The position numbers and the translations under genes were made by a program. Shown in pieces: positions 1-64,000 of a stretch of DNA of 64,000 nucleotides (position 1 is the first letter of the stretch; each line of letters opens with the position of its first letter). The notes below the pieces were generated by a model. It had not been told where the DNA came from. It saw only the letters and a program-made list of their open reading frames with translations, and did not search any database. The DNA is taken from positions 124,001 to 188,000 of the forward strand of contig JALGYY010000010.1 of the NCBI GenBank assembly GCA_025782575.1, given 5' to 3'. Source of the stretch: a bacterium (lineage in GTDB: Bacteria > Orphanbacterota > Orphanbacteria > Orphanbacterales > Orphanbacteraceae).

Positions 1-195
1 CACACGCCTCCCCGTAAGCGCCTCGAAGCTCTCCCGGGTGACAAGCCGGGCAGCCGACCGGGTCATGATCACCTGGCATTTCCAGCCCGCCTTGGTAACG
101 AGCCGAACCACCTCCAGAGCTTTGTAGGCGGCTATCCCCCCCGTTACGCCGAGCAGGATGTTCGTGCTAATCGTCGAACGAGTGGTTTTCGGCAT
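1..195 (-). CDS. coaBC: CoaBC (phosphopantothenoylcysteine decarboxylase/synthetase), N-terminal part only
   Basis: This is the 5' end of a gene that runs off the left edge of the window. The visible 65 codons read as a flavoprotein start: a short leader, then ILLGVTGGIAAYKALEVV, the nucleotide/FMN-binding strand-loop-helix typical of the CoaC half of the bifunctional CoaBC (Dfp) enzyme, which makes 4'-phosphopantetheine for coenzyme A. The ATG at 195 starts inside the 3' end of rpoZ, giving a 29-bp overlap and suggesting translational coupling. It is the last visible gene of the yicC-gmk-rpoZ-coaBC operon, an order well known in bacteria. Only the decarboxylase half can be judged here; the synthetase half is inferred. 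Confidence 0.9.
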   Translation of the reverse strand, partial: MPKTTRSTISTNILLGVTGGIAAYKALEVVRLVTKAGWKCQVIMTRSAARLVTRESFEALTGRRV

Positions 196-427
196 CCGTC
201 TCTTCCGCTTCGCTTACAAACACCTCGTCCTTCTCCTCGATGATCTCGAACTTCACATCCCCATTCACCATTTTCCTCATCGCACGGGTCGTCACCTTTT
301 CCGGATTGTCTTTGTCGACACCCGAGACGAACGTAAACATGTTCATCCGGCGGGCCTCACGTGCAGTGGCGACAACGCTGGCGTAAGGGTCTTCCATATC
401 TCGAATGGCCTGCTCGAGAAACTCCAT
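167..427 (-). CDS. rpoZ: RNA polymerase omega subunit
   Basis: An 86-residue protein with the size and make-up of omega, the small assembly subunit that clamps the beta' C-terminus of RNA polymerase. The helix SVVATAREARRMN near residues 17-29 corresponds to the conserved omega segment (usually AARRARQLN-like). The C-terminal third is strongly acidic (EEKDEVFVSEAEETDAE), as often seen in omega. Its position directly between gmk and coaBC is the classical arrangement and supports the call more than sequence alone. The 3' end overlaps the coaBC start by 29 bp. Confidence 0.85.
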   Translation of the reverse strand: MEFLEQAIRDMEDPYASVVATAREARRMNMFTFVSGVDKDNPEKVTTRAMRKMVNGDVKFEIIEEKDEVFVSEAEETDAENHSFDD

Positions 428-450
428 AATTCGATTCCTCCCAACCTCGA

Positions 451-1062
451 TCAGAGGCTTTTGATTCGATTCAAACGGCTCGCCCGCAAAGTCTCCACCC
501 TCAGGATCGAAAGCGTGTCCTGCAACGCACCGTCGAATGTGTCATTGATCACGATATAGTCATATTCGAACATCCGGTCCAGCTCGCGCATCGCGTCCTC
601 CAGTCGACGCTGGATGCGGTCTTCTTCTTCCGTACCCCGCCCGCGGAGCCGCCGTTCCAGCACGCTCAGCGATGGCGGAACGACAAAGATTCCCACCGAA
701 TCCGGATAGTATTTTCGAATTTTCGCGCTCCCCTGTACATCGATATCGAGGATCACGATCTTGCCGTCTTCCACGCTCCCGTCAACTTCGCTGCGGGGCG
801 TGCCGTAATGGTCTCCATGAACGATGGCCCACTCCGCGTAGGCATCGGTCTCGATCTTCATCTTGAACGTTTCCACGTCGACGAAGTTGTAGTCAACTCC
901 GGGCCGCTCCCTCCCACGCCTGGGACGGGACGTATCTGATACCGAGAAACGGCAGTGATCGAGCTTCCTGACCACTTCTCGTGCAAGTGTCGTCTTCCCC
1001 GCTCCCGATGGCCCGGCAATCACCACCGGGAACGTACTTTTCGATTCCACCATCAGGAGCAC
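451..1062 (-). CDS. gmk: Guanylate kinase
   Basis: Converts GMP and ATP to GDP and ADP in purine nucleotide recycling. The P-loop GPSGAGKT lies at residues 17-24, followed by the GMP-binding SDTSRPRRGRERPGVDYNFV region, and ILDIDVQGSAKIRK, the conserved DVQGA-like core motif of the family. About 200 residues is the usual length. The reading frame opens with a GTG abutting the yicC stop codon with no gap; an in-frame ATG three codons later is an alternative start. It sits second in an operon after yicC and before rpoZ. Confidence 0.95.
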   Translation of the reverse strand: MLLMVESKSTFPVVIAGPSGAGKTTLAREVVRKLDHCRFSVSDTSRPRRGRERPGVDYNFVDVETFKMKIETDAYAEWAIVHGDHYGTPRSEVDGSVEDGKIVILDIDVQGSAKIRKYYPDSVGIFVVPPSLSVLERRLRGRGTEEEDRIQRRLEDAMRELDRMFEYDYIVINDTFDGALQDTLSILRVETLRASRLNRIKSL

Positions 1063-1941
1063 CTACTCGATGTTCTGGACTTGTTCCCGGAGCTTTTCCA
1101 CTTCTTCTTTCATGGAGACCACATAGCGGGCCATAGTGGAATCGTTCGCTTTCGACCCGATTGTATTTACTTCGCGCTGCAGTTCCTGCAGCAGAAAATT
1201 CAGTTTACGGCCCGCCGGTTTCTTGGACCGGATAGCGGCAAGAAACTGATCGATGTGGGATCGGGCGCGAACGACCTCCTCGGTCGTGTCGAAACGGTCG
1301 GCCAGAAGGGTCACTTCCGCCGCCAATCGATCTTCACTGATCTTACCCGAGTCGAGAGCATCGTTGATACGGCGGCGAAGATCCTTTCGAGCCTCAGCGA
1401 CCCGTTTCGGCATCCGTTTCTCCACTTTCCCGATGCAGGTCCTGATGACGCCCAGTCTCTTCCGGAGATCCGCCTCGAGCGCCTTTCCCTCGCGCTTCCT
1501 CATACGGGCCACTCCTAGAATCGCCTTTTGGATCCCCTTTTCGACGACAGGCCATGCATCCTCCTCTCTGAGGTTGAAAGTCGGCCGTTTCATTACATCG
1601 GAAAACCCGAGGAGCGTATTGATGTCCAAATCCCCTGCAACATCATATTTCTTCTTCAGACGGCGGGCCAGCTGAAGATAGCTCTCGATTCGATCCTCAT
1701 CCGGAACGAGCCCCCCTTCTTCGCCACTCCCGTCCAGGTCGATCGTAACACTCACCCGGCCTCTCCCGAGGGCAGCCTGGAGATCCTTCCGGATCTGCTG
1801 CTCGGAAGCAGACAGCAGTCGGGGAAGCTTGATCGACGTCTCGAAAAAGCGGTGATTCACCGTACGGATTTCGATCGTGAACGTGTGCCCCGCCACTCGG
1901 ACTTCCTGGCGCCCGAAGCCTGTCATGCTGGTAATGGCCAT
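1063..1941 (-). CDS. yicC: YicC family endoribonuclease
   Basis: A 292-residue protein opening with MAITSMTGFGR, the highly conserved N-terminal signature of the YicC/YloC family, and ending with the conserved block GRKLNFLLQELQREVNTIGSK. Family members are ring-shaped, metal-dependent endoribonucleases implicated in RNA turnover. The ATG at 1941 is chosen because GGGGAG lies eight bases upstream and the family begins exactly here; an in-frame extension upstream would run into the promoter. It heads the operon with gmk, rpoZ and coaBC, a common pairing. Confidence 0.95.
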   Translation of the reverse strand: MAITSMTGFGRQEVRVAGHTFTIEIRTVNHRFFETSIKLPRLLSASEQQIRKDLQAALGRGRVSVTIDLDGSGEEGGLVPDEDRIESYLQLARRLKKKYDVAGDLDINTLLGFSDVMKRPTFNLREEDAWPVVEKGIQKAILGVARMRKREGKALEADLRKRLGVIRTCIGKVEKRMPKRVAEARKDLRRRINDALDSGKISEDRLAAEVTLLADRFDTTEEVVRARSHIDQFLAAIRSKKPAGRKLNFLLQELQREVNTIGSKANDSTMARYVVSMKEEVEKLREQVQNIE

Positions 1942-1969
1942 GGATGACTCCCCATAAAGAAGGAATATC

Positions 1970-1999
1970 ATGATAGCTTACCGTTTGATGGGGCGTCAA
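1970..1999 (-). promoter_or_regulatory. Sigma70-type promoter of the yicC-gmk-rpoZ-coaBC operon
   Basis: On the minus strand TTGACG (1999-1994) is followed after 18 bp by TATCAT (1975-1970); each hexamer matches the consensus at five of six positions. Transcription would start about 22-25 bases before the yicC ATG. Seen directly; not experimentally tested. Confidence 0.6.
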
Positions 2000-2054
2000 C
2001 GACCCAGGGCTCGAAGAAGCCGGGGAATGCGCCTCCAAAGGGGGGGTGAGTTCC

Positions 2055-3785
2055 ATGAATGGGCCGACGCTCTATCTCTATGGACGGGAGCTCGATTCCG
2101 CTCTGGCTGGAAAGCGTGTCAGATATGTGCTGGAGACCGGCCCTGGCGCGCCGGCGCGGGCGTTTCTGGTCCGTTTTGACGGCAGTCCGGAGACTCTTCT
2201 GATCGCGCCTGACAATGTCCTGCCGTCTATCGTGCTGCTCCCCCGCGGGATGAGCCCGCCTGGCACGAATACGCCTCCCGCAGCCCGTTTGGACCGTTTT
2301 CTGACGGGCCGGACGATTTCCCATGTTCAGGTGGAGCCGGTCGACCGGTCGATCAGCATCATGCTGGAAGGGGGGCGTTCACTCCGGGTCGACCTCATTC
2401 CCCGTCGAGCGGCGCTCTATGGCGTGGATGAGGGACTTCTGCAGCTCGTCTTCCCTGATGGCATGGGGCTGAAAACGGGAGAGCCCCTCCCTCCGCTCTC
2501 CGGCGGTACTGATCTCTTCGCCTTCGAATCGGACAGACTCCCCGGGGCGGCTGTCCTGGAACCGGAAATTGGCCGCGAAGAGCTTCGGGCGGTCCTCAGG
2601 GAGGCGCTTCGAACTGTTCGTGCTTTGCCGCCTGAATGGATAGACGAGCTGGCCGTCCGATCGGCCGGGCATGTAAAGGGCCCCCGGGGAGCCTGGTCGG
2701 ATATGCTGGAGGAACTTCGACCAGGAGGAGGGTCGGCACGGCCGGCGATTTACAGCAGACGGGACTCGATCGTTCTCTCTCCGATCCCCCTCGGTCATCT
2801 TCAACAGGAACGGGATTTCGACAGCCTGAGCGAGGCTGTGACCGCGTTCTGGGAGTCTAGGTGGGGAGGTCACGAAAGAGAGAAACACCTCATTGCGATC
2901 CGGAGCCTGATTCGGGTTGAGGGAAAGCGTCGTAAACGGCTGATCAAGAAACTGGAGCGGGACCGGGCCGATGGGGAGAAGTCGCCGCTCTACAGAAAAT
3001 ATGGCGAGATCCTTTCGATCCATTTCGGCCGGATCAAGCGTGGATCGTCAAAGGTCACATTGCCCGATCCTTATGGTGGCGAGGAGATCGAAATCCCGCT
3101 CGATCCATCAAAAAGCGCCCGTGATAATATAGGACGCTGGTTCAAGCGCTCCGCAAAAGGGGAGCGGGCTCTGGAGCACATAAAGAGACGAGTCGGTGCT
3201 GCCGAGGAGGAGCTCGAGGTGCTTGCCCGGGCAGAGAACGAGATTGCGGAGGGGGGCGGAGAAGCGGGTGGGGCGGGTGAGACCGATGAGGTTGTTCAGG
3301 TTCCCGCCGAGAGGCTCAGGGAGATCATGCGGGAGCTTCGCGAGCGTTTCCGGCCCGAGCGGCCTGAACCGGAATGGAGAAAGCGCATCAAGAAACCGAA
3401 AGACAGAAAGATCGATGCCTATCCGCGGGAATACACGATCGTCGGGGGCTACACCGTTCTCGTCGGGCGGGATAACAGGGAGAATGACCGGCTGACGTTC
3501 AAGATCGCCGGGCAACGGGATCTCTGGTTTCATGTGAGCCAGTCTCCCGGTTCTCATGTAGTGCTCCTCAAGAACGATCCCAAAGAGAACCCGTCCAAAG
3601 AAGCGCTTCTGGTAGCGGCTTCGCTGGCCGCGCATTTTTCCAAGGCCAGAAATGCTTCCAAGGTGCCTGTCATCTACACCGAGCGGCGATTTGTCCGCAA
3701 ACCTCGCGGTGCGCCTGCGGGGCAGGTGACCGTTTCGCGGGAGAAGACTCTCTTCGTCGAGCCGGCCCTGCCCAAAGAAGATTGA
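2055..3785 (+). CDS. rqcH: NFACT-family ribosome quality control protein (RqcH/Rqc2-like)
   Basis: A 576-residue protein with the NFACT layout: an N-terminal NFACT-N domain (roughly 1-200), a basic and acidic helical middle with long coiled-coil character (about 240-430), and a C-terminal NFACT-R domain. The last contains YTIVGGYTVLVGRDNRENDRL and DLWFHVSQSPGSHVVL, the hallmark of this domain. Homologues bind stalled 50S-peptidyl-tRNA and add C-terminal alanine tails; older annotations call them fibronectin-binding proteins. ATG 2055 follows a G-rich Shine-Dalgarno; an upstream GTG at 2046 is in frame but would place the SD inside the gene. It is transcribed divergently from yicC and followed by a long inverted repeat. 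Confidence 0.85.
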   Translation: MNGPTLYLYGRELDSALAGKRVRYVLETGPGAPARAFLVRFDGSPETLLIAPDNVLPSIVLLPRGMSPPGTNTPPAARLDRFLTGRTISHVQVEPVDRSISIMLEGGRSLRVDLIPRRAALYGVDEGLLQLVFPDGMGLKTGEPLPPLSGGTDLFAFESDRLPGAAVLEPEIGREELRAVLREALRTVRALPPEWIDELAVRSAGHVKGPRGAWSDMLEELRPGGGSARPAIYSRRDSIVLSPIPLGHLQQERDFDSLSEAVTAFWESRWGGHEREKHLIAIRSLIRVEGKRRKRLIKKLERDRADGEKSPLYRKYGEILSIHFGRIKRGSSKVTLPDPYGGEEIEIPLDPSKSARDNIGRWFKRSAKGERALEHIKRRVGAAEEELEVLARAENEIAEGGGEAGGAGETDEVVQVPAERLREIMRELRERFRPERPEPEWRKRIKKPKDRKIDAYPREYTIVGGYTVLVGRDNRENDRLTFKIAGQRDLWFHVSQSPGSHVVLLKNDPKENPSKEALLVAASLAAHFSKARNASKVPVIYTERRFVRKPRGAPAGQVTVSREKTLFVEPALPKED

Positions 3786-3791
3786 AACTAA

Positions 3792-3877
3792 TTCTGCTAA
3801 TTCTGGGGACACAATACTTAATTCGCGGAGTCGAAGACGGAGTGGAATTAAGTATTGTGTCCCCAGAATTAGCAGAA
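3792..3877. repeat. Perfect 33-bp inverted repeat with 20-nt loop (REP/MITE-like)
   Basis: Arm 3792-3824 is the exact reverse complement of arm 3845-3877; the loop is 3825-3844. The arms carry the internal direct repeat CTAATTCTG and the core GGGGACACAATACTTAATTC. A hairpin this long and perfect is not a normal terminator, and the arms are AT-richer than the flanking genes. It resembles palindromes found near REP-associated tyrosine transposases, although no transposase gene is in this window. It lies between rqcH and the nuclease gene and would also block or stabilise transcripts. Confidence 0.85.
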
Positions 3878-3909
3878 CTAATGGAATGGACTACTATCTG
3901 GAGGCTTTC

Positions 3910-4497
3910 ATGAATCGACTGAAGAACCGGGTACGTTTCGTATCGTTACTGGCGCTGCTTTTTGTCGCACTTCTTCTTGCGTGTTCGTCAGCGATCAAGA
4001 TCGGACCGCCCGGAGCGATCGAAATTCCCAAAGAAAAAATCATCTATGATGATGGCGACACGATCACGTTCGACGATGTCACGATTCGCATACTGGGAAT
4101 CGATACGCCCGAAATCAGCCACCCGGAGCATGGCTACAGCGAAGACCAGGCGTACGGAAGGGAAGCGTCGGCGCGAGCGGAAGAGTTGATGCGGGCGGCC
4201 AAGAAAGTCTCCTACATGCCCTATCAGGAAGATCAATACGGGAGAATGCTCGGGCATGTTTTTATCGATGGCAAGCTGCTCGGGATCACGCTGCTCGAAG
4301 AAGGCCTGGCGTACGAGACGATCTCCCATTACGGCGACAATGGCTTCCCGGCTCTCGCGGCCGAGCTTCAGGAGGCTGCACAAAGAGGGCCCGAACCGAA
4401 GTTCGAGCCCCCTTATATCTGGCGGCGAGAGCATCGCCAGCAACCGGAAGAGACGGACCAGCCGCCTCCGGAGGAGACTTCAGCCGAGTCCGAGTAG
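3910..4497 (+). CDS. Lipoprotein thermonuclease-like (SNase domain) nuclease
   Basis: A 195-residue exported protein: basic start, hydrophobic stretch, lipobox LLAC near residue 25, then a staphylococcal-nuclease fold. Visible SNase features are DGDTITFDDVTIRILGIDTPE, with the calcium-binding and arginine positions of the family, QAYGREA, and EDQYGRMLGHVFIDG. It probably cleaves DNA or RNA at the cell envelope. The C-terminal tail is Pro/Glu-rich and probably disordered. ATG 3910 is preferred over 3886 because GGAGG precedes it and the signal peptide starts cleanly there. The gene converges on the M20 peptidase gene with 19 bp between stop codons. Confidence 0.85.
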   Translation: MNRLKNRVRFVSLLALLFVALLLACSSAIKIGPPGAIEIPKEKIIYDDGDTITFDDVTIRILGIDTPEISHPEHGYSEDQAYGREASARAEELMRAAKKVSYMPYQEDQYGRMLGHVFIDGKLLGITLLEEGLAYETISHYGDNGFPALAAELQEAAQRGPEPKFEPPYIWRREHRQQPEETDQPPPEETSAESE

Positions 4498-4516
4498 GCG
4501 CCCTGACGCCCGTCAG

Positions 4517-5881
4517 TCAGCTCCCGAGCAGGTCGATCAGGTGTGCCGAAGCGAGGGCGCCTCGGTGATAATCGCCCAGGTCGAATTGCTCGTTCGGCGA
4601 ATGGGTCTTGTCGTCATTCTGCCCCCATCCGAGCAGCAGGGTATCGACGCCCAGTACATCCTTGAATGTCTGGGTGATCGGAATCGAGCCCCCTTCGCGA
4701 ATGAAAAGCGGCTTCTTCCCGAACGCCCTTTCGATCGCGACCGACGCTTTTTCGAAGAAGACCGAGTCGGGGCTCAGCAGAAACGGGTTGCCGCCGCTCA
4801 TATCGATCACTTCTACTGTCACCGTGTCGGGCGTGTTCGCATTCACAAAATCATTGAAGAGCTTTCCGATCTTCTCGGGATCCTGGTTCGGTACGAGCCG
4901 CATGCTGATCTTGGCGCCCGCTTTGGCCGGGATAATCGTCTTCGCTCCCTCACCCTGGTAGCCTCCCCAGATGCCGTTCACATCGAGAGTGGGCCGCGCC
5001 CAGCGACGCTCGATCGTGCTGAAACCTTCTTCACCGAAAAGCTTCGGAACGCCGGTTACTTTGCGATACGCTTCTTCGTCGAACGGAAGTTCGGTGTACT
5101 GGTTCTTCTCCCAGTCGGACACTTCGACCACATCGTCATAAAAACCGGGAATCAGAACACGGCCGTTCTCGTCGCGCATCTTGCCGATCAGTTCCGCGAG
5201 AATATTCGCCGGGTTCGCCACCGTCCCTCCGAATGACCCGGAATGAAGATCGGCAGAAGGCCCCTGAATGCGAACCTCATGATAGGTGAGTCCCTTGAGA
5301 CCGAATGTAATCGCCGGCATCCCGTGATCGAACTGGGCGCAGTCCGAAATGACGACGATGTCACAGGCAAGCTTCTCCTTGTTCTCTTTCAGATAGATAG
5401 GGAGATTGACCGAGGAGACCTCTTCTTCTCCTTCGATCAGGAACTTGACGTTAATCGGAAGCTTGTCCGCTTCGGCGAGCCACGCTTCGACCGCCTTCAC
5501 GTGGGTGTACATCTGCCCCTTGTCGTCGGTCGCTCCCCGCGCCACGACCCGTCCGTCCTTGATCACCGGTTCGAACGGCGGATTGTCCCACTCATCGAGC
5601 GGATCGGGAGGCTGCACGTCGTAATGGCCGTAGATCAGGATCGTCGGCCCGCCAGGATTGTCGAGGCGCTCGCCATAGAGAATGGGATGCCCCTCCGTTT
5701 CGTGCAGCTCCATCTTGACTCCGGCAGCAGTCATCTTCTTCTGGAGCCACCCGGCGGCCGCCCGGATGTCATCTTTATGGGCCGGGTCGGCTGAGACACT
5801 CGGGAAACGCAGAAATTCGATCAACTCGTCGATAGCCTCCTGCTTTCCGTTTTCCAGCCGGGCGATCACCTTCTCTATCAT
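4517..5881 (-). CDS. M20 family metallopeptidase (dipeptidase)
   Basis: A 454-residue zinc peptidase of the ArgE/DapE/carnosinase superfamily. Metal-ligand motifs are visible: GHYDVQPPD (first His and Asp), ARGATDDKGQ (bridging Asp), and LIEGEEEVSS with the catalytic Glu and next ligand. A lid/dimerisation domain occupies roughly residues 200-330, and a late HSPNEQF supplies the last His. No signal peptide, so cytosolic; likely hydrolyses dipeptides. AAGGAG stands eight bases before the ATG. It is a single-gene unit with its own promoter. Confidence 0.93.
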   Translation of the reverse strand: MIEKVIARLENGKQEAIDELIEFLRFPSVSADPAHKDDIRAAAGWLQKKMTAAGVKMELHETEGHPILYGERLDNPGGPTILIYGHYDVQPPDPLDEWDNPPFEPVIKDGRVVARGATDDKGQMYTHVKAVEAWLAEADKLPINVKFLIEGEEEVSSVNLPIYLKENKEKLACDIVVISDCAQFDHGMPAITFGLKGLTYHEVRIQGPSADLHSGSFGGTVANPANILAELIGKMRDENGRVLIPGFYDDVVEVSDWEKNQYTELPFDEEAYRKVTGVPKLFGEEGFSTIERRWARPTLDVNGIWGGYQGEGAKTIIPAKAGAKISMRLVPNQDPEKIGKLFNDFVNANTPDTVTVEVIDMSGGNPFLLSPDSVFFEKASVAIERAFGKKPLFIREGGSIPITQTFKDVLGVDTLLLGWGQNDDKTHSPNEQFDLGDYHRGALASAHLIDLLGS

Positions 5882-5923
5882 CGTGCTTCTCCTTAGTATT
5901 GAATGGCGCGGACTGAGGCGTCG

Positions 5924-5952
5924 ATTGTACTACCGGCCGGGAGACTGGGCAA
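5924..5952 (-). promoter_or_regulatory. Sigma70-type promoter of the M20 peptidase gene
   Basis: TTGCCC (5952-5947) and TACAAT (5929-5924) on the minus strand are separated by 17 bp, about 40 bases before the start codon. The -10 matches five of six consensus positions, the -35 four of six. Confidence 0.45.
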
Positions 5953-6172
5953 CTTCAGGTGGGGGCCTGCGAAACCGGGCGGTGTCCGGTCTTGGCGGAT
6001 TCCACCCATCCCGGAAATCACACCCATTCTGATGGGAGTCAGGTTTACATAATCCGGGAATGGCGACATTGAGAAGTCGACCAGCCCCACCTCCCGAGCG
6101 CCCACCCCCTCCCCCTATCACCCATATCCCGGAAAGCCGCACTTCTGGTAGACTCCTCGACCGGAGGTAAAT

Positions 6173-7252
6173 ATGAAAGTCGGTATTCTGGGTCTTCCCG
6201 GGACGGGGAAGACCACATTGTTCAATCTGCTCACCGGCCAATCGGTCGATACGACCCCTTTCTCGTCTGGTAAGAAAGCGGCCAATTTGGGCTCGGTCAA
6301 AGTGCCGGACGAACGGATCGACCGCCTGGTGGAGCTTTACGAGCCGGGAAAGATCACGCTCACCGAGATCCAGTTCGTCGACCTGGCCGGATTGCCTCGG
6401 GCAGACGAAGGGGGCCGCGAAGGGATCGATGAACTGATCCCGTTCTTGCGGGACGCCGACGCTCTCGCGGTGGTGCTTCGCGACTTCGAATCCGATCAGG
6501 TACCTGCGGCAAAGGGGAAGGTCGACGGCGCCCTCGAGCTCGCCGATGTGCGGGCGGACCTCATCCTCGCTGATCTCGGCATCACGGAGAATCGGCTCGA
6601 TCGCCTTGCCAAAGAAAAACGGAGCGGCGACAAAGAGAAAATTCGGGAGTATGAGCTCTTCGAGCGGATCAGGGATTGCCTCGAAGAGGAGAAGATGCTC
6701 TACGACGTCGAGCTCACCGCTGACGAAGAGAAGCTCATCATCGGATATGGTCTGCTTACCCGTAAGCGGTTCATATTGCTCCGCAATTTCGGGGAAGGTG
6801 CTGACGCGGCGATTCCGCCATCCCTTGCCGGGCAGGCGGAGGCGATGAACGCGCCGATCGTGTCGATGAACGTTCTGCTCGAGCAGGAAGTAATGGAACT
6901 CCCGGTAGAGGAACGGGCCGAGTTCTGCGAAACTCTCGGCATTGAGGGGGGTGCCCGTGACCGATTCATCCGGGCGGCCTACGAAGCACTCGACCTGATT
7001 TCCTTTTTCACGGCCGGCCCGAAAGAAGTCCGGTCATGGACGGTCGAGCGGGGTGCGAGCGCACGAAGAGCGGCGGGAAAGATCCATACCGACATGGAAC
7101 GAGGGTTCATCCGCGCCGAAGTGATTCCATTCGAGACTCTCTCCGAACTGGGTAGCGAAAAAGCGGTGAAAGAGAAGGGGAAAATGCGGCTCGAAGGGAA
7201 AGGCTACATCGTCGCTGACGGCGATGTGATGGTCATTCGGTTCTCAGTCTGA
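6173..7252 (+). CDS. YchF/OLA1-type P-loop NTPase paralogue (DUF933/TGS domain)
   Basis: A 359-residue protein with the YchF layout: N-terminal G domain, central helical insertion (about 90-200), and C-terminal TGS/DUF933 domain (about 275-359, including SFFTAGPKEVRSWTVERG). The P-loop reads GLPGTGKTTLFN rather than the GLPNVGKSTLFN of standard YchF, and VDLAGLPR is the Switch-II/G3 motif (family DxPGL). The G4 region reads RNFGEG, weakly like the NxxE of YchF. I therefore call it a divergent YchF paralogue; ATP or GTP preference cannot be told. GGAGG precedes the start. Monocistronic between divergent and convergent neighbours. Confidence 0.85.
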   Translation: MKVGILGLPGTGKTTLFNLLTGQSVDTTPFSSGKKAANLGSVKVPDERIDRLVELYEPGKITLTEIQFVDLAGLPRADEGGREGIDELIPFLRDADALAVVLRDFESDQVPAAKGKVDGALELADVRADLILADLGITENRLDRLAKEKRSGDKEKIREYELFERIRDCLEEEKMLYDVELTADEEKLIIGYGLLTRKRFILLRNFGEGADAAIPPSLAGQAEAMNAPIVSMNVLLEQEVMELPVEERAEFCETLGIEGGARDRFIRAAYEALDLISFFTAGPKEVRSWTVERGASARRAAGKIHTDMERGFIRAEVIPFETLSELGSEKAVKEKGKMRLEGKGYIVADGDVMVIRFSV

Positions 7253-7288
7253 CAGGGACGACACATCCGTACGACAACGATTGAGGAA

Positions 7289-8824
7289 TCACCGCTTGAT
7301 CACGAACTGTCCCTTGGACTTACTCACCTCTTTCGTGGCGAGATCGGTCGCCTCGATGATCAATGTGTAGCGATCTTCGGGGAGCCCCGAGGTATCGAGC
7401 GAGATGTGGCGCGCCGCATTCTCACCCGTTCCTTCCGTCTGAAACGCCTGCGAAATGCCGGGTTCCAGCTTTCCCTCGCTGCTCCCACCGAAGAAACTGA
7501 CGAACCGCTGTACCTTTGATCCGAAAAGCGTATAGCGAACTTCGTAAAGGCTTCTGTTTTTACTCGAAACTCTCAGGTTGTAAATCTCGAAGTAAACCGT
7601 TACATCCTCACCCGGCGCATAGACGCGAAGGGGGCGTGGCACGATCCGGTACCCGCTTCGAAGAAACGCCCCCCTCCCCCGCTCATCCCGCGTAATGGTA
7701 TTGGCGAATAGAAGATCGCTCATATCGAGACCGTCTTCGTTGAATCGCCTTGCTTCGATAGAGGTTTTCAATATGCCGTGGTTCCGCGAACGGAGATCAA
7801 CAACCCGAAGTGCAAGATCATAGTGCCCCGGATCGACTGCGAGAGACTCGCTCGTCACCATCCACCCGCCATCCGCCGCCATGGGATCTTTTTCATGATC
7901 GATGTTCTCTACTTTGCGTTCGATCAGATTCTGGTCCTCGTCAAATAGAGCGATCCGCCGCTGAATGGCCGCCCACTCAATCCCTCCCGTTCGCTCAAAC
8001 TCGACTTTGGATAGTGGAATCAGGAGGCCGATCAGCACATCGGTCTTGCCGTTCGAACCTGCCAGGCTTGTTACATCGAAAATAAAGGGGAATTCCTCGG
8101 CCCCTTCGTAGTCATAGGTATTGATCTGCCTGGTGTGATCCCAGCGGTTGAATCCGGTTTCGACCATCTTGGTGGCCCGCTCCGGCTCCAACTCGTAGTC
8201 GTTCACGAAGAGATAGCGGTCAAACGATTCCTCGAAGTCCAGCTGCGCATCATTGAGCCGCCCGACATCCTCGCGAAGTCCGCCGTCATACTTGCCGATG
8301 TTCGAGAGGTCGCTAAACGGAATATAGGAAATCTCATAAAACTCGCGCATATTGATGTCCACCAACCAGAGAAGCATGTCCTTGTAAATCCAGAGTTCCC
8401 GAGCCCCGACAAATCCTTCATGCAGATTGACGCTGGCCGGAAGTTTTTCGACACGGTCCGGCTTGCCGAAACGAATCCATGTTTTCGATCTTTCATCCCA
8501 TACGAACTCGCCGGCCCGGTTTCGGAACTTCTTGATCGCTCCCTTCACCCGACGCATGTGCTCCGTCTCAGCCTGATTCTCGTCAGTAGTCGGTGTCGGA
8601 TCATTCCTGGTCCAGAAACGGCGGCGCCAATCGAGTTTGTATTCCGCCGGAAGCGCCTCGAACTCTTCGCGATCCCCCTCCTCGAGAATCACCTCAAAAA
8701 AACGATCCTCCAACGGGCTCGGCTCAGCCGCCGGGGCGGTCCCGTTCTCGTCGGCCCCCGCGGGCCCGGGGGCGAACAGGCAGCTGACAACCAGACAGAC
8801 GAAACTGATCAATCCAAGGCGCAA
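7289..8824 (-). CDS. GWxTD domain-containing secreted protein
   Basis: A 511-residue protein with a signal peptide (about 1-24, ending GPAGADE) and an N-terminal GWxTD domain recognised by RRRFWTRNDPTPTTDENQAE and FVWDERSKTWIRFGKPDR. GWxTD proteins are typical of FCB-group and acidobacterial genomes; their function is unknown, thought periplasmic. The C-terminal half (about 280-511) looks like beta-sandwich domains. The start is TTG at 8824, supported by GAGGAG six bases upstream. It lies downstream of the DUF5916 gene and has its own candidate promoter. Confidence 0.85.
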   Translation of the reverse strand: MRLGLISFVCLVVSCLFAPGPAGADENGTAPAAEPSPLEDRFFEVILEEGDREEFEALPAEYKLDWRRRFWTRNDPTPTTDENQAETEHMRRVKGAIKKFRNRAGEFVWDERSKTWIRFGKPDRVEKLPASVNLHEGFVGARELWIYKDMLLWLVDINMREFYEISYIPFSDLSNIGKYDGGLREDVGRLNDAQLDFEESFDRYLFVNDYELEPERATKMVETGFNRWDHTRQINTYDYEGAEEFPFIFDVTSLAGSNGKTDVLIGLLIPLSKVEFERTGGIEWAAIQRRIALFDEDQNLIERKVENIDHEKDPMAADGGWMVTSESLAVDPGHYDLALRVVDLRSRNHGILKTSIEARRFNEDGLDMSDLLFANTITRDERGRGAFLRSGYRIVPRPLRVYAPGEDVTVYFEIYNLRVSSKNRSLYEVRYTLFGSKVQRFVSFFGGSSEGKLEPGISQAFQTEGTGENAARHISLDTSGLPEDRYTLIIEATDLATKEVSKSKGQFVIKR

Positions 8825-8860
8825 CGGACTCTCCTCAAGGTGATGAAAACTTTGTTACTT

Positions 8861-8888
8861 ACTATACCCCGGAAGCGGGGAATCGCAA
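8861..8888 (-). promoter_or_regulatory. Candidate promoter with hairpin spacer before the GWxTD gene
   Basis: TTGCGA (8888-8883), a 16-bp spacer and TATAGT (8866-8861) on the minus strand. The spacer holds CCCCG-CTTC-CGGGG, a perfect five-pair hairpin that could instead be a weak terminator for the upstream DUF5916 gene; no good T-tract follows it, so both readings stay open. Confidence 0.4.
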
Positions 8889-8920
8889 CCCGAGCTCTCG
8901 CTGGAGGAGGCCGGCCCGGG

Positions 8921-11248
8921 CTAGAAGCGGTACAGATACTGTAGCTTGGCGAAGAATTGCCGCGAGGTGAGCCGCCAGTCCTCGTAATCGATCGTGCGTC
9001 TATCGTCGAACGATCTGAAGGTACCGGTTTCGACCGTAAAGTCGTCGAAATACCGGATACTGCTGGACATCCCGACGAAGAAAACCGTGAACGGATTCAA
9101 TTTCCATGTGAGCAGCGGTTCGAAGTCGAGTCGGTTACGGCTGTCCCGATATTGGGTGATCAGCCGGAGGTACCACTCTCTGCTGAAGTTGTACGTTACC
9201 GATGTACGGATGATGTAGTCCTTGAACAGAAGCCCGGGGCCGTTTCGCCGCTCCATCTCCGAGTAAGTCCAGTCGGGCTGGATCACCAGTTGCTGCACAG
9301 GTTTGAAGGTCGCGTCGAGACTATAGCTTCGTATGTTTCCCAGTTCCGGCGCCCGAAAACTACGGAATATATCCTTCCCCAGTTTCCACTCGCCACCAAG
9401 GTTCAACATTTCACTGAATCGGCTGCTCATGCTGATTCGGCCTACGACAATGCCATCGAACACTTCCTCGGCGAATCGTTCGCTGCTCATATGCAGGCTC
9501 GATCGGATTTCCAGCTGCCCTTTCATCTGCACATATATATGGGGGCGGACCCATTTCTCCTTGAACTGTCCGTCATGCTTCCATTTCCGGCCTGTGTTGA
9601 TACTCGGCTCCCATTCAATGATCCACTCGCCGTTCGTATGATCAAAAAGGCCGGTCCACAGACTCACAGTTCTAAAGTCATTTCCTGTGGTGAATCCATT
9701 GTCCGTCTGGAACGTAGGGCTGTACTCCCAATAGTCGAAATCAGCGCTCCATCTTCGGGCGTGTCTCTCCAGACTGACGTAGAGCCCGTGACCGGTGAAC
9801 TCCTCGCCGTCAAATGTCGCCGAGCGCCCGTCCCGATCAAAGGCTTCGCCGTCAAGTCCGGGAGTCAATTCGGGAGCATCCGGTTCACCGGTCCAGCTTC
9901 GAACCGCCTGAAATTCGAGTGAATAGTTCCGGAAGAAACGGAGATTGGCATCTACACTCGCCACCGAACCGTAGCCCCCACCATCGAGACGACGATCAGT
10001 TCCGAGTACACCCACATAGGAATCTTCATGAATCGTATGTCGAACCCGGAAGATATTGCTCCTGCTCTCCCCGAGTAAAAGAAAACGGCTTCTCTCTTCG
10101 AATGGGATGATCTGAGGCGAGTTCTTGTCTTCAGCGTAGAGATAAACGAGTCTGGTCTTCCCGAACTGGCCGAAGAGCTTGCCCGCTACATCGGGATCGT
10201 TGATGGAACGCGTGTAGACCGCGTCGATCCAGGTGTCATAGAGGTCGCTTCCCTCCTGGAAGAACGGGCGTTTCTCCGGAAAAAAGAGTGCAAACGTTTC
10301 GTTCACATCGATCTGACCCGCATCGGACTCTACCTGGCTGAAATCGGGGTTCAGAGCGAGTTCGGCTGAAGACGTCGACGTAAAACCGTAGCGAATGTTC
10401 AGTGCCGCTTCGCCGTCGGCATCGTCGTTCTCGAATGGAGTCTGCGGGTTGTCGGGATCGCTCAGCTTACCGGATTGAAACGCGAGGGCGCTCACGATCA
10501 CATCGACGTTGCTTCCAGGTGAGATGTTCTCAATCCCCGTCACTCTGCCGAGCTGACAGAGAAAACAGGGATCGTCTCGATTCTGTGCCGCCCATGCGTA
10601 TTTTCGGCGCACATCCCGCTGATGATCGCGCCAGAAATTAATTCGCCAGGTCTGCACCGGCTTGTTCGGGAACCGGAGACTGGCGAATGGAATGGCGATT
10701 TCCACCTGATAGCCATCCTGTGTTACCCGGCCTTCCGACTCCCAGATCTGGTCAAACGCCATATCCTCATCGCCGTTTCCCTGCTGTCGAAGGTCCCCCT
10801 GGACACCAAGGGGATTGACGAAGAACTCATAACCCCACGACCCATCGCCGTACGTATCGAGCATGATCCCGAAATAGTCGTCCCGCCAGATCGTGTCCCG
10901 CTCCCGAAGAGAGACGCGTATCTCTTCCGGGTTGTTATCCCGGGCGATAAGCGCCACGTAAAGATTTTTGTCGTCATACGTGATCATCGCTTTCGACTCG
11001 ACGCCGGGCTTCACCTGATCACCGGGAAGGACCTCGGCAAAACCGTCCGCTACAGCGGCACCCCGCCAGCCGGGGTCATTCAGATCACCGTCGATTGAAA
11101 TCGGGCCGTTCGCCCGCGTCACATGGATACTCGGATGAAAACGGGGTTCGAAATCGTCATCCGCAGACAGGATGGCCGGGATGCACAGGATCCCGAGCAC
11201 GAGAATGGCGCACGCGGTTGAACGGGGAAGTCGCCATTGGGTTGTCAT
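8921..11248 (-). CDS. DUF5916 outer-membrane protein with CBM9-like N-terminal domain
   Basis: A 775-residue protein: signal peptide ending near SADDD, then a CBM9-like domain (about 30-215) recognised by GPISIDGDLNDPGWRGA and MITYDDKNLYVALIARD, followed by the DUF5916 beta-barrel region. The protein ends LQYLYRF, with a terminal aromatic residue as expected for an outer-membrane barrel recognised by BamA. The family is common in FCB and Gemmatimonadota genomes and functionally uncharacterised; carbohydrate binding is only a guess from the fold. ATG 11248 is used because the signal peptide begins there, while an in-frame upstream extension lacks one. Last gene of the run starting at 16782. 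Confidence 0.85.
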   Translation of the reverse strand: MTTQWRLPRSTACAILVLGILCIPAILSADDDFEPRFHPSIHVTRANGPISIDGDLNDPGWRGAAVADGFAEVLPGDQVKPGVESKAMITYDDKNLYVALIARDNNPEEIRVSLRERDTIWRDDYFGIMLDTYGDGSWGYEFFVNPLGVQGDLRQQGNGDEDMAFDQIWESEGRVTQDGYQVEIAIPFASLRFPNKPVQTWRINFWRDHQRDVRRKYAWAAQNRDDPCFLCQLGRVTGIENISPGSNVDVIVSALAFQSGKLSDPDNPQTPFENDDADGEAALNIRYGFTSTSSAELALNPDFSQVESDAGQIDVNETFALFFPEKRPFFQEGSDLYDTWIDAVYTRSINDPDVAGKLFGQFGKTRLVYLYAEDKNSPQIIPFEERSRFLLLGESRSNIFRVRHTIHEDSYVGVLGTDRRLDGGGYGSVASVDANLRFFRNYSLEFQAVRSWTGEPDAPELTPGLDGEAFDRDGRSATFDGEEFTGHGLYVSLERHARRWSADFDYWEYSPTFQTDNGFTTGNDFRTVSLWTGLFDHTNGEWIIEWEPSINTGRKWKHDGQFKEKWVRPHIYVQMKGQLEIRSSLHMSSERFAEEVFDGIVVGRISMSSRFSEMLNLGGEWKLGKDIFRSFRAPELGNIRSYSLDATFKPVQQLVIQPDWTYSEMERRNGPGLLFKDYIIRTSVTYNFSREWYLRLITQYRDSRNRLDFEPLLTWKLNPFTVFFVGMSSSIRYFDDFTVETGTFRSFDDRRTIDYEDWRLTSRQFFAKLQYLYRF

Positions 11249-11348
11249 GAGCGTAAAACCTTTTATCTGCAATAGAGGTCGGCTGAGGCACGGTACCACT
11301 CTGCGCCTGCTTCAATAGACGGATTATTGGCCGAACAGGTTCAATAAA

Positions 11349-12824
11349 CTAGAACGAAGTAAGAAGAATGACTTCGGCCCCTTCGAGGGGGGGAACCAGA
11401 CGACAGACACCGCCGATACAGACGAAGCCCCCCTGCCGTTTACCTGCCGTAACCGTGATGAAATTGTTTTCGCTGATCCGGTAGTCGATCTGGCCGTACA
11501 GATAATCGTCCAGTGGCGGGTCCCCGGGACGGACCGATTGGGCGTGCTCTGCCACGGCCGAAACGATGAGATCGTACGAAGCGTGAATTTCCAGCAGCAC
11601 GAGATGGTCCCGGGTAATCTCACCCAGCTCATTCTCCTGCTGCTGGAACTGGTACTCACCCCGCACCCCCCAATCCCCATCAAGAAGGCACTCGATATCG
11701 AGAACAGGGGTGTGGTTCTTCGTGGGAAGTTTGTCTTCCAGATAATCGTAAGCCACAGCAATGATCCAACCTTCGCCGACCTCCTGCCGCCACTCGCCGT
11801 ACCACTCCTGAAACTTGAGCCCTGAATGTCTGAGCAGATCGCCGGTCACCTTGGTCGTCTCCGTTCGATTCACAGTAACCGTCGATCCTTCGATCGGCGT
11901 GGAGATGACTTCCAGCTGGAATCCCTTTTCGTCACCCGTGTCGAGCTGGTGGGGATTGCGGGTGATCAGCGTGTACGAATTCTCCCGCGAAAGCGCCGGC
12001 GGATTGTTGTTCTCGGTCTTGTCTTCACCGATCGGTGAGAAACGGAAGTGATTGTATTCTTTGTACTCCAGCGTGAACGACAGGAAGGAGAACGGATAGG
12101 CGGAAAGCGCGCCATAGTAACCGGTACCGCTCCTGCCGCCGCCGTGCAAACGGTTAATGCGGGCCGCCTCTCCATACAGGTCGAAGTAGTCATGGGAGTA
12201 ACTCAACCGGCCTGCGACCGCCTCTTCGTGCATGGTGTGGTCGGTCTGAAGCAGATAACTCGCACCGGCGACCACACCATGGGGAAGTTCAGTCTCCACG
12301 TCAGCACCCCAGAGAACATCTTTCCGCTCCCGGTTCAGCTCCTCCCGCCCTTTGTTCACACGGCCGGAGAATACTTGGGCACTGATCGAACCGAGACCGC
12401 CCCAGAAGTAGACCCCGTCCATATTGCCGTCGATCCGGATCGCCCGCTCTTCATAGGAACGCCAGAGAAGGCCCCGTCCGAACATGCCGTAGAAATTCCC
12501 GATCCGCGCTCCCCCTCGACCGAAGTCGAACTCCGCGAAGCGCTGTGTGATTCCCTCGGTCACTTCGTCAGCCGATCTCTCCGGTGGCTGGTACGCCTCG
12601 TAACGGAATCCGACGAGCACGTCATCGAGCCGGAAATCAAGATCGAGCCAGTTCTCTAATCTTTCGCGCGAGAAACCGCGCGCGAGATCGGGATCGTCGT
12701 TCAGGCTGAACTCGGCCTGGTTCAGGCCATGAACGGTCACCTCGTCGGCGGCCTGCATGTGAGCGGGATGCAACAGCGTAGCAAGAACAAAAAGGGCGGC
12801 AGAGGACCAGCGAGCAAGGGGCAT
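11349..12824 (-). CDS. DUF6029-like outer-membrane beta-barrel protein
   Basis: A 491-residue protein with a signal peptide (hydrophobic core AALFVLATLL, cleavage near MQAADE). The mature part is made of alternating amphipathic strands and ends VILLTSF, a barrel-type C-terminal Phe. Motifs such as RIGNFYGMFGRGLLWRSYEE match the DUF6029 family of FCB bacteria as I recall it. It lies 23 bp after a TlpA-like thioredoxin gene, a pairing repeated in such genomes, so a role in export or envelope redox is possible but unproven. The start could also be a TTG three codons upstream; neither has a clear Shine-Dalgarno. Confidence 0.7.
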   Translation of the reverse strand: MPLARWSSAALFVLATLLHPAHMQAADEVTVHGLNQAEFSLNDDPDLARGFSRERLENWLDLDFRLDDVLVGFRYEAYQPPERSADEVTEGITQRFAEFDFGRGGARIGNFYGMFGRGLLWRSYEERAIRIDGNMDGVYFWGGLGSISAQVFSGRVNKGREELNRERKDVLWGADVETELPHGVVAGASYLLQTDHTMHEEAVAGRLSYSHDYFDLYGEAARINRLHGGGRSGTGYYGALSAYPFSFLSFTLEYKEYNHFRFSPIGEDKTENNNPPALSRENSYTLITRNPHQLDTGDEKGFQLEVISTPIEGSTVTVNRTETTKVTGDLLRHSGLKFQEWYGEWRQEVGEGWIIAVAYDYLEDKLPTKNHTPVLDIECLLDGDWGVRGEYQFQQQENELGEITRDHLVLLEIHASYDLIVSAVAEHAQSVRPGDPPLDDYLYGQIDYRISENNFITVTAGKRQGGFVCIGGVCRLVPPLEGAEVILLTSF

Positions 12825-12847
12825 CGAAAACAAGGGGCACCCGCTTT

Positions 12848-13402
12848 CTAGTTATGTGTTTCCTCTTCCGGGGCACTCTTGGTGGTGAACAGCTTGACCA
12901 CTTCCGATTCGAGTCGCTCCTCCAGGGCGGGAGAGTAACCGAGCTGCGAATAGGCGATCGAACCATCCTGGGCAATGAGATAGACCTGCGGAATCGAATT
13001 GAATCGATAGAGTCTTTGCAGCTTCTGGTTGGGATCCAGAAGGACTTCCATGGAGTAGTGCTTGGTCTTTATATAAGGCTTCACTTTGGCCGCGGAACGG
13101 GGCGAATCGGTGTTGATCGCCAGCACGGTGAGCCCCTTTTCAGAGAACTCGTCATGCAGCGCGCTCGTCGATGGAAGCGCTTTGAGACAGGGCTTGCACC
13201 AGAGCGCCCAGAAATCGAGAAGTACAGGGCCATTCTCGAGAGCCTCGGAGAGAGTGACTTTCTCACCGGCCAGGTTCTTCAATGTAAAGTCGGGTGCATC
13301 CCCGCCGATTGCGAGTCTCCCGGCGAGAATCTCGGACGGGGCGGCGACTAGTGCGATCAGGCCGGCTAGGGCGACGACAATCATAGATGCAGGTCGATTC
13401 AT
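12848..13402 (-). CDS. TlpA-like secreted thioredoxin-fold protein
   Basis: A 184-residue protein with an N-terminal signal sequence (about 1-27) and an AhpC/TSA-Redoxin fold: GGDAPDFTLKNLAGEKVTL, then the redox centre DFWALWCKPCLKALP containing CxxC, and later the cis-proline segment NSIPQVYLIAQDG. It should work outside the cytoplasm as a thiol-disulfide oxidoreductase, for example delivering electrons to envelope proteins. Its neighbours include another CxxC thioredoxin-fold lipoprotein and a secreted protein with a conserved cysteine pair, which are plausible partners. Confidence 0.88.
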   Translation of the reverse strand: MNRPASMIVVALAGLIALVAAPSEILAGRLAIGGDAPDFTLKNLAGEKVTLSEALENGPVLLDFWALWCKPCLKALPSTSALHDEFSEKGLTVLAINTDSPRSAAKVKPYIKTKHYSMEVLLDPNQKLQRLYRFNSIPQVYLIAQDGSIAYSQLGYSPALEERLESEVVKLFTTKSAPEEETHN

Positions 13403-13428
13403 CAGCAGGGCAATCCTCTCTCTAGTCG

Positions 13429-15528
13429 TTATCGTATCAGTGTGATCTTACGCGTTTCGCTGGTTTTACCGGCTGCGAGCCTTGTGAAGTAGACACCGCT
13501 CGCCGCTTCTCCCCCGGCACCATCCATTCCATCCCAGATGACCGAATGGGTTCCAGCTGAAAGTCTGTTGTCGACAAGACGGCGGACAAGTCGCCCGGCG
13601 ATATCGAACACATCCAGGCGGACATGCTGGGGCGCCCGGATTTCAAATCGTACCGATGTCGTCGGATTGAACGGGTTTGGAAAGTTCGGTTCGAGCCGTG
13701 CGAAAAGCGGATCGATTGGTGAGGCGGAGCCGGAGGCACCGATAGCGAGGTAAAAAACACCTGCCCCATCCGTGCTTGCCGATGCGGTGCTCCGAGCTTC
13801 ATCCACCCAGGTCTCCAGAAAACCGGATTCAGCCCGCTCGATCTGCAACCTGTCGGGACTGGCGCCGTCGAGCGCCGTTCCGTCGTAGTCAAAAATTACT
13901 TCGGCTGCCGACCGGAGCGTTCCGGGAAGTATTGAGTTCACGGTGTATGACAGCGAGCGTCTGTTTTTTCCCGTCTTCGACATGTGATTGCCGGGCACCA
14001 GGACCGCCCCCTCGGGAAAGCTTCCGACAGTCTTCTGACTGCTCCCGTCCCCGCCATCGAAGACGAGTATGTAGGTATCCCGCTCGACCGAACCGGGCGA
14101 CACCGCAAACGAGAACGTGCCATCAACGCTTCTGGCTATTCCACCCGACGAGCTCGATATCTTTGCGGCACCGAACGAGCCGGCATCGGTCGTTTCGTTT
14201 CCCGCCTGATCTCTTACTGTGGCGACCAGATCGATCGGACCTGTTTTGCTTAATCTGTAGTCGCTCCGCCAGACGTTTTCCGGTCCGTCGACTAACTCGA
14301 GCGTCACACTTTCGCCGTCGACTTCCAGATTCGCGCTCCCTGTTTCAAGCGGCTCATCCGAAACGATGTAGAGGTCGAGGTACGATGTGAGATAGGGATT
14401 CTGGAGGACAGCCACCTCCAGCACGGGACCGGTTTCATCGGCGAAGAAATCGAAGATCCGGGCCATCAGATTGCTGCGAGCAGCCTCGTCTGCAATCCCC
14501 TCAAAACCGAACGGGAGATAGACGATCTTGTTGTCATCCGAGGCGTGGCGGATTCCCGCTGAGAAGTTCGTTCCGTCGTAGGAGAGGAAAGAGTAGCCTC
14601 CCGCCGCGGGCATGATGCCGTCCGGAGTCGTCTGTCCGCCGGCGCCGGTCCCGCCCTCGATCGAAACCGAAAGACCTGCGCCGAGAACATCATAATCGGC
14701 ACCGGTCATGTTCGTCGTTCCGGCATTCTCCGTCTGGTAGGTCGCGTGAAGATAGTCCCGCACCCACTCGCAATTTTCGGGCGACGATTCCGCGCTCAGC
14801 TCGTCGCAAAGGTCGTATGCGATCTGTTGCCCCGAAATCATAAGCCGTCCTCCGCCATCCAGATAGCCGGCGATCGTGGCGCGGTCATCCGCACTGAGAG
14901 CAGGCGTCTCGTCTCCTGTGAACCAGATCACATTCTCATAGGGAAGAAGGTCATCAGCAGAAGGATCGCTCTGGAATGTCGCGGTCCACTTCGCCGCGTT
15001 CAGATCGCCCGGAAGCGCATCACTGTAATAGTCGATATCGGAATCGCTGTTGTCCTGAATGATCAGGACGTCGATCATGCCGGGGCCCGCTCCGGTAGTA
15101 GACGTCGCAAATTCGATCGTCTTTACGGCGCCCGGCTCGTCGAGAGGTGTGAACGTAAACGTCGCTTCGCCGATTCCGTCCATGGTCTGCGTCTGGAAGT
15201 AGGCGAAGATCTCCAGCGTCTGACCTGCGCTGAACGTTTCGACAACCGAATCGACATCCGACCGATAGCAGTTCAGTCCCACGCAGATCGACACGGACCA
15301 CTTCTCCCACGAATTCAGATCTTCATCGTCTGTCGGGAGTACATAGACCTTCTTGATCTCGAGATCGGCAGGTGCGTCGCTGTTATTGGTTATGCTGGTC
15401 TTGATCTTTACAAGATCGCCCAGCTCGGTCACATGAACCGGGTAGGTCGGCGCGTAATCGAAACCGCACAAGGCGCTCGCCGGGGCCAGTATGACCGCCA
15501 CTGCTATTGTGATGATCTGTTTCCACAT
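13429..15528 (-). CDS. Secreted multidomain protein with FlgD/type-IX-like C-terminal domain
   Basis: A 699-residue exported protein. After a signal peptide (about 1-20) comes an Ig-like domain with WSVSICVGLNCYRSDVDS, a paired-cysteine motif (C-x5-C). About 150-330 resembles a GATase/ThuA-like alpha/beta domain (VLIIQDNSDSD, YLDGGGRLMISGQQ). More beta-sandwich segments follow, and the end (about 620-699) carries LEPNFPNPFNPTTSVRFEI and SAGTHSVIWDG, the FlgD-Ig/type IX sorting-like tail that anchors or exports proteins in FCB bacteria. GGGGGAG precedes ATG 15528. No catalytic function can be assigned; the cysteine pair beside two thioredoxin-fold genes suggests a redox link. Confidence 0.75.
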   Translation of the reverse strand: MWKQIITIAVAVILAPASALCGFDYAPTYPVHVTELGDLVKIKTSITNNSDAPADLEIKKVYVLPTDDEDLNSWEKWSVSICVGLNCYRSDVDSVVETFSAGQTLEIFAYFQTQTMDGIGEATFTFTPLDEPGAVKTIEFATSTTGAGPGMIDVLIIQDNSDSDIDYYSDALPGDLNAAKWTATFQSDPSADDLLPYENVIWFTGDETPALSADDRATIAGYLDGGGRLMISGQQIAYDLCDELSAESSPENCEWVRDYLHATYQTENAGTTNMTGADYDVLGAGLSVSIEGGTGAGGQTTPDGIMPAAGGYSFLSYDGTNFSAGIRHASDDNKIVYLPFGFEGIADEAARSNLMARIFDFFADETGPVLEVAVLQNPYLTSYLDLYIVSDEPLETGSANLEVDGESVTLELVDGPENVWRSDYRLSKTGPIDLVATVRDQAGNETTDAGSFGAAKISSSSGGIARSVDGTFSFAVSPGSVERDTYILVFDGGDGSSQKTVGSFPEGAVLVPGNHMSKTGKNRRSLSYTVNSILPGTLRSAAEVIFDYDGTALDGASPDRLQIERAESGFLETWVDEARSTASASTDGAGVFYLAIGASGSASPIDPLFARLEPNFPNPFNPTTSVRFEIRAPQHVRLDVFDIAGRLVRRLVDNRLSAGTHSVIWDGMDGAGGEAASGVYFTRLAAGKTSETRKITLIR

Positions 15529-15558
15529 TTCGATTGCTCCCCCGGGGAATCGCAACGA

Positions 15559-16782
15559 TTATCTCGTGCTTCCGCTCTGGAAAACGTCCTGGCCCGAACC
15601 GGACTCGACAAAGACGACCGCTTCGAGGTTTTCCGGAACCCATGTTTCGCCGATCGGCCAACTGAGCCGGAACGTATGGACATCACCTGCCGACAGATTG
15701 AGTGTCTGCCCGTTTATCCCGAGCAGGAAGCGGCGGGTGATGTCGTCGAAGAAATCGACGCCGTTATTCGCGTCGAAGTGAATGCCCGTTTCAATCAGAA
15801 CGACCTGTAGTTTCTCGTCGCCCCCCGTTTCCATCCGTTTCCGTACACTACCGGTGATGACGAAGGAATCAGCCGTGGCGACGGCGGTAACAGCCACGTT
15901 ATATGCCGGTTCGATCGCCGCCGCCGCGTTGATCTTCGATCGGAGTCCCGGAGCCGTGTAGGCATCAGTAAACTGTGTGCCCCCGATGCGGACATGGGGA
16001 TTCGCAATGATGGCGAACTTATCCGCCCGGTCGAGCGCCTGCTCAGGATTCTCACGGAAAAAGTGATCGGTACTCGCCGGGTTGTCCGTATGAATGCCGA
16101 TCGCGGAAACAGTATGGAATCCGAACTCTTCAATGCTGTTTTCGAGGGTAGTGTCCGCTGCCAGACAGGGCGTGCAGGAAGTGTTGGAGAAGTGCTCGAT
16201 CATCACGATCCGGCCCTGCGCCGAATCGAGCATTGTGACGGCAACGTCGGTAGTGGAGTCCTTCACCACAGTCAATCTCATGGCCAGCCCTTCTGATTCG
16301 TAGCCGGCGAGGATTACGTCGATGCTGTGCGAACCGGGGTTCAGCCCGGTCAACGTGGCGGGAGTCCTAAGACCCGTGCTCGCACCATCGAAAAGAATCG
16401 CGCCACCATCCACGCTGGATGTAACGGCGATTGAACCCTGTGCAAGCAGAGTAAGTACGAACTGGGCTATGGCTGACTCGCCTGCAGTAACCACCACCAG
16501 AAGAGACTCCGGCTGAACGGAGTATCCGTCGAGCTCTACCCGGATTACGTAAGTGCCCGGCTCGAGCTCGTCAAGAGTCGCGTCGGTTGTGCCGGTCTGC
16601 GCCGCGCCGTCCAGGAGTACGGTGGCACCGGTCTGGTTCGCCGTGACTATGATATTCCCTTTTGTAGGGACCGGATCTGGATCGGTTCCGCTGTCGTCAC
16701 CGCAGGATAAAGCCAGCGGCAGGAAAATGGCGGCGATCGCGCCAACGAGGATTCTGGCAACTGGCGCCCTACGCTCCCACAT
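15559..16782 (-). CDS. Lipoprotein with two PEGA repeats and an Omp28-like thioredoxin-fold domain
   Basis: A 407-residue lipoprotein with lipobox LALSC near residue 27. Two PEGA domains follow (about 40-110 and 112-185), each with the pattern DG...L.PG.....V...GY: EPGTYVIRVELDGY and NPGSHSIDVILAGY. From about 190 an Omp28-like thioredoxin-fold domain begins with IVMIEHFSNTSCTPCLAAD, holding a CxxC (CTPC). It is probably attached to the inner leaflet of the outer membrane or the periplasmic membrane. First gene of the envelope operon, with a good promoter upstream, and 30 bp from the FlgD-tailed protein. Confidence 0.8.
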   Translation of the reverse strand: MWERRAPVARILVGAIAAIFLPLALSCGDDSGTDPDPVPTKGNIIVTANQTGATVLLDGAAQTGTTDATLDELEPGTYVIRVELDGYSVQPESLLVVVTAGESAIAQFVLTLLAQGSIAVTSSVDGGAILFDGASTGLRTPATLTGLNPGSHSIDVILAGYESEGLAMRLTVVKDSTTDVAVTMLDSAQGRIVMIEHFSNTSCTPCLAADTTLENSIEEFGFHTVSAIGIHTDNPASTDHFFRENPEQALDRADKFAIIANPHVRIGGTQFTDAYTAPGLRSKINAAAAIEPAYNVAVTAVATADSFVITGSVRKRMETGGDEKLQVVLIETGIHFDANNGVDFFDDITRRFLLGINGQTLNLSAGDVHTFRLSWPIGETWVPENLEAVVFVESGSGQDVFQSGSTR

Positions 16783-16833
16783 CGTTCACACTCCGTTTGC
16801 TGAAAGGCATAACCTTTAAAGGGGGATCGACTG

Positions 16834-16863
16834 ATCGTACCACAGCTTTCCCCGGATCGTCAA
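16834..16863 (-). promoter_or_regulatory. Sigma70-type promoter of the five-gene envelope operon
   Basis: TTGACG (16863-16858) and TACGAT (16839-16834) on the minus strand with an 18-bp spacer, about 50 bases before the PEGA/Omp28 gene start. It is the only good pair in this intergenic space. Confidence 0.5.
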
Positions 16864-16871
16864 AGACAACT

Positions 16872-16888
16872 CCGTTGAAAATCAACGG
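16872..16888 (-). terminator. Short hairpin at the stop codon of the small lipoprotein gene
   Basis: CCGTTGA-TTT-TCAACGG forms a seven-pair stem with a three-base loop on either strand, beginning within the last codons of the upstream gene. Only a weak T-rich stretch follows, so termination would be inefficient. Confidence 0.35.
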
Positions 16889-17460
16889 GTTGCGGCCTTT
16901 TCGACCAGTTTTCCTCTGATGCCGTTCAGTGGATAGCGTTCTCTCCTCATAGCCTCCTGCCATTGCACCGTGCCCGAATTCAACGCACTCTCCACACTCG
17001 CCGCATCGCCGTGAACGATGGCTCGTGAAAAGAGCGCGAACGTCTTGGTATCATCGCTGAGCACGCCAGCCGTCCGAAGGGATTCCATCTGAGCCATGGT
17101 CCACCTGGAGGTGGTGTCCGACATCATCCCGAAAGCAACCATCTCAACCGCGTAAGCATCAATATCGCTTAGCTTTCGCCCCACTATCGACTCCCCGAAC
17201 GAGGTCTCTTCGTCAACAAGGGAGATGCGATTCAGGAGTACCGAAGGGAGGGGCTGCGAGGTGCCGGCGGGTTGGGCCGCGATCTTCATGGGGAAGCCGG
17301 CCGGTTTCTTGGCGTCCTTCCCGGCGGCCTTGGCGGTTTTCTCCTCTTCTTTCGATGCTCCACCCTCGGAACCGCCTGAACCACAACCGGTTACGACCAT
17401 CATTCCAATGAGTATTGCGGCAAGTGGCCACCTTCCCGTCCTTCGCCCTGAGACAAACAT
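16882..17460 (-). CDS. Small lipoprotein of unknown function
   Basis: I do not recognise this 192-residue protein. It starts with a basic segment, a hydrophobic stretch and the lipobox VVTGC (near residue 26), then a Gly/Ser and Lys/Glu-rich linker of about 30 residues. The remainder is predicted helical with no Cys, and it has no obvious repeat or catalytic motif. AAGGAG is seven bases before ATG 17460, and a strong promoter lies just upstream, so it is a genuine monocistronic gene. Confidence 0.7.
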   Translation of the reverse strand: MFVSGRRTGRWPLAAILIGMMVVTGCGSGGSEGGASKEEEKTAKAAGKDAKKPAGFPMKIAAQPAGTSQPLPSVLLNRISLVDEETSFGESIVGRKLSDIDAYAVEMVAFGMMSDTTSRWTMAQMESLRTAGVLSDDTKTFALFSRAIVHGDAASVESALNSGTVQWQEAMRRERYPLNGIRGKLVEKAATR

Positions 17461-17517
17461 GGAATCACTCCTTATTATTCTCAATGAGTGGCTGGCTCCC
17501 GATTTACGCTATTCTCT

Positions 17518-17546
17518 ATTGTAAGGGGAGGCCGGGGAGTTGTCAC
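17518..17546 (-). promoter_or_regulatory. Strong sigma70-type promoter of the small lipoprotein gene
   Basis: GTGACA (17546-17541), 17-bp spacer, TACAAT (17523-17518) on the minus strand; both hexamers match five of six consensus positions and the spacing is ideal. Confidence 0.6.
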
Positions 17547-17637
17547 GGGAGAGTGGGGAGTTGACTCGGTTCCCTGGTCCGAGCCGGCCCGGACTAAGGC
17601 CCGTACAGAATCCCGAACTTTCGGCGCCAATGGGTTC

Positions 17638-18192
17638 TCAGCGGAAGAGCTGTTTGATGTCACCCCAGCTCGATTCTTCAATTCCCGTCGTGCCTTGGAT
17701 AGTAACGTGCGCGCCTACGTAGTCGTCGAACGTTGCAGTGAAGCCGTAAATCATGTAGAACGACCTTGACAAGTCCGTTTTCAAAATGCCGAACCCGCTC
17801 TCAGCCGCCACTTCATACGTCACCGAGGCAGCTTGAAGTGTTGGCCCCGGAACCCCGGACAACCAAGGATCCCAGGCAGACACAAAGACCGTATCTCCTG
17901 TTTCCGTGATCGGAAGAGGCGTCCACGTGAGAGGGAATACTTCAGCGTCAATAAGATCGAGCACGCCGCTGTCAATCAGGTAGCAACCAAAAGACCAGAA
18001 GAAACCACCGAATTGGTCACCCTTGATCCATACATCGACTGCAATAGAGTCACCAGGTGAGACGGCGATGGTGTCTGGTCCGTTACCGAGCTGCCCGTCC
18101 AGATCGAGCTCGACGATCATGTCCGCCGAAAGGGGGTACGCCAAAAAAAGGCTGAGAATCGAGAGAACGAAGATGATGAGCGGCAATCGCAC
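17638..18192 (-). CDS. Secreted cohesin-like beta protein of unknown function
   Basis: A protein of about 184 residues with a signal peptide (LPLIIFVLSILSLFLAYPL) and a mature region rich in beta strands: DTIAVSPGDSIAVDVWIKG and FFWSFGCYLIDSGVLDL resemble cohesin/CBM-type domains. It ends with SSWGDIKQLFR, a Trp-Gly-x-Ile-Lys tail that looks deliberate rather than structural. GTG 18192 is preferred because a GGGGG Shine-Dalgarno stands seven bases before it and the signal peptide then starts properly; an ATG at 18246 is possible. No function can be given. Confidence 0.6.
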   Translation of the reverse strand: MRLPLIIFVLSILSLFLAYPLSADMIVELDLDGQLGNGPDTIAVSPGDSIAVDVWIKGDQFGGFFWSFGCYLIDSGVLDLIDAEVFPLTWTPLPITETGDTVFVSAWDPWLSGVPGPTLQAASVTYEVAAESGFGILKTDLSRSFYMIYGFTATFDDYVGAHVTIQGTTGIEESSWGDIKQLFR

Positions 18193-18334
18193 GAGGTGAC
18201 CCCCACCGAGCAGTCTCAGTATCAAGCTGTGAGACCGGGGATACATATCTCCACACAGCGTATACATTGACCATTGTAACACACGGCGAAATGACGCGCG
18301 AAGATGTTCAGTTCACGGAGGCACCCGCTCACAC

Positions 18335-18760
18335 CTACCAGAAATCATCCGGCGGTAGAGGCGCTTCGCCGATCACCCACGCCCGCGGATGATGTCGGAA
18401 ACCGATTCGGGGATAGTATTCATTGGCATCGGGAGCGCTCAGCAGAGTTAGAAAAGCGGTGTCGTCCAGGTTCTCGCGGGTAAGGGCGACCAGCTTCTTG
18501 CCGACCCCCCGGCGCTGATAATCGAGGTGAACCGCCAGATCAGCCAGGTAGGCGACAAATCCGAAATCGGTCAGCGTGCGCGCGATACCGACCAATCGAT
18601 CACCGTCATGAGCGGTGATGGTGAGATCGGAATGATCGATCATCTTTCGGAAGATATCGGGCCTGTGGACCGGGCGGCGTTTCCCGAGAGTGGACGCCAC
18701 ATAGAGATCGATCACCTCCTGCAGATCGAGTTTCGGGTCAACCTGGTAGGTTATGCTCAT
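18335..18760 (-). CDS. GNAT family N-acetyltransferase
   Basis: A 141-residue GNAT enzyme that transfers acetyl from acetyl-CoA to an unknown amine. The acetyl-CoA pyrophosphate-binding motif is DYQRRGVGKKLVAL (Q/RxxGxG/A) preceded by the strand YLADLAVHL, and the C-terminal NEYYPRIGFRHHP matches the Y..GF end of the fold. ATG 18760 overlaps the glycosyltransferase stop codon (ATGA), so it is coupled to that gene. The long open frame further upstream is the antisense-frame shadow of the glycosyltransferase. Confidence 0.88.
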   Translation of the reverse strand: MSITYQVDPKLDLQEVIDLYVASTLGKRRPVHRPDIFRKMIDHSDLTITAHDGDRLVGIARTLTDFGFVAYLADLAVHLDYQRRGVGKKLVALTRENLDDTAFLTLLSAPDANEYYPRIGFRHHPRAWVIGEAPLPPDDFW

Positions 18761-19977
18761 GAGCCTTTTGCGGGAGCCGTGCCGGAATTGGGGAGCGTTC
18801 CGTTGCCGTCGACCAGATCCTGGAAGAGCGAAGAGTATCGTTTCCGTTCTTCGGACCACCGGAACTGCCCGTAGATATCGAACCCCTTTCGCATTGTTTT
18901 TCGAACCCGCTCCGGATCGTTGTAGGCGGCGCGAATGACTTCGGCCAGGTCGTCCGTGTTTCCGGCTTTGAAGTAAAGGAGACCGTCCTCGCCGAAATAA
19001 TCTTCCACCCCCGGTGTCCGCGACGTGATCACAGGCTTCCGCATCCGAAGATACTCGAAAATTCTTGTCGGAAGGTTTTTCTCGGTGAACACATTCCGGT
19101 GATTCGGAATGATTCCGAAGTCGGCTCTCTTTACATGATCGGGAACTTCCACGATCGGCCTCTGGCCATGAAACGTGACGGCATCGCCTAGGGAAAGTTG
19201 CGCTACCAGCTTCTTGCAATCCTCGATAGCGTCCCCTCCTCCGATCACGTCCAGCGTAATCTCCGGGATCTCCTCTTTCAGTTTGGAGATCGCTCGTATG
19301 GCGAGGTCGAGTCCGCTCCTCTGCACTACCGTCCCGTGAAAGATGAGCCGAAGCCTGCCGTTCGCCGGAAACGGCGTCGCCCGTTTGACTTCAGGAAAGA
19401 TCGCCTCATCGGGAGCGTTCAGAATAATGCGGACTTTCTCAGGCGGAATTCCACGCTCAATCAGAGTATTACGAAAGGCGATCGAAGTCGTGATCGCCAG
19501 ATCAGCAGCGGCGATCGAGAATGCCTCTACGCCCGAGAGGAATCGAACCACCTTGGAATCGAGGTCGATATCGTACTTCGCGATATAGACCTCGGGAACA
19601 AGGTCATGCAGATCGAGGACGATCTTCGCCCCTCGAAGCCTGTGTAGCAATCCGCAGAATACGAGCGTATCCGGCATGTTGTGAGCCTGAAAGAGATCGT
19701 ACTTGCGTTGGAGTGCGAGCTGGCTCGCCCTGAAGAATGCAAGAAGAGAAAAGGCGCCGTACTCGAAGAGATACCGTATCAGACCGCCGCGTTTTCTCTG
19801 GACCGGCAGGCGTATGTAATTCACACCACCCACTTTTTCGCGTGCCGATTCCCCCTCGTTACGAAGACAGATGACGTCGACTCTCGTGCCGATCGCGACG
19901 AGCGCTTCCGCTTCCCTCCTGACACGGGGGTCATCGGGACAGTAGGAGTGAACCACCATGCAGACAGAGTTCAGCAT
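18757..19977 (-). CDS. Family 4-type glycosyltransferase (GT-B)
   Basis: A 406-residue GT-B enzyme. The N-terminal Rossmann half opens with VCMVVHSYCPDDPRVRREA and contains DLFQAHNMPDT and KIVLDLHDLVPE; the C-terminal half has RLIFHGTVVQRSGLDLAI and the sugar-nucleotide binding EKNLPTRIFEYLRMRKPVI, with the E-x7-E-type pattern of GT4. Likely adds a sugar to a surface glycan or secondary metabolite. It follows a carbamoyltransferase gene by three bases and overlaps a GNAT gene. Confidence 0.9.
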   Translation of the reverse strand: MLNSVCMVVHSYCPDDPRVRREAEALVAIGTRVDVICLRNEGESAREKVGGVNYIRLPVQRKRGGLIRYLFEYGAFSLLAFFRASQLALQRKYDLFQAHNMPDTLVFCGLLHRLRGAKIVLDLHDLVPEVYIAKYDIDLDSKVVRFLSGVEAFSIAAADLAITTSIAFRNTLIERGIPPEKVRIILNAPDEAIFPEVKRATPFPANGRLRLIFHGTVVQRSGLDLAIRAISKLKEEIPEITLDVIGGGDAIEDCKKLVAQLSLGDAVTFHGQRPIVEVPDHVKRADFGIIPNHRNVFTEKNLPTRIFEYLRMRKPVITSRTPGVEDYFGEDGLLYFKAGNTDDLAEVIRAAYNDPERVRKTMRKGFDIYGQFRWSEERKRYSSLFQDLVDGNGTLPNSGTAPAKGS

Positions 19978-19980
19978 CGC

Positions 19981-21735
19981 TCACGCGGAATCCACGTTGC
20001 CCGAAATGGATCGAGTCTTGCGGATCATGTAGTTCGCCACCGCCAGATTCTCCAGACCGGATCTTTCAAGCACATCCACCGCGTCCTCAGCGGTGCACAC
20101 TATCGGGAAGCCGTGCAGATTGAAAGATGTATTCAATACGACCGCCCGGCCCGTCCGTTCGGCGAAGCGGGAAATAACTCTGTGAAACGACGGGTTGTGT
20201 TCCTTGTGAACGAACTGGGGCCTCGCAGAGCGATCGTACGGCTGTACCCCCGCGGGGAAGTCATCCACCTTGTCGGTCGTGTCGAACGTCATGATCATGT
20301 AGGACGCGTCCATACCCTTGGGATTCTTGACGTACTCGTCACTTCGCTCCGCAAGCATGGCAGGAGCGAAGGGCATCCAGAAGTCCCGGTTCTTGATCAT
20401 GTCGTTGATAATGCGGACTACTTCGCGGCTCGTCGGGTCCGCGAGGATCGATCGGTTCCCCAGCGAGCGCGCACCGAACTCCATGCCGCCGCCCGCCCGG
20501 GCAACCACTTCGCCGTCAGCGAGCAAGTCGCCGATTATGTCATCCAGATCGTCGTGCCGTTCGACCGTGTAGCCCTTGGCGCGCAATCCGTCCGCCAGTT
20601 TCTCGACGTCGGCATCGGTCGGCTCGGGCCCCCAGTAAACCTGGCCGAGGGGGGGGAACTCTCCGCGCCTTCCCTTTTTTGCCGTCTCCTCCGCGTATAC
20701 CTGAAACGCCGCTCCAACAGCGTTCATCTCATCCCCGCATGACGGAAAAACGAATAGCCCTTCCACTTCATTCAATTCGTAGATTCGCTTGTTCGCCTTT
20801 ACATTCATGAAGACACCGCCGCCGAGAGCGACTTTGTGAATACCCGTTTCACGGACGGCATTCTGCGCCCATTGGCAGAGATGATCTTCGGTAAACTTCT
20901 GCAGGCCCGCAGCCACCCAGTCGAACCGGTGGCGCTCGATCAGTTTCAGGAAGTAATTATAGCTATAGTAAGTGTGCGGCACTCCCGGTCCACGCTGCCA
21001 GACGAGGCCGGAGCCACCGTTGAACTGAAGCACATTCTTGAACCGCTCATAACTCTCCATCATGCCCGAGTCGGGGGCGTAGGGAGCCATCCCCATCAGC
21101 TTGTACTCATGTTCATTCGGTATCATGCCGAGTACGAAGGTGATTTTCGCGTACACGCTTCCGAGCGAGTGGGAGTCATCGATCTCAGCAATCGGCGCGC
21201 CCAGTCTACCGTTCTCGGCAATCCGCACAGTGGCGCAAAGATCGTCACCGGCGCCGTCCGCCGTAAGCACGAGAACTTTTTCGGCCGAATCGTTCACCCA
21301 GGGCGAACCAAAATAAGTAGCCGCGGCGTGGGCCGTGTGATGATCGACGTAAACGGCTTTGCCGAGAGGCAGGCCGGCTTTTTGTATCTCGGCGTTTCTT
21401 TCGGCCCGGCGCCGTGAACGATAATAATCGTTAGCCGGCGTCTTTTTGACAAGCTGCTTGACCTGATAAGCAAATGACTGTGACTGCGCATACTCTTCCA
21501 GCATCCTCTTCCGAGAACGATGAGGCGGCATATGCTTTGAATGCATGGCGACAAAATCGAGGTCGCCCGGATCGGTACCTGTCGCCTTCAACACCCATTG
21601 GACCGACCGATGGGGAAAGCAGTTCTCGTTCTTCGTGCGGGTGATCCTTTCCTCCTGGATCGCCGCAAGCACATGGCCGTCTTCAATCAGACAGGCAGCC
21701 GCGTTATGTCCGTCGTGTATGCCCAGAATCTTCAT
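19981..21735 (-). CDS. NodU/CmcH-family carbamoyltransferase
   Basis: A 584-residue protein of the family that transfers carbamoyl from carbamoyl phosphate (via carbamoyl-AMP) onto hydroxyls of sugars or antibiotics. N-terminal ILGIHDGHNAAACLIEDG and VDHHTAHAAATYFGSP hold the conserved His/Asp ligands of the Kae1-like domain; LGGGVFMNVKANKRI and the C-terminal VVLNTSFNLHGFPIVCT are diagnostic. The next genes are a glycosyltransferase and an acetyltransferase, so the target is probably a sugar in a polysaccharide or glycolipid. Confidence 0.93.
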   Translation of the reverse strand: MKILGIHDGHNAAACLIEDGHVLAAIQEERITRTKNENCFPHRSVQWVLKATGTDPGDLDFVAMHSKHMPPHRSRKRMLEEYAQSQSFAYQVKQLVKKTPANDYYRSRRRAERNAEIQKAGLPLGKAVYVDHHTAHAAATYFGSPWVNDSAEKVLVLTADGAGDDLCATVRIAENGRLGAPIAEIDDSHSLGSVYAKITFVLGMIPNEHEYKLMGMAPYAPDSGMMESYERFKNVLQFNGGSGLVWQRGPGVPHTYYSYNYFLKLIERHRFDWVAAGLQKFTEDHLCQWAQNAVRETGIHKVALGGGVFMNVKANKRIYELNEVEGLFVFPSCGDEMNAVGAAFQVYAEETAKKGRRGEFPPLGQVYWGPEPTDADVEKLADGLRAKGYTVERHDDLDDIIGDLLADGEVVARAGGGMEFGARSLGNRSILADPTSREVVRIINDMIKNRDFWMPFAPAMLAERSDEYVKNPKGMDASYMIMTFDTTDKVDDFPAGVQPYDRSARPQFVHKEHNPSFHRVISRFAERTGRAVVLNTSFNLHGFPIVCTAEDAVDVLERSGLENLAVANYMIRKTRSISGNVDSA

Positions 21736-21807
21736 GGTTTACGTTCTTACCCTCTCCATCGTTTCTGCCTGACCGGGGAGAATGAAACACGCCCCAAAGA
21801 GTTCCCT

Positions 21808-21813
21808 ATTATA
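21808..21813 (-). promoter_or_regulatory. Possible -10 element for the carbamoyltransferase operon
   Basis: A perfect TATAAT on the minus strand about 73 bases before the start codon, in an otherwise GC-rich spacer. No recognisable -35 lies 16-18 bp upstream, so the assignment is weak. Confidence 0.25.
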
Positions 21814-21982
21814 TCGGACGCCCGGGCGGGGGGATACCCTTCTTCCCGGTGATCGGCCGATGTACGGAAGTGCTTGATCCTGTTGAAGTAGGACCGGGAG
21901 AGGGCGGTCCGATGACCATCTGCTCCCCACAGCCTTTTTCCTGCGTTTTGGGGAACCTGGGGAACATCTCGAATAACCCGGG

Positions 21983-24430
21983 TCAGACGCCTACCGGACG
22001 CCACCGCTTGAGATCGAGAGAGTTCAGGACGACAGTGATGGAGGAAAACGCCATCGCGATTCCCGCCACCGCAGGCGGCAGAAGAACGCCCCAGGTTGCA
22101 AAGACGCCGGCGGCGAGAGGGATGGCGCATATGTTATAAATGAGCGCCCAGAAAAGATTCTGTCTTATTTTGGAAAGGGTAGCCCGACCGAGTTCCAGCG
22201 CCGATGCAACGTCCCCCGGGTCACTCTGGATCAACACGACATCGCCGCTCTCTTTGGCCACATCCGTTCCCGCGCCGATCGCGATCCCTACATCAGCTCG
22301 GGCGAGGGCGGGCGCGTCGTTTACGCCGTCACCCACCATGGCGACCGGGCCCGCCTCTTTGGAGACGCGGGTCACCAGATCAGCCTTCTCATCGGGAAGT
22401 ACTTCCGCGTGGACCGCGCCCAATCCGACGTAAGCCGCAATCCCCTCGGCGGTCGCTTTCTTGTCGCCGGTAACAAGAGCCGTCCTGACACCCATTCCTT
22501 CGATACGCGCGATGGCATCGGTCACCCCCTCGCGCGGCTCATCTCGAAGCGCAAAAAAGCCGATTCTCCCGCGAGATTTCGACGCCAGATGAAGAACCGT
22601 GCGTCCCTCCCTCTCCCACTGCTCGATCCGATTCGCCGCTTCGGCCGGCTCGATCTTCTGTTTGCCGGTCAGTAATTCATTCCCTAGAAGATACTGCTCA
22701 CTACCGATATGGAATCGAATCCCCTGGCCCGGAACCTCCTCGCTCACAGTCACATCCTGAGTCGAAACTCCCCACTCGACGGCAGCTTGAACCAGTGCCG
22801 CCGAGAGAGGGTGATTGGAGCGAGTTGCCCCGGATGCGGCGATTGAAAGGGCGTCGGTTTCCGATCCCTCGGAAATTGCAAAAAAATCTGTTAACTCAGG
22901 CGCCCCCTTCGTGATCGTACCGGTCTTGTCAAAAAGAACACTCTTGACCCGGCCGATCGCCTCGAGCGCGGACCCTCTCTTGAAAAGAATACCGCGGCGC
23001 AGTCCCACGCCTGTCCCGACAAGTATGGCTGTCGGAGTGGCGAGTCCGAGTGCGCAGGGGCAGGCGACAACCAGTACAGCCACCGCACGTTCCAGCGAAA
23101 ACGGGAATGGCCCGCCGGCAAGGAAATACCAGACCGCAAAAGTGATCGCGGCCAGAGAAACCACCGCCGGAACGAATACGTTCGAAACCCGATCTGCGAA
23201 TCGCTGGATCGGAGCGTGGTCGAGCTGCGCTTCTTCCACGAGACGAACCATGCGCGCCAAAAACGTGTCATTGCCGACAGCCGTTGCCTTGATCGACAGA
23301 TTGCCGTCTACCACAATCGTTCCGCCGGTCACTGAATCGCCAGTATCTTTTCGCACCGGAATTGACTCGCCCGTAATCGAAGACTCATCAACGGCGGAGA
23401 CGCCATCGACAACAGTGCCGTCTACCGGAACCTTGTCGCCCGGGCGAACGGCCAGAATATCTCCCTCGTGAATACTCGTTACGGGAACGGTCTCCTCGCC
23501 GGCGGCTGTCTTGCGGCGAGCACGATCCGGCTTCAGCCGAATGAGCGAGCGCAGAGCGTCATCGGCACGCCCTTTCGCGCTCGCTTCCAACCCCTTGCCG
23601 AGCCGTATGAAGAAAATGAGCATCGCCGACGCTTCAAAAAACGTACGCCCCCCCTCGAAAGTCGAAGGAAAAAGCGCGACGAGCGACGAGTAGCCCCACG
23701 CCGCCGTGATTCCGAGGGCGACGAGCACATCCATATTAGCTGTCCCCGCACGGAGCGAATAGAACGCCCCACGATAGAATCGGAGACCGGCCGTGAATTG
23801 CAGAATCGTAGCCAGGCCGAATAGAATCAGCGGCTTGGGAGAGACTTCGAGCAGACTATAATGAATGAGTAGGATCGGAATGACGAGAGCCGCGGTCCAG
23901 GCGAGACCGGTCCATTCACGCGCCCCCCCTTCTCGATCTTCATCGTCGCCGATCGTCGCTTTGTAGCCGGCCCGCTTGACCGCTTCGATCAGGCTTTCCG
24001 GTTGGACACGGGCCGAATCGAATCGAACACCGGCGGCGTTGGCGGCTGCGTTCACGACCGCGTTTTTTACGCCCGGCACTCCTGTGAGCGCTTTCTCGAC
24101 GGCCAGGGCGCAGGCCGCACAGGTCATCCCGCGGACTTCCAGACGGAGTCGTTTGTCCCCTTCCGGGAGTGAGGATTCTTCATCCGTGTCAATGTCGCGG
24201 ACTTCCGACCGGTCATCAGGAACCAGCCCTGTATGAAAGCCCGCCCCTTCGATCGCGCTCACAATCGCTTCGGTATTCGCCTCTGATTCATCGAAATGGA
24301 ATCGGCCAACGCCTTTGTCCAGGATGACTTTCGCCTCGGAAACGCCGCGGACAGAGTTCACCGCCTTCTCGACCGAGGAGACACACCCCTGGCACTTCAT
24401 GCCATCAATCGGAATCTCGATCCGTTTCAT
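21983..24430 (-). CDS. copA: Copper-exporting P-type ATPase CopA
   Basis: An 815-residue P1B-type ATPase that pumps Cu(I) out of the cytosol. Two N-terminal heavy-metal domains carry CQGC (13-16) and CAAC (104-107). The membrane metal site CPC appears in VVACPCALGLATPTA, the phosphorylation site in DKTGTITKGAP, and the hinge in MVGDGVNDAPALARADVGIA. GGAGG precedes the ATG. No copper chaperone or CsoR/CueR regulator is adjacent; I found no clear operator upstream. It is a single-gene unit, the gap to the next gene being about 400 bp. Confidence 0.96.
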   Translation of the reverse strand: MKRIEIPIDGMKCQGCVSSVEKAVNSVRGVSEAKVILDKGVGRFHFDESEANTEAIVSAIEGAGFHTGLVPDDRSEVRDIDTDEESSLPEGDKRLRLEVRGMTCAACALAVEKALTGVPGVKNAVVNAAANAAGVRFDSARVQPESLIEAVKRAGYKATIGDDEDREGGAREWTGLAWTAALVIPILLIHYSLLEVSPKPLILFGLATILQFTAGLRFYRGAFYSLRAGTANMDVLVALGITAAWGYSSLVALFPSTFEGGRTFFEASAMLIFFIRLGKGLEASAKGRADDALRSLIRLKPDRARRKTAAGEETVPVTSIHEGDILAVRPGDKVPVDGTVVDGVSAVDESSITGESIPVRKDTGDSVTGGTIVVDGNLSIKATAVGNDTFLARMVRLVEEAQLDHAPIQRFADRVSNVFVPAVVSLAAITFAVWYFLAGGPFPFSLERAVAVLVVACPCALGLATPTAILVGTGVGLRRGILFKRGSALEAIGRVKSVLFDKTGTITKGAPELTDFFAISEGSETDALSIAASGATRSNHPLSAALVQAAVEWGVSTQDVTVSEEVPGQGIRFHIGSEQYLLGNELLTGKQKIEPAEAANRIEQWEREGRTVLHLASKSRGRIGFFALRDEPREGVTDAIARIEGMGVRTALVTGDKKATAEGIAAYVGLGAVHAEVLPDEKADLVTRVSKEAGPVAMVGDGVNDAPALARADVGIAIGAGTDVAKESGDVVLIQSDPGDVASALELGRATLSKIRQNLFWALIYNICAIPLAAGVFATWGVLLPPAVAGIAMAFSSITVVLNSLDLKRWRPVGV

Positions 24431-24838
24431 CTGATAGGTCCTCCACTTACAATATCGGTAGATTTACCCTGAAACGGAACAAAAAAAACGACCTATAGTA
24501 AATCCTCCTCTTTACCGAAGAGCAGCATAGTCGGGGAGATCACCTCTATTCTGGCCTGAAGGAGAGGATATTCCACGACGATCCCCGCCCTCTGATGTGA
24601 ATTTTGGGGCGGGGTTTTCTAATTTTCCCCGCTGATCTTCCTTGAGCCCTCCCTGATTTGACGTACCTCTCGGCTGAATGCAGTCTGTATAATCGGCCGG
24701 GCGCAAGGGCCGACGATTGCGAACGAACCGTAAGGGTCAAGGAGACAAGGGCATCCAGCGATTGATCGATAGAGCTGATCGGCACTTTCTGACAGTCGGC
24801 CAAGGGGCCGGCGGCGAGGCCGACTGCGGGGATTCCCG
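24431..24838. other. Divergent intergenic region between copA and murJ
   Basis: 408 bp without a credible gene. It must hold both divergent promoters. I see short stems (CTCTT-TACCG-AAGAG near 24510, CCTCT...AGAGG near 24545-24570), a terminator-like hairpin at 24583, and a perfect TATAAT at 24688 in the plus direction but with no -35 at usable distance (TTGACG lies 24 bp away). The number of stems makes a structured leader RNA possible. Confidence 0.5.
24583..24626 (+). terminator. Intrinsic terminator-like hairpin in the murJ upstream region
   Basis: CCCCGCCC (24583-24590) pairs with GGGCGGGG (24607-24614), eight GC pairs with a 16-nt loop, and TTTTCTAATTTT follows. It fits a plus-strand rho-independent terminator although no plus-strand gene ends here. 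It may end a small leader RNA or work as an attenuator. Confidence 0.55.
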
Positions 24839-26323
24839 ATGAGACGGGGATTTTTGCAGCTTTCAGCCGGGAATACAGTGAGCAAGGTTCTCGGCGTTGT
24901 TCGCGAAATCCTTCTGGCCCGATTTTTCGGAACCGGCGCCGTTGCCGACGCCTATCGAGCTTCCCTCTCCCTCACACTCTCACCGGCTCATCTGATTACC
25001 CAGCGAGTGATCCAGACCTCGTTCATCCCTCTCTATGCTCGGTACTACGAATCGGACAAGCGAAAAGCCGGCGCCCTCTTCCAGTCCCTTATGGTGGCAT
25101 TTCTGGGGGCGGGCATTCTGATCGGAATCGCCCTCTATCTGGCTTCCCCTTCGCTCATCAAATTGATCGTCCCCGGTTTCGGCGAAGATCGATTCGAGCT
25201 GGCTGTCGCCATGGTTCGCATACTGGCGTTCGGTGTTCCCGCCTACATCTACTGTTCTGTCTTAAGCGCGCTCGGGATCGCACGAAACGATTTCCTGATC
25301 CCTTCTCTTCGGCCCGGCTTTCAGAATGTGGGGCTGATTCTCGGTATCGCGGCGGCCGCGCGATATGGAAACTATCCCTTGCTCGCCTGGGGTTTTACGG
25401 CCGGCTACGTTCTGCTCGCACTGGTCGCCACAACCCATCTCGTGCGGCGGCGTCTACTCCCCCTCGAAATGAATCTGGAAGCCGATCTCATTCGCGAGGT
25501 GTGGGGGAGGCTCTGGGTGGTAACACGACCGCTGATTCTGGTGGCCATTCTCGCCGAATCGAATGTTCTTGTGGAGAGGTTCGTCGCTTCTCTAATCGGG
25601 CCCGGCCGAGTGGCTGCCGCGGATTACGCCCGGTTCGTCACCGAGACCGCCCACACGCTCCTCACGGTTCCTCTCGGCATTGTCAGCCTCAGCTATTTCG
25701 CCACCATGAAAAAGAACGATCTTGCGGTGCGGAACGACCTTATACTGAGCGCTCTTCTCCTCATCTTTATTCCGTTATCTGCGTTTCTGCTCGTGAATGG
25801 CGACGCCGTTATTCGAATTCTGTTTTTCCGGGGAGAGTTCGACACTGATTCGCTCGCCCTCACTTCAAGGGCGCTGATCGGATTCAGCGCCGGTCTCTGG
25901 GTCTTCACATGCGCGTACTATCTGCAGCGTGTCCACAGTGCCCGATTGCAGAACTCAATCGTCCTTCGCGGGGACGCGCTCTTCTTTCTCGTCAATCTTG
26001 CCATCAACCTGCTTCTCTATCAAAAGCTCGGCCTTCTCGTTCTTGGTATCGCGAACGGTGTGGGCGCAGCGTGTGCCGCGATCTACTATCTTCGCAAACT
26101 CGATCTGGATACGCAGCGGGCGACGCGCACATTGGCCGGTCTGGCAGTGGTGCTACCCGTATATATGATCGCCGCGTATGTCGTGCGCGGTCTTGCCGGG
26201 CAGGGCGTTCCCTCATTGCTGCTTCAGCTGGGGCTAGCGACTCTTATCTGGGGGGGAATTATTCTGTTACGCCCCGAATGGAAAGAGACGATTCGAAGCG
26301 CCGTTCGAGGGAAGCGGGAATGA
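24839..26323 (+). CDS. murJ: MurJ-like lipid flippase (MOP/MviN superfamily)
   Basis: A 494-residue integral membrane protein with about 14 hydrophobic segments. The N-terminus LQLSAGNTVSKVLGVVREILLARFFG and ADAYRAS are characteristic of MurJ/MviN, which flips lipid II during peptidoglycan synthesis. Because a glycosyltransferase gene follows after four bases, it could instead flip a different polyprenyl-linked glycan; the family alone does not decide. GGGGATT is a weak Shine-Dalgarno before ATG 24839. Confidence 0.85.
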   Translation: MRRGFLQLSAGNTVSKVLGVVREILLARFFGTGAVADAYRASLSLTLSPAHLITQRVIQTSFIPLYARYYESDKRKAGALFQSLMVAFLGAGILIGIALYLASPSLIKLIVPGFGEDRFELAVAMVRILAFGVPAYIYCSVLSALGIARNDFLIPSLRPGFQNVGLILGIAAAARYGNYPLLAWGFTAGYVLLALVATTHLVRRRLLPLEMNLEADLIREVWGRLWVVTRPLILVAILAESNVLVERFVASLIGPGRVAAADYARFVTETAHTLLTVPLGIVSLSYFATMKKNDLAVRNDLILSALLLIFIPLSAFLLVNGDAVIRILFFRGEFDTDSLALTSRALIGFSAGLWVFTCAYYLQRVHSARLQNSIVLRGDALFFLVNLAINLLLYQKLGLLVLGIANGVGAACAAIYYLRKLDLDTQRATRTLAGLAVVLPVYMIAAYVVRGLAGQGVPSLLLQLGLATLIWGGIILLRPEWKETIRSAVRGKRE

Positions 26324-26327
26324 TCGA

Positions 26328-27488
26328 TTGAAACAGGCCGATAAGAGAACCCTCTGGATTATCGCGCGCTCTCTTCCGGTCCATATCGGCGGTGGCATGG
26401 AGCATATCGCCAAAAGCACCATAGAAGGGCTTGCCCATTCAGGATGGCAAGTCGTCACCGTGACCAACCGGCTCCCGGCTGATCCAGGGTTCCCCGAGTC
26501 CGTCTCCATCGCCGAGCTCGACGCACCCCCCGGCGTCCACTCCGGCAGGTTTCGGAGAGCATGCGTGACTTGGGCACGGGCACAAACATCGAAACCGGCG
26601 GCTATAATCTCCGTAAGCTCGGCGGGATCATCGATCGCCCGGCTCATGCCGAATGTTCCTTCTATTTATCAGTGCCACGGAACAAGATATACAGAAGCAT
26701 TGAGCAAACTTCTCGCCGGCGATCCGCGAGGACTGATCAACGTCTGGCGCTATTTCTTTCGTGAGAAAATAGACCTTCGGGGATTTGATCGTTACGTGCC
26801 GATCGGGCCGGCCATCGAAAAGACCCTTCGGTCCCGCGCCTATCCCATGGTCCCTCCCGAAAAGATTCACCTGATTGTGAATGGCATCGACATGGTTCGC
26901 ATTCGAAAGGTCATGGGCGAAAACCGTGCCACAATCAGACGGGAGTTTGACATTTCGCCGGATGCGAAATTGATTGTGGCGGCGAGTCGGCTAGTTCGGT
27001 CCAAGGGAGTCTTCCAGTTGATCCGGGCATTTCCCCGATTGCAGGACAAGAAGAACGCGGTTCTTCTGATTGCAGGCGATGGTCCCCACCGGTCGGCACT
27101 GGAAAAGCTGGTGGCCAGCGAAAGCATTTCAGGAGTTCGTCTTCTCGGAGCGCAGCCACGCGATCAAGTCCACCGCCTCATGCGCTGTGCGGATTGCGTC
27201 GCCCAGATTAGTCTGGCGGCTGAAGGTCTCGGGCTCGTAGCACTCGAAGCGCTCTCACTCGGATGCCCCGTACTGCTCTCCAATCATATCCTGGTTCCCG
27301 CCGTCCCCGGGCACGGCGGGATCCATCACACCGACCCACGAAACGTGGACGCAATAGCCGCTTCGATCGATTCAATCCTGAGCAGCACGAAACAGGACAA
27401 CGCTCTCGCCACCGCCGCCCAGGAGCAATACTCACTCACCAGAATGATTGATCGCTACGACGCGCTTCTCGAGGAGTTGATTCGCTGA
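26328..27488 (+). CDS. Family 4-type glycosyltransferase
   Basis: A 386-residue GT-B enzyme. The N-terminal half has LWIIARSLPVHIGGGMEHIA, the acceptor-side glycine loop; the C-terminal half has LIVAASRLVRSKGVFQLIRA, AVLLIAGDGPHRSALEKL, and EGLGLVALEALSLGCPVLLS, the E-x7-E nucleotide-sugar site. The frame opens with TTG four bases after the murJ stop; an ATG at 26397 would remove the first strand, so TTG is preferred. Probably adds a sugar to a lipid-linked intermediate handled by the neighbouring flippase. Confidence 0.88.
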   Translation: MKQADKRTLWIIARSLPVHIGGGMEHIAKSTIEGLAHSGWQVVTVTNRLPADPGFPESVSIAELDAPPGVHSGRFRRACVTWARAQTSKPAAIISVSSAGSSIARLMPNVPSIYQCHGTRYTEALSKLLAGDPRGLINVWRYFFREKIDLRGFDRYVPIGPAIEKTLRSRAYPMVPPEKIHLIVNGIDMVRIRKVMGENRATIRREFDISPDAKLIVAASRLVRSKGVFQLIRAFPRLQDKKNAVLLIAGDGPHRSALEKLVASESISGVRLLGAQPRDQVHRLMRCADCVAQISLAAEGLGLVALEALSLGCPVLLSNHILVPAVPGHGGIHHTDPRNVDAIAASIDSILSSTKQDNALATAAQEQYSLTRMIDRYDALLEELIR

Positions 27489-27495
27489 GTGCGGG

Positions 27496-27526
27496 CTTGA
27501 GCTGGTCAGTGAATGCCTGGCTCAAG
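27496..27526. terminator. Hairpin between convergent glycosyltransferase and HNH genes
   Basis: CTTGAGC (27496-27502) and GCTCAAG (27520-27526) are perfect complements around a 17-nt loop in the 40-bp convergent gap. No T-tract on either side, so it is only terminator-like. Confidence 0.3.
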
Positions 27527-27528
27527 AT

Positions 27529-28776
27529 TCACACTTGCACTCTGTTACAGCCCGGAGGACGATGCTGATCACTCCTATCAACCTGATACGCCACCCCGAA
27601 GATCTCCTCCGCTTCCAGGCGGTTGTGCGCTCCGCACAATAACCGCAGATTCCCAACATTGTGGCCGCCACCCAAAGCAAACGGCTTGATGTGGTCAATC
27701 TGGAGGTATCTGGTTGCTTTGCACCGCGTACCGTCTCTCCCAACGAATGTGCACTGATTGCCGTCGCGCACACTGATTTCATCCCGGAGAGCAACAGGAA
27801 TGTGGCGCGAGCCCGGAACGCCGGGTGAATTCGAGAAAGCAATACTCGTGTCCCTATCCTTCTCCGGCAAGTCGATCGCCGGATTTTCATCTTCAGAGGT
27901 TTGTTCGGCCACACCGATAATCGCCCCCCTCTTCTCCTCCCTCTTTTCTGCTCGCTCCCGGCGTTTCTCCCTTCTCTCCTGCTTCTTCGCCGGATCGTGA
28001 CGATCGAGATACTCGACCATCAGCTTTCGAAACAGCGCTTCATAACTCGCACCGGCTGGTCCATTCGAGACGAGCGCCTGTACCTGCGCGAGTTCCCTGA
28101 TAAATTCCTCGCTCGCGGAAAACTCGATCTTGTAGCGTCGCTCCAATGGACTTTTCACCTCGCGCTCTTCCGCATGCCGCTCGCCTCCGCCGTCTTCATC
28201 CTCCCTATGGACAGGCCGTTGCAATTTGCGAGGGGTGGCAACTTCCTGACCGCCATTTCGGCGGTCGAAAACTGATCGCTTTTCTTCACGGTCAAAGAGA
28301 TTACACGACTCGGCGGGAGACTCCTCCGGTTCAGCTCTACCGATAGGCTTTATCTTGTCTCGAACCATGATCGCCGGCTTGTCTTCTGCCAGAATCGCAT
28401 CGATCTCCCGAAGCCTCTTCCCGCACACTCTTCGGAGAAGCTCATTCTTGTTTTCCGGAGTAAGAGCATTCGAAATCTTCGCCACAGCGCAGAACGAAAG
28501 ATCCCCCCGCCTGATCATTCCCTCGATCTCAGGGTAAAGAGCGACAGAACGAGCGGTCTTGATCCTGCGGAACGCCGCTGAGTCGGAGTAGCCGAGCCCC
28601 CGACTCACATAGTCGTGCATCGACGAATAGCCCATTTTGAGAAACAGTCGCCGCCGCTCCACTTCAATCAGCATATAAACGACTTGAAGCGTAATCGACC
28701 GTTCGGTGCGAATCAGTTTCTTGAGATTACGAATGAGTTCATGATCGGATACAGGCTGGAAGTTCTGCCTTTTCAT
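27529..28776 (-). CDS. HNH endonuclease-domain protein
   Basis: A 415-residue protein with an N-terminal helical region (about 1-150; SITLQVVYMLIEVERR, GYSSMHDYVSRGLGYSDSAA) resembling the DUF222-type domain that precedes many HNH nucleases, a charged Lys/Glu/Arg-rich linker (about 150-310), and a C-terminal HNH domain: CTFVGRDGTRC, then LQIDHIKPFALGGGH, NLRLLCGAHN. Histidine and asparagine residues of the beta-beta-alpha metal fold are present. Such genes are multicopy in some FCB and planctomycete genomes; their role is unknown. GGGGGA stands five bases before ATG 28776. Confidence 0.85.
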   Translation of the reverse strand: MKRQNFQPVSDHELIRNLKKLIRTERSITLQVVYMLIEVERRRLFLKMGYSSMHDYVSRGLGYSDSAAFRRIKTARSVALYPEIEGMIRRGDLSFCAVAKISNALTPENKNELLRRVCGKRLREIDAILAEDKPAIMVRDKIKPIGRAEPEESPAESCNLFDREEKRSVFDRRNGGQEVATPRKLQRPVHREDEDGGGERHAEEREVKSPLERRYKIEFSASEEFIRELAQVQALVSNGPAGASYEALFRKLMVEYLDRHDPAKKQERREKRRERAEKREEKRGAIIGVAEQTSEDENPAIDLPEKDRDTSIAFSNSPGVPGSRHIPVALRDEISVRDGNQCTFVGRDGTRCKATRYLQIDHIKPFALGGGHNVGNLRLLCGAHNRLEAEEIFGVAYQVDRSDQHRPPGCNRVQV

Positions 28777-29137
28777 AGTGTCCCCCTTCATCGATAAACG
28801 AGATGATCATGGGGTCATGACCAGAGTATACACCCTCTTTTATCGGATTCGAGTGAGGCTCTCTGGCGAACGAACTATACTTGGGGAATGATCGAAAGAT
28901 CAGAATTGAAATATTTTCATGTAATGAACCAGAGAGGGGCCTCTCCGATCGTTTTCAGAGAACACATCTTCGCTTAGCATTTCTGGCTCCAGAAACCTGT
29001 CAACTGAGATCTCAAACTAAATGCAAAAAGGCCGAGGTTCTTGTGCCTAGTGATCTTGAATTTCAAAGCCTTAAATTCTGGGCTTCAACAGAATGGTAGG
29101 TGCTCTTGATTCGAGTGTAAACCTGAGACTTTCCTGA
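28777..29137. other. AT-richer intergenic region between the HNH gene and an unknown gene
   Basis: About 360 bp with lower GC than its surroundings and no ORF I trust. It must hold the HNH promoter; TATACT at about 28827 on the minus strand is a candidate -10. The palindrome GGTCATGACC at 28813-28822 lies just inside it, where an autoregulator could bind. The rest shows nothing recognisable and may be a decayed gene. Confidence 0.4.
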
Positions 29138-30367
29138 TCAGGGTCGTAGAACTCGAATCTCATCTCTCCCTTCCACAACCAGCAGCCCTCCTGGCAGCCA
29201 GGTAAGATAGATACTCTGAGGACCCGGTTCCCAATGGGAGCGGAGGACCTCTCGGACGCTCTCTCCTGAGTTTGAGATTACGAATACTTTGGAGTATCCC
29301 GGTTTCTCGTTTGAGTATCGAAGTGCAACGGCAACTGAGCCCGATTGATCGTCGACTGCCAACCCCTCACTCATTTTCGTGCCAGAGGACGCCTCGATCT
29401 TTCGGGACCACACCACTTCACATGTTCTCGCCGAAACAGCGGCGACAAAGTGGTTTCTTCTAAAGCCTCTCGACCCAGGCCGACTTGATTCACCTCGAAT
29501 CGAATAGTACACAACTATTGTCTCGTCACCAGAGGTGGTGTGTTGGCATATTGGATAAAGATCGCCTGGCCCATCGCCGGAAAGGTTGACAGCAGTTTCT
29601 CTTCCAAGATGGGGTTTTCCGGCCCTCATCTCGATCCTCCAGACGCCTATCCCCGGACCCGCCTGGGAACTATGAGTTACGATAATAATTGTAGAGTCCC
29701 GGCTCTCGAAGTAGTCAAGAACCTTGCCCATTTGGGATGGGAGAGGAAGGTTCCAGCGAGAAGTAAAATCTCCGCCAAGACACTCCAGGAACCAGGGCGT
29801 CTCTTGATCCCGCGACCGAAGATGCTCGTAGTGATTGACAAGAAATCCATATCGGTCGGGAGTCCTGAACTTCCGGGGCTCTGTGAATCTCTTATCATCG
29901 CCCTCATAAAGCTTCTTGCCGCTCCCCAAATAGATCGCCCTGTTGTCGTTCGGGATATTGAAGTGGCCTCGCCCATGGAGGATCAGGAAATGCCCGTCCT
30001 GAGTGATTTCTGCGCCCCCCCATGTCTTCTCCGTTTTCCAGACAATCTGACCGTCCGAAACGAGGATCGCCATTGCGTCACCGAACATCGACCTGGACGT
30101 GAGCCTAATGACAGTATGGGTTCGATCGGGTGTTCGGGCCACAATCGAATGCCGCTGACCGACCCGCTCCACCCCCCAAGGCCGAACCCGAACCGGTTCC
30201 TCACCAATACTCCAGATTCCTTCATAGATCGCAGGATGCGGCGCCGGTTCGAGCGGAGCATCGACCAAAGGCGGATGCCAGATACTTGCGCGCCAGATCG
30301 TCGAGTCGGCGGACACCGGCGCCAACATCAGACACGACAGAGTAATAACAAGAATCGTGGTTACCAT
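29138..30367 (-). CDS. Secreted beta-propeller-like protein of unknown function
   Basis: A 409-residue protein with a signal peptide (VTTILVITLSCLMLAPVSA). I do not recognise a family. The mature part is composed of repeated beta-strand blocks, e.g. AMAILVSDGQIVWKTEKTWG, EVVWSRKIEASSG and SGSVAVALRYSN, in the style of PQQ/WD-like propellers that compare a value with a reference. No metal or catalytic motif is visible. It stands alone, upstream of the SDR gene on the same strand but downstream in map order, with about 27 bp between them. Confidence 0.6.
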   Translation of the reverse strand: MVTTILVITLSCLMLAPVSADSTIWRASIWHPPLVDAPLEPAPHPAIYEGIWSIGEEPVRVRPWGVERVGQRHSIVARTPDRTHTVIRLTSRSMFGDAMAILVSDGQIVWKTEKTWGGAEITQDGHFLILHGRGHFNIPNDNRAIYLGSGKKLYEGDDKRFTEPRKFRTPDRYGFLVNHYEHLRSRDQETPWFLECLGGDFTSRWNLPLPSQMGKVLDYFESRDSTIIIVTHSSQAGPGIGVWRIEMRAGKPHLGRETAVNLSGDGPGDLYPICQHTTSGDETIVVYYSIRGESSRPGSRGFRRNHFVAAVSARTCEVVWSRKIEASSGTKMSEGLAVDDQSGSVAVALRYSNEKPGYSKVFVISNSGESVREVLRSHWEPGPQSIYLTWLPGGLLVVEGRDEIRVLRP

Positions 30368-30394
30368 CGGGAGCGAACTCTCCCGGCCAGTGGA

Positions 30395-31171
30395 CTAATG
30401 TATTTCCGCGCCGGCGGTAATATTGATCGCCTGGCCGGTCATGCCGGTCGCCTCAGTTACGAGGAAGTAGGCGAGCGCGGCGACTTCATCGACGGAGACA
30501 GCGCGGCGGAGCAGGCTGCGTGCTTCCAAAATATCTTTGATCTCTTCAACAGTCCGGCCGGTAATGCGCGCCGTGTTGGCCATCGTGTCGTTCAGCAGTT
30601 TGGTCTCCACAAAACCGGGGCAGATCGAGTTGACATGAATGCCGTCGCGAGCGACTTCGGCGCCGAGTGCAGCGGTAAAAGCGATCACCCCCGCTTTGGC
30701 GGCGCAATAGGCACTGTTCAGCGGTGCCGGAGTCTTACCCATCCGGGAAGCGATATTGACGATACGCCCCTTCTTGGAATCGGAGAGTGCCGGGAGGGAC
30801 GCCCGGCACATGCGATAAAGCCCGAGAAGATTGACTTCTATATCATAAATCCACTCTTTGGGATCTGATAGCGCGACAGATGAAACGTACTGGGAACCGG
30901 CAGCGTTTACGAGGATGTCGAGCTTTCCAAATGTGTCGAGACAGCCGCGGATACAGGCGTCAATCTGGGCGGGTTGAGTGACATCGACGGGAATTGCGAT
31001 GGCCCCCTTTCCCGTCGGGGCGAGATGATCGGCCAGCTTCTCGATTTCCTTCTCGGTGCGCGCCGCCAGAACAACACTGGCGCCCTGCGCGGAGAACCGC
31101 CTGGCGATCGCGGCGCCGATCCCTCGACCAGCCCCCGTGATAATCGCAACCTGATCGTCAAGCGCGCCCAT
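30395..31171 (-). CDS. Short-chain dehydrogenase/reductase (FabG-like)
   Basis: A 258-residue SDR. The NAD(P)-binding glycine motif is TGAGRGIGAAIA near residues 13-24, the NNAG-equivalent is VNAAGSQY near 89, and the catalytic triad is Ser in VNIASRMG, Tyr and Lys in SAYCAAKAGV. The C-terminus GMTGQAINITAGAEIH matches the classical fold. Substrate unknown; could be a 3-oxoacyl-ACP or sugar-alcohol reductase. Its start abuts the aminotransferase stop exactly, so the two form an operon. Confidence 0.9.
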   Translation of the reverse strand: MGALDDQVAIITGAGRGIGAAIARRFSAQGASVVLAARTEKEIEKLADHLAPTGKGAIAIPVDVTQPAQIDACIRGCLDTFGKLDILVNAAGSQYVSSVALSDPKEWIYDIEVNLLGLYRMCRASLPALSDSKKGRIVNIASRMGKTPAPLNSAYCAAKAGVIAFTAALGAEVARDGIHVNSICPGFVETKLLNDTMANTARITGRTVEEIKDILEARSLLRRAVSVDEVAALAYFLVTEATGMTGQAINITAGAEIH

Positions 31172-32329
31172 CTAAGCCAGGAACTCCTTGATTCGCGAGA
31201 GTGCGTTTTCGATATTCTCTACCGAATTGGCGTACGAGAGTCGAATGTAGCCCTCGCCGTACGATCCGAAACTCTCACCGCTCAGCGTAGCAACACCCGC
31301 CTCTTCGAGCAGGCGCTTGGCCAGCTCGCCCGACGGGATCCCGGTCTCTTTGACATTGGGGAATGAGTAGAACGCTCCGCCGGGCGTCCGACATGAGAAT
31401 CCCGGAATGTCATTCAGCCCAGACACGATCACGTCGCGACGTTTCAGGAACTCATCCCGCATACGCTGCACATGATCCTGCGGGCCGGTGATCGCTTCGA
31501 GCGCCGCGTACTGGCTGAAGTGGGATGTGCACGATATGCTGTTGATGTTGAACCGCGTGATGTGTTCGACCATTTCTTCCGGAAAAATACCGTAACCGAG
31601 CCGCCACCCCGTCATCGCATAGGACTTGGAGAGGCCGTCCAGTAGAATCGTCCGCTCAGCCATTCCCGGAATCGACAGCAGGCTCTGATGCTCACCATCA
31701 TAAATGATGTTGATGTAGATTTCGTCAGACAGAACAGGAATATCCCGTTCGATCGCGACTTCGGCAACCGCTTCCAGTTCCGCTTTGCCAAGAACGCCGC
31801 CAGTCGGATTCCCGGGTGTGTTGATAATAATGAGGCTCGTTTTGTCACTCACGAGAGAACGAAACTCGTCGATATCGAATTTGAAATCCTTTTCTTCGAC
31901 CAGCGGAAGCGGAACCGGTTTGGCACCGACGAAATTGATCATCGATTCATAGATCGGAAATCCGGGGTTCGGATAAATCACCTCGTCACCCGGCTCGACA
32001 AGCGTGATGATCGTGTTGGTGATGATCGGCTTCGCGCCCGGACAGACAACGACTCGATTCGGGGACAGATCGATCCCCCGTCGCCTGGCGGCGTCCTCGG
32101 CAATCGCTTTTCGAAGCGCCGGAATGCCGGGGGCGGGGCAATACCCGGTGAGACCGTCACGCATCGCGCCGATCGCCGCCTCTTTGATACTGTCAGCCGT
32201 GTCGAAGTCGGGCTCGCCGATCTCGAGATGGATGACATCCTTGCCATCTGCTTCCAGTTCCTTGGCGCGCGCGAGTACCTCAAATGCCGTCTCTGTTCCC
32301 AGCCGGCTCATGCGCTTCGCGATTCTCAT
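31172..32329 (-). CDS. Class I/II PLP-dependent aminotransferase (AspC-like)
   Basis: A 385-residue fold-type I aminotransferase. Visible motifs: LEIGEPDFDT near residue 35, TGYCPAPGIPALR, PGDEVIYPNPGFPIYES, NTPGNPTGG, SDEIY with the Asp that contacts the pyridine, and the Schiff-base lysine in DGLSKSYAMTGWRLGYG near residue 235. Typical of aspartate/aromatic aminotransferase-like enzymes, exact substrate not decidable. Directly followed by an SDR gene with no gap. Confidence 0.92.
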   Translation of the reverse strand: MRIAKRMSRLGTETAFEVLARAKELEADGKDVIHLEIGEPDFDTADSIKEAAIGAMRDGLTGYCPAPGIPALRKAIAEDAARRRGIDLSPNRVVVCPGAKPIITNTIITLVEPGDEVIYPNPGFPIYESMINFVGAKPVPLPLVEEKDFKFDIDEFRSLVSDKTSLIIINTPGNPTGGVLGKAELEAVAEVAIERDIPVLSDEIYINIIYDGEHQSLLSIPGMAERTILLDGLSKSYAMTGWRLGYGIFPEEMVEHITRFNINSISCTSHFSQYAALEAITGPQDHVQRMRDEFLKRRDVIVSGLNDIPGFSCRTPGGAFYSFPNVKETGIPSGELAKRLLEEAGVATLSGESFGSYGEGYIRLSYANSVENIENALSRIKEFLA

Positions 32330-32481
32330 GATATTTCCCTCACTTCTGTCTCTTTCATGGATCGTTGGTTAACCCTACCATCTTGACACCAGGCGCGGCC
32401 GTGGTCAAGACGCACCGGGTCAATACAAGATCGTAGTATCCCCGACCGGGCGCAAGGGAATTGGGTGCTGGTCTCCCGGGG

Positions 32482-34185
32482 TTATCGACGAACCCGAAGA
32501 GAGCGAAGCCGGTTGATCGCCGCGGCCATTTCGTAGCGCCTGAACATGGCATGGTCACCGACCGGCCGCCTGGAGAGGACGGAGAGTCCCCGTTCAGCTA
32601 TCAGTACATAGAGACGATCAAGGATCTCGGATAGCGTCGAGTGTCCATCCATGAATTCTTCGCGGGCCAGGAGAATAGCCGCGCCGATCGCCCGGGTCTG
32701 GCTCGAATCAACGATCTGAGAAACGGCTGAGATGTCGATCGTCTCCCGTCCGAACTGAATCGTTCCTCTATCGCGGATCTTGATGCTCTCTTCCCGTCTT
32801 CCCCGGCTCGGATCGATACTCTCCGCGATCGGGATCCGGCAGGGAATCGAACCGAACCCCGCCCCCCCTTCTGCGGAACGATCGGTCGGATGGTTTTCAG
32901 CAATTCGCTTCGCCCGATCGGTCACCTCTTGAGGCTCGTACTCATCCATGGCGATCACAGTATGAGCCACGTCGAAATAGTCACCACTTCCCCCGGCAAC
33001 GAGAATTGTCGAAACACCGAGCTCCTCGTACAGCGGCCCCACTTTATCGATAAACGGCGTGATCGGTTCTTTCTCCTTCGCAATCAATTGCTGCATCCGG
33101 CAATCACGAATCATGAAATTGGTCGCTGCCGTATCTTCGTCGATCAGAAGAACCCGGGCACCTATTTCGAGTGCCTCCAGAATATTCGCCGCCTGCGAAG
33201 TCGAGCCCGAAGCATTTTCTGAAGTGAACGATTCCGTATCCCGGTCCGCCGGAAGAGCACTGATGAAGGGAGATATGTCAACGCCCGCTACGGATCGGCC
33301 ATCTTCTGCACGCACTTTGACAGCACTATCGACCGTCGCGATCCGTTCCCGCCCGTCCCCGGGCCGATGATTATAGACCCCATTTTCGAGCGCGTTCAGC
33401 AAGGTCGATTTGCCATGAAAACCACCCCCGACGATCAGCGTTACTCCGACAGGAATACCGAGACCGGTCACTCTGCCCGCATGGGGAAGATCGATTGATA
33501 TGCGAAGTGATTCGGGCGAGCGAAGCGGAATTACGTTCTCTGTGAGCGGCCGATCATCGACTCCCGAACACCGCGGAAGGACGCTCCCGTCAGCAATGAA
33601 TGCCACCAGCCCGCGGTCCTCGAGGGTGGCGCGGAGCGTGTCGCCATCCTCGTTCGTAAACGCGGCCTTTTCCGCCTCCCCTTTATCGAGAGAAGAAAAC
33701 AGAAGAGACCGCCGGACGATCTCCACGAGATCGCTCCCGAACAATTGATCGGCCTGCCTGCCGAGCACTCTTCTCCCCGCTGCCGGAAGCCCGACCACAA
33801 AACGACCCTCCACCTCACCCCCATCCAGCATGAGAGCCGTCCGCTCGAGCACCTGCTGGCCGGGGCGGTCCATTTCGATGAGACCGCTCTTACCCGATCC
33901 CCGCCGCTCCCGAACCTGCCCGGCTGAGCGGGCGAACTCCCCCGCAATATAGGAAGCAAGTCCGATCGAGCGGTTGCGGTTCTCAATCAGCTCCGGGGGG
34001 ATCCGGGCAATTTCCGCCGGAACGATTACACGAACCCTGCTCGGCGCAGCGAACGGATCCCCTTGAACGTGATCGATAAAAAGGGTGAAATCGCCGAAAT
34101 CGTATTCACCCCGGATGTTTTTGTAGGCTTTGTATCCGGCACCGTCGATCCGGCGAAAATGATCGGAAAGATCCTGTGCGGTCAT
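32482..34185 (-). CDS. ABC-class P-loop ATPase (PF09818-type)
   Basis: A 567-residue soluble ATPase of the uncharacterised 'ABC class' family. An N-terminal domain is followed by the Walker A GGGFHGKSTLLNALENG near residue 270 and Walker B ARVLLIDEDTAATNFMIRD near residue 350; SGSTSQAANILEAL is the signature region. Unlike ABC transporters it has only one nucleotide site and no membrane partner. It overlaps the upstream CPBP protease gene by ATGA, implying a shared function that is not known. Confidence 0.85.
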   Translation of the reverse strand: MTAQDLSDHFRRIDGAGYKAYKNIRGEYDFGDFTLFIDHVQGDPFAAPSRVRVIVPAEIARIPPELIENRNRSIGLASYIAGEFARSAGQVRERRGSGKSGLIEMDRPGQQVLERTALMLDGGEVEGRFVVGLPAAGRRVLGRQADQLFGSDLVEIVRRSLLFSSLDKGEAEKAAFTNEDGDTLRATLEDRGLVAFIADGSVLPRCSGVDDRPLTENVIPLRSPESLRISIDLPHAGRVTGLGIPVGVTLIVGGGFHGKSTLLNALENGVYNHRPGDGRERIATVDSAVKVRAEDGRSVAGVDISPFISALPADRDTESFTSENASGSTSQAANILEALEIGARVLLIDEDTAATNFMIRDCRMQQLIAKEKEPITPFIDKVGPLYEELGVSTILVAGGSGDYFDVAHTVIAMDEYEPQEVTDRAKRIAENHPTDRSAEGGAGFGSIPCRIPIAESIDPSRGRREESIKIRDRGTIQFGRETIDISAVSQIVDSSQTRAIGAAILLAREEFMDGHSTLSEILDRLYVLIAERGLSVLSRRPVGDHAMFRRYEMAAAINRLRSLRVRR

Positions 34186-34898
34186 CCGCCGGGCGCCTCG
34201 TTACCGCTCGAGAGAACGTACCTCGCCAGCAGACCCCCGCTGGCATCCACCATTCCGTGGATAATGATAGGAAGCCAGAGCGAACCGGAAAGGACGTAGA
34301 GCAGAGCGAGGTTGAATCCCATGAGCGTCGTTTCGGCACCGCGCCGAAAGCCCTGCCCGATGTGGGCGACCCCGAACAAAAGGGCGGTGAGGGGAACAGC
34401 GGCGATCATTGGAACGTAGCTCCCCACATACCAGAGCAGCCATCCTCGATAAAGCACCTCTTCGCAGAAACCGGCCGTCAGCCCGAGCCGGGTGTAGAGA
34501 ACCGATTCCCTGTCCGTCTTCGGGAGAAACGACGCGCCGCTTTGGAAACGGGCCGCCAGGTTCTCTTTATAGACGGGGTCGTTTTCAGTGCGGGACCAGC
34601 GGCGACCGAGCATGAGGACTACCGCGACAACTACGGCGATCCCCAGAAAAAACCCGGGGCCGGCGGCATGACCGAACCCGAGCGCGTTCCATGATCGGCC
34701 GCTCAGACTCCAGACGAGAAAGGTCGCGCCGGCGAGTGCCCACTGAATCGCAATCGTCCACTTGTATGAGCGCTCGCGAGCCATGTGGTCACCCGATGCC
34801 AGGTCGCGGCCAAAACGGGGCGCACGAATGAACATCTCATAGAGCGGCCAGGCCAGGACGAAGAAGATGGTCAGGAGATGATCAATCAGATGAGGCAA
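34182..34898 (-). CDS. CPBP family intramembrane metalloprotease
   Basis: A 238-residue membrane protein with six to seven hydrophobic segments and the CAAX/ABI motifs: GFCEEVLYRGWLL (motif 1, EExxYR), LLFGVAHIGQG (motif 2), and IIIHGMVD (motif 3, HxxxD). Family members are intramembrane glutamate/zinc-type proteases in prenylated protein or bacteriocin-immunity processing. Coupled by ATGA to the ABC-class ATPase, which might control it. Confidence 0.87.
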   Translation of the reverse strand: MPHLIDHLLTIFFVLAWPLYEMFIRAPRFGRDLASGDHMARERSYKWTIAIQWALAGATFLVWSLSGRSWNALGFGHAAGPGFFLGIAVVVAVVLMLGRRWSRTENDPVYKENLAARFQSGASFLPKTDRESVLYTRLGLTAGFCEEVLYRGWLLWYVGSYVPMIAAVPLTALLFGVAHIGQGFRRGAETTLMGFNLALLYVLSGSLWLPIIIHGMVDASGGLLARYVLSSGNEAPGG

Positions 34899-34942
34899 AC
34901 AATGCTCCTGAAGGTCGAGGGGGCAGGTCTATGAGTCGCCGG

Positions 34943-35845
34943 TCAGCAAGTCGCTTTCGGGCTTCTCCGGTCGACGAATTCCAGGATCCGTTCCGCCCGA
35001 TAAGAACTGCGGACCAAAGGACCCGACTCGAAATGCTTGAAGCCGAGAGAATCGCCGAGCTCTTTCCATCGGGCGAACTGGTCGGGGTGAACGAAGCGAT
35101 AGACATCGCGGTGTTTCGGCGTGGGCATCAGATACTGTCCGATCGCCATCGCCTCGCAACCGGTATCACGTACATCGCGGATCAACTCGTCCACCTCGTA
35201 ATCCTCTTCGCCGATTCCCACCATAGCAGCAGTCTTCACCACCTGGTAATCGCGCTTCAGCCTTCCGGCCGTGCGCAGCACATTCAACGAACTCTGATAC
35301 TCATGCTTGAATCGCACGTCAGGATAGAGGCGTTCGACCACTTCCATGTTGAAGCCGATCACGAGCGCCCCCGCGTCTATGATCCGCTGAATCGCCTCTT
35401 CCCGTCCCTGGAAGTCGGGGATCAACACCTCTACTTCACATGCGGGTTTTCTTCGCCGGACCGCTTCTACTGTCTGTGCGAACGCTTCCACACCAAGGTC
35501 GTGGAGATCGTCACGATCGACAGAGGTGATCACGCAGTACTTGATTCCAAGCTGATCTACAGCATCAGCAACTCGTTCCGGCTCATTCGGGTCGATCGCC
35601 GCCGGCCTTCCGCTCGTAACCGCGCAGAAGGCGCACGCCCTCGTGCAGATCCCGCCGAGAATCATGAACGTGGCGGTACCGGCACTCCAGCATTCGTGAA
35701 GATTGGGACAGCGCGCCTCTTCACAGACCGTGTTGAGGGCGCCCTTCCCGATCGCGCTTCTGACTTCCCGGTAAGCCGAATTAGTCTGCAGTCGGATTTT
35801 CAGCCAATCGGGTTTTCTTCTGATTCCACTGACCGGCCGGTTCAA
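34943..35845 (-). CDS. lipA: Lipoyl synthase
   Basis: A radical SAM enzyme that inserts two sulfurs into octanoyl-lysine on E2 subunits. The auxiliary cluster cysteines are in NTVCEEARCPNLHECW, and the radical SAM motif is ICTRACAFCAV (CxxxCxxC). Length about 300 matches the family. The start is taken as TTG 35845 with GGAGG six bases upstream, forming a TTGA overlap with the lipB stop; an ATG at 35869 would have a poorer Shine-Dalgarno and a 28-bp overlap. Last gene of lpdA-E2-lipB-lipA. Confidence 0.96.
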   Translation of the reverse strand: MNRPVSGIRRKPDWLKIRLQTNSAYREVRSAIGKGALNTVCEEARCPNLHECWSAGTATFMILGGICTRACAFCAVTSGRPAAIDPNEPERVADAVDQLGIKYCVITSVDRDDLHDLGVEAFAQTVEAVRRRKPACEVEVLIPDFQGREEAIQRIIDAGALVIGFNMEVVERLYPDVRFKHEYQSSLNVLRTAGRLKRDYQVVKTAAMVGIGEEDYEVDELIRDVRDTGCEAMAIGQYLMPTPKHRDVYRFVHPDQFARWKELGDSLGFKHFESGPLVRSSYRAERILEFVDRRSPKATC

Positions 35846-36558
35846 GATCCCCCTCCGTACCCGACCCATCGGGCGACGTCGTCCGGCGAGGACTCATCCG
35901 TTTCGCGCCCGAATATCCGGGCGAAGTGACCCGCGAGAACTTCGGACGCCTCCTGGACTCCGACCTCCCGGCCGATGACTCTGGAGAGCGTAGTAACACC
36001 TCGATCCCGGATCCCGCACGGAACTATATAATTGTAAGGCTCCAAACTGTTGCAGATATTGAATGCGAAGCCGTGCGAAGTGACCCAGCGAGAGACGCGC
36101 ACGCCGATGGCCGCGATTTTCTCATCACCCACCCACACGCCGGTCAGCCCTTCAATCAGCCCGGCTTTGACGCCGAATTCGTTCAACGTGGATATAATGA
36201 CCTGCTCGAGATCTCGAACATAGCGAACGATGTCCTTGCGGTCCGGTGCGAGGCAGATTACAGGATAGCCCACCAGCTGACCGGGACCGTGCCATGTGAC
36301 GTCACCACCGCGATTGGTATGGTGGAGTTCGACGCCGAGTCGCTCTCGCTCTTCTTCGCTCACCCGCACATGGCCGAGGTCCCCCCTCCGGCCGAGCGTG
36401 ATCACGGAGTGATGCTCGAGAAGAAGAAGATGATCGACAGTCCGGCCCTCTTGTCTTGCCTTGACAATACCCTGCTGAAGTTCGAATCCCTCGCTGAACG
36501 AGATTCTGCCGAGATCCACCACACGGAGAGAAGGCCGGGTTACCGTAACTGGAATCAT
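35842..36558 (-). CDS. lipB: Octanoyltransferase LipB
   Basis: A 238-residue enzyme moving octanoyl from acyl carrier protein to lipoyl domains. The family signatures are HHTNRGGDVTWHGPGQLVGYP and the later GDEKIAAIGVRVSRWVTSHGF carrying the active-site Lys; YIVPCGI holds the catalytic Cys. It precedes lipA by an overlap and follows the E2 gene by 11 bp, so the E2 substrate and both lipoylation enzymes are co-transcribed. Confidence 0.96.
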   Translation of the reverse strand: MIPVTVTRPSLRVVDLGRISFSEGFELQQGIVKARQEGRTVDHLLLLEHHSVITLGRRGDLGHVRVSEEERERLGVELHHTNRGGDVTWHGPGQLVGYPVICLAPDRKDIVRYVRDLEQVIISTLNEFGVKAGLIEGLTGVWVGDEKIAAIGVRVSRWVTSHGFAFNICNSLEPYNYIVPCGIRDRGVTTLSRVIGREVGVQEASEVLAGHFARIFGRETDESSPDDVARWVGYGGGS

Positions 36559-36569
36559 GTCGTTTCGGC

Positions 36570-38288
36570 TCAGGCGAGCACTTCCTCCGGGAAGTTTTCG
36601 ATGCGCTGTTTCAGATCAGCGAGGAACTGGTCGGCCACGGCGCCGTCGATCAGGCGGTGGTCGTATGACATGCAGAAATTGGCGATCGGTCGGATCGCGA
36701 TTGAGTCGTCGCTCGTGACCACAACACGCTTGGTCACGCCGCCCATACCCAAAATCGCCACATTCGGCTGATTGATGATGGGGATTCCGAAGACCGCGCC
36801 GAATATACCCGGATTGGTCAGCGTAAATGTCGAACCGGAGACCTCATCAGGCAACAGTTTCTTGCCCCGAGCCCGACCGCTCAGATCGGCGATCTCTCGT
36901 GCGATTTCCCCGATCCCCTTCTGCTCGGCGTCCCGGATAACAGGAACGATCAGGCCGTCAGGAAGAGCAACAGCCACGCCCACATTCACATGCTTGTGGT
37001 ATTCGATCTGATCTCCGTTCACGATCGAAGCGTTCACGATCGGCCATGTGCGTAAAGCCGGAATCAGTGCGTAGATCACGCAGGTCGTGACGGAGAGATT
37101 CGCTCCATGCCTTGCTCGAAAATCAGCCTTCCACTTCTTCCGAAGATTCATGATCACTGAGAAATCGATTTCGAATACGGCACCGACATGAGCGGATGTA
37201 CGGCGGCTCGCGATCATGTGCTCGGAAATTATCCTCCGCATCTTTGTCATCGGCTGGATAACGGCATCCGCCCCTATGGGATACTCGATCTCCGGTTGCA
37301 CACCGATCCCCATCCCCCCCGGATCGCTCATGCCCGCCGGAATCACTACCGGGGCAGTCGACTGAGGAGTAGAAGGTGCTGGTGCCGTCGGTGATGCAGT
37401 AACCGCGGCCGCGACCTGCTGCGCGGTCCCGCCAGCCACAGCCGCCAGAACGTCCTTTTTGGAAACCCGGCCACCCCGCCCTGTTCCGGCAATCATTCCG
37501 ATATCAAGATTATGTTCGCTGGCAATCCGCCGAGCCACAGGTGAAGATCGTACGTTGGTCCGAGGGGGCGCGGTCGCAACCGCGGTCGCGGCTGCAGACG
37601 CGACAGGAACCGGCGCCGGCGCGGCAACGGGTGGCGCCGCGGGTGCGGCAGGCGGTGCAGGAGCAGGTACAGTCGCGGGCGCAGGCGCACCTTCCATTGC
37701 AAGCTCCGCAACCTGTACGCCTACCTCCACCGTCTCCCCTTCCTGAACCAGTATGCGCGTGATCACACCGGCGGCCGGGGAAGGAACTTCGGCGTCTACT
37801 TTATCTGTCGAGATCTCAAAGAGAGGATCGTCCTTTCCGACTGTGTCTCCTTCATGAACCATCCATTTGATGACCGTACCCTCGGCGACGCTTTCCCCCA
37901 TTTGAGGCATGAGGACCGGCGTCCCCCCTCCTGCGGGAGCAGCGGGAGTAGCGGGAGTCGGAACAGCGTCAGTGGTAGCGGCAGGCGCTGCCGGAGACTC
38001 CTGAACATCTTGGGCCGGTGGCGCTTCAGGAGTTGCCGAAGCGGCACCGATCTCGCCTCCGATCACGGCGACCTTTACGCCCACTTCGATCGTCTCACCT
38101 TCGAGCACCAGAATTTCCAAAATCGTTCCGGCCGCTGGCGAAGGGACCTCCGCGTCGACCTTGTCAGTCGAAATCTCGAAAAGGGGATCGTCTTTTCCCA
38201 CTGTGTCGCCTATCTTTACCATCCATTTGATGATGGTTCCTTCGGCGACGCTTTCTCCCATCTGGGGCATCACCACGTCGATGCTCAT
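36570..38288 (-). CDS. 2-oxoacid dehydrogenase E2 (two lipoyl domains)
   Basis: A 572-residue dihydrolipoamide acyltransferase. Two lipoyl domains are spaced exactly 120 residues apart, with lipoylated Lys 43 and Lys 163 in EISTDKVDAEVPSP. They are joined by Ala/Pro linkers; a peripheral E1/E3-binding domain follows at about 247-284. The catalytic domain (about 345-572) ends with MSYDHRLIDGAVADQF, with His 544 and Asp 548 of HxxxDG. It could act on 2-oxoglutarate or branched-chain 2-oxoacids; the E1 gene is not in the window, so this stays open. Cotranscribed with lpdA, lipB and lipA. Confidence 0.9.
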   Translation of the reverse strand: MSIDVVMPQMGESVAEGTIIKWMVKIGDTVGKDDPLFEISTDKVDAEVPSPAAGTILEILVLEGETIEVGVKVAVIGGEIGAASATPEAPPAQDVQESPAAPAATTDAVPTPATPAAPAGGGTPVLMPQMGESVAEGTVIKWMVHEGDTVGKDDPLFEISTDKVDAEVPSPAAGVITRILVQEGETVEVGVQVAELAMEGAPAPATVPAPAPPAAPAAPPVAAPAPVPVASAAATAVATAPPRTNVRSSPVARRIASEHNLDIGMIAGTGRGGRVSKKDVLAAVAGGTAQQVAAAVTASPTAPAPSTPQSTAPVVIPAGMSDPGGMGIGVQPEIEYPIGADAVIQPMTKMRRIISEHMIASRRTSAHVGAVFEIDFSVIMNLRKKWKADFRARHGANLSVTTCVIYALIPALRTWPIVNASIVNGDQIEYHKHVNVGVAVALPDGLIVPVIRDAEQKGIGEIAREIADLSGRARGKKLLPDEVSGSTFTLTNPGIFGAVFGIPIINQPNVAILGMGGVTKRVVVTSDDSIAIRPIANFCMSYDHRLIDGAVADQFLADLKQRIENFPEEVLA

Positions 38289-38324
38289 TACCGGCGCTCC
38301 TTCGTATGCTGATTATCGTTCGTT

Positions 38325-39725
38325 TTAAGCATGAATTGCCCCGTCTATCGCGGCCAGCGCTGCTTCGTGCACCGCCTCCGACAATGTGGGGTGGGGGTGA
38401 ATCGTTTTTGCCAGTTCATAGACCGTTCCTTCGCTCGCCATCACCCCGGTCGGTCCCGCCAGCAGTTCCGTAACATGGGGACCAATCATATGAATACCCA
38501 GAATCTCGCCGTATTTCTTGTCCGTCACGATTTTAACGAATCCCTCAGTATGGCCGATCACGGCTGACTTGGAATTGGCACTGAAGGGGAACTTTCCGGT
38601 CTTCACGTCGTGTCCCTTTTCCCTGGCCTCCGCTTCGGTCAGACCGACCGACGCCACTTCAGGAAGGGTGTAAATGTTGGAGGGGACCAGACCATGATTG
38701 ATCGGCTCCGTCTCATGGCCGGCAATGTGTTCAACGGCAATCACACCCTCTTCTGAAGCCAGATGGGCGAGGGCGAGAGTCTTCAGTACATCGCCGATCG
38801 CGTAAATGCCGGGGACGCTTGTTTCCTGATATGGCCCGGCCTTGATAAATCGCCCATCCATCTGAACGCCGATCTTGTCGAGTCCGAGGCCGTCGAGAAC
38901 GGGCTTCCGACCCACCGCAACCAGCAGGATCTCGGCGTTGATCGTCTCACTATCGCCCCCCTTGCTCTCGAGGGTAATGTCGAGCGTTTTCCCCCTCGGT
39001 TTCACGCTCGAGAATCTGGTGCCGCTTCGAACCTGAATCCCCCGCTTCTTGAACGCGCGCTCCAGTTCTTTCGATACATCAGGTTCCATCATGGGCAACA
39101 GGGCGGGAAGCATTTCAACGACGGTCGTCTTGACACCGAAGCTGTTATAGAGAGAGGCGAATTCGACGCCCACCGCGCCGCCGCCGAGAACAACGATCGA
39201 CTTGGGGAGGGCGGTCAGCTCGAGCGCATCGTCGCTCGATATGATTTTCTTTCCATCTATTTCAAGACCGGGGATCGATGAAACCTGTGATCCGGTGGCT
39301 ATGATAATCCCTTTTCCCGTTAACTCTCGAGCCGGACCTTTTTCGGGAGTCACCGTTACTCTTCCGGGTGCGGGAATCGATCCGAGCCCCTCGATCACTT
39401 CAATCTTGCCCCGCTTGGCCAGGAACTCGAGCCCCTTCACGTACTTCGTCACCACCGCCCGTTTTCTTGCCATCAGCTTCTTCCAGTCCACCGACACTTC
39501 TTTAACGGTAATGCCGTACGACTTCATGGTGCTGATGCTTTCCATCATCTCAGCCCCTTGAAGAAGAACCTTGGTCGGAATACATCCCCGATGCAGGCAT
39601 GTTCCACCCAGGGAGGGAGTCTTCTCAATTATGGCGGTTCGGAGTCCGAGCTGGACCGCTCGATAGGCGGCAACATACCCGCCAGGACCCCCGCCAATTA
39701 CAATTAAATCAAAGGCTTGGCTCAT
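38325..39725 (-). CDS. lpdA: Dihydrolipoyl dehydrogenase (E3)
   Basis: A 466-residue flavoprotein disulfide reductase that reoxidises dihydrolipoamide with NAD+. FAD-binding GGGPGGYVAAYRAVQLG begins near residue 12, the redox disulfide is in GGTCLHRGCIPTK, the NAD site is GGGAVGVEFASLYNSFG, and the His-Glu end is IHPHPTLSEAVHEAALA. ATG 39725 is chosen with AAGGAG seven bases before it; a longer in-frame extension lacks one. First gene of the lipoate operon. Confidence 0.96.
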   Translation of the reverse strand: MSQAFDLIVIGGGPGGYVAAYRAVQLGLRTAIIEKTPSLGGTCLHRGCIPTKVLLQGAEMMESISTMKSYGITVKEVSVDWKKLMARKRAVVTKYVKGLEFLAKRGKIEVIEGLGSIPAPGRVTVTPEKGPARELTGKGIIIATGSQVSSIPGLEIDGKKIISSDDALELTALPKSIVVLGGGAVGVEFASLYNSFGVKTTVVEMLPALLPMMEPDVSKELERAFKKRGIQVRSGTRFSSVKPRGKTLDITLESKGGDSETINAEILLVAVGRKPVLDGLGLDKIGVQMDGRFIKAGPYQETSVPGIYAIGDVLKTLALAHLASEEGVIAVEHIAGHETEPINHGLVPSNIYTLPEVASVGLTEAEAREKGHDVKTGKFPFSANSKSAVIGHTEGFVKIVTDKKYGEILGIHMIGPHVTELLAGPTGVMASEGTVYELAKTIHPHPTLSEAVHEAALAAIDGAIHA

Positions 39726-39886
39726 CTGTATCTCCTTGGAGCTGCTCGTTGAGTCTAGAACTTTCAAAGTGTATCACATCATTGGAGGGAATGGGCCGAC
39801 CGCCATTAACCATGATTCGCGAATCTATTTTTGGTGGGGATTTATTTTCAGATGCGGGCTAATATTGCTTGTCAGGAGGTGCAGAC

Positions 39887-41254
39887 TTGAACAGAAAGAG
39901 ACTTCTCTGTTTGGCGAGCGTTTTAATCGGATCGATCGCCCTTTCGTGCGGATCCGAATTAACCGGACCGCACAACATAGTACTCATCACGATCGATACC
40001 ATGAGAGCCGATCGGCTTTCCAGTTACGGCTACTTTCGGAACACATCACCCAATCTCGACTCCTTCTCCAAGGACGCCCTGGTATTCGAACGTTGTTACG
40101 CTCCGATCGCGACCACGCTTCCCTCACACCTGTCGCTCTTTACCGGCACCTATCCGGAAGAGCATTCGGTTCTTGCCAACGCGAGAGATTCCAAGAGACG
40201 CTTTGTCCCCTCACCGACGTTGAAAACTTTTGCGAAACTCGCTTCAGATGCGGGCTACCGGACAGGAGCATTTGTCAGCGGTGCTCCGGTCAAGCGGTTC
40301 ACAGGTCTCGACTCAGGGTTCGATGAATTCGACGAGCCGGAAGGACCCGAGCGGCCGGCCGAAGAGACGAACGAGGCTGTTTACAAGTGGTTGGAAGAGA
40401 TCGGCGACGAACCGTATTTTCTATGGATCCATTATTTCGACCCTCATTCACCGTTCGCGCCCCCTCCTCCATTTGATGCCGTTTACATGACAGATGAAGA
40501 GCAGATCTTCTATCTCGGTGAGCATTCGTTCATTCGCGGTGATGTCGAGATGGGAGGCACCACTTACAAGACAGCGGACATCAACAATCTTTACGATGGG
40601 GAAGTCCGCTATGTGGACCAGCAGTTCGGGAAGCTGATCGACAAGCTGAGTGGCACAAGCCGATGGGAGAGGACTGCCGTGGTGATCGCAGGTGATCATG
40701 GTGAGGCTCTTGGCCAGCACGACCTCTGGCACCATGGCGATGTATGGGAGGAACAGCTGCGGGTGCCTCTCATTATAAAGGTCCCGGGAAAACCGGGGTT
40801 CCGCGTTCGCAATCCGATTTCAATCGTCGATGTATTCCCGACGCTCCTTGGCCTTGTCGAATTTCCGGGTGCCGGGCCGTTCCTGTCACAGGCGACCGGT
40901 GTCGACATCATGGCGACCGAGGCCGTCCCCTACCGCTTTGCCCAATCCCGAGCCAGGGAGATGGGAGACAATCTGATTTCGGAACACTACTCGATATCGG
41001 GGAATCGCTGGAAGTATCATCACCGTCTTTCGGGAGATGACGCCCTGTTTGACCTGTCTCTCGATCCATACGAGCTCACGAACGTGATCGCCGAGCAACC
41101 GGACACGGCAGCGGCGCTGCTCCGCACGATCCAGGAGACGATTGCGAAACAGACCGAAAACCACCAGAAGTTCTTCGCAGACGCGCCATCTAAAAGTGAA
41201 TTACTCGACCCGAAGGCGTTGAAAGAGCTGCGCGCCCTCGGTTACATCGACTGA
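39887..41254 (+). CDS. Sulfatase-fold lipoprotein with Thr in the nucleophile position
   Basis: A 455-residue alkaline-phosphatase-superfamily enzyme, exported as a lipoprotein (lipobox IALSC near residue 18). Metal ligands are visible in IVLITIDTMRADRLSSYG and in VVIAGDHGEALGQHDLWHHG. The nucleophile loop reads ATTLPSHLSLFTGTYP: where true sulfatases have Cys or Ser before xPSR there is Thr, and Arg is replaced by His, so no formylglycine can form. This is more like phosphotransferase or phosphodiesterase relatives (LtaS/EptA use Thr). TTG 39887 follows AGGAGGT. The gene converges on yceH with three bases between stop codons. Confidence 0.82.
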   Translation: MNRKRLLCLASVLIGSIALSCGSELTGPHNIVLITIDTMRADRLSSYGYFRNTSPNLDSFSKDALVFERCYAPIATTLPSHLSLFTGTYPEEHSVLANARDSKRRFVPSPTLKTFAKLASDAGYRTGAFVSGAPVKRFTGLDSGFDEFDEPEGPERPAEETNEAVYKWLEEIGDEPYFLWIHYFDPHSPFAPPPPFDAVYMTDEEQIFYLGEHSFIRGDVEMGGTTYKTADINNLYDGEVRYVDQQFGKLIDKLSGTSRWERTAVVIAGDHGEALGQHDLWHHGDVWEEQLRVPLIIKVPGKPGFRVRNPISIVDVFPTLLGLVEFPGAGPFLSQATGVDIMATEAVPYRFAQSRAREMGDNLISEHYSISGNRWKYHHRLSGDDALFDLSLDPYELTNVIAEQPDTAAALLRTIQETIAKQTENHQKFFADAPSKSELLDPKALKELRALGYID

Positions 41255-41257
41255 TCG

Positions 41258-41920
41258 CTACTCAAATTGCGCCCTGAACTTCGCCAGTTCTTCTTTCAGG
41301 CCGGCGACTTCGTCCTTCAATCCGGAAAGTTCAATTTCGAGGGCGTGGATCCGGTCATCGTATTCAGGAACCAGCCGCCCCCTGATCTGGGCGGAATCAG
41401 CGTCTGTCTCGCCATCCTCCAGATTAGCTCCGGCAAGAGTATGGGCAAACCGGTTCTCCTTCCGCCCGGCTTGCCGCGCGAGCTTGATGACCCACGGCTC
41501 CTCCGCACCGATCAGCCCATTTAGAGTCTCGGATACTTCATCGAGTCCTTCAAACCGGTACATCCTGCCTGATCGTCCGCGGATCTCTCCGACAGTCTGC
41601 GGTCCCCGGAGCATGAGGAGCCCGAGCGCCACCATCTCCTTCTTGTTGAGACCCGACTTGTCCGGGAACCAATGGCGAAACTTGGTTGACCGGCTTCCAG
41701 CCCCCTCAACTTCGGCCACCCAGCCTTTTTCACGCAGTGCCTGGAGGGACTCAGCCACGGCCGACTCCGAGTACATCACGACAGGCGAGCGATTCGATTT
41801 CTGATTGCACGCATTCGTAACAGCGTTCAGCGTAAGCGGATAGTAGTCGGGTGTGGTCAGTTCTTTTTCAATGAGACACCCCAGAATCCGTGCCTCTCGA
41901 TCATCCAGTTCTTCTCTCAT
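41258..41920 (-). CDS. yceH: YceH family protein (DUF480)
   Basis: A 220-residue protein of the conserved UPF0502 family. It opens DDREARILGCLIEKELTTPDYYPLTLNAVTNACNQKSNR in character (shown in part: LIEKELTTPDYYPLTLNA), continues with winged-helix repeats (LREKGWVAEVEGAGSR, ALGLLMLRGPQTVGEIRGR) and ends in a coiled coil (ALEIELSGLKDEVAGLKEEL). Structures show two tandem winged-helix folds, but the function is unknown. GGGAG precedes the ATG. Confidence 0.92.
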   Translation of the reverse strand: MREELDDREARILGCLIEKELTTPDYYPLTLNAVTNACNQKSNRSPVVMYSESAVAESLQALREKGWVAEVEGAGSRSTKFRHWFPDKSGLNKKEMVALGLLMLRGPQTVGEIRGRSGRMYRFEGLDEVSETLNGLIGAEEPWVIKLARQAGRKENRFAHTLAGANLEDGETDADSAQIRGRLVPEYDDRIHALEIELSGLKDEVAGLKEELAKFRAQFE

Positions 41921-42035
41921 GGCTTCTCCCTGACATGATTGGGAATGACTAGGCTCATCACTTTAGCGACCCGACCAGCGGGGATCAACCAGGCAGGCCG
42001 GGCAGGAAAGAAATGCGAGGCATGCCCATTTTTTT

Positions 42036-42068
42036 CGACAGTTTTTGCCAGTCCGGGCGTTTGGTCTA
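42036..42068 (+). promoter_or_regulatory. ECF sigma-type promoter upstream of the Spy/ECF cluster
   Basis: GACAGTTTTT at 42037-42046 and GGTCTA at 42063-42068, 16 bp apart, resemble ECF promoters of the (G)AAC-TTTTT and CGTCTA type. It lies 20 bp before the first gene of the cluster that encodes an ECF sigma factor, which suggests autoregulation. Matched by eye only, and the -35 lacks the usual AAC. Confidence 0.45.
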
Positions 42069-42089
42069 GTGAGAGGAGAAACGGACGGC

Positions 42090-42968
42090 ATGACATATGA
42101 AACGAGCAGGAAAGCGATTCGCCGGGCAGGCTCTCTTATCCTTCTCACAGGGCTTCTCCTGGCATTCGCCGGTTGTGAAAGCTCGGTGAAAATAGCCAGT
42201 ACCTGGTCAAACGGAGAGATTTCGATCGACGGGCTGAAGGATGACTGGAGAGGGGAGTGGACGCATTTCGAGGAGGAACGCATTTCCATAAGCATCCAAA
42301 ATGACCGGCAGGCGATCTACCTGGTTCTCGTGACGGACGAACCGGTCCTCCGTCGACAGCTTGCCATGCAGGGTCTTCGGTTCTGGTTTCATAACGAAGG
42401 AAGCGACAAGCGGTCTCGCGGTGTCCGATACCCGGTGGGCATGGCGGAGATACTGCGAGAAACCGGCGCACCGCCGCCGAAGCCGTACGGAGATCCTTTC
42501 GCCGATGAGAGCTTTCGTGAAGCATTCGACGAATCGCTCACCGAACTCGATATTCTCGGCCCGGATAAAGATGACACCATAAGAATCCGGCTTGCCGATC
42601 TTAACGACGCGGCCATGTACGCCGGGAACCAAAATGAATCCTTCGTTTATGAAATGAAGATTCCCCTACATGCGCCCGAAGGAACAGTCGGATTCGAAGG
42701 ATCCGACGGGAAGTTACGGATCGGATTGGAGACTGTACCGCTTGATTTGGAAAAGATGCGGGCAGGGCGAGGTGAGGGCGGGCGTGGAGGAGGCAGGCCC
42801 GGCAGAGGATTCGAAAGACCTGGTGGTGGCGGGAGGGCGGGCGGCGGAAAGCGGGCGGGCGGAGGTGGCAGAGGCCTGCCTGAGCCGTTCGAGCTATGGA
42901 TCGATGTCACGCTTGCAACTGAACAGACAACAGAGAACTCCCCTGAACTAACCGGAAAAGGAGACTGA
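42090..42968 (+). CDS. CBM9-like lipoprotein with Gly/Arg-rich tail
   Basis: A 292-residue lipoprotein (lipobox LAFAGC near residue 25). The body starts NGEISIDGLKDDWRGEWTHF, echoing CBM9 or DOMON-like domains (DG...DWRG...), and is likely a beta sandwich. Residues about 235-265 are a low-complexity RGG-type stretch (GGRGGGRPGRGFERPGGGGR), then a short ordered end. No function known; the opening is similar to the DUF5916 protein of this window. ATG 42090 follows AGGAG; it is the first gene of the cluster and precedes the Spy gene by two bases. Confidence 0.7.
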   Translation: MTYETSRKAIRRAGSLILLTGLLLAFAGCESSVKIASTWSNGEISIDGLKDDWRGEWTHFEEERISISIQNDRQAIYLVLVTDEPVLRRQLAMQGLRFWFHNEGSDKRSRGVRYPVGMAEILRETGAPPPKPYGDPFADESFREAFDESLTELDILGPDKDDTIRIRLADLNDAAMYAGNQNESFVYEMKIPLHAPEGTVGFEGSDGKLRIGLETVPLDLEKMRAGRGEGGRGGGRPGRGFERPGGGGRAGGGKRAGGGGRGLPEPFELWIDVTLATEQTTENSPELTGKGD

Positions 42969-42970
42969 AC

Positions 42971-43567
42971 ATGAGTAAGCTCAATCACAAACGGGCCAGG
43001 TTTTCGACTCTCGCCGCGGCGGGACTTCTAGCCGCCATACTGTTTGCTTCCCCTGTTTCGGCAGGGCCCGGTATGATGGGAGCCTGCGGGGACGATGACG
43101 GGCTGTTCGGGATGATGTCCGCCCGGCTTGACCTGACACCGGAGCAGACCGCGACGATTCAGGAAATCCGGGACTCTAAACGGGCCGAGCATGCCGATGT
43201 TAAGCGAGAACTCATGAAGAGCCGTAACAGACTTCAGGGTGAGATGCTCGAAGATGAGCCGGACTTGAAGAAGATTCGCAGCATCGCGAAACGCCAGGGC
43301 GAGCTTCACGCACAAATGATGGTCGCTCGGATTGAGACGCGCCTCGCCATTCGTGATGTGCTGACCGATGAACAGCGTGATATGTTTTTCTCGGCCGGAG
43401 TGGGACAGGGTTGTGGCAAAGGGCATGGCAAAGCGTTCCGGGGACGTGGCGGTCAGGGCCCGGAATTCCGAGGCGGCCCGGGACACGGAAGAGGCGGTCG
43501 AGGACAGGGCATGGGACAGGGCGGCCCGCACGGCTTTTCACACGGTGGAAGCAACTGCTGGTGGTAG
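42971..43567 (+). CDS. Spy/CpxP/ZraP-like periplasmic protein with Gly/His-rich tail
   Basis: A 198-residue secreted protein: signal peptide ending VSAGPG, then a helical hairpin with two LTxxQ-type motifs, LDLTPEQTATIQEI and DVLTDEQRDMFF, characteristic of Spy/CpxP chaperones and ZraP. The tail (about 140-198) is Gly, Arg, Gln and His rich and ends CWW. It may bind metals or act as a chaperone for unfolded envelope proteins. AAAAGGAG stands nine bases upstream. A second member lies four genes on in the same cluster. Confidence 0.83.
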   Translation: MSKLNHKRARFSTLAAAGLLAAILFASPVSAGPGMMGACGDDDGLFGMMSARLDLTPEQTATIQEIRDSKRAEHADVKRELMKSRNRLQGEMLEDEPDLKKIRSIAKRQGELHAQMMVARIETRLAIRDVLTDEQRDMFFSAGVGQGCGKGHGKAFRGRGGQGPEFRGGPGHGRGGRGQGMGQGGPHGFSHGGSNCWW

Positions 43568-43575
43568 ACCCCGTT

Positions 43576-43595
43576 TCGCCGGCACGAACCGGCGA
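43576..43595 (+). promoter_or_regulatory. Seven-pair hairpin before the sigma factor ribosome-binding site
   Basis: TCGCCGG-CACGAA-CCGGCGA forms a perfect stem that ends directly at the GAGAGGAAGG ribosome-binding region of the sigma gene. It could limit sigma translation or pause transcription. No T-tract, so not a terminator. Confidence 0.4.
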
Positions 43596-43606
43596 GAGGA
43601 AGGTTC

Positions 43607-44152
43607 ATGACCGATGACGAACTCATGGACCGGCTCGCAAGCGGCGACGAGGGGGCAGCCCGCCTCCTCGTCGAGCGCTGGGAGCGACCGGTGTTCACAT
43701 TTCTCTATCGAATGCTCGGCTCCCGTGAAGAGGCGCAGGATCTTGGCCAGGATACGTTTCTTCGACTTATTCAGCAGGCGGATCGATACAAACCCGAAGG
43801 GCGATTCAAAAGCTGGCTCTTTCGTATTGCGGGTAATCTGGCCCGAAGCACGTTGCGGCGAAGATCGGTCCTGTCGTGGATCGGCTTCTCCCCTGTGGAG
43901 CACGACCTGCCGTCAACGAATCAACAGGCCGACATATCGATGGAACGAGCGGAACTTCAGCAATCCGTTCGACTCGCCATCGACAGACTCCCGGCAAGAC
44001 AGCGGCAGGCCATCCTGCTCCGCACAGATCAGGAATTCTCATACCGCGAGATCGCGGATGTCATGTCCACATCGGTTTCGTCGGTCGAATCGTTACTCCA
44101 AAGGGCCATGTCCAAGCTCCGCCAGGAGCTGAAAGACAAGAGGCTGTCATGA
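43607..44152 (+). CDS. ECF sigma-70 family RNA polymerase sigma factor
   Basis: A 181-residue group 4 sigma factor. Region 2 spans about 20-90 (YRMLGSREEAQDLGQDTFLR, FKSWLFRIAGNLARS) and region 4 about 120-175 (LPARQRQAILLRTDQEFSY, EIADVMSTSVSSVESLLQRA, the -35 recognition helix-turn-helix). No region 1 or 3. The stop codon overlaps the anti-sigma start by ATGA. It probably controls the cluster in which it sits, because a matching promoter lies upstream. Confidence 0.92.
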   Translation: MTDDELMDRLASGDEGAARLLVERWERPVFTFLYRMLGSREEAQDLGQDTFLRLIQQADRYKPEGRFKSWLFRIAGNLARSTLRRRSVLSWIGFSPVEHDLPSTNQQADISMERAELQQSVRLAIDRLPARQRQAILLRTDQEFSYREIADVMSTSVSSVESLLQRAMSKLRQELKDKRLS

Positions 44153-44592
44153 GTGATCGTCACAAAAATCATGTGGAGCACGAACTACAGGCCTGGCTGG
44201 ACGGAGAGATCGGGAAAGCCGACCGGGAGCGAATCGAGGAGCATCTCGATCGGTGTGAGCGTTGTGCGGAGACGGCCGGCGCGATGAAAGAGATTCTGCG
44301 ATCGCTCACCGTCGATGGAGATATTCCACTCCACCGTTCGATGTGGCCCGGGATTCATGAGCGACTATCCCGATCGCCCGGTCCTCGTATCGGTTTCGGG
44401 TTCGGCCTCGGAGCTTCGGCTGTCGCCACAGCCGGCTTGCTGATCGGCATATTGATCGGCGGCGGCGGCGCTCCCCCTCCGGCGAATACGAACAGCGATC
44501 TATTGAGCGCAGGCTCCTATTTCGAGTACGACGAAGCGACCACACTCGATGAAATCTATCTGTTCACCTCCGGGAATGGAGACGAATCATGA
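44149..44592 (+). CDS. Zinc-binding anti-sigma factor (ZAS-type), membrane anchored
   Basis: A 147-residue protein with the ZAS motif HLDRCERC near residues 32-39 (H-x3-C-x2-C), which holds Zn2+ and binds the ECF sigma factor. A transmembrane helix at about 80-105 (GASAVATAGLLIGILIGGG) places the short C-terminal part outside the membrane. It is coupled to the sigma gene by ATGA and to the following Spy-like gene by another ATGA. An open frame extending upstream is the shadow of the sigma gene. Confidence 0.88.
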   Translation: MSDRHKNHVEHELQAWLDGEIGKADRERIEEHLDRCERCAETAGAMKEILRSLTVDGDIPLHRSMWPGIHERLSRSPGPRIGFGFGLGASAVATAGLLIGILIGGGGAPPPANTNSDLLSAGSYFEYDEATTLDEIYLFTSGNGDES

Positions 44593-45152
44593 AAAGGGCC
44601 TGGTTCTTACTTCTGGCTCTTTCCGTCGGTTTGAACGGCGGCCTAATTTATGAAAAACTCTCCGGCCGTTCGGACGGTCCCGGCCCCGGTATGGGGACAC
44701 CCAGGGAAACGGGACCTCGATTAGGACCACGCTTTCATCCCGACGGACCTCCGGGGTTCATTCGTGATCGAATGGGGCGGATCGGAACCAGGCTCGGCCT
44801 GACCGATGCACAACGTGAGGAAATGGCCTCCGTGCTCGGGGAGAAGATGCCGGCCCTGATCGAACAGCGCCGGAAAGTCGATGAAGCACGAAATGCACTT
44901 CGCAAAGAGTACTTGCGTGGCAATATCGATGAAGCAGGTGTTCGCGCCCAGGTACATCTGATCAATCAGTCGCAGTCCAGGCTCGATTCGCTCGTTGTGG
45001 AGACCATGCTTGGTGAAGTGTCTGTTCTGAACCCCGAGCAGCGAGCCGCCTATCTCGAGATGATGCCATGGGACCGCGGACCACATGGTCCCGGCAAAGG
45101 GGGAAGAGGTTTCGCCGGCCGTGGGTTCGGCAGGGATCCGGGGAAACGTTGA
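44589..45152 (+). CDS. Second Spy/ZraP-like periplasmic protein
   Basis: A 187-residue protein with an uncleaved or cleaved N-terminal hydrophobic segment (AWFLLLALSVGLNGGLIY), a Gly/Pro-rich linker, and a helical hairpin with LGLTDAQREEMAS and VLNPEQRAAYLE, the LTxxQ pair of the Spy/ZraP family. Residues about 160-187 are Gly/Arg rich. It might signal stress to the anti-sigma factor, because it is translationally coupled to it. It converges on hypE with 23 bp between. Confidence 0.8.
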   Translation: MKRAWFLLLALSVGLNGGLIYEKLSGRSDGPGPGMGTPRETGPRLGPRFHPDGPPGFIRDRMGRIGTRLGLTDAQREEMASVLGEKMPALIEQRRKVDEARNALRKEYLRGNIDEAGVRAQVHLINQSQSRLDSLVVETMLGEVSVLNPEQRAAYLEMMPWDRGPHGPGKGGRGFAGRGFGRDPGKR

Positions 45153-45175
45153 GGACGAACGACGCGCTTTCCCGC

Positions 45176-46231
45176 TCAGCAGATCCGAGGGAGCTGTTCT
45201 CCGCTCGGAAGATCGACGATCCTCTCCATGCCGATTTCGGTCTTCATCACTACCGACGCGCACCCTCTGGGCAAGACATGTCCGACCATGCACGCCTCTT
45301 CCCCACCCGGATGGGATCGTAGAATTTCGATCGCTCTATCCCCCTGACCGGCAGGCAGGACGATGAGAAACCGGCCTTCATTGGCAATGTGGATTGCATC
45401 GAGACCGAGCATTTCGCACGCTCCCTGAACCTGTTCATTGACAGGAATCGACTTCTCGTCGAGCACGAACGTCGACGCCGACGTGCCAGCGATCTCGTGT
45501 ACGGCGGCGCCCAGCCCCCCCCTCGTCATGTCTCTCATACAATGGATATCAAGCCCGTCATCGAGCAGCGCCCGAACAGGATTCACAAGTGACGCGCAGT
45601 CGCTGACGATTTTCGTTTCGAATTCGAGCCCTTCTCGCGTCGCCATGATGGCGATCCCGTGGCGACCAATATCACCGCTTACAATCAGGACGTCACCCTC
45701 ACGAACCGAAGCGGGGCCGATTCTCTTCCCGCTGTCCACCACCCCGATACCGGTCGTGTTCAGATAGATCCCGTCCCCTTTTCCGTTTTCGACGACTTTG
45801 GTGTCCCCGGTGACGACGGCCACTCCTGATTCGTCTGCCGCGCTCCGAATGGAACGGACTACCTCCCATAGGATTTTCATGGAGAGGCCCTCCTCGAGAA
45901 TGAGGCCGAGGCTGAGCCAGAGTGGTCGCGCCCCCGCCATGGCAAGATCGTTCACGGTTCCATAAACACCGAGACAACCGATATCGCCCCCTGGAAAGAA
46001 GAGCGGACTCACCACAAAGGAATCCGTTGTCATCGCAATGCGCCGCCCGGGAAGATCGATCAGTGCGGCGTCGTGCCGCTCCCGAAGTTCGGGATCGTCG
46101 AACGCGGTCAGAAACATCTCCCCGATAAGGTCGTTCATCAGGCGGCCACCGCCGCCATGGGCCATCGTGACCACCGTATAGCGATCAAGGGGAATCGGGC
46201 AGACAGCCCCTTCCAGACTCACACGTTTCAT
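45176..46231 (-). CDS. hypE: Hydrogenase maturation protein HypE
   Basis: A 351-residue PurM-like ATPase that dehydrates a carbamoyl group on its C-terminal Cys to cyanide for the NiFe active site. [18 protein letters not shown] begins near residue 23, ATP-binding [17 protein letters not shown] follows, and the protein ends PRIC, the carbamoylated cysteine. ATG 46231 overlaps hypD by ATGA; an upstream in-frame extension is a shadow of hypD. Last gene of the hydrogenase operon. Confidence 0.96.
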
Positions 46232-47358
46232 GGCGCTTCCTTCGCGGCTGTGGCGTGGATTGCCTGTTTCCCGTTCGCCCCCCGGTAACGGTAGTATGCC
46301 GCACAGGCTCCTTCGGAGGAGACCATCGGAGCTCCAAGTGGGCGCTCGGGAGTACATTTCGCGCCGAACGCGGGGCATTGGTGGGGTTTTTTCACGCCCC
46401 GCAAAATGTGACCGCTAATACAGTCGGGAGATTCAGGCGCGACGGTTTCGGTAAGTTCAAAGCGCCGCTCGGCATCATACCGGGCATAGTCCGGTCGGAG
46501 TACGAGTCCGCTCAGAGGGATCTCGCCGATTCCCCGCCATGCTCGGTCCGCCACCTGAAAGACCTTTTCCAGAAGTTCGATCGCCCTCTGATTCCCGGCT
46601 TGACTGACGGCGCGTCTGTATTGGTTTTCGACGGTTGCGCGGCCTTTTTCGAGCTGGCGCACACAGAGCAGAATACCGTGGAGAATGTCCGCAGGTTCGA
46701 ACCCGGTAACGATGATCGGCACATTGTATTTCTTCGCAATCGGAAAATACTCGTTGTAACCCATGATCGCGCAGACATGACCGGCGGCAAGGAACCCCTG
46801 CACTCGATTCTCTTCGGCGCCCAGGATCGCCTCCATCGCGGGCGGAACGAGAACGTGGGAGACCAGCAACGAGAAGTTGGCGAGATCCATGCGGCGCGCC
46901 ATTTCAACGGCCAGTGCGATTGCGGGGGCCGTCGTTTCGAATCCTACAGCGAAAAAGACGACCTCCCGTCCCGGGTTCCGCTCTGCTATGCGAACGGCGT
47001 CGAGAGGGCTGTACACTGTACGAACATCGGCGCCCGCCGCCTTGACACCGAGCAGGTCCTTCTCCGATCCCGGCACGCGAAGCATGTCGCCGAAGGAGCA
47101 GAGTATCACTTCCGACCGTCCCGCTATTTCGATCGCCTTGTCGATCTTTTCAATGGGAGTGACGCAAACCGGGCAGCCGGGGCCGTGAATGAGTTCCATG
47201 CCGTCAGGGAGCAGCTCATCGATTCCGTATTTCACGATCGTGTGGGTCTGGCCGCCGCAGATCTCCATGATCTTCCATGGCCTGGTCGCCGCCTGCCGCA
47301 ACGCGTCCGCGTATTGATGAACCAACCCGGCGTCTCTATACTCGTCGAGATACTTCAA
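46228..47358 (-). CDS. hypD: Hydrogenase maturation protein HypD
   Basis: A 376-residue iron-sulfur scaffold that assembles Fe(CN)2CO with HypC and Hyp[15 protein letters not shown] and [17 protein letters not shown] contain the conserved cysteines, and [20 protein letters not shown] is the family core. The C-terminal CX..C pair appears in [19 protein letters not shown]. It begins with TTG 47358 overlapping the hypC stop, preceded by GGAGGAG. Confidence 0.96.
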
Positions 47359-47612
47359 GAGGGATCTCCTCCCCCCCGCTGCTCGATTTCTCCCATTTCC
47401 TCTAGATAGGAGTAGACAAGCATCGCCTCTTCTTCGTCTATCACGCTGATGGCAAGTCCCACATGGACAAGAATATAGTCCCCCACTTTCGCTTCCGGTA
47501 CGCAGGCCAGGCTGACCTCTTTCCGGACGCCGCCGAAAGAGACTTTACCGGTCGGCATGATCGGATCGTCATCGCTTCGCTCTTCGAGCCTACCCGGGAT
47601 AGCGAGACACAC
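47355..47612 (-). CDS. hypC: Hydrogenase maturation chaperone HypC
   Basis: An 85-residue chaperone; after removal of the initiator Met the essential N-terminal Cys is exposed: MCLAIPGRL. The start is a GTG at 47612, because the family must begin Met-Cys and AAAGGA stands six bases before it; longer upstream frames are antisense-frame shadow. [15 protein letters not shown] is the conserved C-terminal part. It overlaps the hypF 3' end by 23 bp and hypD by four. Confidence 0.93.
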
Positions 47613-50007
47613 TGTATTTCCTTTCATCATCAACTGTCGCCGCGACGGCCCACGCCTGCCCCGCTGCAAGGCCACCGTCATTCGGCGGGATGCGCCGGTG
47701 CGTCCATACATGAAAACTGCTGTCACGAAGATCCGCTTCAACCATCTCACTTAAGATTCTGTTCTGGAAACAGCCGCCCGTGAGCACCACATCCCTTCGA
47801 CCCGCGACTTCCGCCATGGCCACAGCTGCGGCTGCAAGTGTCTTGTGCCAGCACGCCGCCATCAGTGCCGTTTCCTCTCCACGTGCAATACCCGAGATCA
47901 GGGCATCGATTGCAGGCCCCCAATCAGCCACGTGCAAATCCTGGTGGTCATCCGGCCCCGAGTATCCCGTTCGCGGGTAAAGCGGGATCGGATAGGCTTC
48001 CACTTTCGACAGGGCGACATTGGTGGCGGCAAACTCCAGTTCCATTGCCGCCTGACCTTCGAAGGTCACATTATCCCTGATCCCGAGAAGGGAGGCGACG
48101 CCGTCGAAAAGGCGTCCCACAGCCGACGTATTCGGCGCATTCACGTCATAGTTCAGCATCGCCTCAATAACACGCCAATCTTCCCCTACGAATTCCTTCA
48201 GGAAGGGGTTGTCGAGGAGAGCTTCACCGAGATGCGTGTACAGTATGCCGAGCGCGCTTCTCTTCGGCTCCCGTATTGCCGCATCGCCGCCGGGGATCGG
48301 GAATGACCGGAAAGTCGCAATCCTCGTGAAACTGCCGCGCGTGGCGCACAATCCTTCTCCGCCCCAGATCGTTCCGTCGCTCCCCATGCCTGTACCGTCC
48401 CATGACAGGCCGAACACCTCACCGAACAGCCCGTTCTCGAGCATGCAGGAGACGACGTGCGCGTGATGGTGCTGAACGGTGTGAAGCGCGCTTTCGCTTT
48501 CCTTTGCTGTCAGCGATGATGAATAGTCAGGGTGCTGGTCGGACGCCGCAATTTCCGGGTTCACCTGATATACCCGTCGGAGATCTTCCGCGGTACGATA
48601 ATGCAGCTTCCGGCTCTCGAGAGCATCGAGGTCGCCCACATGCTGGGAGAGGATCAGGTTGCCACCTGCCCGAAGAGCGATGGTGTTCTTCATCTGGCTG
48701 CCGAAGGCCATGATCACGTATTCTTCGGCGCCGCCCACGGGAATCGTAACAGGGGCGTAACCTCTTGCCGACCGGATCGTTACCGGACGCCCGGCAATCA
48801 CACGTACAACAGAGTCATCAACCGGTCTCAGGATCGGGCGGTTATGCACCAGATAGATATCAGCGACTCCGTCAAGGCGTCGGAACGCTTCTCGTCGTTC
48901 AATACAGATCGCTTCGCCTGACAGGTTTCCACTGGTAGCGATCACAGGACCGCCGAAATCCCGTAGTAGCAATTCATGAAGAGGCGAATAGGGAATCATG
49001 ACACCCAGATTCGGATTGCGGGGAGCCACTTCTCTTACAACGCCGATCGTTCCCGGGCGGCGGGGCACCAGAACGATCGGTGACTCCGGACCGAGAAGCA
49101 GCTCCTCTTCCAGTTCCGAAAGCAGAACGTCATTTCGAGCCTCGTCGATTCCGGGATACATGACCGCAAATGGCTTATCGGGGCGCCATTTCCGGATGCG
49201 GAGCTCCGCCACCGCTTCGCCGTTCCGGGCATCTGCGAGGAGCTGAAATCCCCCGATCCCCTGAAGAGCGACAATCCGACCGTCCCGTATCGCATTGACC
49301 GCGATTTCGAGCGCCGCTTCGTCCCGTTCCATCACATGACTGTAAGAGTCACATGCCTCGATGTGAGGCCCGCACACGGGACATGTCATCGTCTGGGCAT
49401 GGTGCCGCCTGTCATCGGGATCCGCGTATTCCTCATGGCACTCCGGGCAGAGAGGGAAGTTCTTCATCACCGTGGTCTCTCGATCGAACGGCAACTGATT
49501 AAGAATGGAATAGCGCGGACCGCAGCGGGCGCAACTGATAAAGGGATATCGATACCGCCGGTCATCCGGGTTGAGGAGTTCGTTGCGACAGTCTTCACAG
49601 AGGGCGAGATCGGGAGTGATCCAGGCACTCCGGAGACCGTCGGCCGAACTCTCCTCGATACGGAACCGGTCAGAACCGCGTATCGCCTCGTTCTGAACAT
49701 CCGATTCATGAATGAAGGATCGATACTCACCAGTCTCCAGAAGCTCTCGCCGGAATGCGTGAACCGACTGCGCAGTCCCTTCGATCTCTATTCGAACGCC
49801 CCTGACGGTGTTCCGAACAGATCCGGTCACCTGGTGATTCCGCGCCAGATGGGAGATATACGGGCGAAATCCGACACCCTGGACAATGCCCCGCACGATA
49901 ATCGCGAGCCGTTCCTGCCGGAGCCCCGATCGCCTGTCTGATCCTGGTAGCTTCAAAGAGGGGAACTGCTGGGGGCTGCGTTTCCTGGTTGTCTGCTCTT
50001 CACACAT
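47590..50007 (-). CDS. hypF: Carbamoyltransferase HypF
   Basis: An 805-residue enzyme that supplies carbamoyl groups to HypE for cyanide ligands. The N-terminal acylphosphatase domain reads VRGIVQGVGFRPYISHLA; four zinc-finger CxxC pairs follow (CEDCRNELL, CARCGPRY, CPECHEEY, CPVCGPH); then a YrdC-like domain (about 230-420) and a Kae1/NodU-like domain with HHHAHVVSCMLENGL and GLSWDGTGMGSDGTIWGGE. HyaD-type protease overlaps its start. Confidence 0.96.
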   Translation of the reverse strand: MCEEQTTRKRSPQQFPSLKLPGSDRRSGLRQERLAIIVRGIVQGVGFRPYISHLARNHQVTGSVRNTVRGVRIEIEGTAQSVHAFRRELLETGEYRSFIHESDVQNEAIRGSDRFRIEESSADGLRSAWITPDLALCEDCRNELLNPDDRRYRYPFISCARCGPRYSILNQLPFDRETTVMKNFPLCPECHEEYADPDDRRHHAQTMTCPVCGPHIEACDSYSHVMERDEAALEIAVNAIRDGRIVALQGIGGFQLLADARNGEAVAELRIRKWRPDKPFAVMYPGIDEARNDVLLSELEEELLLGPESPIVLVPRRPGTIGVVREVAPRNPNLGVMIPYSPLHELLLRDFGGPVIATSGNLSGEAICIERREAFRRLDGVADIYLVHNRPILRPVDDSVVRVIAGRPVTIRSARGYAPVTIPVGGAEEYVIMAFGSQMKNTIALRAGGNLILSQHVGDLDALESRKLHYRTAEDLRRVYQVNPEIAASDQHPDYSSSLTAKESESALHTVQHHHAHVVSCMLENGLFGEVFGLSWDGTGMGSDGTIWGGEGLCATRGSFTRIATFRSFPIPGGDAAIREPKRSALGILYTHLGEALLDNPFLKEFVGEDWRVIEAMLNYDVNAPNTSAVGRLFDGVASLLGIRDNVTFEGQAAMELEFAATNVALSKVEAYPIPLYPRTGYSGPDDHQDLHVADWGPAIDALISGIARGEETALMAACWHKTLAAAAVAMAEVAGRRDVVLTGGCFQNRILSEMVEADLRDSSFHVWTHRRIPPNDGGLAAGQAWAVAATVDDERKYSVSRYPG

Positions 50008-50485
50008 GGCTCCGTTCCCTGGGAGGCGCTGCGCGGAGGCGCCGGGCGAGCTTTCTCGAAACCTCCCACACCGAGGCGCGCACTCGGGGTGACATTGCCG
50101 CTCCTCGCTCGAACTGCTCCGCTTCGATGCCGTAGATTACAACACTGGCGGGGAGAGTGCTCATCCCCCTGGCGAGTTCGATTGAGCCGGCAAGACCGAA
50201 AGCATGGGTCGATACCGGGAAATCTTCAGCGGGGAGCGGATTTTCCGATACGTCGAAGCGCTGGATCGTACCGGCAGATCCACCGGAGATCATGGCATCG
50301 ATCAGCACGACCTCCCGGCGACCCGACCAGAGATCGATGAGAGCCCCCGGGTCGCCATCGCACGTCGCTACCGATTCCGCCCCGAATTCCTCGAGGAGTG
50401 ATTCAGCGACTACAGGGCCGGCCGCGTCATCGCCGCGGTATCGATTGCCGACGCCGATCACTAATAGTCCGGAGGCTCTCTTCAT
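50000..50485 (-). CDS. Hydrogenase maturation protease (HyaD/HybD type)
   Basis: A 161-residue endopeptidase that removes the C-terminal peptide of the large subunit after nickel insertion. LLVIGVGNRYRGDDAAGPVV carries the nickel-sensing Glu/Asp position, VVLIDAMISGG the second, and STHAFGLAGSIELAR the His ligand. Substrate is most likely HydA, whose gene ends five bases downstream in reading order. The 3' end overlaps hypF by eight bases. Confidence 0.92.
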   Translation of the reverse strand: MKRASGLLVIGVGNRYRGDDAAGPVVAESLLEEFGAESVATCDGDPGALIDLWSGRREVVLIDAMISGGSAGTIQRFDVSENPLPAEDFPVSTHAFGLAGSIELARGMSTLPASVVIYGIEAEQFERGAAMSPRVRASVWEVSRKLARRLRAAPPRERSHV

Positions 50486-50489
50486 CGTT

Positions 50490-51779
50490 CTACTTTCTGT
50501 CGATCGTCAACTTCAGGAAGTGGGTCGAACACGAAATACAGGGATCATAGTTCCTGACCGCCTGTTCGCACTGCCACTTCAGCTCACTATCGGGGAGGGC
50601 CATGAATTGCGTCACGTATTGGCGCAGATCGTCCTCGATCGTCGGCAGATTCTGCGCCGTTGGCGGCACGATCTGCGCGTGACGGATGGAACCATCCTCC
50701 GCCAGCTCGTAACGATGGTACAGGATACCCCGCGGGGCCTCTGTACACCCGTGTCCGACGCTCTCTCTCGGCTCGACCGGAACAGAGGCGACCGCCGGCG
50801 GTTCATAGCTCTTGATGATTCGGAGAGCTTCCTGGACCGCGTAGAGAGTCTCCACGCTACGGATGATGATCCCCTTGAACGGATTCCTGCACGTCTTACC
50901 GAGACCGATTTCAAGGGCCAGTTCCTGAATATTCTCCGGCAGCTTGTCGAAGTTCAGATTGTACCGGGCGAGGGGACCCACAAAGTACATTCCCCGCTCC
51001 TTCAGCTTGCAGTGAAGCGCGGTGCTGTGAGGCTCGTGAATCTCCACAAAGTGCTCACGAAACTCACTGATCGGAATATCGAGCCCTCGATTGGAGACGA
51101 GCTTTCCTTCGCAGCAGGGGTACTCCTCCGGATGGCGGAGTGCTACGAACTCGTAGTCCTTTTCGAAGTCGGGGAACGAAAGACCCGCAGTAAAACGAAC
51201 CATCTCTTCCGCCATGCCGAGCGACCACTCGAGTTCTTCCAGAAGGCCGCCGAGCTCCTGCTTCGTCGGTGCACGATAGAAACCGCCGACCTTCACGTTG
51301 ATCGGGTGGATTTCCCGGCCGGCAAGAGTGGAAACGATCGCGTTTCCCGCCTTCTTCAACCGGAGTGCTTTCGCCACGGTTTCGCCATGATCCTTTGCCA
51401 TGTGAATCGCGCTTTCAAAACCGAGGAAGTCGGGCAGATGAAGCAGGTAAACATGAAGGACGTGACTTTCGATCCACTCACCGCAATAGAGGAGTCGGCG
51501 AAGTTCACGGAGAACACCGTCCACCTCGACACCAAAAGCGTCTTCCATGGCATAGACGGAACTCATCTGATACGCCACCGGGCAGATCCCGCAGATCCGC
51601 GCCGTAATGTCGGGCGCCTCGCTGTAGTCCCGCCCCTGCATGAATCCCTCGAAGAACCGCGGGGGCTCATAGATCGTGAGCTTGACGTCCGTCACCTCGT
51701 CGCCCCGCATCTCAATGTGCATCGCCCCTTCGCCTTCGACGCGGGTGAGTTCATCTACTTTAATTGTTCGTCGCTTCAA
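50490..51779 (-). CDS. hydA: NiFe hydrogenase large subunit (group 3b/sulfhydrogenase-like HydA)
   Basis: A 429-residue catalytic subunit that holds the NiFe(CN)2CO site. N-terminal ligands are in RICGICP (61-67) and C-terminal ligands in [11 protein letters not shown] near the end, after which a short tail is removed by the protease. [11 protein letters not shown] is the group 3b form. TTG 51779 is chosen: it follows GAGGCGCCAGG, retains the conserved opening [12 protein letters not shown] and overlaps hydD by 20 bp; an in-frame extension to 51881 is a shadow of hydD. With HydB, HydG and HydD it forms the NADP(H)- or NAD(H)-linked heterotetramer. Confidence 0.93.
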
Positions 51780-52545
51780 CCTGGCGCCTCGCTTTCTCGA
51801 ACGGCTCAGCGCCCGCGTTGAATGTGCTGTACAGCCTCGCGATGTTTGTCGCCAAAACCCCGAGTCCGGCGAGTTTCTCACTCAACGGATCCATGTTGGC
51901 CGTCTCCTGAGGACCGAAGCAACCGTAGCACCCACGGTTGTAGGCGGGACAGATCGCGCCACAACCCGCGTGAGTTACCGGCCCCAGACAGGCCATCCCC
52001 TGTGCCACCATCACACAAACCGTTCCGCGACGCTTACACTCCACACACACGCTGCCGCTTTCGATCTGGGGTTTCCTTCCCCAGAGCATCGCGTTCAGCA
52101 CTTCGATCAACTGGTACTTGTTCACCGGGCACCCTCGGAGCTCGAAGTCGACCGGAATATGATCCGCAATCGCCGTCGAGGTTTCCAATGTCCGAATATA
52201 TTCAGGGTGGGCGTATACAATAGACGTGAACTCTTTGACGTCACGAAAATTTCGGAGCGCCTGAATACCGCCGGACGTGGCGCATGCGCCGATCGTCACC
52301 AGCATTTTCGACCGGCGACGGATCTTCTGAATTCTTTCCACGTCGTCCGGCGTCGTGATCGACCCCTCGACAAGCGTCACGTCGTATGGTCCCCGCACCG
52401 ATTCACGGGAAGCCTCGGGGAAGTGCGCGATATGGACCTTGCCCGCAACCGCAAGGAGCTCGTCTTCACAGTCCAGGAGACTCAGCTGGCAGCCGTCACA
52501 TGATGCGAATTTGAAGACAGCCAACTTGGGCCGGTTATTGGCCAT
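51760..52545 (-). CDS. hydD: NiFe hydrogenase small subunit (HydD)
   Basis: A 261-residue small subunit carrying three iron-sulfur clusters that feed electrons to HydA. The proximal cluster ligands are in [17 protein letters not shown] (Cys 16 and 19) plus GACATSGGI and [11 protein letters not shown]; the others are in [36 protein letters not shown]. No twin-arginine signal, so the enzyme is cytosolic. ATG 52545 has GGGAGGTG seven bases upstream. It precedes hydA with overlap. Confidence 0.94.
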
Positions 52546-52547
52546 CG

Positions 52548-53363
52548 TTACACCTCCCTCTTTCCAAACCATCGCTTCACACGAGACAACGGGAAGACCG
52601 GGCCGTCTTTGCAGATGAACTCGGGCCCCATCTGGCAATGCCCGCAGAGCCCGACTCCACATCTCATGTTTCGTTCCAGTGAAATAAATATCTTCTCTTC
52701 GCTCACGCCGATACCCAGGAGGTCATCCACCGTGAACCGCATCATGATCTCAGGGCCGCAAACGAACACCGATGTATGTTCAGGGTCGAAGTTAGCCATG
52801 GGAATGAGCCGCGTCACGACGCCGACGTTCGACCGCCAGTTCCGATCGGCATGATCCACAGTGACATGGACATCCATGTCGAACCGGCCGCGCCAGCCTT
52901 CGAGCGCTTTGGGATAAAGAAAATCCTCGGGGTTTCTTGCGCCGTAGAGCAGGCTCATTGATCCGTAGTCGGAACGATCGGCGAGGGTGTAGAACAGGAT
53001 GGGCCGGACAGGGGCGAGGCCGAGCCCGCCGGCAATCACCACGATATCTTCCCCCTTTGATTCCTCGATCGGCCATGTCGATCCGAACGGACCCCGCACA
53101 CCGACCGTCTTTCCGTTCCGGAGATTGCAGATCGCGGCGGTCGTCATCCCCACGCTTCGGACAGTAAAGTCAAGATAGTCGTTCCGCGCAGGATCTCCCG
53201 AGATCGAAATCGGGACTTCGCCTACTCCGAACACATAGAGCATGGAGAACTGACCCGGCCTGAAACGAACCGGTACGGTTCGATCATATGGCTCTACACG
53301 GAGGGACCATGTGTCGGGGGTTTCCCGCCTCCTCCGGATGATCCGGTAAGGAGCGGGTGTCAT
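52548..53363 (-). CDS. hydG: Hydrogenase FAD/NAD(P)-binding subunit (HydG, sulfhydrogenase gamma)
   Basis: A 271-residue ferredoxin-NADP-reductase-like subunit. [23 protein letters not shown] is the FAD-binding region (shown in part: [12 protein letters not shown]), [14 protein letters not shown] follows, [18 protein letters not shown] binds NAD(P), and the C-terminal 2Fe-2S ligands are [15 protein letters not shown] plus a later ICKDG. It passes electrons between NAD(P)H and the hydrogenase. The start at 53363 is uncertain; GTG 53366 is one codon earlier. Confidence 0.9.
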
Positions 53364-53388
53364 CACCGCTTGCGAATGTTCTGTCTTG

Positions 53389-53859
53389 TCAACGCGCGGG
53401 AGGACCGTAGATGTCTGCCATCTGCCACCATGCATTGTACAGCCGCTCCTTGATGTTTTTGGAGAAGAGTTCGATCATTTTATATCCGAATTTCGGGTCG
53501 GCTTCGCACTTCTGACGAAGACAGAGCGCGTCAACCGATATGGCCCGTGTCAACTGGACCGCACGGGTGGCGAACTTCCTGTTGTAGGGTGGAATCACCC
53601 ATGACCATCCCAGAATATCCCCGGGGCCGAGGGTTTCGACCACGATCGGACCCTTGATGTCTTCGGCTTCCACCGCCACCATTCCGTGGCGAATCAGGAA
53701 GAAGTCGTTCGCTTCATCACCTGCATGGAACAGATAGGCATCCTGATCGAATCGCACATTTGCCGCACAGTCAGTGAGGAGATCCAGATACTCCGATTTC
53801 AGCCCGCGGAACAGGGGATGCTCCTCGAGTATGGGCCTGAGGGATTTGGTCTCGGTCAC
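53389..53859 (-). CDS. Cyclic nucleotide-binding domain protein without HTH
   Basis: A 156-residue single-domain protein with the CNB fold: FHAGDEANDFFLIRHGMVAVEAEDIKG and VVETLGPGDILGWSWVIP (shown partly: GDEANDFFLIRHGMVAV, TLGPGDILGWSWV). It ends after about 145 residues with helices and no DNA-binding domain, unlike CRP/FNR. The usual RxAxT/SRA phosphate site of cAMP binders is not clear. It overlaps hydB by ATGA and precedes hydG, so it probably acts on or in the hydrogenase itself, as a ligand- or redox-responsive regulator. Confidence 0.82.
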   Translation of the reverse strand: MTETKSLRPILEEHPLFRGLKSEYLDLLTDCAANVRFDQDAYLFHAGDEANDFFLIRHGMVAVEAEDIKGPIVVETLGPGDILGWSWVIPPYNRKFATRAVQLTRAISVDALCLRQKCEADPKFGYKMIELFSKNIKERLYNAWWQMADIYGPPAR

Positions 53860-55013
53860 GGTGCATCCTCCACTGTGCCGGCGAGCTGGCCGGCTCTCTT
53901 GCGAATCGTATTCGCCTCTTCAGTAATGTCGATACCGACGGGACACCACGTAATACAGCGCCCGCACCCGACACAGCCGAGCGTGTCGAACTGGTCCTCC
54001 CATGACGCCAGCTTGTGAGTCATCCACTGCCTGTAACGGGAGTGAATCGACTGACGAACCGAGCCGCCGTGAAGCCCCGAGAACTCCGCGTTGAAGCAGG
54101 AATCCCAGATCTGGATGCGCTCGGCGCTGTTTCCGGCCAAATCGGAGACATCCTGCACGTTCGTGCAGAAACAGGTAGGACATACCATGGTGCAGTTCGT
54201 GCATGCCAGGCAGCGGGCACCGATCTTTTCCCAGTAGGGACTGTCCAGGCTGTCGTAGAGCTGCTCCCGGAGTCCGGTGGTGTCGATGCTCTTTGAAATC
54301 GCCTCGGCGGCGTCATCTGCCTGGCGCCCGGCTGAATCGATATCTGCGGCGGTCGCCTGCTTCGTCGTCAGAGCGGCCACCAGTTCTGAACCGGAATCAC
54401 TCCCGACCTCGACCAGGAATCGGTGTCCCCGATCGTCGTTCAACTCCGTCAGCGCGAGATCGTATCCCGAATCAGCCGCCGGCCCGCTCCCCATGGATGT
54501 GCAAAAGCAGGTTCCGCCCGGTTTCGCGCAGTTCACAGTGACAATGAAGAGGAGATCGCGACGTTCCTTGTACTTCCGGTCCACGTAGAGACCTTCGAGA
54601 AGGACACGATCCTGGATTTCGATCGCCTTGACGTCGCACGGCCGCAGACCGATCAGGGCGTAGCGCTCAGGCGGCGCAGGATCATCGACGAACTCGAGTA
54701 AGTCTCCCTTCCGGCTTGCCTGCATTAACGTCTCCCGCGAGGGATGCAGAAAGCTCTTTCCGGAATTCGGTCCCACCACATATCCGAAGAACGAGGAATC
54801 GCCGTTCTCGCTCACCCGATAGGTACCGGGCCCCTGTTGATCGCTCCATCCAGCCGGCAGATCGCCGGCCGATCCCACGTGTCCATACAGGATCGCACCC
54901 TGTTGAACTGTCGGCCCGATCGTCTCGTAGCCCTTTTCAGCCAGAGTTTCGATCAGACGATTCAATTCCCGCGCTTCCATGATGAACGCGTTCTGTTCTT
55001 GTATGGCCCTCAA
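53856..55013 (-). CDS. hydB: Hydrogenase iron-sulfur subunit HydB (sulfhydrogenase beta)
   Basis: A 385-residue subunit with a domain related to coenzyme F420 hydrogenase beta (LIGLRPCDVKAIEIQDRV) and two 4Fe-4S motifs at the C-terminus: CLACTNCTMVCPTCFC near 280 and CVGCGRCITWCPVGID near 350. It transfers electrons between HydG and HydD in the HydBGDA tetramer of group 3b hydrogenases. TTG 55013 is preferred because GGGAGGG precedes it; ATG 54980 lacks a Shine-Dalgarno. Confidence 0.9.
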   Translation of the reverse strand: MRAIQEQNAFIMEARELNRLIETLAEKGYETIGPTVQQGAILYGHVGSAGDLPAGWSDQQGPGTYRVSENGDSSFFGYVVGPNSGKSFLHPSRETLMQASRKGDLLEFVDDPAPPERYALIGLRPCDVKAIEIQDRVLLEGLYVDRKYKERRDLLFIVTVNCAKPGGTCFCTSMGSGPAADSGYDLALTELNDDRGHRFLVEVGSDSGSELVAALTTKQATAADIDSAGRQADDAAEAISKSIDTTGLREQLYDSLDSPYWEKIGARCLACTNCTMVCPTCFCTNVQDVSDLAGNSAERIQIWDSCFNAEFSGLHGGSVRQSIHSRYRQWMTHKLASWEDQFDTLGCVGCGRCITWCPVGIDITEEANTIRKRAGQLAGTVEDAP

Positions 55014-55055
55014 CGTAAAAACCCTCCCGATCTGGCTTGTAACGAGGACCGCGGA

Positions 55056-56054
55056 TTACAGAAACCCCTTCCAGCTTTGAAGAACGTTGGTGTAATTCGC
55101 TCGCTCCAGCTTCTTTGGATCAGGGCAGGACATGATGTTCATGCTTCCCCGCATCTGTTCCAGAGATTCGTACTCTTTCTCCTGTAACCAGGTGGTCAGA
55201 CCGCGCTTGATCACTCCCAGGTGTTCCGGCCCGCGCGCGAGCAGAACGGAAACCAGCTGCACGGCCGATGCTCCGGCCATGATTGCTTTGACGGCATCGT
55301 CTACCGTATGAACACCACCAGTTACCGCAAGAGGGATCTCGAGTTGTCCTGACAGAATCGCCAGCCACCGGAGCCGAAGCAGAAGGGCCGACGAATCCGA
55401 TAACCGGAGCGCGGAGAGCAACTCCAGTTCCTCCGTATCGATATCCGCCTGGTAGAAACGGTTGAAGAGGACGAGCCCGTGAGCTCCTGCGTCCTGGAGC
55501 TGGCGGGCAAAATTCGCGAATGATGTATAGAACGGTGACAACTTGACCGCCACCGGAATATCCACAGCATCCAGGACAGTCCGGCACATCTGGACTTCCG
55601 CATCCTCGATCGCAGTAGAACTCGTCTCCGGATCGGTCGCTACTTTGTAGACATTGAGTTCCAGTCCGTCCGCGCCTGCCTCGGCAAGCAGGTGAGCGTA
55701 CTCGAGCCATCCTCCGGGAGTTGTCCCGTTCAACGAACCGAAGACCGGAATACCGACCGCCTCTTTCACTTTGCGGAGTTGCTCGAGGTACTCTTCCGGA
55801 CCGAGTTCGTAGTCGGGATTCTCGGGCATGTAGCTCTGCGCCTCAGCAAACGAATCGGCCTGCTCCTCCATGAAATGATGAGTGGCAAGCTGTTCCCCCG
55901 TTAACTGCTCTTCGAACAGAGAGCGCATGGTGATCGCACTTGCACCGGCGTCTTCGAGTCTTCGAACGACATCGAGGCTGTCCGCCATCGGCGAGGCTCC
56001 CGCCATCAACGGATTGGCGAGTTCGATTCCCATGTACTTCGTTTTGAGGTTCAT
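55056..56054 (-). CDS. Dihydroorotate dehydrogenase-like flavoprotein
   Basis: A 332-residue TIM-barrel flavoenzyme: TKYMGIELANPLMAGASP is the DHOD N-terminal motif, IPVFGSLNGTTPGGW, ELNVYKVATDPETSS and VTGGVHTVDDAVKAIMAGA supply FMN-binding segments. Unlike pyrimidine-type DHODs the usual active-site region is degenerate, and the gene lies between nifJ and hydB. It may therefore be a ferredoxin- or NAD(P)H-linked partner. Its start overlaps the nifJ stop by one base. Confidence 0.85.
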   Translation of the reverse strand: MNLKTKYMGIELANPLMAGASPMADSLDVVRRLEDAGASAITMRSLFEEQLTGEQLATHHFMEEQADSFAEAQSYMPENPDYELGPEEYLEQLRKVKEAVGIPVFGSLNGTTPGGWLEYAHLLAEAGADGLELNVYKVATDPETSSTAIEDAEVQMCRTVLDAVDIPVAVKLSPFYTSFANFARQLQDAGAHGLVLFNRFYQADIDTEELELLSALRLSDSSALLLRLRWLAILSGQLEIPLAVTGGVHTVDDAVKAIMAGASAVQLVSVLLARGPEHLGVIKRGLTTWLQEKEYESLEQMRGSMNIMSCPDPKKLERANYTNVLQSWKGFL

Positions 56055-59000
56055 TACGACTTCCTCCCGGTCGCAACTGGCGCCTTCTTGTCCTTTTCGC
56101 CGGCATCACCACCATTGCCGGACTCCCGTGGGATCGTCAGGCCGGCAAGCTGGCGGTAGATCGCGAATCGTTCGGTTACGTTTCGCTGCGCTTCCGCAGC
56201 AAGTCTCTTGTATCGTTCCGGATCGATCTTCTCGACCATGCTGAACCTGGTTTCGTTTTTCATGAACTCGGAAAGCGGATCTTTCGGTTCCTTCGAATCG
56301 AGGTTGAGCGGCGGTAGTCCCTGTTCGACCCGTCGAGGATCGAACCGGTAGAGCGGCCAGAGGCCGGTGGAAACCGCGAGCTTCTGGTGATCTGCGCCGT
56401 GCTTCATATCGTAGCCGTGAGCCACGCAGTGGCTGTAGGCTATGATGATCGACGGACCGTCAAACAGATCGGCTTCTTCGAACGCCCGCACGAACTGATT
56501 CTGATTCGCACCGAACGCGATCTGCGCGACATAGACCTGGCCGTAGCTCATGATCTCCATGCCCAGGTCCTTTCGGGGGATCTCCTTGCCGGCGCTTGCG
56601 AACTTCGCGGCCGCGCCGAGCGGCGTCGCTTTCGATTGCTGGCCACCCGTATTGGAGTAGACAGCGGTATCGAGAACGAGAACGTTCACATCCCGCCGCT
56701 GCGACAGTACGTGATCGAGTCCGCCGTAACCGATATCGTATGCCCAGCCGTCCCCGCCGACGATCCATACGCTCTTTCGGACGAGGTAATCGGCCAGGTC
56801 TTCCAGGCGGCGCCCCTTCACTCCTTCCACTGTCCGGAGGCTCTCTCGGAGAGCGTCCACCCGTCCCCTCTGAGCGCGAATCCCCGCTTCGCTATGGTGA
56901 TCCGCATTCAATAGATCGTCCACGAGCTGATCGCCGAAGTGCGGCGCCAGTTCGATCAGCAGGTCCTCCGCCTGCGCAACCTGAGCGTCCACGCCGAGTC
57001 GCATGCCGTAGCCGAACTCCGCATTGTCCTCGAACAGTGAATTCGACCAGGCGGGACCTCGGCGGTCGCAGTTCGTCGTGAACGGTGTAGTGGGGAGGTT
57101 CCCCCCGTAGATCGACGAGCAGCCGGTCGCATTAGCAATAAGAGCACGGTCACCGAAGAGCTGGGTGAGCATCTTGATGTAGGGCGTCTCTCCGCAACCC
57201 GCACAAGCTCCCGAATACTCGAACAACGGCTCGAGAAGCTGGGAGCTCTTGGCATCCATTTTCGAAATCTTGGTACGATCAAGCTCGGGAAGGGTCAGGA
57301 AGAATTCGTAGTTCTTCACTTCCCGAACACGGTTCAGCGTCTGATCCGCCATGTTGATCGCCTTGTGTCGCGGATTCGCCTTGTCCTTGGCTGGACAGAT
57401 TTCCGTGCAGAGCTGGCAACCGGTGCAATCTTCGGGAGCAACCTGAATCGTATATACCATTCCCTTCGTATCGCGTCCCTTGTGCGTGGCCGACTGATAG
57501 GAGACCGGCGCATCCCCGAGAGCCTTGGTGTCGAATACCTTCGCCCGAATCGCAGTATGGGGACAGACCAACGCGCACCAATTACACTGGATACAGATCT
57601 TGGGATCCCAGATCGGGATCTCGCGGGCGATATTTCTCTTCTCCCACTTTGTCGTTCCCATCGGCCACGTACCGTCTACGGGGAACGCGCTCACAGGAAG
57701 CAGATCACCCTTCCCGGCCATAATGACCGCGGTCACTTTCTGTACGAAGTCCGGCGCTTCCTCCGAAACGATCGGCGGCCGGAACCTGTCGGACGTAGCG
57801 GTTTCGGGCACCTTGACCTCGTTCAAGTGGGCAAGGGCGGCGTCAACGCCGGCGAAATTCTGCTGAACCACGATCGACCCGCGCTTGCCGTAGGTCTTCT
57901 GGATGGCCTCTTTGATCCGCATGATCGCCTCGTCGCTCGGCAGGACACCCGAAATCGCGAAGAAGCATGTCTGCATGATCGTATTGATTCGAACACCCAG
58001 CCCCGCCTCTCCGGCGACTCGGTACGCATCGATCGAATAGAATCTCAGCTTCTTCTCGATAATGGTTTCCTGCACTTCCCGCGGGATCTTGTCCCAGACC
58101 ACGTCGGCGTCGTGAGGTGCGTTCAGCAGGAATGTCGCGCCCGGCGCCGCCATATCAAGCAGGTCGAACTTGTCGAGGAACTCAAACTGATGGCACGCAA
58201 CGAAACCGGTTTTTCGAATGAGATAGGAAGCCTTGATCTCCTTCGGGCCGAACCGGAGATGCGAGATCGTCATCGCACCGGCTTTCTTCGAGTCATATAC
58301 GAAGTAACCCTGCGCAAAGTTGTCCGTTTCCTCCCCGATGATCTTGATGGAGTTCTTGTTCGCCCCAACGGTGCCGTCCGATCCGAGACCGTAGAAAACG
58401 GCGCGCGTCACTTCATCCGATTCGATATCGAACGATTCGTCGACCTGGAGCGATGTGTGAGAAACGTCGTCCACAATGCCTACTGTGAAGTGGTTCTTGG
58501 GACTCTCCTTCGCCGCTTCGTCATACACCGCCTTGATCATGGCGGGAGTAAACTCCTTCGATGACAGACCGTAGCGCCCGGCGATCACACGGGGCATCTG
58601 AGCTAACGGAAGAGTCCCTTCAACGGCCGTTTCATGAAGCGCCGTTACCACATCCAGATAGAGCGGATCGCCCACAGAGCCCGGCTCTTTTGTCCGGTCG
58701 AGAGCGACAATTGATTTCGCGGTCTCTGGGAGCGCTCCGATGAAATGCTTGATTGAAAACGGCCGGTAAGTACGGACTTTTAAAACGCCCACTTTTTCGC
58801 CCTGTTCGACAAGATAATCGGCCGTCTCGTGAACCGTTTCCGCGCCGGAACCCATGATAATAATCACACGCTCCGCTTCGGGGTGGCCGCAGTAATCGAA
58901 GAGATGGTAATGGCGGCCGGTCCGTTCGGCAAAGCGATCCATGGTCTCCTGGATGATCGCCGGAGCCGCGTCGTAGAACGGCGTGCAGGCCTCGCGGGCC

Positions 59001-59683
59001 TGGAAAAAGGCGTCCGGGTTCTGCGCCGTCCCTCGAATCACCGGCCGGTCAGGAGTGAGCGCCCGTTCCCGATGGGCACGGATCAGTTCCTCGTCCATCA
59101 TGTATCGCAGGTCTTCATCGCTCAGAATCTCGACCTTGTTCAACTCGTGAGAGGTTCGAAACCCATCGAAGAAATGAATCACCGGGACACGGCTGGCAAA
59201 AGTGGCCGCCTGCCCGATGCACGCCATGTCGTGCGACTCCTGTACTGAGCCGGACGCGAGCAGCGTGAATCCGGTCTGGCGGCAGGCCATCACATCACTG
59301 TGGTCGCCGAAGATTGAAAGGGCGTGGGTCGCCAGAGTACGGGCGGCGACATGCATGCAGAACGGCGTCAACTCGCCCGCGATCTTATAAAGATTGGGGA
59401 TCATCAGGAGAAGACCCTGAGACGCTGTGAACGTCGTCGTCAGCGCACCGGCCTGGAGCGCCCCGTGAACGGAACCGATCGCTCCACCCTCCGATTGAAG
59501 CTGCACCACGTCGGGGACCTGGCCCCAGATGTTCTTCCGAGACTGAGCCGACCAGGCATCGGAAAGTTCACCCATCGGCGAGGCTGGTGTGATTGGATAG
59601 ATCGCGATCACTTCGTTCATTCGGTGCGCTGCCGACGCAGTCGCTTCGTTACCATCAATAATCTTCGTTTGCTTGGTCATCAT
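56054..59683 (-). CDS. nifJ: Pyruvate:ferredoxin (flavodoxin) oxidoreductase
   Basis: A 1209-residue single-chain PFOR converting pyruvate and CoA to acetyl-CoA, CO2 and reduced ferredoxin. All fused domains are present: N-terminal pyruvate site EVIAIYPITPASPMGE, gamma-like domain, two ferredoxin 4Fe-4S motifs CIQCNWCALVCP and CTGCQLCTEICP, the proximal cluster CAGCGETPY, and TPP-binding GDGWAYDIGYGGLDHVL and YSNTGGQQSKAT. It overlaps the upstream Rrf2 regulator gene by ATGA and precedes the DHOD-like gene. It supplies reductant for the hydrogenase that follows. Confidence 0.97.
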   Translation of the reverse strand: MMTKQTKIIDGNEATASAAHRMNEVIAIYPITPASPMGELSDAWSAQSRKNIWGQVPDVVQLQSEGGAIGSVHGALQAGALTTTFTASQGLLLMIPNLYKIAGELTPFCMHVAARTLATHALSIFGDHSDVMACRQTGFTLLASGSVQESHDMACIGQAATFASRVPVIHFFDGFRTSHELNKVEILSDEDLRYMMDEELIRAHRERALTPDRPVIRGTAQNPDAFFQAREACTPFYDAAPAIIQETMDRFAERTGRHYHLFDYCGHPEAERVIIIMGSGAETVHETADYLVEQGEKVGVLKVRTYRPFSIKHFIGALPETAKSIVALDRTKEPGSVGDPLYLDVVTALHETAVEGTLPLAQMPRVIAGRYGLSSKEFTPAMIKAVYDEAAKESPKNHFTVGIVDDVSHTSLQVDESFDIESDEVTRAVFYGLGSDGTVGANKNSIKIIGEETDNFAQGYFVYDSKKAGAMTISHLRFGPKEIKASYLIRKTGFVACHQFEFLDKFDLLDMAAPGATFLLNAPHDADVVWDKIPREVQETIIEKKLRFYSIDAYRVAGEAGLGVRINTIMQTCFFAISGVLPSDEAIMRIKEAIQKTYGKRGSIVVQQNFAGVDAALAHLNEVKVPETATSDRFRPPIVSEEAPDFVQKVTAVIMAGKGDLLPVSAFPVDGTWPMGTTKWEKRNIAREIPIWDPKICIQCNWCALVCPHTAIRAKVFDTKALGDAPVSYQSATHKGRDTKGMVYTIQVAPEDCTGCQLCTEICPAKDKANPRHKAINMADQTLNRVREVKNYEFFLTLPELDRTKISKMDAKSSQLLEPLFEYSGACAGCGETPYIKMLTQLFGDRALIANATGCSSIYGGNLPTTPFTTNCDRRGPAWSNSLFEDNAEFGYGMRLGVDAQVAQAEDLLIELAPHFGDQLVDDLLNADHHSEAGIRAQRGRVDALRESLRTVEGVKGRRLEDLADYLVRKSVWIVGGDGWAYDIGYGGLDHVLSQRRDVNVLVLDTAVYSNTGGQQSKATPLGAAAKFASAGKEIPRKDLGMEIMSYGQVYVAQIAFGANQNQFVRAFEEADLFDGPSIIIAYSHCVAHGYDMKHGADHQKLAVSTGLWPLYRFDPRRVEQGLPPLNLDSKEPKDPLSEFMKNETRFSMVEKIDPERYKRLAAEAQRNVTERFAIYRQLAGLTIPRESGNGGDAGEKDKKAPVATGRKS

Positions 59684-60156
59684 CCGGTTTCCCCAGTTGG
59701 AGTATTACCTCCTTTGTCGATCTTCATGCCGATCCTCTGCCGTTTCGTCAGCAACGTTCCCGCCGCCTCTGCAAGCGTCAAAGTGTTAATGCTGGAATCG
59801 AATTCGTCGCAAAACTCCTTCCACGCGAAGTGGAGAGAGCAGGGAGCTTCGTCAGAGCATTCCTCGAGTCCGAGAATGCACAAGTTATTGAACTGAATCG
59901 GGCCGTCGATCGCTTCAGCAACGTCGAGCAGACGGATTTCTTCTGAGGACCGTGCAAGCTCATACCCGCCGCCCGGTCCCTTCGTCGTACTCACAAGGCC
60001 CTTTACCCGCAGGTCGTGCAGAATCTTCGAGAGAAACTGCGGTGGAATATCTTCGGCCTCGGCAATTATTCGACCGAGTACCGGCCCGTCACCTTCCATC
60101 TTCGCCAGATAGATCAGTGCCCGGAGCGCATGTTTCGCTGTGGGGGAGAAGATCAA
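59680..60156 (-). CDS. Rrf2 family regulator with three-cysteine cluster motif
   Basis: A 158-residue transcription factor. The winged helix is ALRALIYLAKME and PPQFLSKILHDLRVKGLV, with the wing TKGPGGGYELAR. Cys 93, 100 and 106 (CILGLEEC, PCSLHF) form an IscR/NsrR-like spacing able to hold a Fe-S cluster. TTG 60156 is chosen: AGGAGG is six bases upstream and the family starts at this position (MIFSPTAKHALRAL); the longer frame adds an Arg-rich tail. It is the first gene of the operon with nifJ and the hydrogenase genes and should sense redox or Fe-S status. Confidence 0.9.
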   Translation of the reverse strand: MIFSPTAKHALRALIYLAKMEGDGPVLGRIIAEAEDIPPQFLSKILHDLRVKGLVSTTKGPGGGYELARSSEEIRLLDVAEAIDGPIQFNNLCILGLEECSDEAPCSLHFAWKEFCDEFDSSINTLTLAEAAGTLLTKRQRIGMKIDKGGNTPTGETG

Positions 60157-60273
60157 CACTTCCCTCCTTCTTCTTCGTCGTTCCGCCCTACGGTTGACCA
60201 TCCGGCCCTTTTCCAGGAAATTCTCGAGCAGGGCGATTTAGAATAATACCTGGTCAAATGGTCTTCTATTTGA

Positions 60274-60302
60274 AAAATAACAACCTCCACTCACTTTGTC
60301 AA
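60274..60302 (-). promoter_or_regulatory. Sigma70-type promoter of the Rrf2-PFOR-hydrogenase operon
   Basis: TTGACA (60302-60297), a perfect -35, followed after 17 bp by TATTTT (60279-60274) on the minus strand. Downstream of it TGGTC repeats at 60251 and 60259 on the plus strand (GACCA direct repeat on the other) may be an operator for the Rrf2 regulator. Confidence 0.55.
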
Positions 60303-60400
60303 CGGAGCGCAAAGGAGTCGGGAGCAATCCAACAACTTTGGCGACATCGGATGTCCCACGTAGTCTATGTATTGAAATAATTACAGTTAGCAAGTATGGG

Positions 60401-61048
60401 TCAAGCAGGTCCTCCTGCCGGCTCGGTATAGAATCTAGCCGCGACAGCTTCCGGGTTCTTCTTTAGAACGCATCGAAACTCCTCTTCCGCTTCCTCTTTC
60501 CGTCCCTGCCGGGCGTAGATCACGCCCAGGTGAAAGTGACCGACTGTAAAATTAGGGTAGCGCTCGAGAAGTTCCTGAAAAGCGGAGGCCGCCTCGTCAT
60601 TATGGCCTCCGTGATAGAGGGCGTTGCCCAGCCAGAAGTAGGCGAGTTGCAGATTGGGATCCCGGCAGAGCGCGCGTTCGAGGGACTCGATCGCTTCGTC
60701 GAATTGCCCCATGTGATAGAGGACGACACCGAGGTCATGGCAGATCGTGGCGTTCCGGGGGTCCAGTTCACATGCGGATAGGAGCGCCTCTCTGGCACGT
60801 CGCAGATGACCCAGCCGAAAGTGCAGATTACCGAGGTGTTTGAATACCACTACCCCGGTTTCACCCGGTTCACCCTCCTGAATCAACTCCTCATACTCAC
60901 GAATGGCCTCTTCGATCTGGCCGTCCGCCTCGAGCCTAAACGCGAACGCAATCTTTCCGGAGGGGCTATCCGCGGCGAGTACCGTTCCGCACTGATCACA
61001 GAATCGGGCCTCTTCTCTCCCGGGAGAATCGCAAAGCGGGCAATTCAT
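60401..61048 (-). CDS. Zinc-ribbon TPR repeat protein
   Basis: A 215-residue protein that begins with a zinc ribbon, CPLCDSPGREEARFCDQCG (two CxxC pairs), followed by four to five tetratricopeptide repeats (for example LGHLRRAREALLSACELDP, GQFDEAIESLERALCRDP). Scaffold or adaptor function likely, partner unknown. It is 16 bp from the aminotransferase gene on the same strand and downstream of it. Confidence 0.82.
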   Translation of the reverse strand: MNCPLCDSPGREEARFCDQCGTVLAADSPSGKIAFAFRLEADGQIEEAIREYEELIQEGEPGETGVVVFKHLGNLHFRLGHLRRAREALLSACELDPRNATICHDLGVVLYHMGQFDEAIESLERALCRDPNLQLAYFWLGNALYHGGHNDEAASAFQELLERYPNFTVGHFHLGVIYARQGRKEEAEEEFRCVLKKNPEAVAARFYTEPAGGPA

Positions 61049-61064
61049 CGGATGGTACCTCCTG

Positions 61065-62405
61065 TCACTCTACAAGCTCGGTGAGTGTGAGATTCCAGGC
61101 GAGTTGATCGAGAGGATGGCCCGATTCGGCGGAAGCGAACTTCGGCTTATCTTTCGAAATCGTTTTTTTTCCGGTGGCCGGCCGTTCGGCGATCAACCTG
61201 CCGACCGACATCGCGATCCGCCGCACTCCCTCTTGGATCTGCTCCGGACTGGGAAAACTGAAATTAAGGCGCGCGGTGTTCCTGCCGGAGCCGTCGCAGT
61301 GAAATGCGCTTCCGGTTACGAACGCGACGTCTTTTTTGAGGGCCATCTGAAGTAGATCGGCAGCGTCGAGCGATTCCGGCAGCTTCAGCCAGAGGAACAG
61401 GCCCCCCTCCGGCTTCGTCCAGGTTACGCCCCACGCCGGGTCGAACTCCCGATCGAGGGCGTCCAGGAGCACTCTTCGTTTCATCGTATAGAGTTCCCGC
61501 GTGAGCGCGATCTGCTCGGTGAGCATGCCACTTTTCAGAAATTCCCTCGCCACGAGCTGGCTGAGTGAGCTCGTACAAAGATCGACGGGCTGTTTTGCCA
61601 TGACAAGCCGGGAGATCACCTCAGGCTCGGCGACGACCCAACCGAGTCGGAGCCCGGGAAACAGGATCTTGCTGAACGTGAAAAGTGATATGACCCGCCC
61701 GTCCCGGTCGAGGCTCTTCATGCTGGGCACCGTCTCACCTGTGTACCGAAGTTGCCGATAGGGAGAATCCTCGAGGACGAGAAGATCGAACTCGCGGGCG
61801 ATTGACAGAATATCCTCACGCCGGGAAAGGCTCAGCGTTACCCCGGCCGGATTCTGAAAGTCGGGCACAAGATAGATCATCTTGGGACGGACACCTTCGC
61901 ACCGTAGATTGACGAGCCTCGCCTCGAGAAGATCGGGCTGCATTCCTTCGTCATCCAGAGGGATTCCGCTCAGGCTGGCGCCGCACGCTGAAAACGCGCC
62001 GAGTGCGCCGAGATAACTCGGGAGACCACAGATCAGTGTATCGCCCGGAGCGAGAAAGACGCGGCCACATAGATCGAGCCCCTGCTGGCTGGCGCTCGTG
62101 ACGAGTATCCGGTCAGGCCCGAGGTCGGGTAGACCGTCGTCCGCCATCAGCTTCGCCAATTCAGCGACCAGTCCCTTGTCACCTTCGGTAGGGCCGTACT
62201 GGAGCGCCGAGGCGCCGTGCTCTTTCAGTACCCGCGGCAACATCTCAGCGAGATGGTCAACCGGAAATGTCTCCGGTGCGGGGAGTCCCCCCGCGAGGCT
62301 TATTACATCGGGACGTGCAATCAGCTTGAGGAGTTCCCGAATTTCGGATCGCTTCGCTTTCCGCGCCGAATCGGACAGGAATTGTTGAAGATACGTTTCC
62401 TTCAT
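61065..62405 (-). CDS. PLP-dependent aminotransferase (MocR/LysN-like class I)
   Basis: A 446-residue fold-type I aminotransferase related to 2-aminoadipate aminotransferases. Motifs include VISLAGGLPAPETFP, YGPTEGDKGL, ILVTSASQQGLDLCGRVFL, PDFQNPAGVTLS, LVLEDSPYRQLRY, and the lysine in SLFTFSKILFPGLRLGW. No N-terminal GntR domain. It may provide branched or aromatic 2-oxoacids to the ferredoxin oxidoreductase encoded upstream of it. Operon-like distance of 42 bp from that gene. Confidence 0.88.
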   Translation of the reverse strand: MKETYLQQFLSDSARKAKRSEIRELLKLIARPDVISLAGGLPAPETFPVDHLAEMLPRVLKEHGASALQYGPTEGDKGLVAELAKLMADDGLPDLGPDRILVTSASQQGLDLCGRVFLAPGDTLICGLPSYLGALGAFSACGASLSGIPLDDEGMQPDLLEARLVNLRCEGVRPKMIYLVPDFQNPAGVTLSLSRREDILSIAREFDLLVLEDSPYRQLRYTGETVPSMKSLDRDGRVISLFTFSKILFPGLRLGWVVAEPEVISRLVMAKQPVDLCTSSLSQLVAREFLKSGMLTEQIALTRELYTMKRRVLLDALDREFDPAWGVTWTKPEGGLFLWLKLPESLDAADLLQMALKKDVAFVTGSAFHCDGSGRNTARLNFSFPSPEQIQEGVRRIAMSVGRLIAERPATGKKTISKDKPKFASAESGHPLDQLAWNLTLTELVE

Positions 62406-62447
62406 GACAGACCGGCTCCTACCTGCCGAATGGAGAACTCTTGATAA

Positions 62448-63902
62448 CTATTCGAAACTGGTGATCCCCTCACGCACCGCCTTCACGCCCCACCGGAACG
62501 CCTCCTCGTTAAGAGGAATCATGGCGCACTTTTCCTTCAGGCTGATTCGGATCGCGGTCAGGAAAGACTCCTCGGCAAGAATGTTCGAGGCTTCCTGCAG
62601 AGCACCGAGAGCCACGACGTTCTTTACGACAGACTTCCCGAGACTCTTCGCGATTTCCAGACAGGGGACCGGATAGACTTTTACGCCAGGCTTGTATTCA
62701 GGCTCATCGGTGACGACACTCGAATCGTAGATGACGATGCCGCCCTCCCGCACGGTAGGCCCGAACTTGTGCAGGCTCGGCGCGTTGAACGCGACAAGAA
62801 CATGCGGTTCGGGCGAGGAGGGCGAAAGAACCTCGTTCTCCGCGATATGCACATCAGCGTACGATGTCCCCCCCCGGGATTCCGGCCCATAGCTCGGGAT
62901 CTGTGTCGAATCGAAGCGCTCGTTGATCGCCGCTTTCACGATGATCATACCTGCGGTCTGTGCACCATCGCCTCCCGAACCGGCCAGCTTGATCGAGACA
63001 TCGGAGTCGTCGAGATGCTTCGGGAATCCGTCCGCGGACTTTGGCGCCTCTTCACTCGACGCTTCGAGCATCTCGAACATCTTTTCCTGCTCGAAATTGG
63101 GCTTTCCCGGATCGAACCACGGATCCCGCTCCACATCTTTCAAGACACCGAGAGGGAACATGGGAACCATGTTGTCCCGCACCCACGCCTCCGACTCGGT
63201 CGGGGAAATCTTGAGATGAGTCGGACACTCTGCGAGCACTTCGATCAGACTGAAGCCACGTCCCTCAATCTGAAGTCGGAGACCTTTCTCAATTGCTTTT
63301 CTTGTTCTGTTACGGGTCTTCAGATCGTAGACCGCCGTCCGTTCGATATAGATCGGGCCGTCGAGAGCGGCCATCACTTCAGCAACCTTGAGCGGCGGAC
63401 CCTGCATGTCGGTCCGGCCGTATGGCGTGGTCGTCGATTTCTGCCCCGGTAACGTGGTCGGCGCCATCTGGCCACCGGTCATGCCGTAGATTGCATTGTT
63501 GACGAATATGACCGTCATCGGAATTCCGAGCTGCGCGGCAAACATGATCTCCGCGAGACCGATCGACGCCAGATCGCCATCCCCCTGATAGCTGATCACG
63601 ATGGAGTTCGGGTTGGCGAGCTTATGGCCAAGGCCGACGGCCGGCGCACGGCCATGAGCCGCCTGGGTGTTGCCGACGTCTAAGTAGTAGTACATGAACA
63701 CGCTGCAACCGACTGGCGACACGGCAATCGTGCGATCCTGCACGCCGAGCTTCACGATCGACTCGGCCAGATACTTCTGAATCACACCGTGACCGCAGCC
63801 CGGGCAGTAGTGCGTAGCCGCGCCCTTCAGACCTTTGCCGTGAGCGTGACGATCAAAGTGTTTGTAGAAAGCGGTCTTGGGTGCGGCAGTGGTCGAACTC
63901 AT
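62448..63902 (-). CDS. 2-oxoacid:ferredoxin oxidoreductase, fused beta and gamma subunits
   Basis: A 484-residue fusion. Residues about 1-280 are the TPP-binding beta subunit: CPGCGHGVIQKYL with the cysteines of the 4Fe-4S cluster, ISYQGDGDLASIGLAEI and VNNAIYGMTGGQMAP bind TPP and Mg. Residues about 300-484 are the gamma subunit of the POR family (IKLAGSGGDGAQTAGMIIV, GPESRGGTSYADV). Usually separate chains, here one. Likely acts on branched-chain or 2-oxoglutarate-type substrates. Its start overlaps the alpha gene by ATGA. Confidence 0.9.
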   Translation of the reverse strand: MSSTTAAPKTAFYKHFDRHAHGKGLKGAATHYCPGCGHGVIQKYLAESIVKLGVQDRTIAVSPVGCSVFMYYYLDVGNTQAAHGRAPAVGLGHKLANPNSIVISYQGDGDLASIGLAEIMFAAQLGIPMTVIFVNNAIYGMTGGQMAPTTLPGQKSTTTPYGRTDMQGPPLKVAEVMAALDGPIYIERTAVYDLKTRNRTRKAIEKGLRLQIEGRGFSLIEVLAECPTHLKISPTESEAWVRDNMVPMFPLGVLKDVERDPWFDPGKPNFEQEKMFEMLEASSEEAPKSADGFPKHLDDSDVSIKLAGSGGDGAQTAGMIIVKAAINERFDSTQIPSYGPESRGGTSYADVHIAENEVLSPSSPEPHVLVAFNAPSLHKFGPTVREGGIVIYDSSVVTDEPEYKPGVKVYPVPCLEIAKSLGKSVVKNVVALGALQEASNILAEESFLTAIRISLKEKCAMIPLNEEAFRWGVKAVREGITSFE

Positions 63903-64000
63903 GACTCCACCCCCTGGATCTCGATGACCTTTCGGACGATTTCATCTTCCTGAGGAAGAACACCGCCCATATGTCTCAGATTTTCAATCGTCATTCCTTC
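63899..64000 (-). CDS. 2-oxoacid:ferredoxin oxidoreductase alpha subunit, C-terminal end only
   Basis: Only the last 33 residues are visible; the gene runs off the right edge. ENLRHMGGVLPQEDEIVRKV resembles the C-terminal helix of VorB/KorA-type alpha subunits (GG.xPxPEEIxxKI). The stop codon overlaps the beta/gamma fusion gene by ATGA, as expected for one operon. Substrate not decidable from this fragment. Confidence 0.75.
   Translation of the reverse strand, partial: EGMTIENLRHMGGVLPQEDEIVRKVIEIQGVES

Follow-up and report, generated by a model that had tools for sequence, protein, structure and literature searches.

A five-gene operon with an ECF sigma/anti-sigma pair and two Spy-like proteins

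The DNA analysed here, hereafter the window, is a stretch of 64,000 nucleotides from a genome of the Orphanbacteraceae (GenBank assembly GCA_025782575.1, contig JALGYY010000010.1, positions 124,001 to 188,000). Inspection of the sequence and a check of its open reading frames located a five-gene operon, entirely on the plus strand, that encodes a lipoprotein, a first Spy-like protein (SPY1), an ECF sigma factor, an anti-sigma factor and a second Spy-like protein (SPY2). The coordinates bear out the layout proposed in the initial annotation, with gaps of 2 bp between the lipoprotein and SPY1 genes and of 39 bp between the SPY1 and sigma genes, followed by ATGA overlaps between the sigma and anti-sigma genes and between the anti-sigma and SPY2 genes. 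A search of the 4.88 Mb genome with PF13801 (Metal_resist) retrieved two proteins only, SPY1 and SPY2; since both sit in one operon, their pairing is not due to chance.

The first gene (42090..42968) encodes a putative CBM9/DOMON-like lipoprotein of 292 aa, as judged from its sequence, its homologues and an AF2 model compared by Foldseek. The ATG at 42090, with a GAGGAG close upstream, was preferred as the start codon, and the less good starts at 42036 and 42045 were dropped. A Pfam search of the protein gave no match, PF06452 included, and this family was matched by one of 11 lipoprotein homologues (E 0.0014). The predicted model (pLDDT 75) had the CBM9 structure 7nwo as its top Foldseek match (2e-5), with ethylbenzene dehydrogenase gamma and dopamine beta-hydroxylase among the further top matches, at TM-scores of only 0.3-0.45. 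Because the best structural matches of this model are CBM9 structures, the earlier label “CBM9-like” appears fair. Homologues were found in 10 other genomes, in three of them as part of the same operon, and the lipoprotein is absent from the operon in other relatives; its role in the system is presumptive. The initial annotation had also attributed Gly/Arg- or Gly/His-rich tails to all three non-regulatory proteins. This was correct for SPY1 and SPY2, whose C-terminal tails are Gly/His- and Gly/Arg-rich, but not for the lipoprotein, whose Gly/Arg-rich segment forms a loop within the protein (approximately residues 225-262), with the last beta strand after it.

Pfam matches agreed with the identities previously assigned to the two regulators. 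The sigma factor (43607..44152, 181 aa) comprises regions 2 and 4 of sigma-70 only (Sigma70_r2, 3.9e-18; Sigma70_r4_2, 5.3e-17), which, together with its position in the tree, makes it an ECF sigma factor. The anti-sigma factor (44149..44592, 147 aa) has one transmembrane helix and matches zf-HC2 (3.5e-9), and its Hx3Cx2C motif (H32, C36 and C39) lies in a helical N-terminal domain, as in class I ZAS proteins. Helix and tail analysis assigned to it an extracytoplasmic tail of 44 aa (44458..44589) ending in a conserved motif, which reads TTLDEIYL in this protein; the median tail length across homologues is ∼40 residues. Using a tail profile of 13 sequences, five of eight held-out tails outscored nearly all shuffles (combined p 8e-7). 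A hand-drawn tail motif, defined post hoc after inspection of the data, was found in 16/21 sequences of its source set (shuffled mean 3.2) and was rejected when, on new sequences, it was recovered in 2/9 as first written and in 5/9 with Ile allowed. Given this failure, the evidence for the tail is that of the profile test.

SPY1 is predicted to be soluble and SPY2 membrane-anchored

Both Spy-like proteins matched PF13801 and PF07813 above the curated cut-offs, SPY1 with 54 and 53 bits (2.3e-14 and 5.9e-14) and SPY2 with 39.3 and 26.9 bits (8.5e-10 for PF13801). SPY1 (42971..43567) is a predicted soluble periplasmic Spy/ZraP-like protein with a cleavable signal peptide and a Gly/His/Arg-rich tail, and its top PDB sequence matches were ZraP and Spy. 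By sequence, it therefore has the features of a Spy chaperone sensu stricto, that is, a soluble protein with a cleaved signal peptide. SPY2 (44589..45152, 187 aa), the proposed sensor, differs in kind. Its predicted N-terminal helix (residues 2-25; 44592..44663) lacks a cleavage motif and would remain as an uncleaved membrane anchor, which sets it apart from that class. The anchor contains Asn16, which is invariant across a 40-sequence alignment pre-selected for an intramembrane Asn; among 53 unselected Spy genes, 42 encode such a residue.

A profile search of the PDB with SPY2 matched Spy, CnrX, NccX and ZraP. In its AF2 model (pLDDT 82), helices 55-69, 73-109, 115-144 and 149-158 form a four-helix hooked hairpin (44751..45062) that Foldseek matched to Spy, CnrX, NccX, CpxP and ZraP, all with probability 1.00. 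The Spy-like hairpin expected from the initial annotation is therefore predicted for SPY2 by model and Foldseek, with the form of the Spy/CnrX hairpin, and for SPY1 it is supported by sequence.

An anchored Spy gene follows the anti-sigma gene across phyla

We examined the conservation of the cassette in loci chosen by their sigma factor, a selection with no bias toward Spy. In a supported ECF clade that spans at least seven named phyla, 42 of the 46 members carry a Spy-like gene right after the anti-sigma gene, often coupled by ATGA. Members from Hymenobacter and Desulfobacula have no Spy gene, indicating that Spy can be dispensable. The clade has 95/93 support in the combined tree, where it contains 41/42 anchored-Spy triads and another member in which an inserted gene separates the anchored Spy from the pair. 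Within the subclade of the window sigma (support 100/98) a Spy-like gene follows the anti-sigma gene in 10/10 cases. The distance between the anti-sigma and Spy genes is exactly -4 (ATGA) in 22/53. When loci were picked on PF13801 alone, 15 Spy proteins were flagged as anchored, of which 12 lie downstream of a sigma factor; the remaining three comprise one false call (a signal peptide), one protein that starts at a contig end and one still encoded behind an anti-sigma gene.

The order SPY1-sigma-anti-sigma-SPY2 is kept in seven related genomes (G001, G002, G004, G005, G006, G031 and G213) and in a Krumholzibacteriia genome. Gene order is thus conserved in relatives, as anticipated, and the SPY2 gene is a conserved partner of the sigma/anti-sigma pair. 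Apparent anti-sigma-Spy gene fusions at two loci (L116 and L117) proved to be an artefact of choosing the first start codon and are really separate overlapping genes. MacAB-TolC-type efflux genes near the cassette at five loci (L033, L040, L059, L068 and L164) were considered as a link to the regulon and rejected; efflux genes were not enriched in the sigma-selected set (0/29 versus 2/50). Taken together, the sigma/anti-sigma/Spy arrangement looks like a widespread, little-studied three-gene signalling switch.

A promoter motif in sister operons suggests autoregulation

Six sister operons carry the motif CGCTGG-N16-CGTTNNG ahead of the SPY1 gene. Searches of five sister genomes yielded 4-7 matches, among which the operon site alone is promoter-like and the others lie inside a large ORF; this suggests that the main target of the sigma factor is probably the operon that encodes it. 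The exact sister motif does not occur in the window operon. A possible counterpart, CGACAG-N16-CGTTTGG (42036..42064, plus strand), has the 16-bp spacer and the CGTT element of the sister motif. This candidate is not convincing, as it scores at background, and motifs with two mismatches do not exceed chance frequency in the window.

Discussion

Most of what is known about Spy-fold proteins concerns chaperones or accessory proteins of two-component systems, CnrX being the studied ECF example. We consider it reasonably likely that the operon described here is a self-contained envelope-stress switch that resembles CnrYXH in operation but is unlikely to detect nickel or cobalt in the manner of CnrX. 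In unstressed cells, the single-pass zinc-type anti-sigma would keep the ECF sigma factor at the membrane. With only ∼44 residues outside the membrane, its tail would be too short for sensing alone, and SPY2 therefore probably serves as the sensor domain, in the way that CnrX does for CnrY. SPY2, whose gene overlaps that of the anti-sigma and whose anchor would place it next to this protein, would provide the sensing hairpin. We infer that the two proteins are in contact, probably by way of their membrane helices and the tail motif of the anti-sigma. The most likely ligand of SPY2 is envelope protein that is exposed and unfolded, or some other signal of damage; a metal is a possible, less likely ligand. 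Encounter with the ligand would alter the contact and free the sigma factor, which would then transcribe its own operon, yielding more SPY1 as a soluble chaperone and, where present, more CBM9-like lipoprotein. The same transcription would also raise anti-sigma and SPY2, closing the loop.

Alternatively, SPY2 may be an output, namely a membrane-tethered chaperone made with its regulators, and the anti-sigma may be triggered by regulated proteolysis of its outer tail in the style of RseA or RsiW. Autoregulation turns every gene of the operon into a target, the co-transcribed spy of Phocaeicola vulgatus is interpreted by its authors as a protective chaperone (PMC13114119), and in another group, of which a Prevotella locus (L122) is an example, the first Spy behind the sigma/anti-sigma pair is secreted. 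We nevertheless regard this explanation as rather unlikely, because SPY2-type proteins are anchored and adjoin the anti-sigma gene across phyla, because a second, secreted Spy often precedes or follows the cassette and would leave a second chaperone redundant, because at one locus (L051) the anti-sigma-Spy pair is retained without an adjacent sigma gene, and because the conserved members include no protease gene.

That SPY2 is a true metal sensor, relying on the Gly/His-rich tails or on some novel site, seems improbable. Database names do read “periplasmic heavy metal sensor”, CnrX and NccX are among the closest solved relatives, and the SPY1 tail is His-rich. In CnrX, the metal ligands are H42, H46, E63, H119 and M123, the last of them documented in PMC7689651. 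All five are absent from SPY2, which has M62, G66, L83, T139 and E143 at these columns, and this weakens the case for a metal stimulus. Although 13/40 relatives have a His at the H119 column, the HxxxH pair is missing throughout the group, and the operon contains no metal-efflux gene. Finally, an assembly of unrelated genes by chance in this lineage can be given almost no weight. In one genome of the same family (G003) the Spy profiles found no match, and the operons of other relatives lack the lipoprotein; yet for the sigma/anti-sigma/SPY2 core a chance neighbourhood is refuted by the order kept in the relatives listed above and by the cross-phylum clade.

Beyond the envelope-stress switch proposed for this operon, we advance as a tentative and rather doubtful generalization that the clade is an ancient, cross-phylum ECF class in which an anchored Spy domain detects unfolded or damaged proteins of the envelope by binding them as a chaperone binds its clients, and signals to the anti-sigma through a polar intramembrane residue and a short outer tail, CnrYXH being a later metal-specialised offshoot. 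If true, the stress-sensing mechanism would be common to at least seven phyla, and if the anchored Spy acts as sensor throughout this broad clade, a large number of the proteins annotated as “periplasmic heavy metal sensor” may respond to other signals.

The initial annotation proposed linkage to an ECF pair as an alternative signalling route for Spy proteins. That such a route would lack precedent is not supported, given CnrX, a Spy-fold sensor for an ECF/anti-sigma pair (PMC7689651), and the 2026 report on P. vulgatus, in which spy is transcribed together with the genes for an ECF sigma factor and its anti-sigma (PMC13114119). The closest known system is CnrYXH. Like the window operon, CnrYXH and NccYXH of Cupriavidus metallidurans combine an ECF sigma factor, a single-pass anti-sigma and a membrane-anchored Spy-fold periplasmic protein, encoded by three genes that overlap or abut, and the sigma tree places CnrH within the same clade, although its branch is very long and unsure. 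In contrast, CnrY belongs to the class II anti-sigmas and has no zinc motif whereas the window anti-sigma has zf-HC2, the gene order is Y-X-H instead of sigma/anti-sigma/Spy, the anchor of CnrX has no counterpart of the SPY2 Asn, and the window operon has no efflux genes. In P. vulgatus, CirYZ-spy likewise joins a co-transcribed ECF/anti-sigma pair to spy, CirY controls its own operon, spy included, and the system is strongly induced in the inflamed gut; the published account treats this Spy as a chaperone controlled by the sigma factor and not, as proposed here for SPY2, as a sensor (PMC13114119). The same three-gene pattern, by the names given in the paper, appears in the RpoE8-hypothetical protein-“periplasmic heavy metal sensor” operon of Azospirillum brasilense (PMC12826043). 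Escherichia coli Spy and CpxP and Salmonella ZraP have the LTxxQ motifs and the hairpin fold predicted here in common with the Spy-like proteins, but they are secreted and linked to two-component systems, whereas SPY2 is anchored and linked to an ECF pair.

Two kinds of Spy-like protein in one ECF operon

The position and spacing of the five plus-strand genes described in the initial annotation agreed with the sequence: a lipoprotein (42090-42968), a first Spy-like protein, SPY1 (42971-43567), an ECF sigma factor (43607-44152), an anti-sigma factor (44149-44592) and a second Spy-like protein, SPY2 (44589-45152). For the lipoprotein, ATG 42090 is more likely the start than 42036. Pfam searches gave Metal_resist/LTXXQ matches for two of the five proteins, only regions 2 and 4 in the sigma factor, a zinc-finger type anti-sigma factor and no match for the lipoprotein. 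The Spy, CpxP and ZraP models of NCBIfam matched both Spy-like proteins with scores below their cut-offs, and the whole genome encodes exactly two PF13801 proteins, both in this operon. Downstream, hydrogenase-maturation genes (hypE, hypD, hypC and hypF-like; 45176-50007, minus strand) run convergently.

SPY1 carries a typical cleavable signal peptide, ending in FASPVSA and followed by GPG, and a C-terminal tail rich in Gly, His and Arg. The N-terminus of SPY2 is MKRAWFLLLALSVGLNGGLIYEKL, where a cleavage motif is absent, and in the AlphaFold2 model (input of 40 homologues) an anchor helix (residues 2-25) is joined by a disordered linker to a high-confidence hairpin of four helices. Foldseek grouped this model with Spy, CnrX, NccX, CpxP and ZraP at probability 1.00, with E-values, for this small helical domain, no better than about 0.02-0.07; the sequence profile of SPY2 found Spy at 2e-8 and CnrX at 5e-6. 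When SPY2 was aligned with CnrX, the ligand columns H42, H46, E63, H119 and M123 were occupied by M62, G66, L83, T139 and E143, and by this alignment SPY2 does not have a CnrX-type metal site. Since 13 of 40 relatives have His at the H119 column, some branches may sense metal.

The Gly/Arg-rich stretch attributed to the tail of the lipoprotein is present, but as an internal loop. Its predicted structure (pLDDT 75) was most similar to CBM9 modules and to DOMON-like haem subunits; the TM-scores were low.

Conservation of the module within one sigma clade

The order SPY1-sigma-anti-sigma-SPY2 was kept within the family in G001, G004, G005 and G006 and at the second G002 locus, and beyond it in G031, G213 and the Krumholzibacteriia locus L072. 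At the remaining G002 locus the arrangement is sigma-anti-sigma-SPY2, and no match was found in the same-family genome G003. Both G005 and the second G002 locus encode a lipoprotein SPY1 and an anti-sigma factor that has lost the zinc motif. Also outside the family, G064, G007 and G142 showed the order sigma-anti-sigma-SPY2-SPY1-lipoprotein, with a small additional gene in the latter two. Thus, the lipoprotein, whose homologues occur in eleven genomes including that of the window, can join the module at either side; homologues also occur away from it. In two genomes the cassette, at L230 (G002 contig C7) and L231 (G005 contig C2), lies close to dnaN-like and dnaA-like genes and so probably near the replication origin.

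A search based only on the sigma factor, and thus unable to favour Spy genes, yielded 80 named loci. Combining these with genome-derived loci picked on PF13801 gave 105 sigma ORFs, 53 of which were followed within 1.3 kb by a Spy-like gene; the anchor of this first Spy protein contained Asn in 42 of the 53. In the maximum-likelihood tree, 41 of the 42 anchored cases grouped in a single 47-row clade (support 95/93), and the sigma factor of the window fell in a 10-row subclade with anchored Spy in all rows (100/98). Named phyla with anchored Spy in this clade include Krumholzibacteriota, Fibrobacterota, Bacteroidota, Chlorobiota, Pseudomonadota, Myxococcota and Thermodesulfobacteriota. The module seen in the initial annotation is real and conserved. 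Among loci checked, L087, L102 and L095 truly had no Spy gene; L075, scored as Spy-less, has an anchored Spy behind an inserted gene. At L075:5595-6374, an acetolactate decarboxylase-like gene is inserted between the sigma and anti-sigma genes.

Coupling of the anti-sigma and Spy genes

Between the anti-sigma stop and the Spy start, the spacing was exactly -4 in 22 of the 53 loci and no more than about 15 bp in most of the others. Where loci were picked solely on PF13801, 12 of the 15 proteins called as anchored come after sigma; the rest comprise a misread signal peptide, a case at a contig end and one following a zinc anti-sigma gene without adjacent sigma. At L051 (8080-9230, minus strand) a zinc-type anti-sigma gene overlaps the gene of an anchored Spy and neither has a sigma gene beside it, so the sigma factor of this orphan pair must act from elsewhere.

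The anti-sigma factors have short outer tails of 23-62 residues (median about 40); those of the zinc type have a C-terminal motif in common. With a profile built from 13 tails, five of eight tails from other genomes outscored at least 297 of 300 shuffles (combined p 8e-7). Among clade members, the membrane helix contained Asn, resembling that of the Spy anchor, in 13 of 21 non-zinc anti-sigma factors versus 1 of 21 zinc types, a contrast that may reflect two modes of Spy-anchor pairing.

Other genes also neighbour the cassette. MacA/MacB/TolC-type transporter genes adjoin it in several genomes, at L164:1-8224, L068:4152-9150 and L033:8789-14410; no enrichment of such genes appeared in the sigma-selected sample. 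A small conserved protein (about 78-96 aa) bearing HITTDDL.FSAYLK.KG.RLIKSDQKKSKA is encoded within the operon of two distant genomes (L041:7081-7317, L164:6257-6547).

A promoter-like motif upstream of related operons

CGCTGG-N16-CGTTNNG was present upstream of SPY1 in G001, G004, G006, G031 and L072. In a genome scan the motif also turned up ahead of the second G002 operon, one that had played no part in its definition; a single mismatch separates it from the versions in G213 and at the first G002 sigma gene. Shuffles never attained the full score. Within each of G001, G002, G004, G006 and G031 the operon site was the sole promoter-like one of 4-7 matches per genome, the others lying inside a large ORF (by simple ORF calls, with a few remaining overlaps with spurious reverse-strand ORFs), so that the exact-motif regulon in these genomes would essentially be the operon alone. 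The sole promoter candidate of the window operon is weak, scoring at background level.

Comparison with known systems

In the open literature searched we did not find a distinct anchored Spy type, its spread with one ECF clade, or the lack of a CnrX metal site. The novelty originally claimed for the linkage should be toned down in view of CnrYXH of Cupriavidus metallidurans, the closest known system, in which CnrX is a Spy-fold sensor (PMC7689651), and of the 2026 report of cirYZ-spy in Phocaeicola vulgatus (PMC13114119). CnrH was placed within the anchored-Spy clade; given its very long branch and a bootstrap not fully settled, this position is only a hint.
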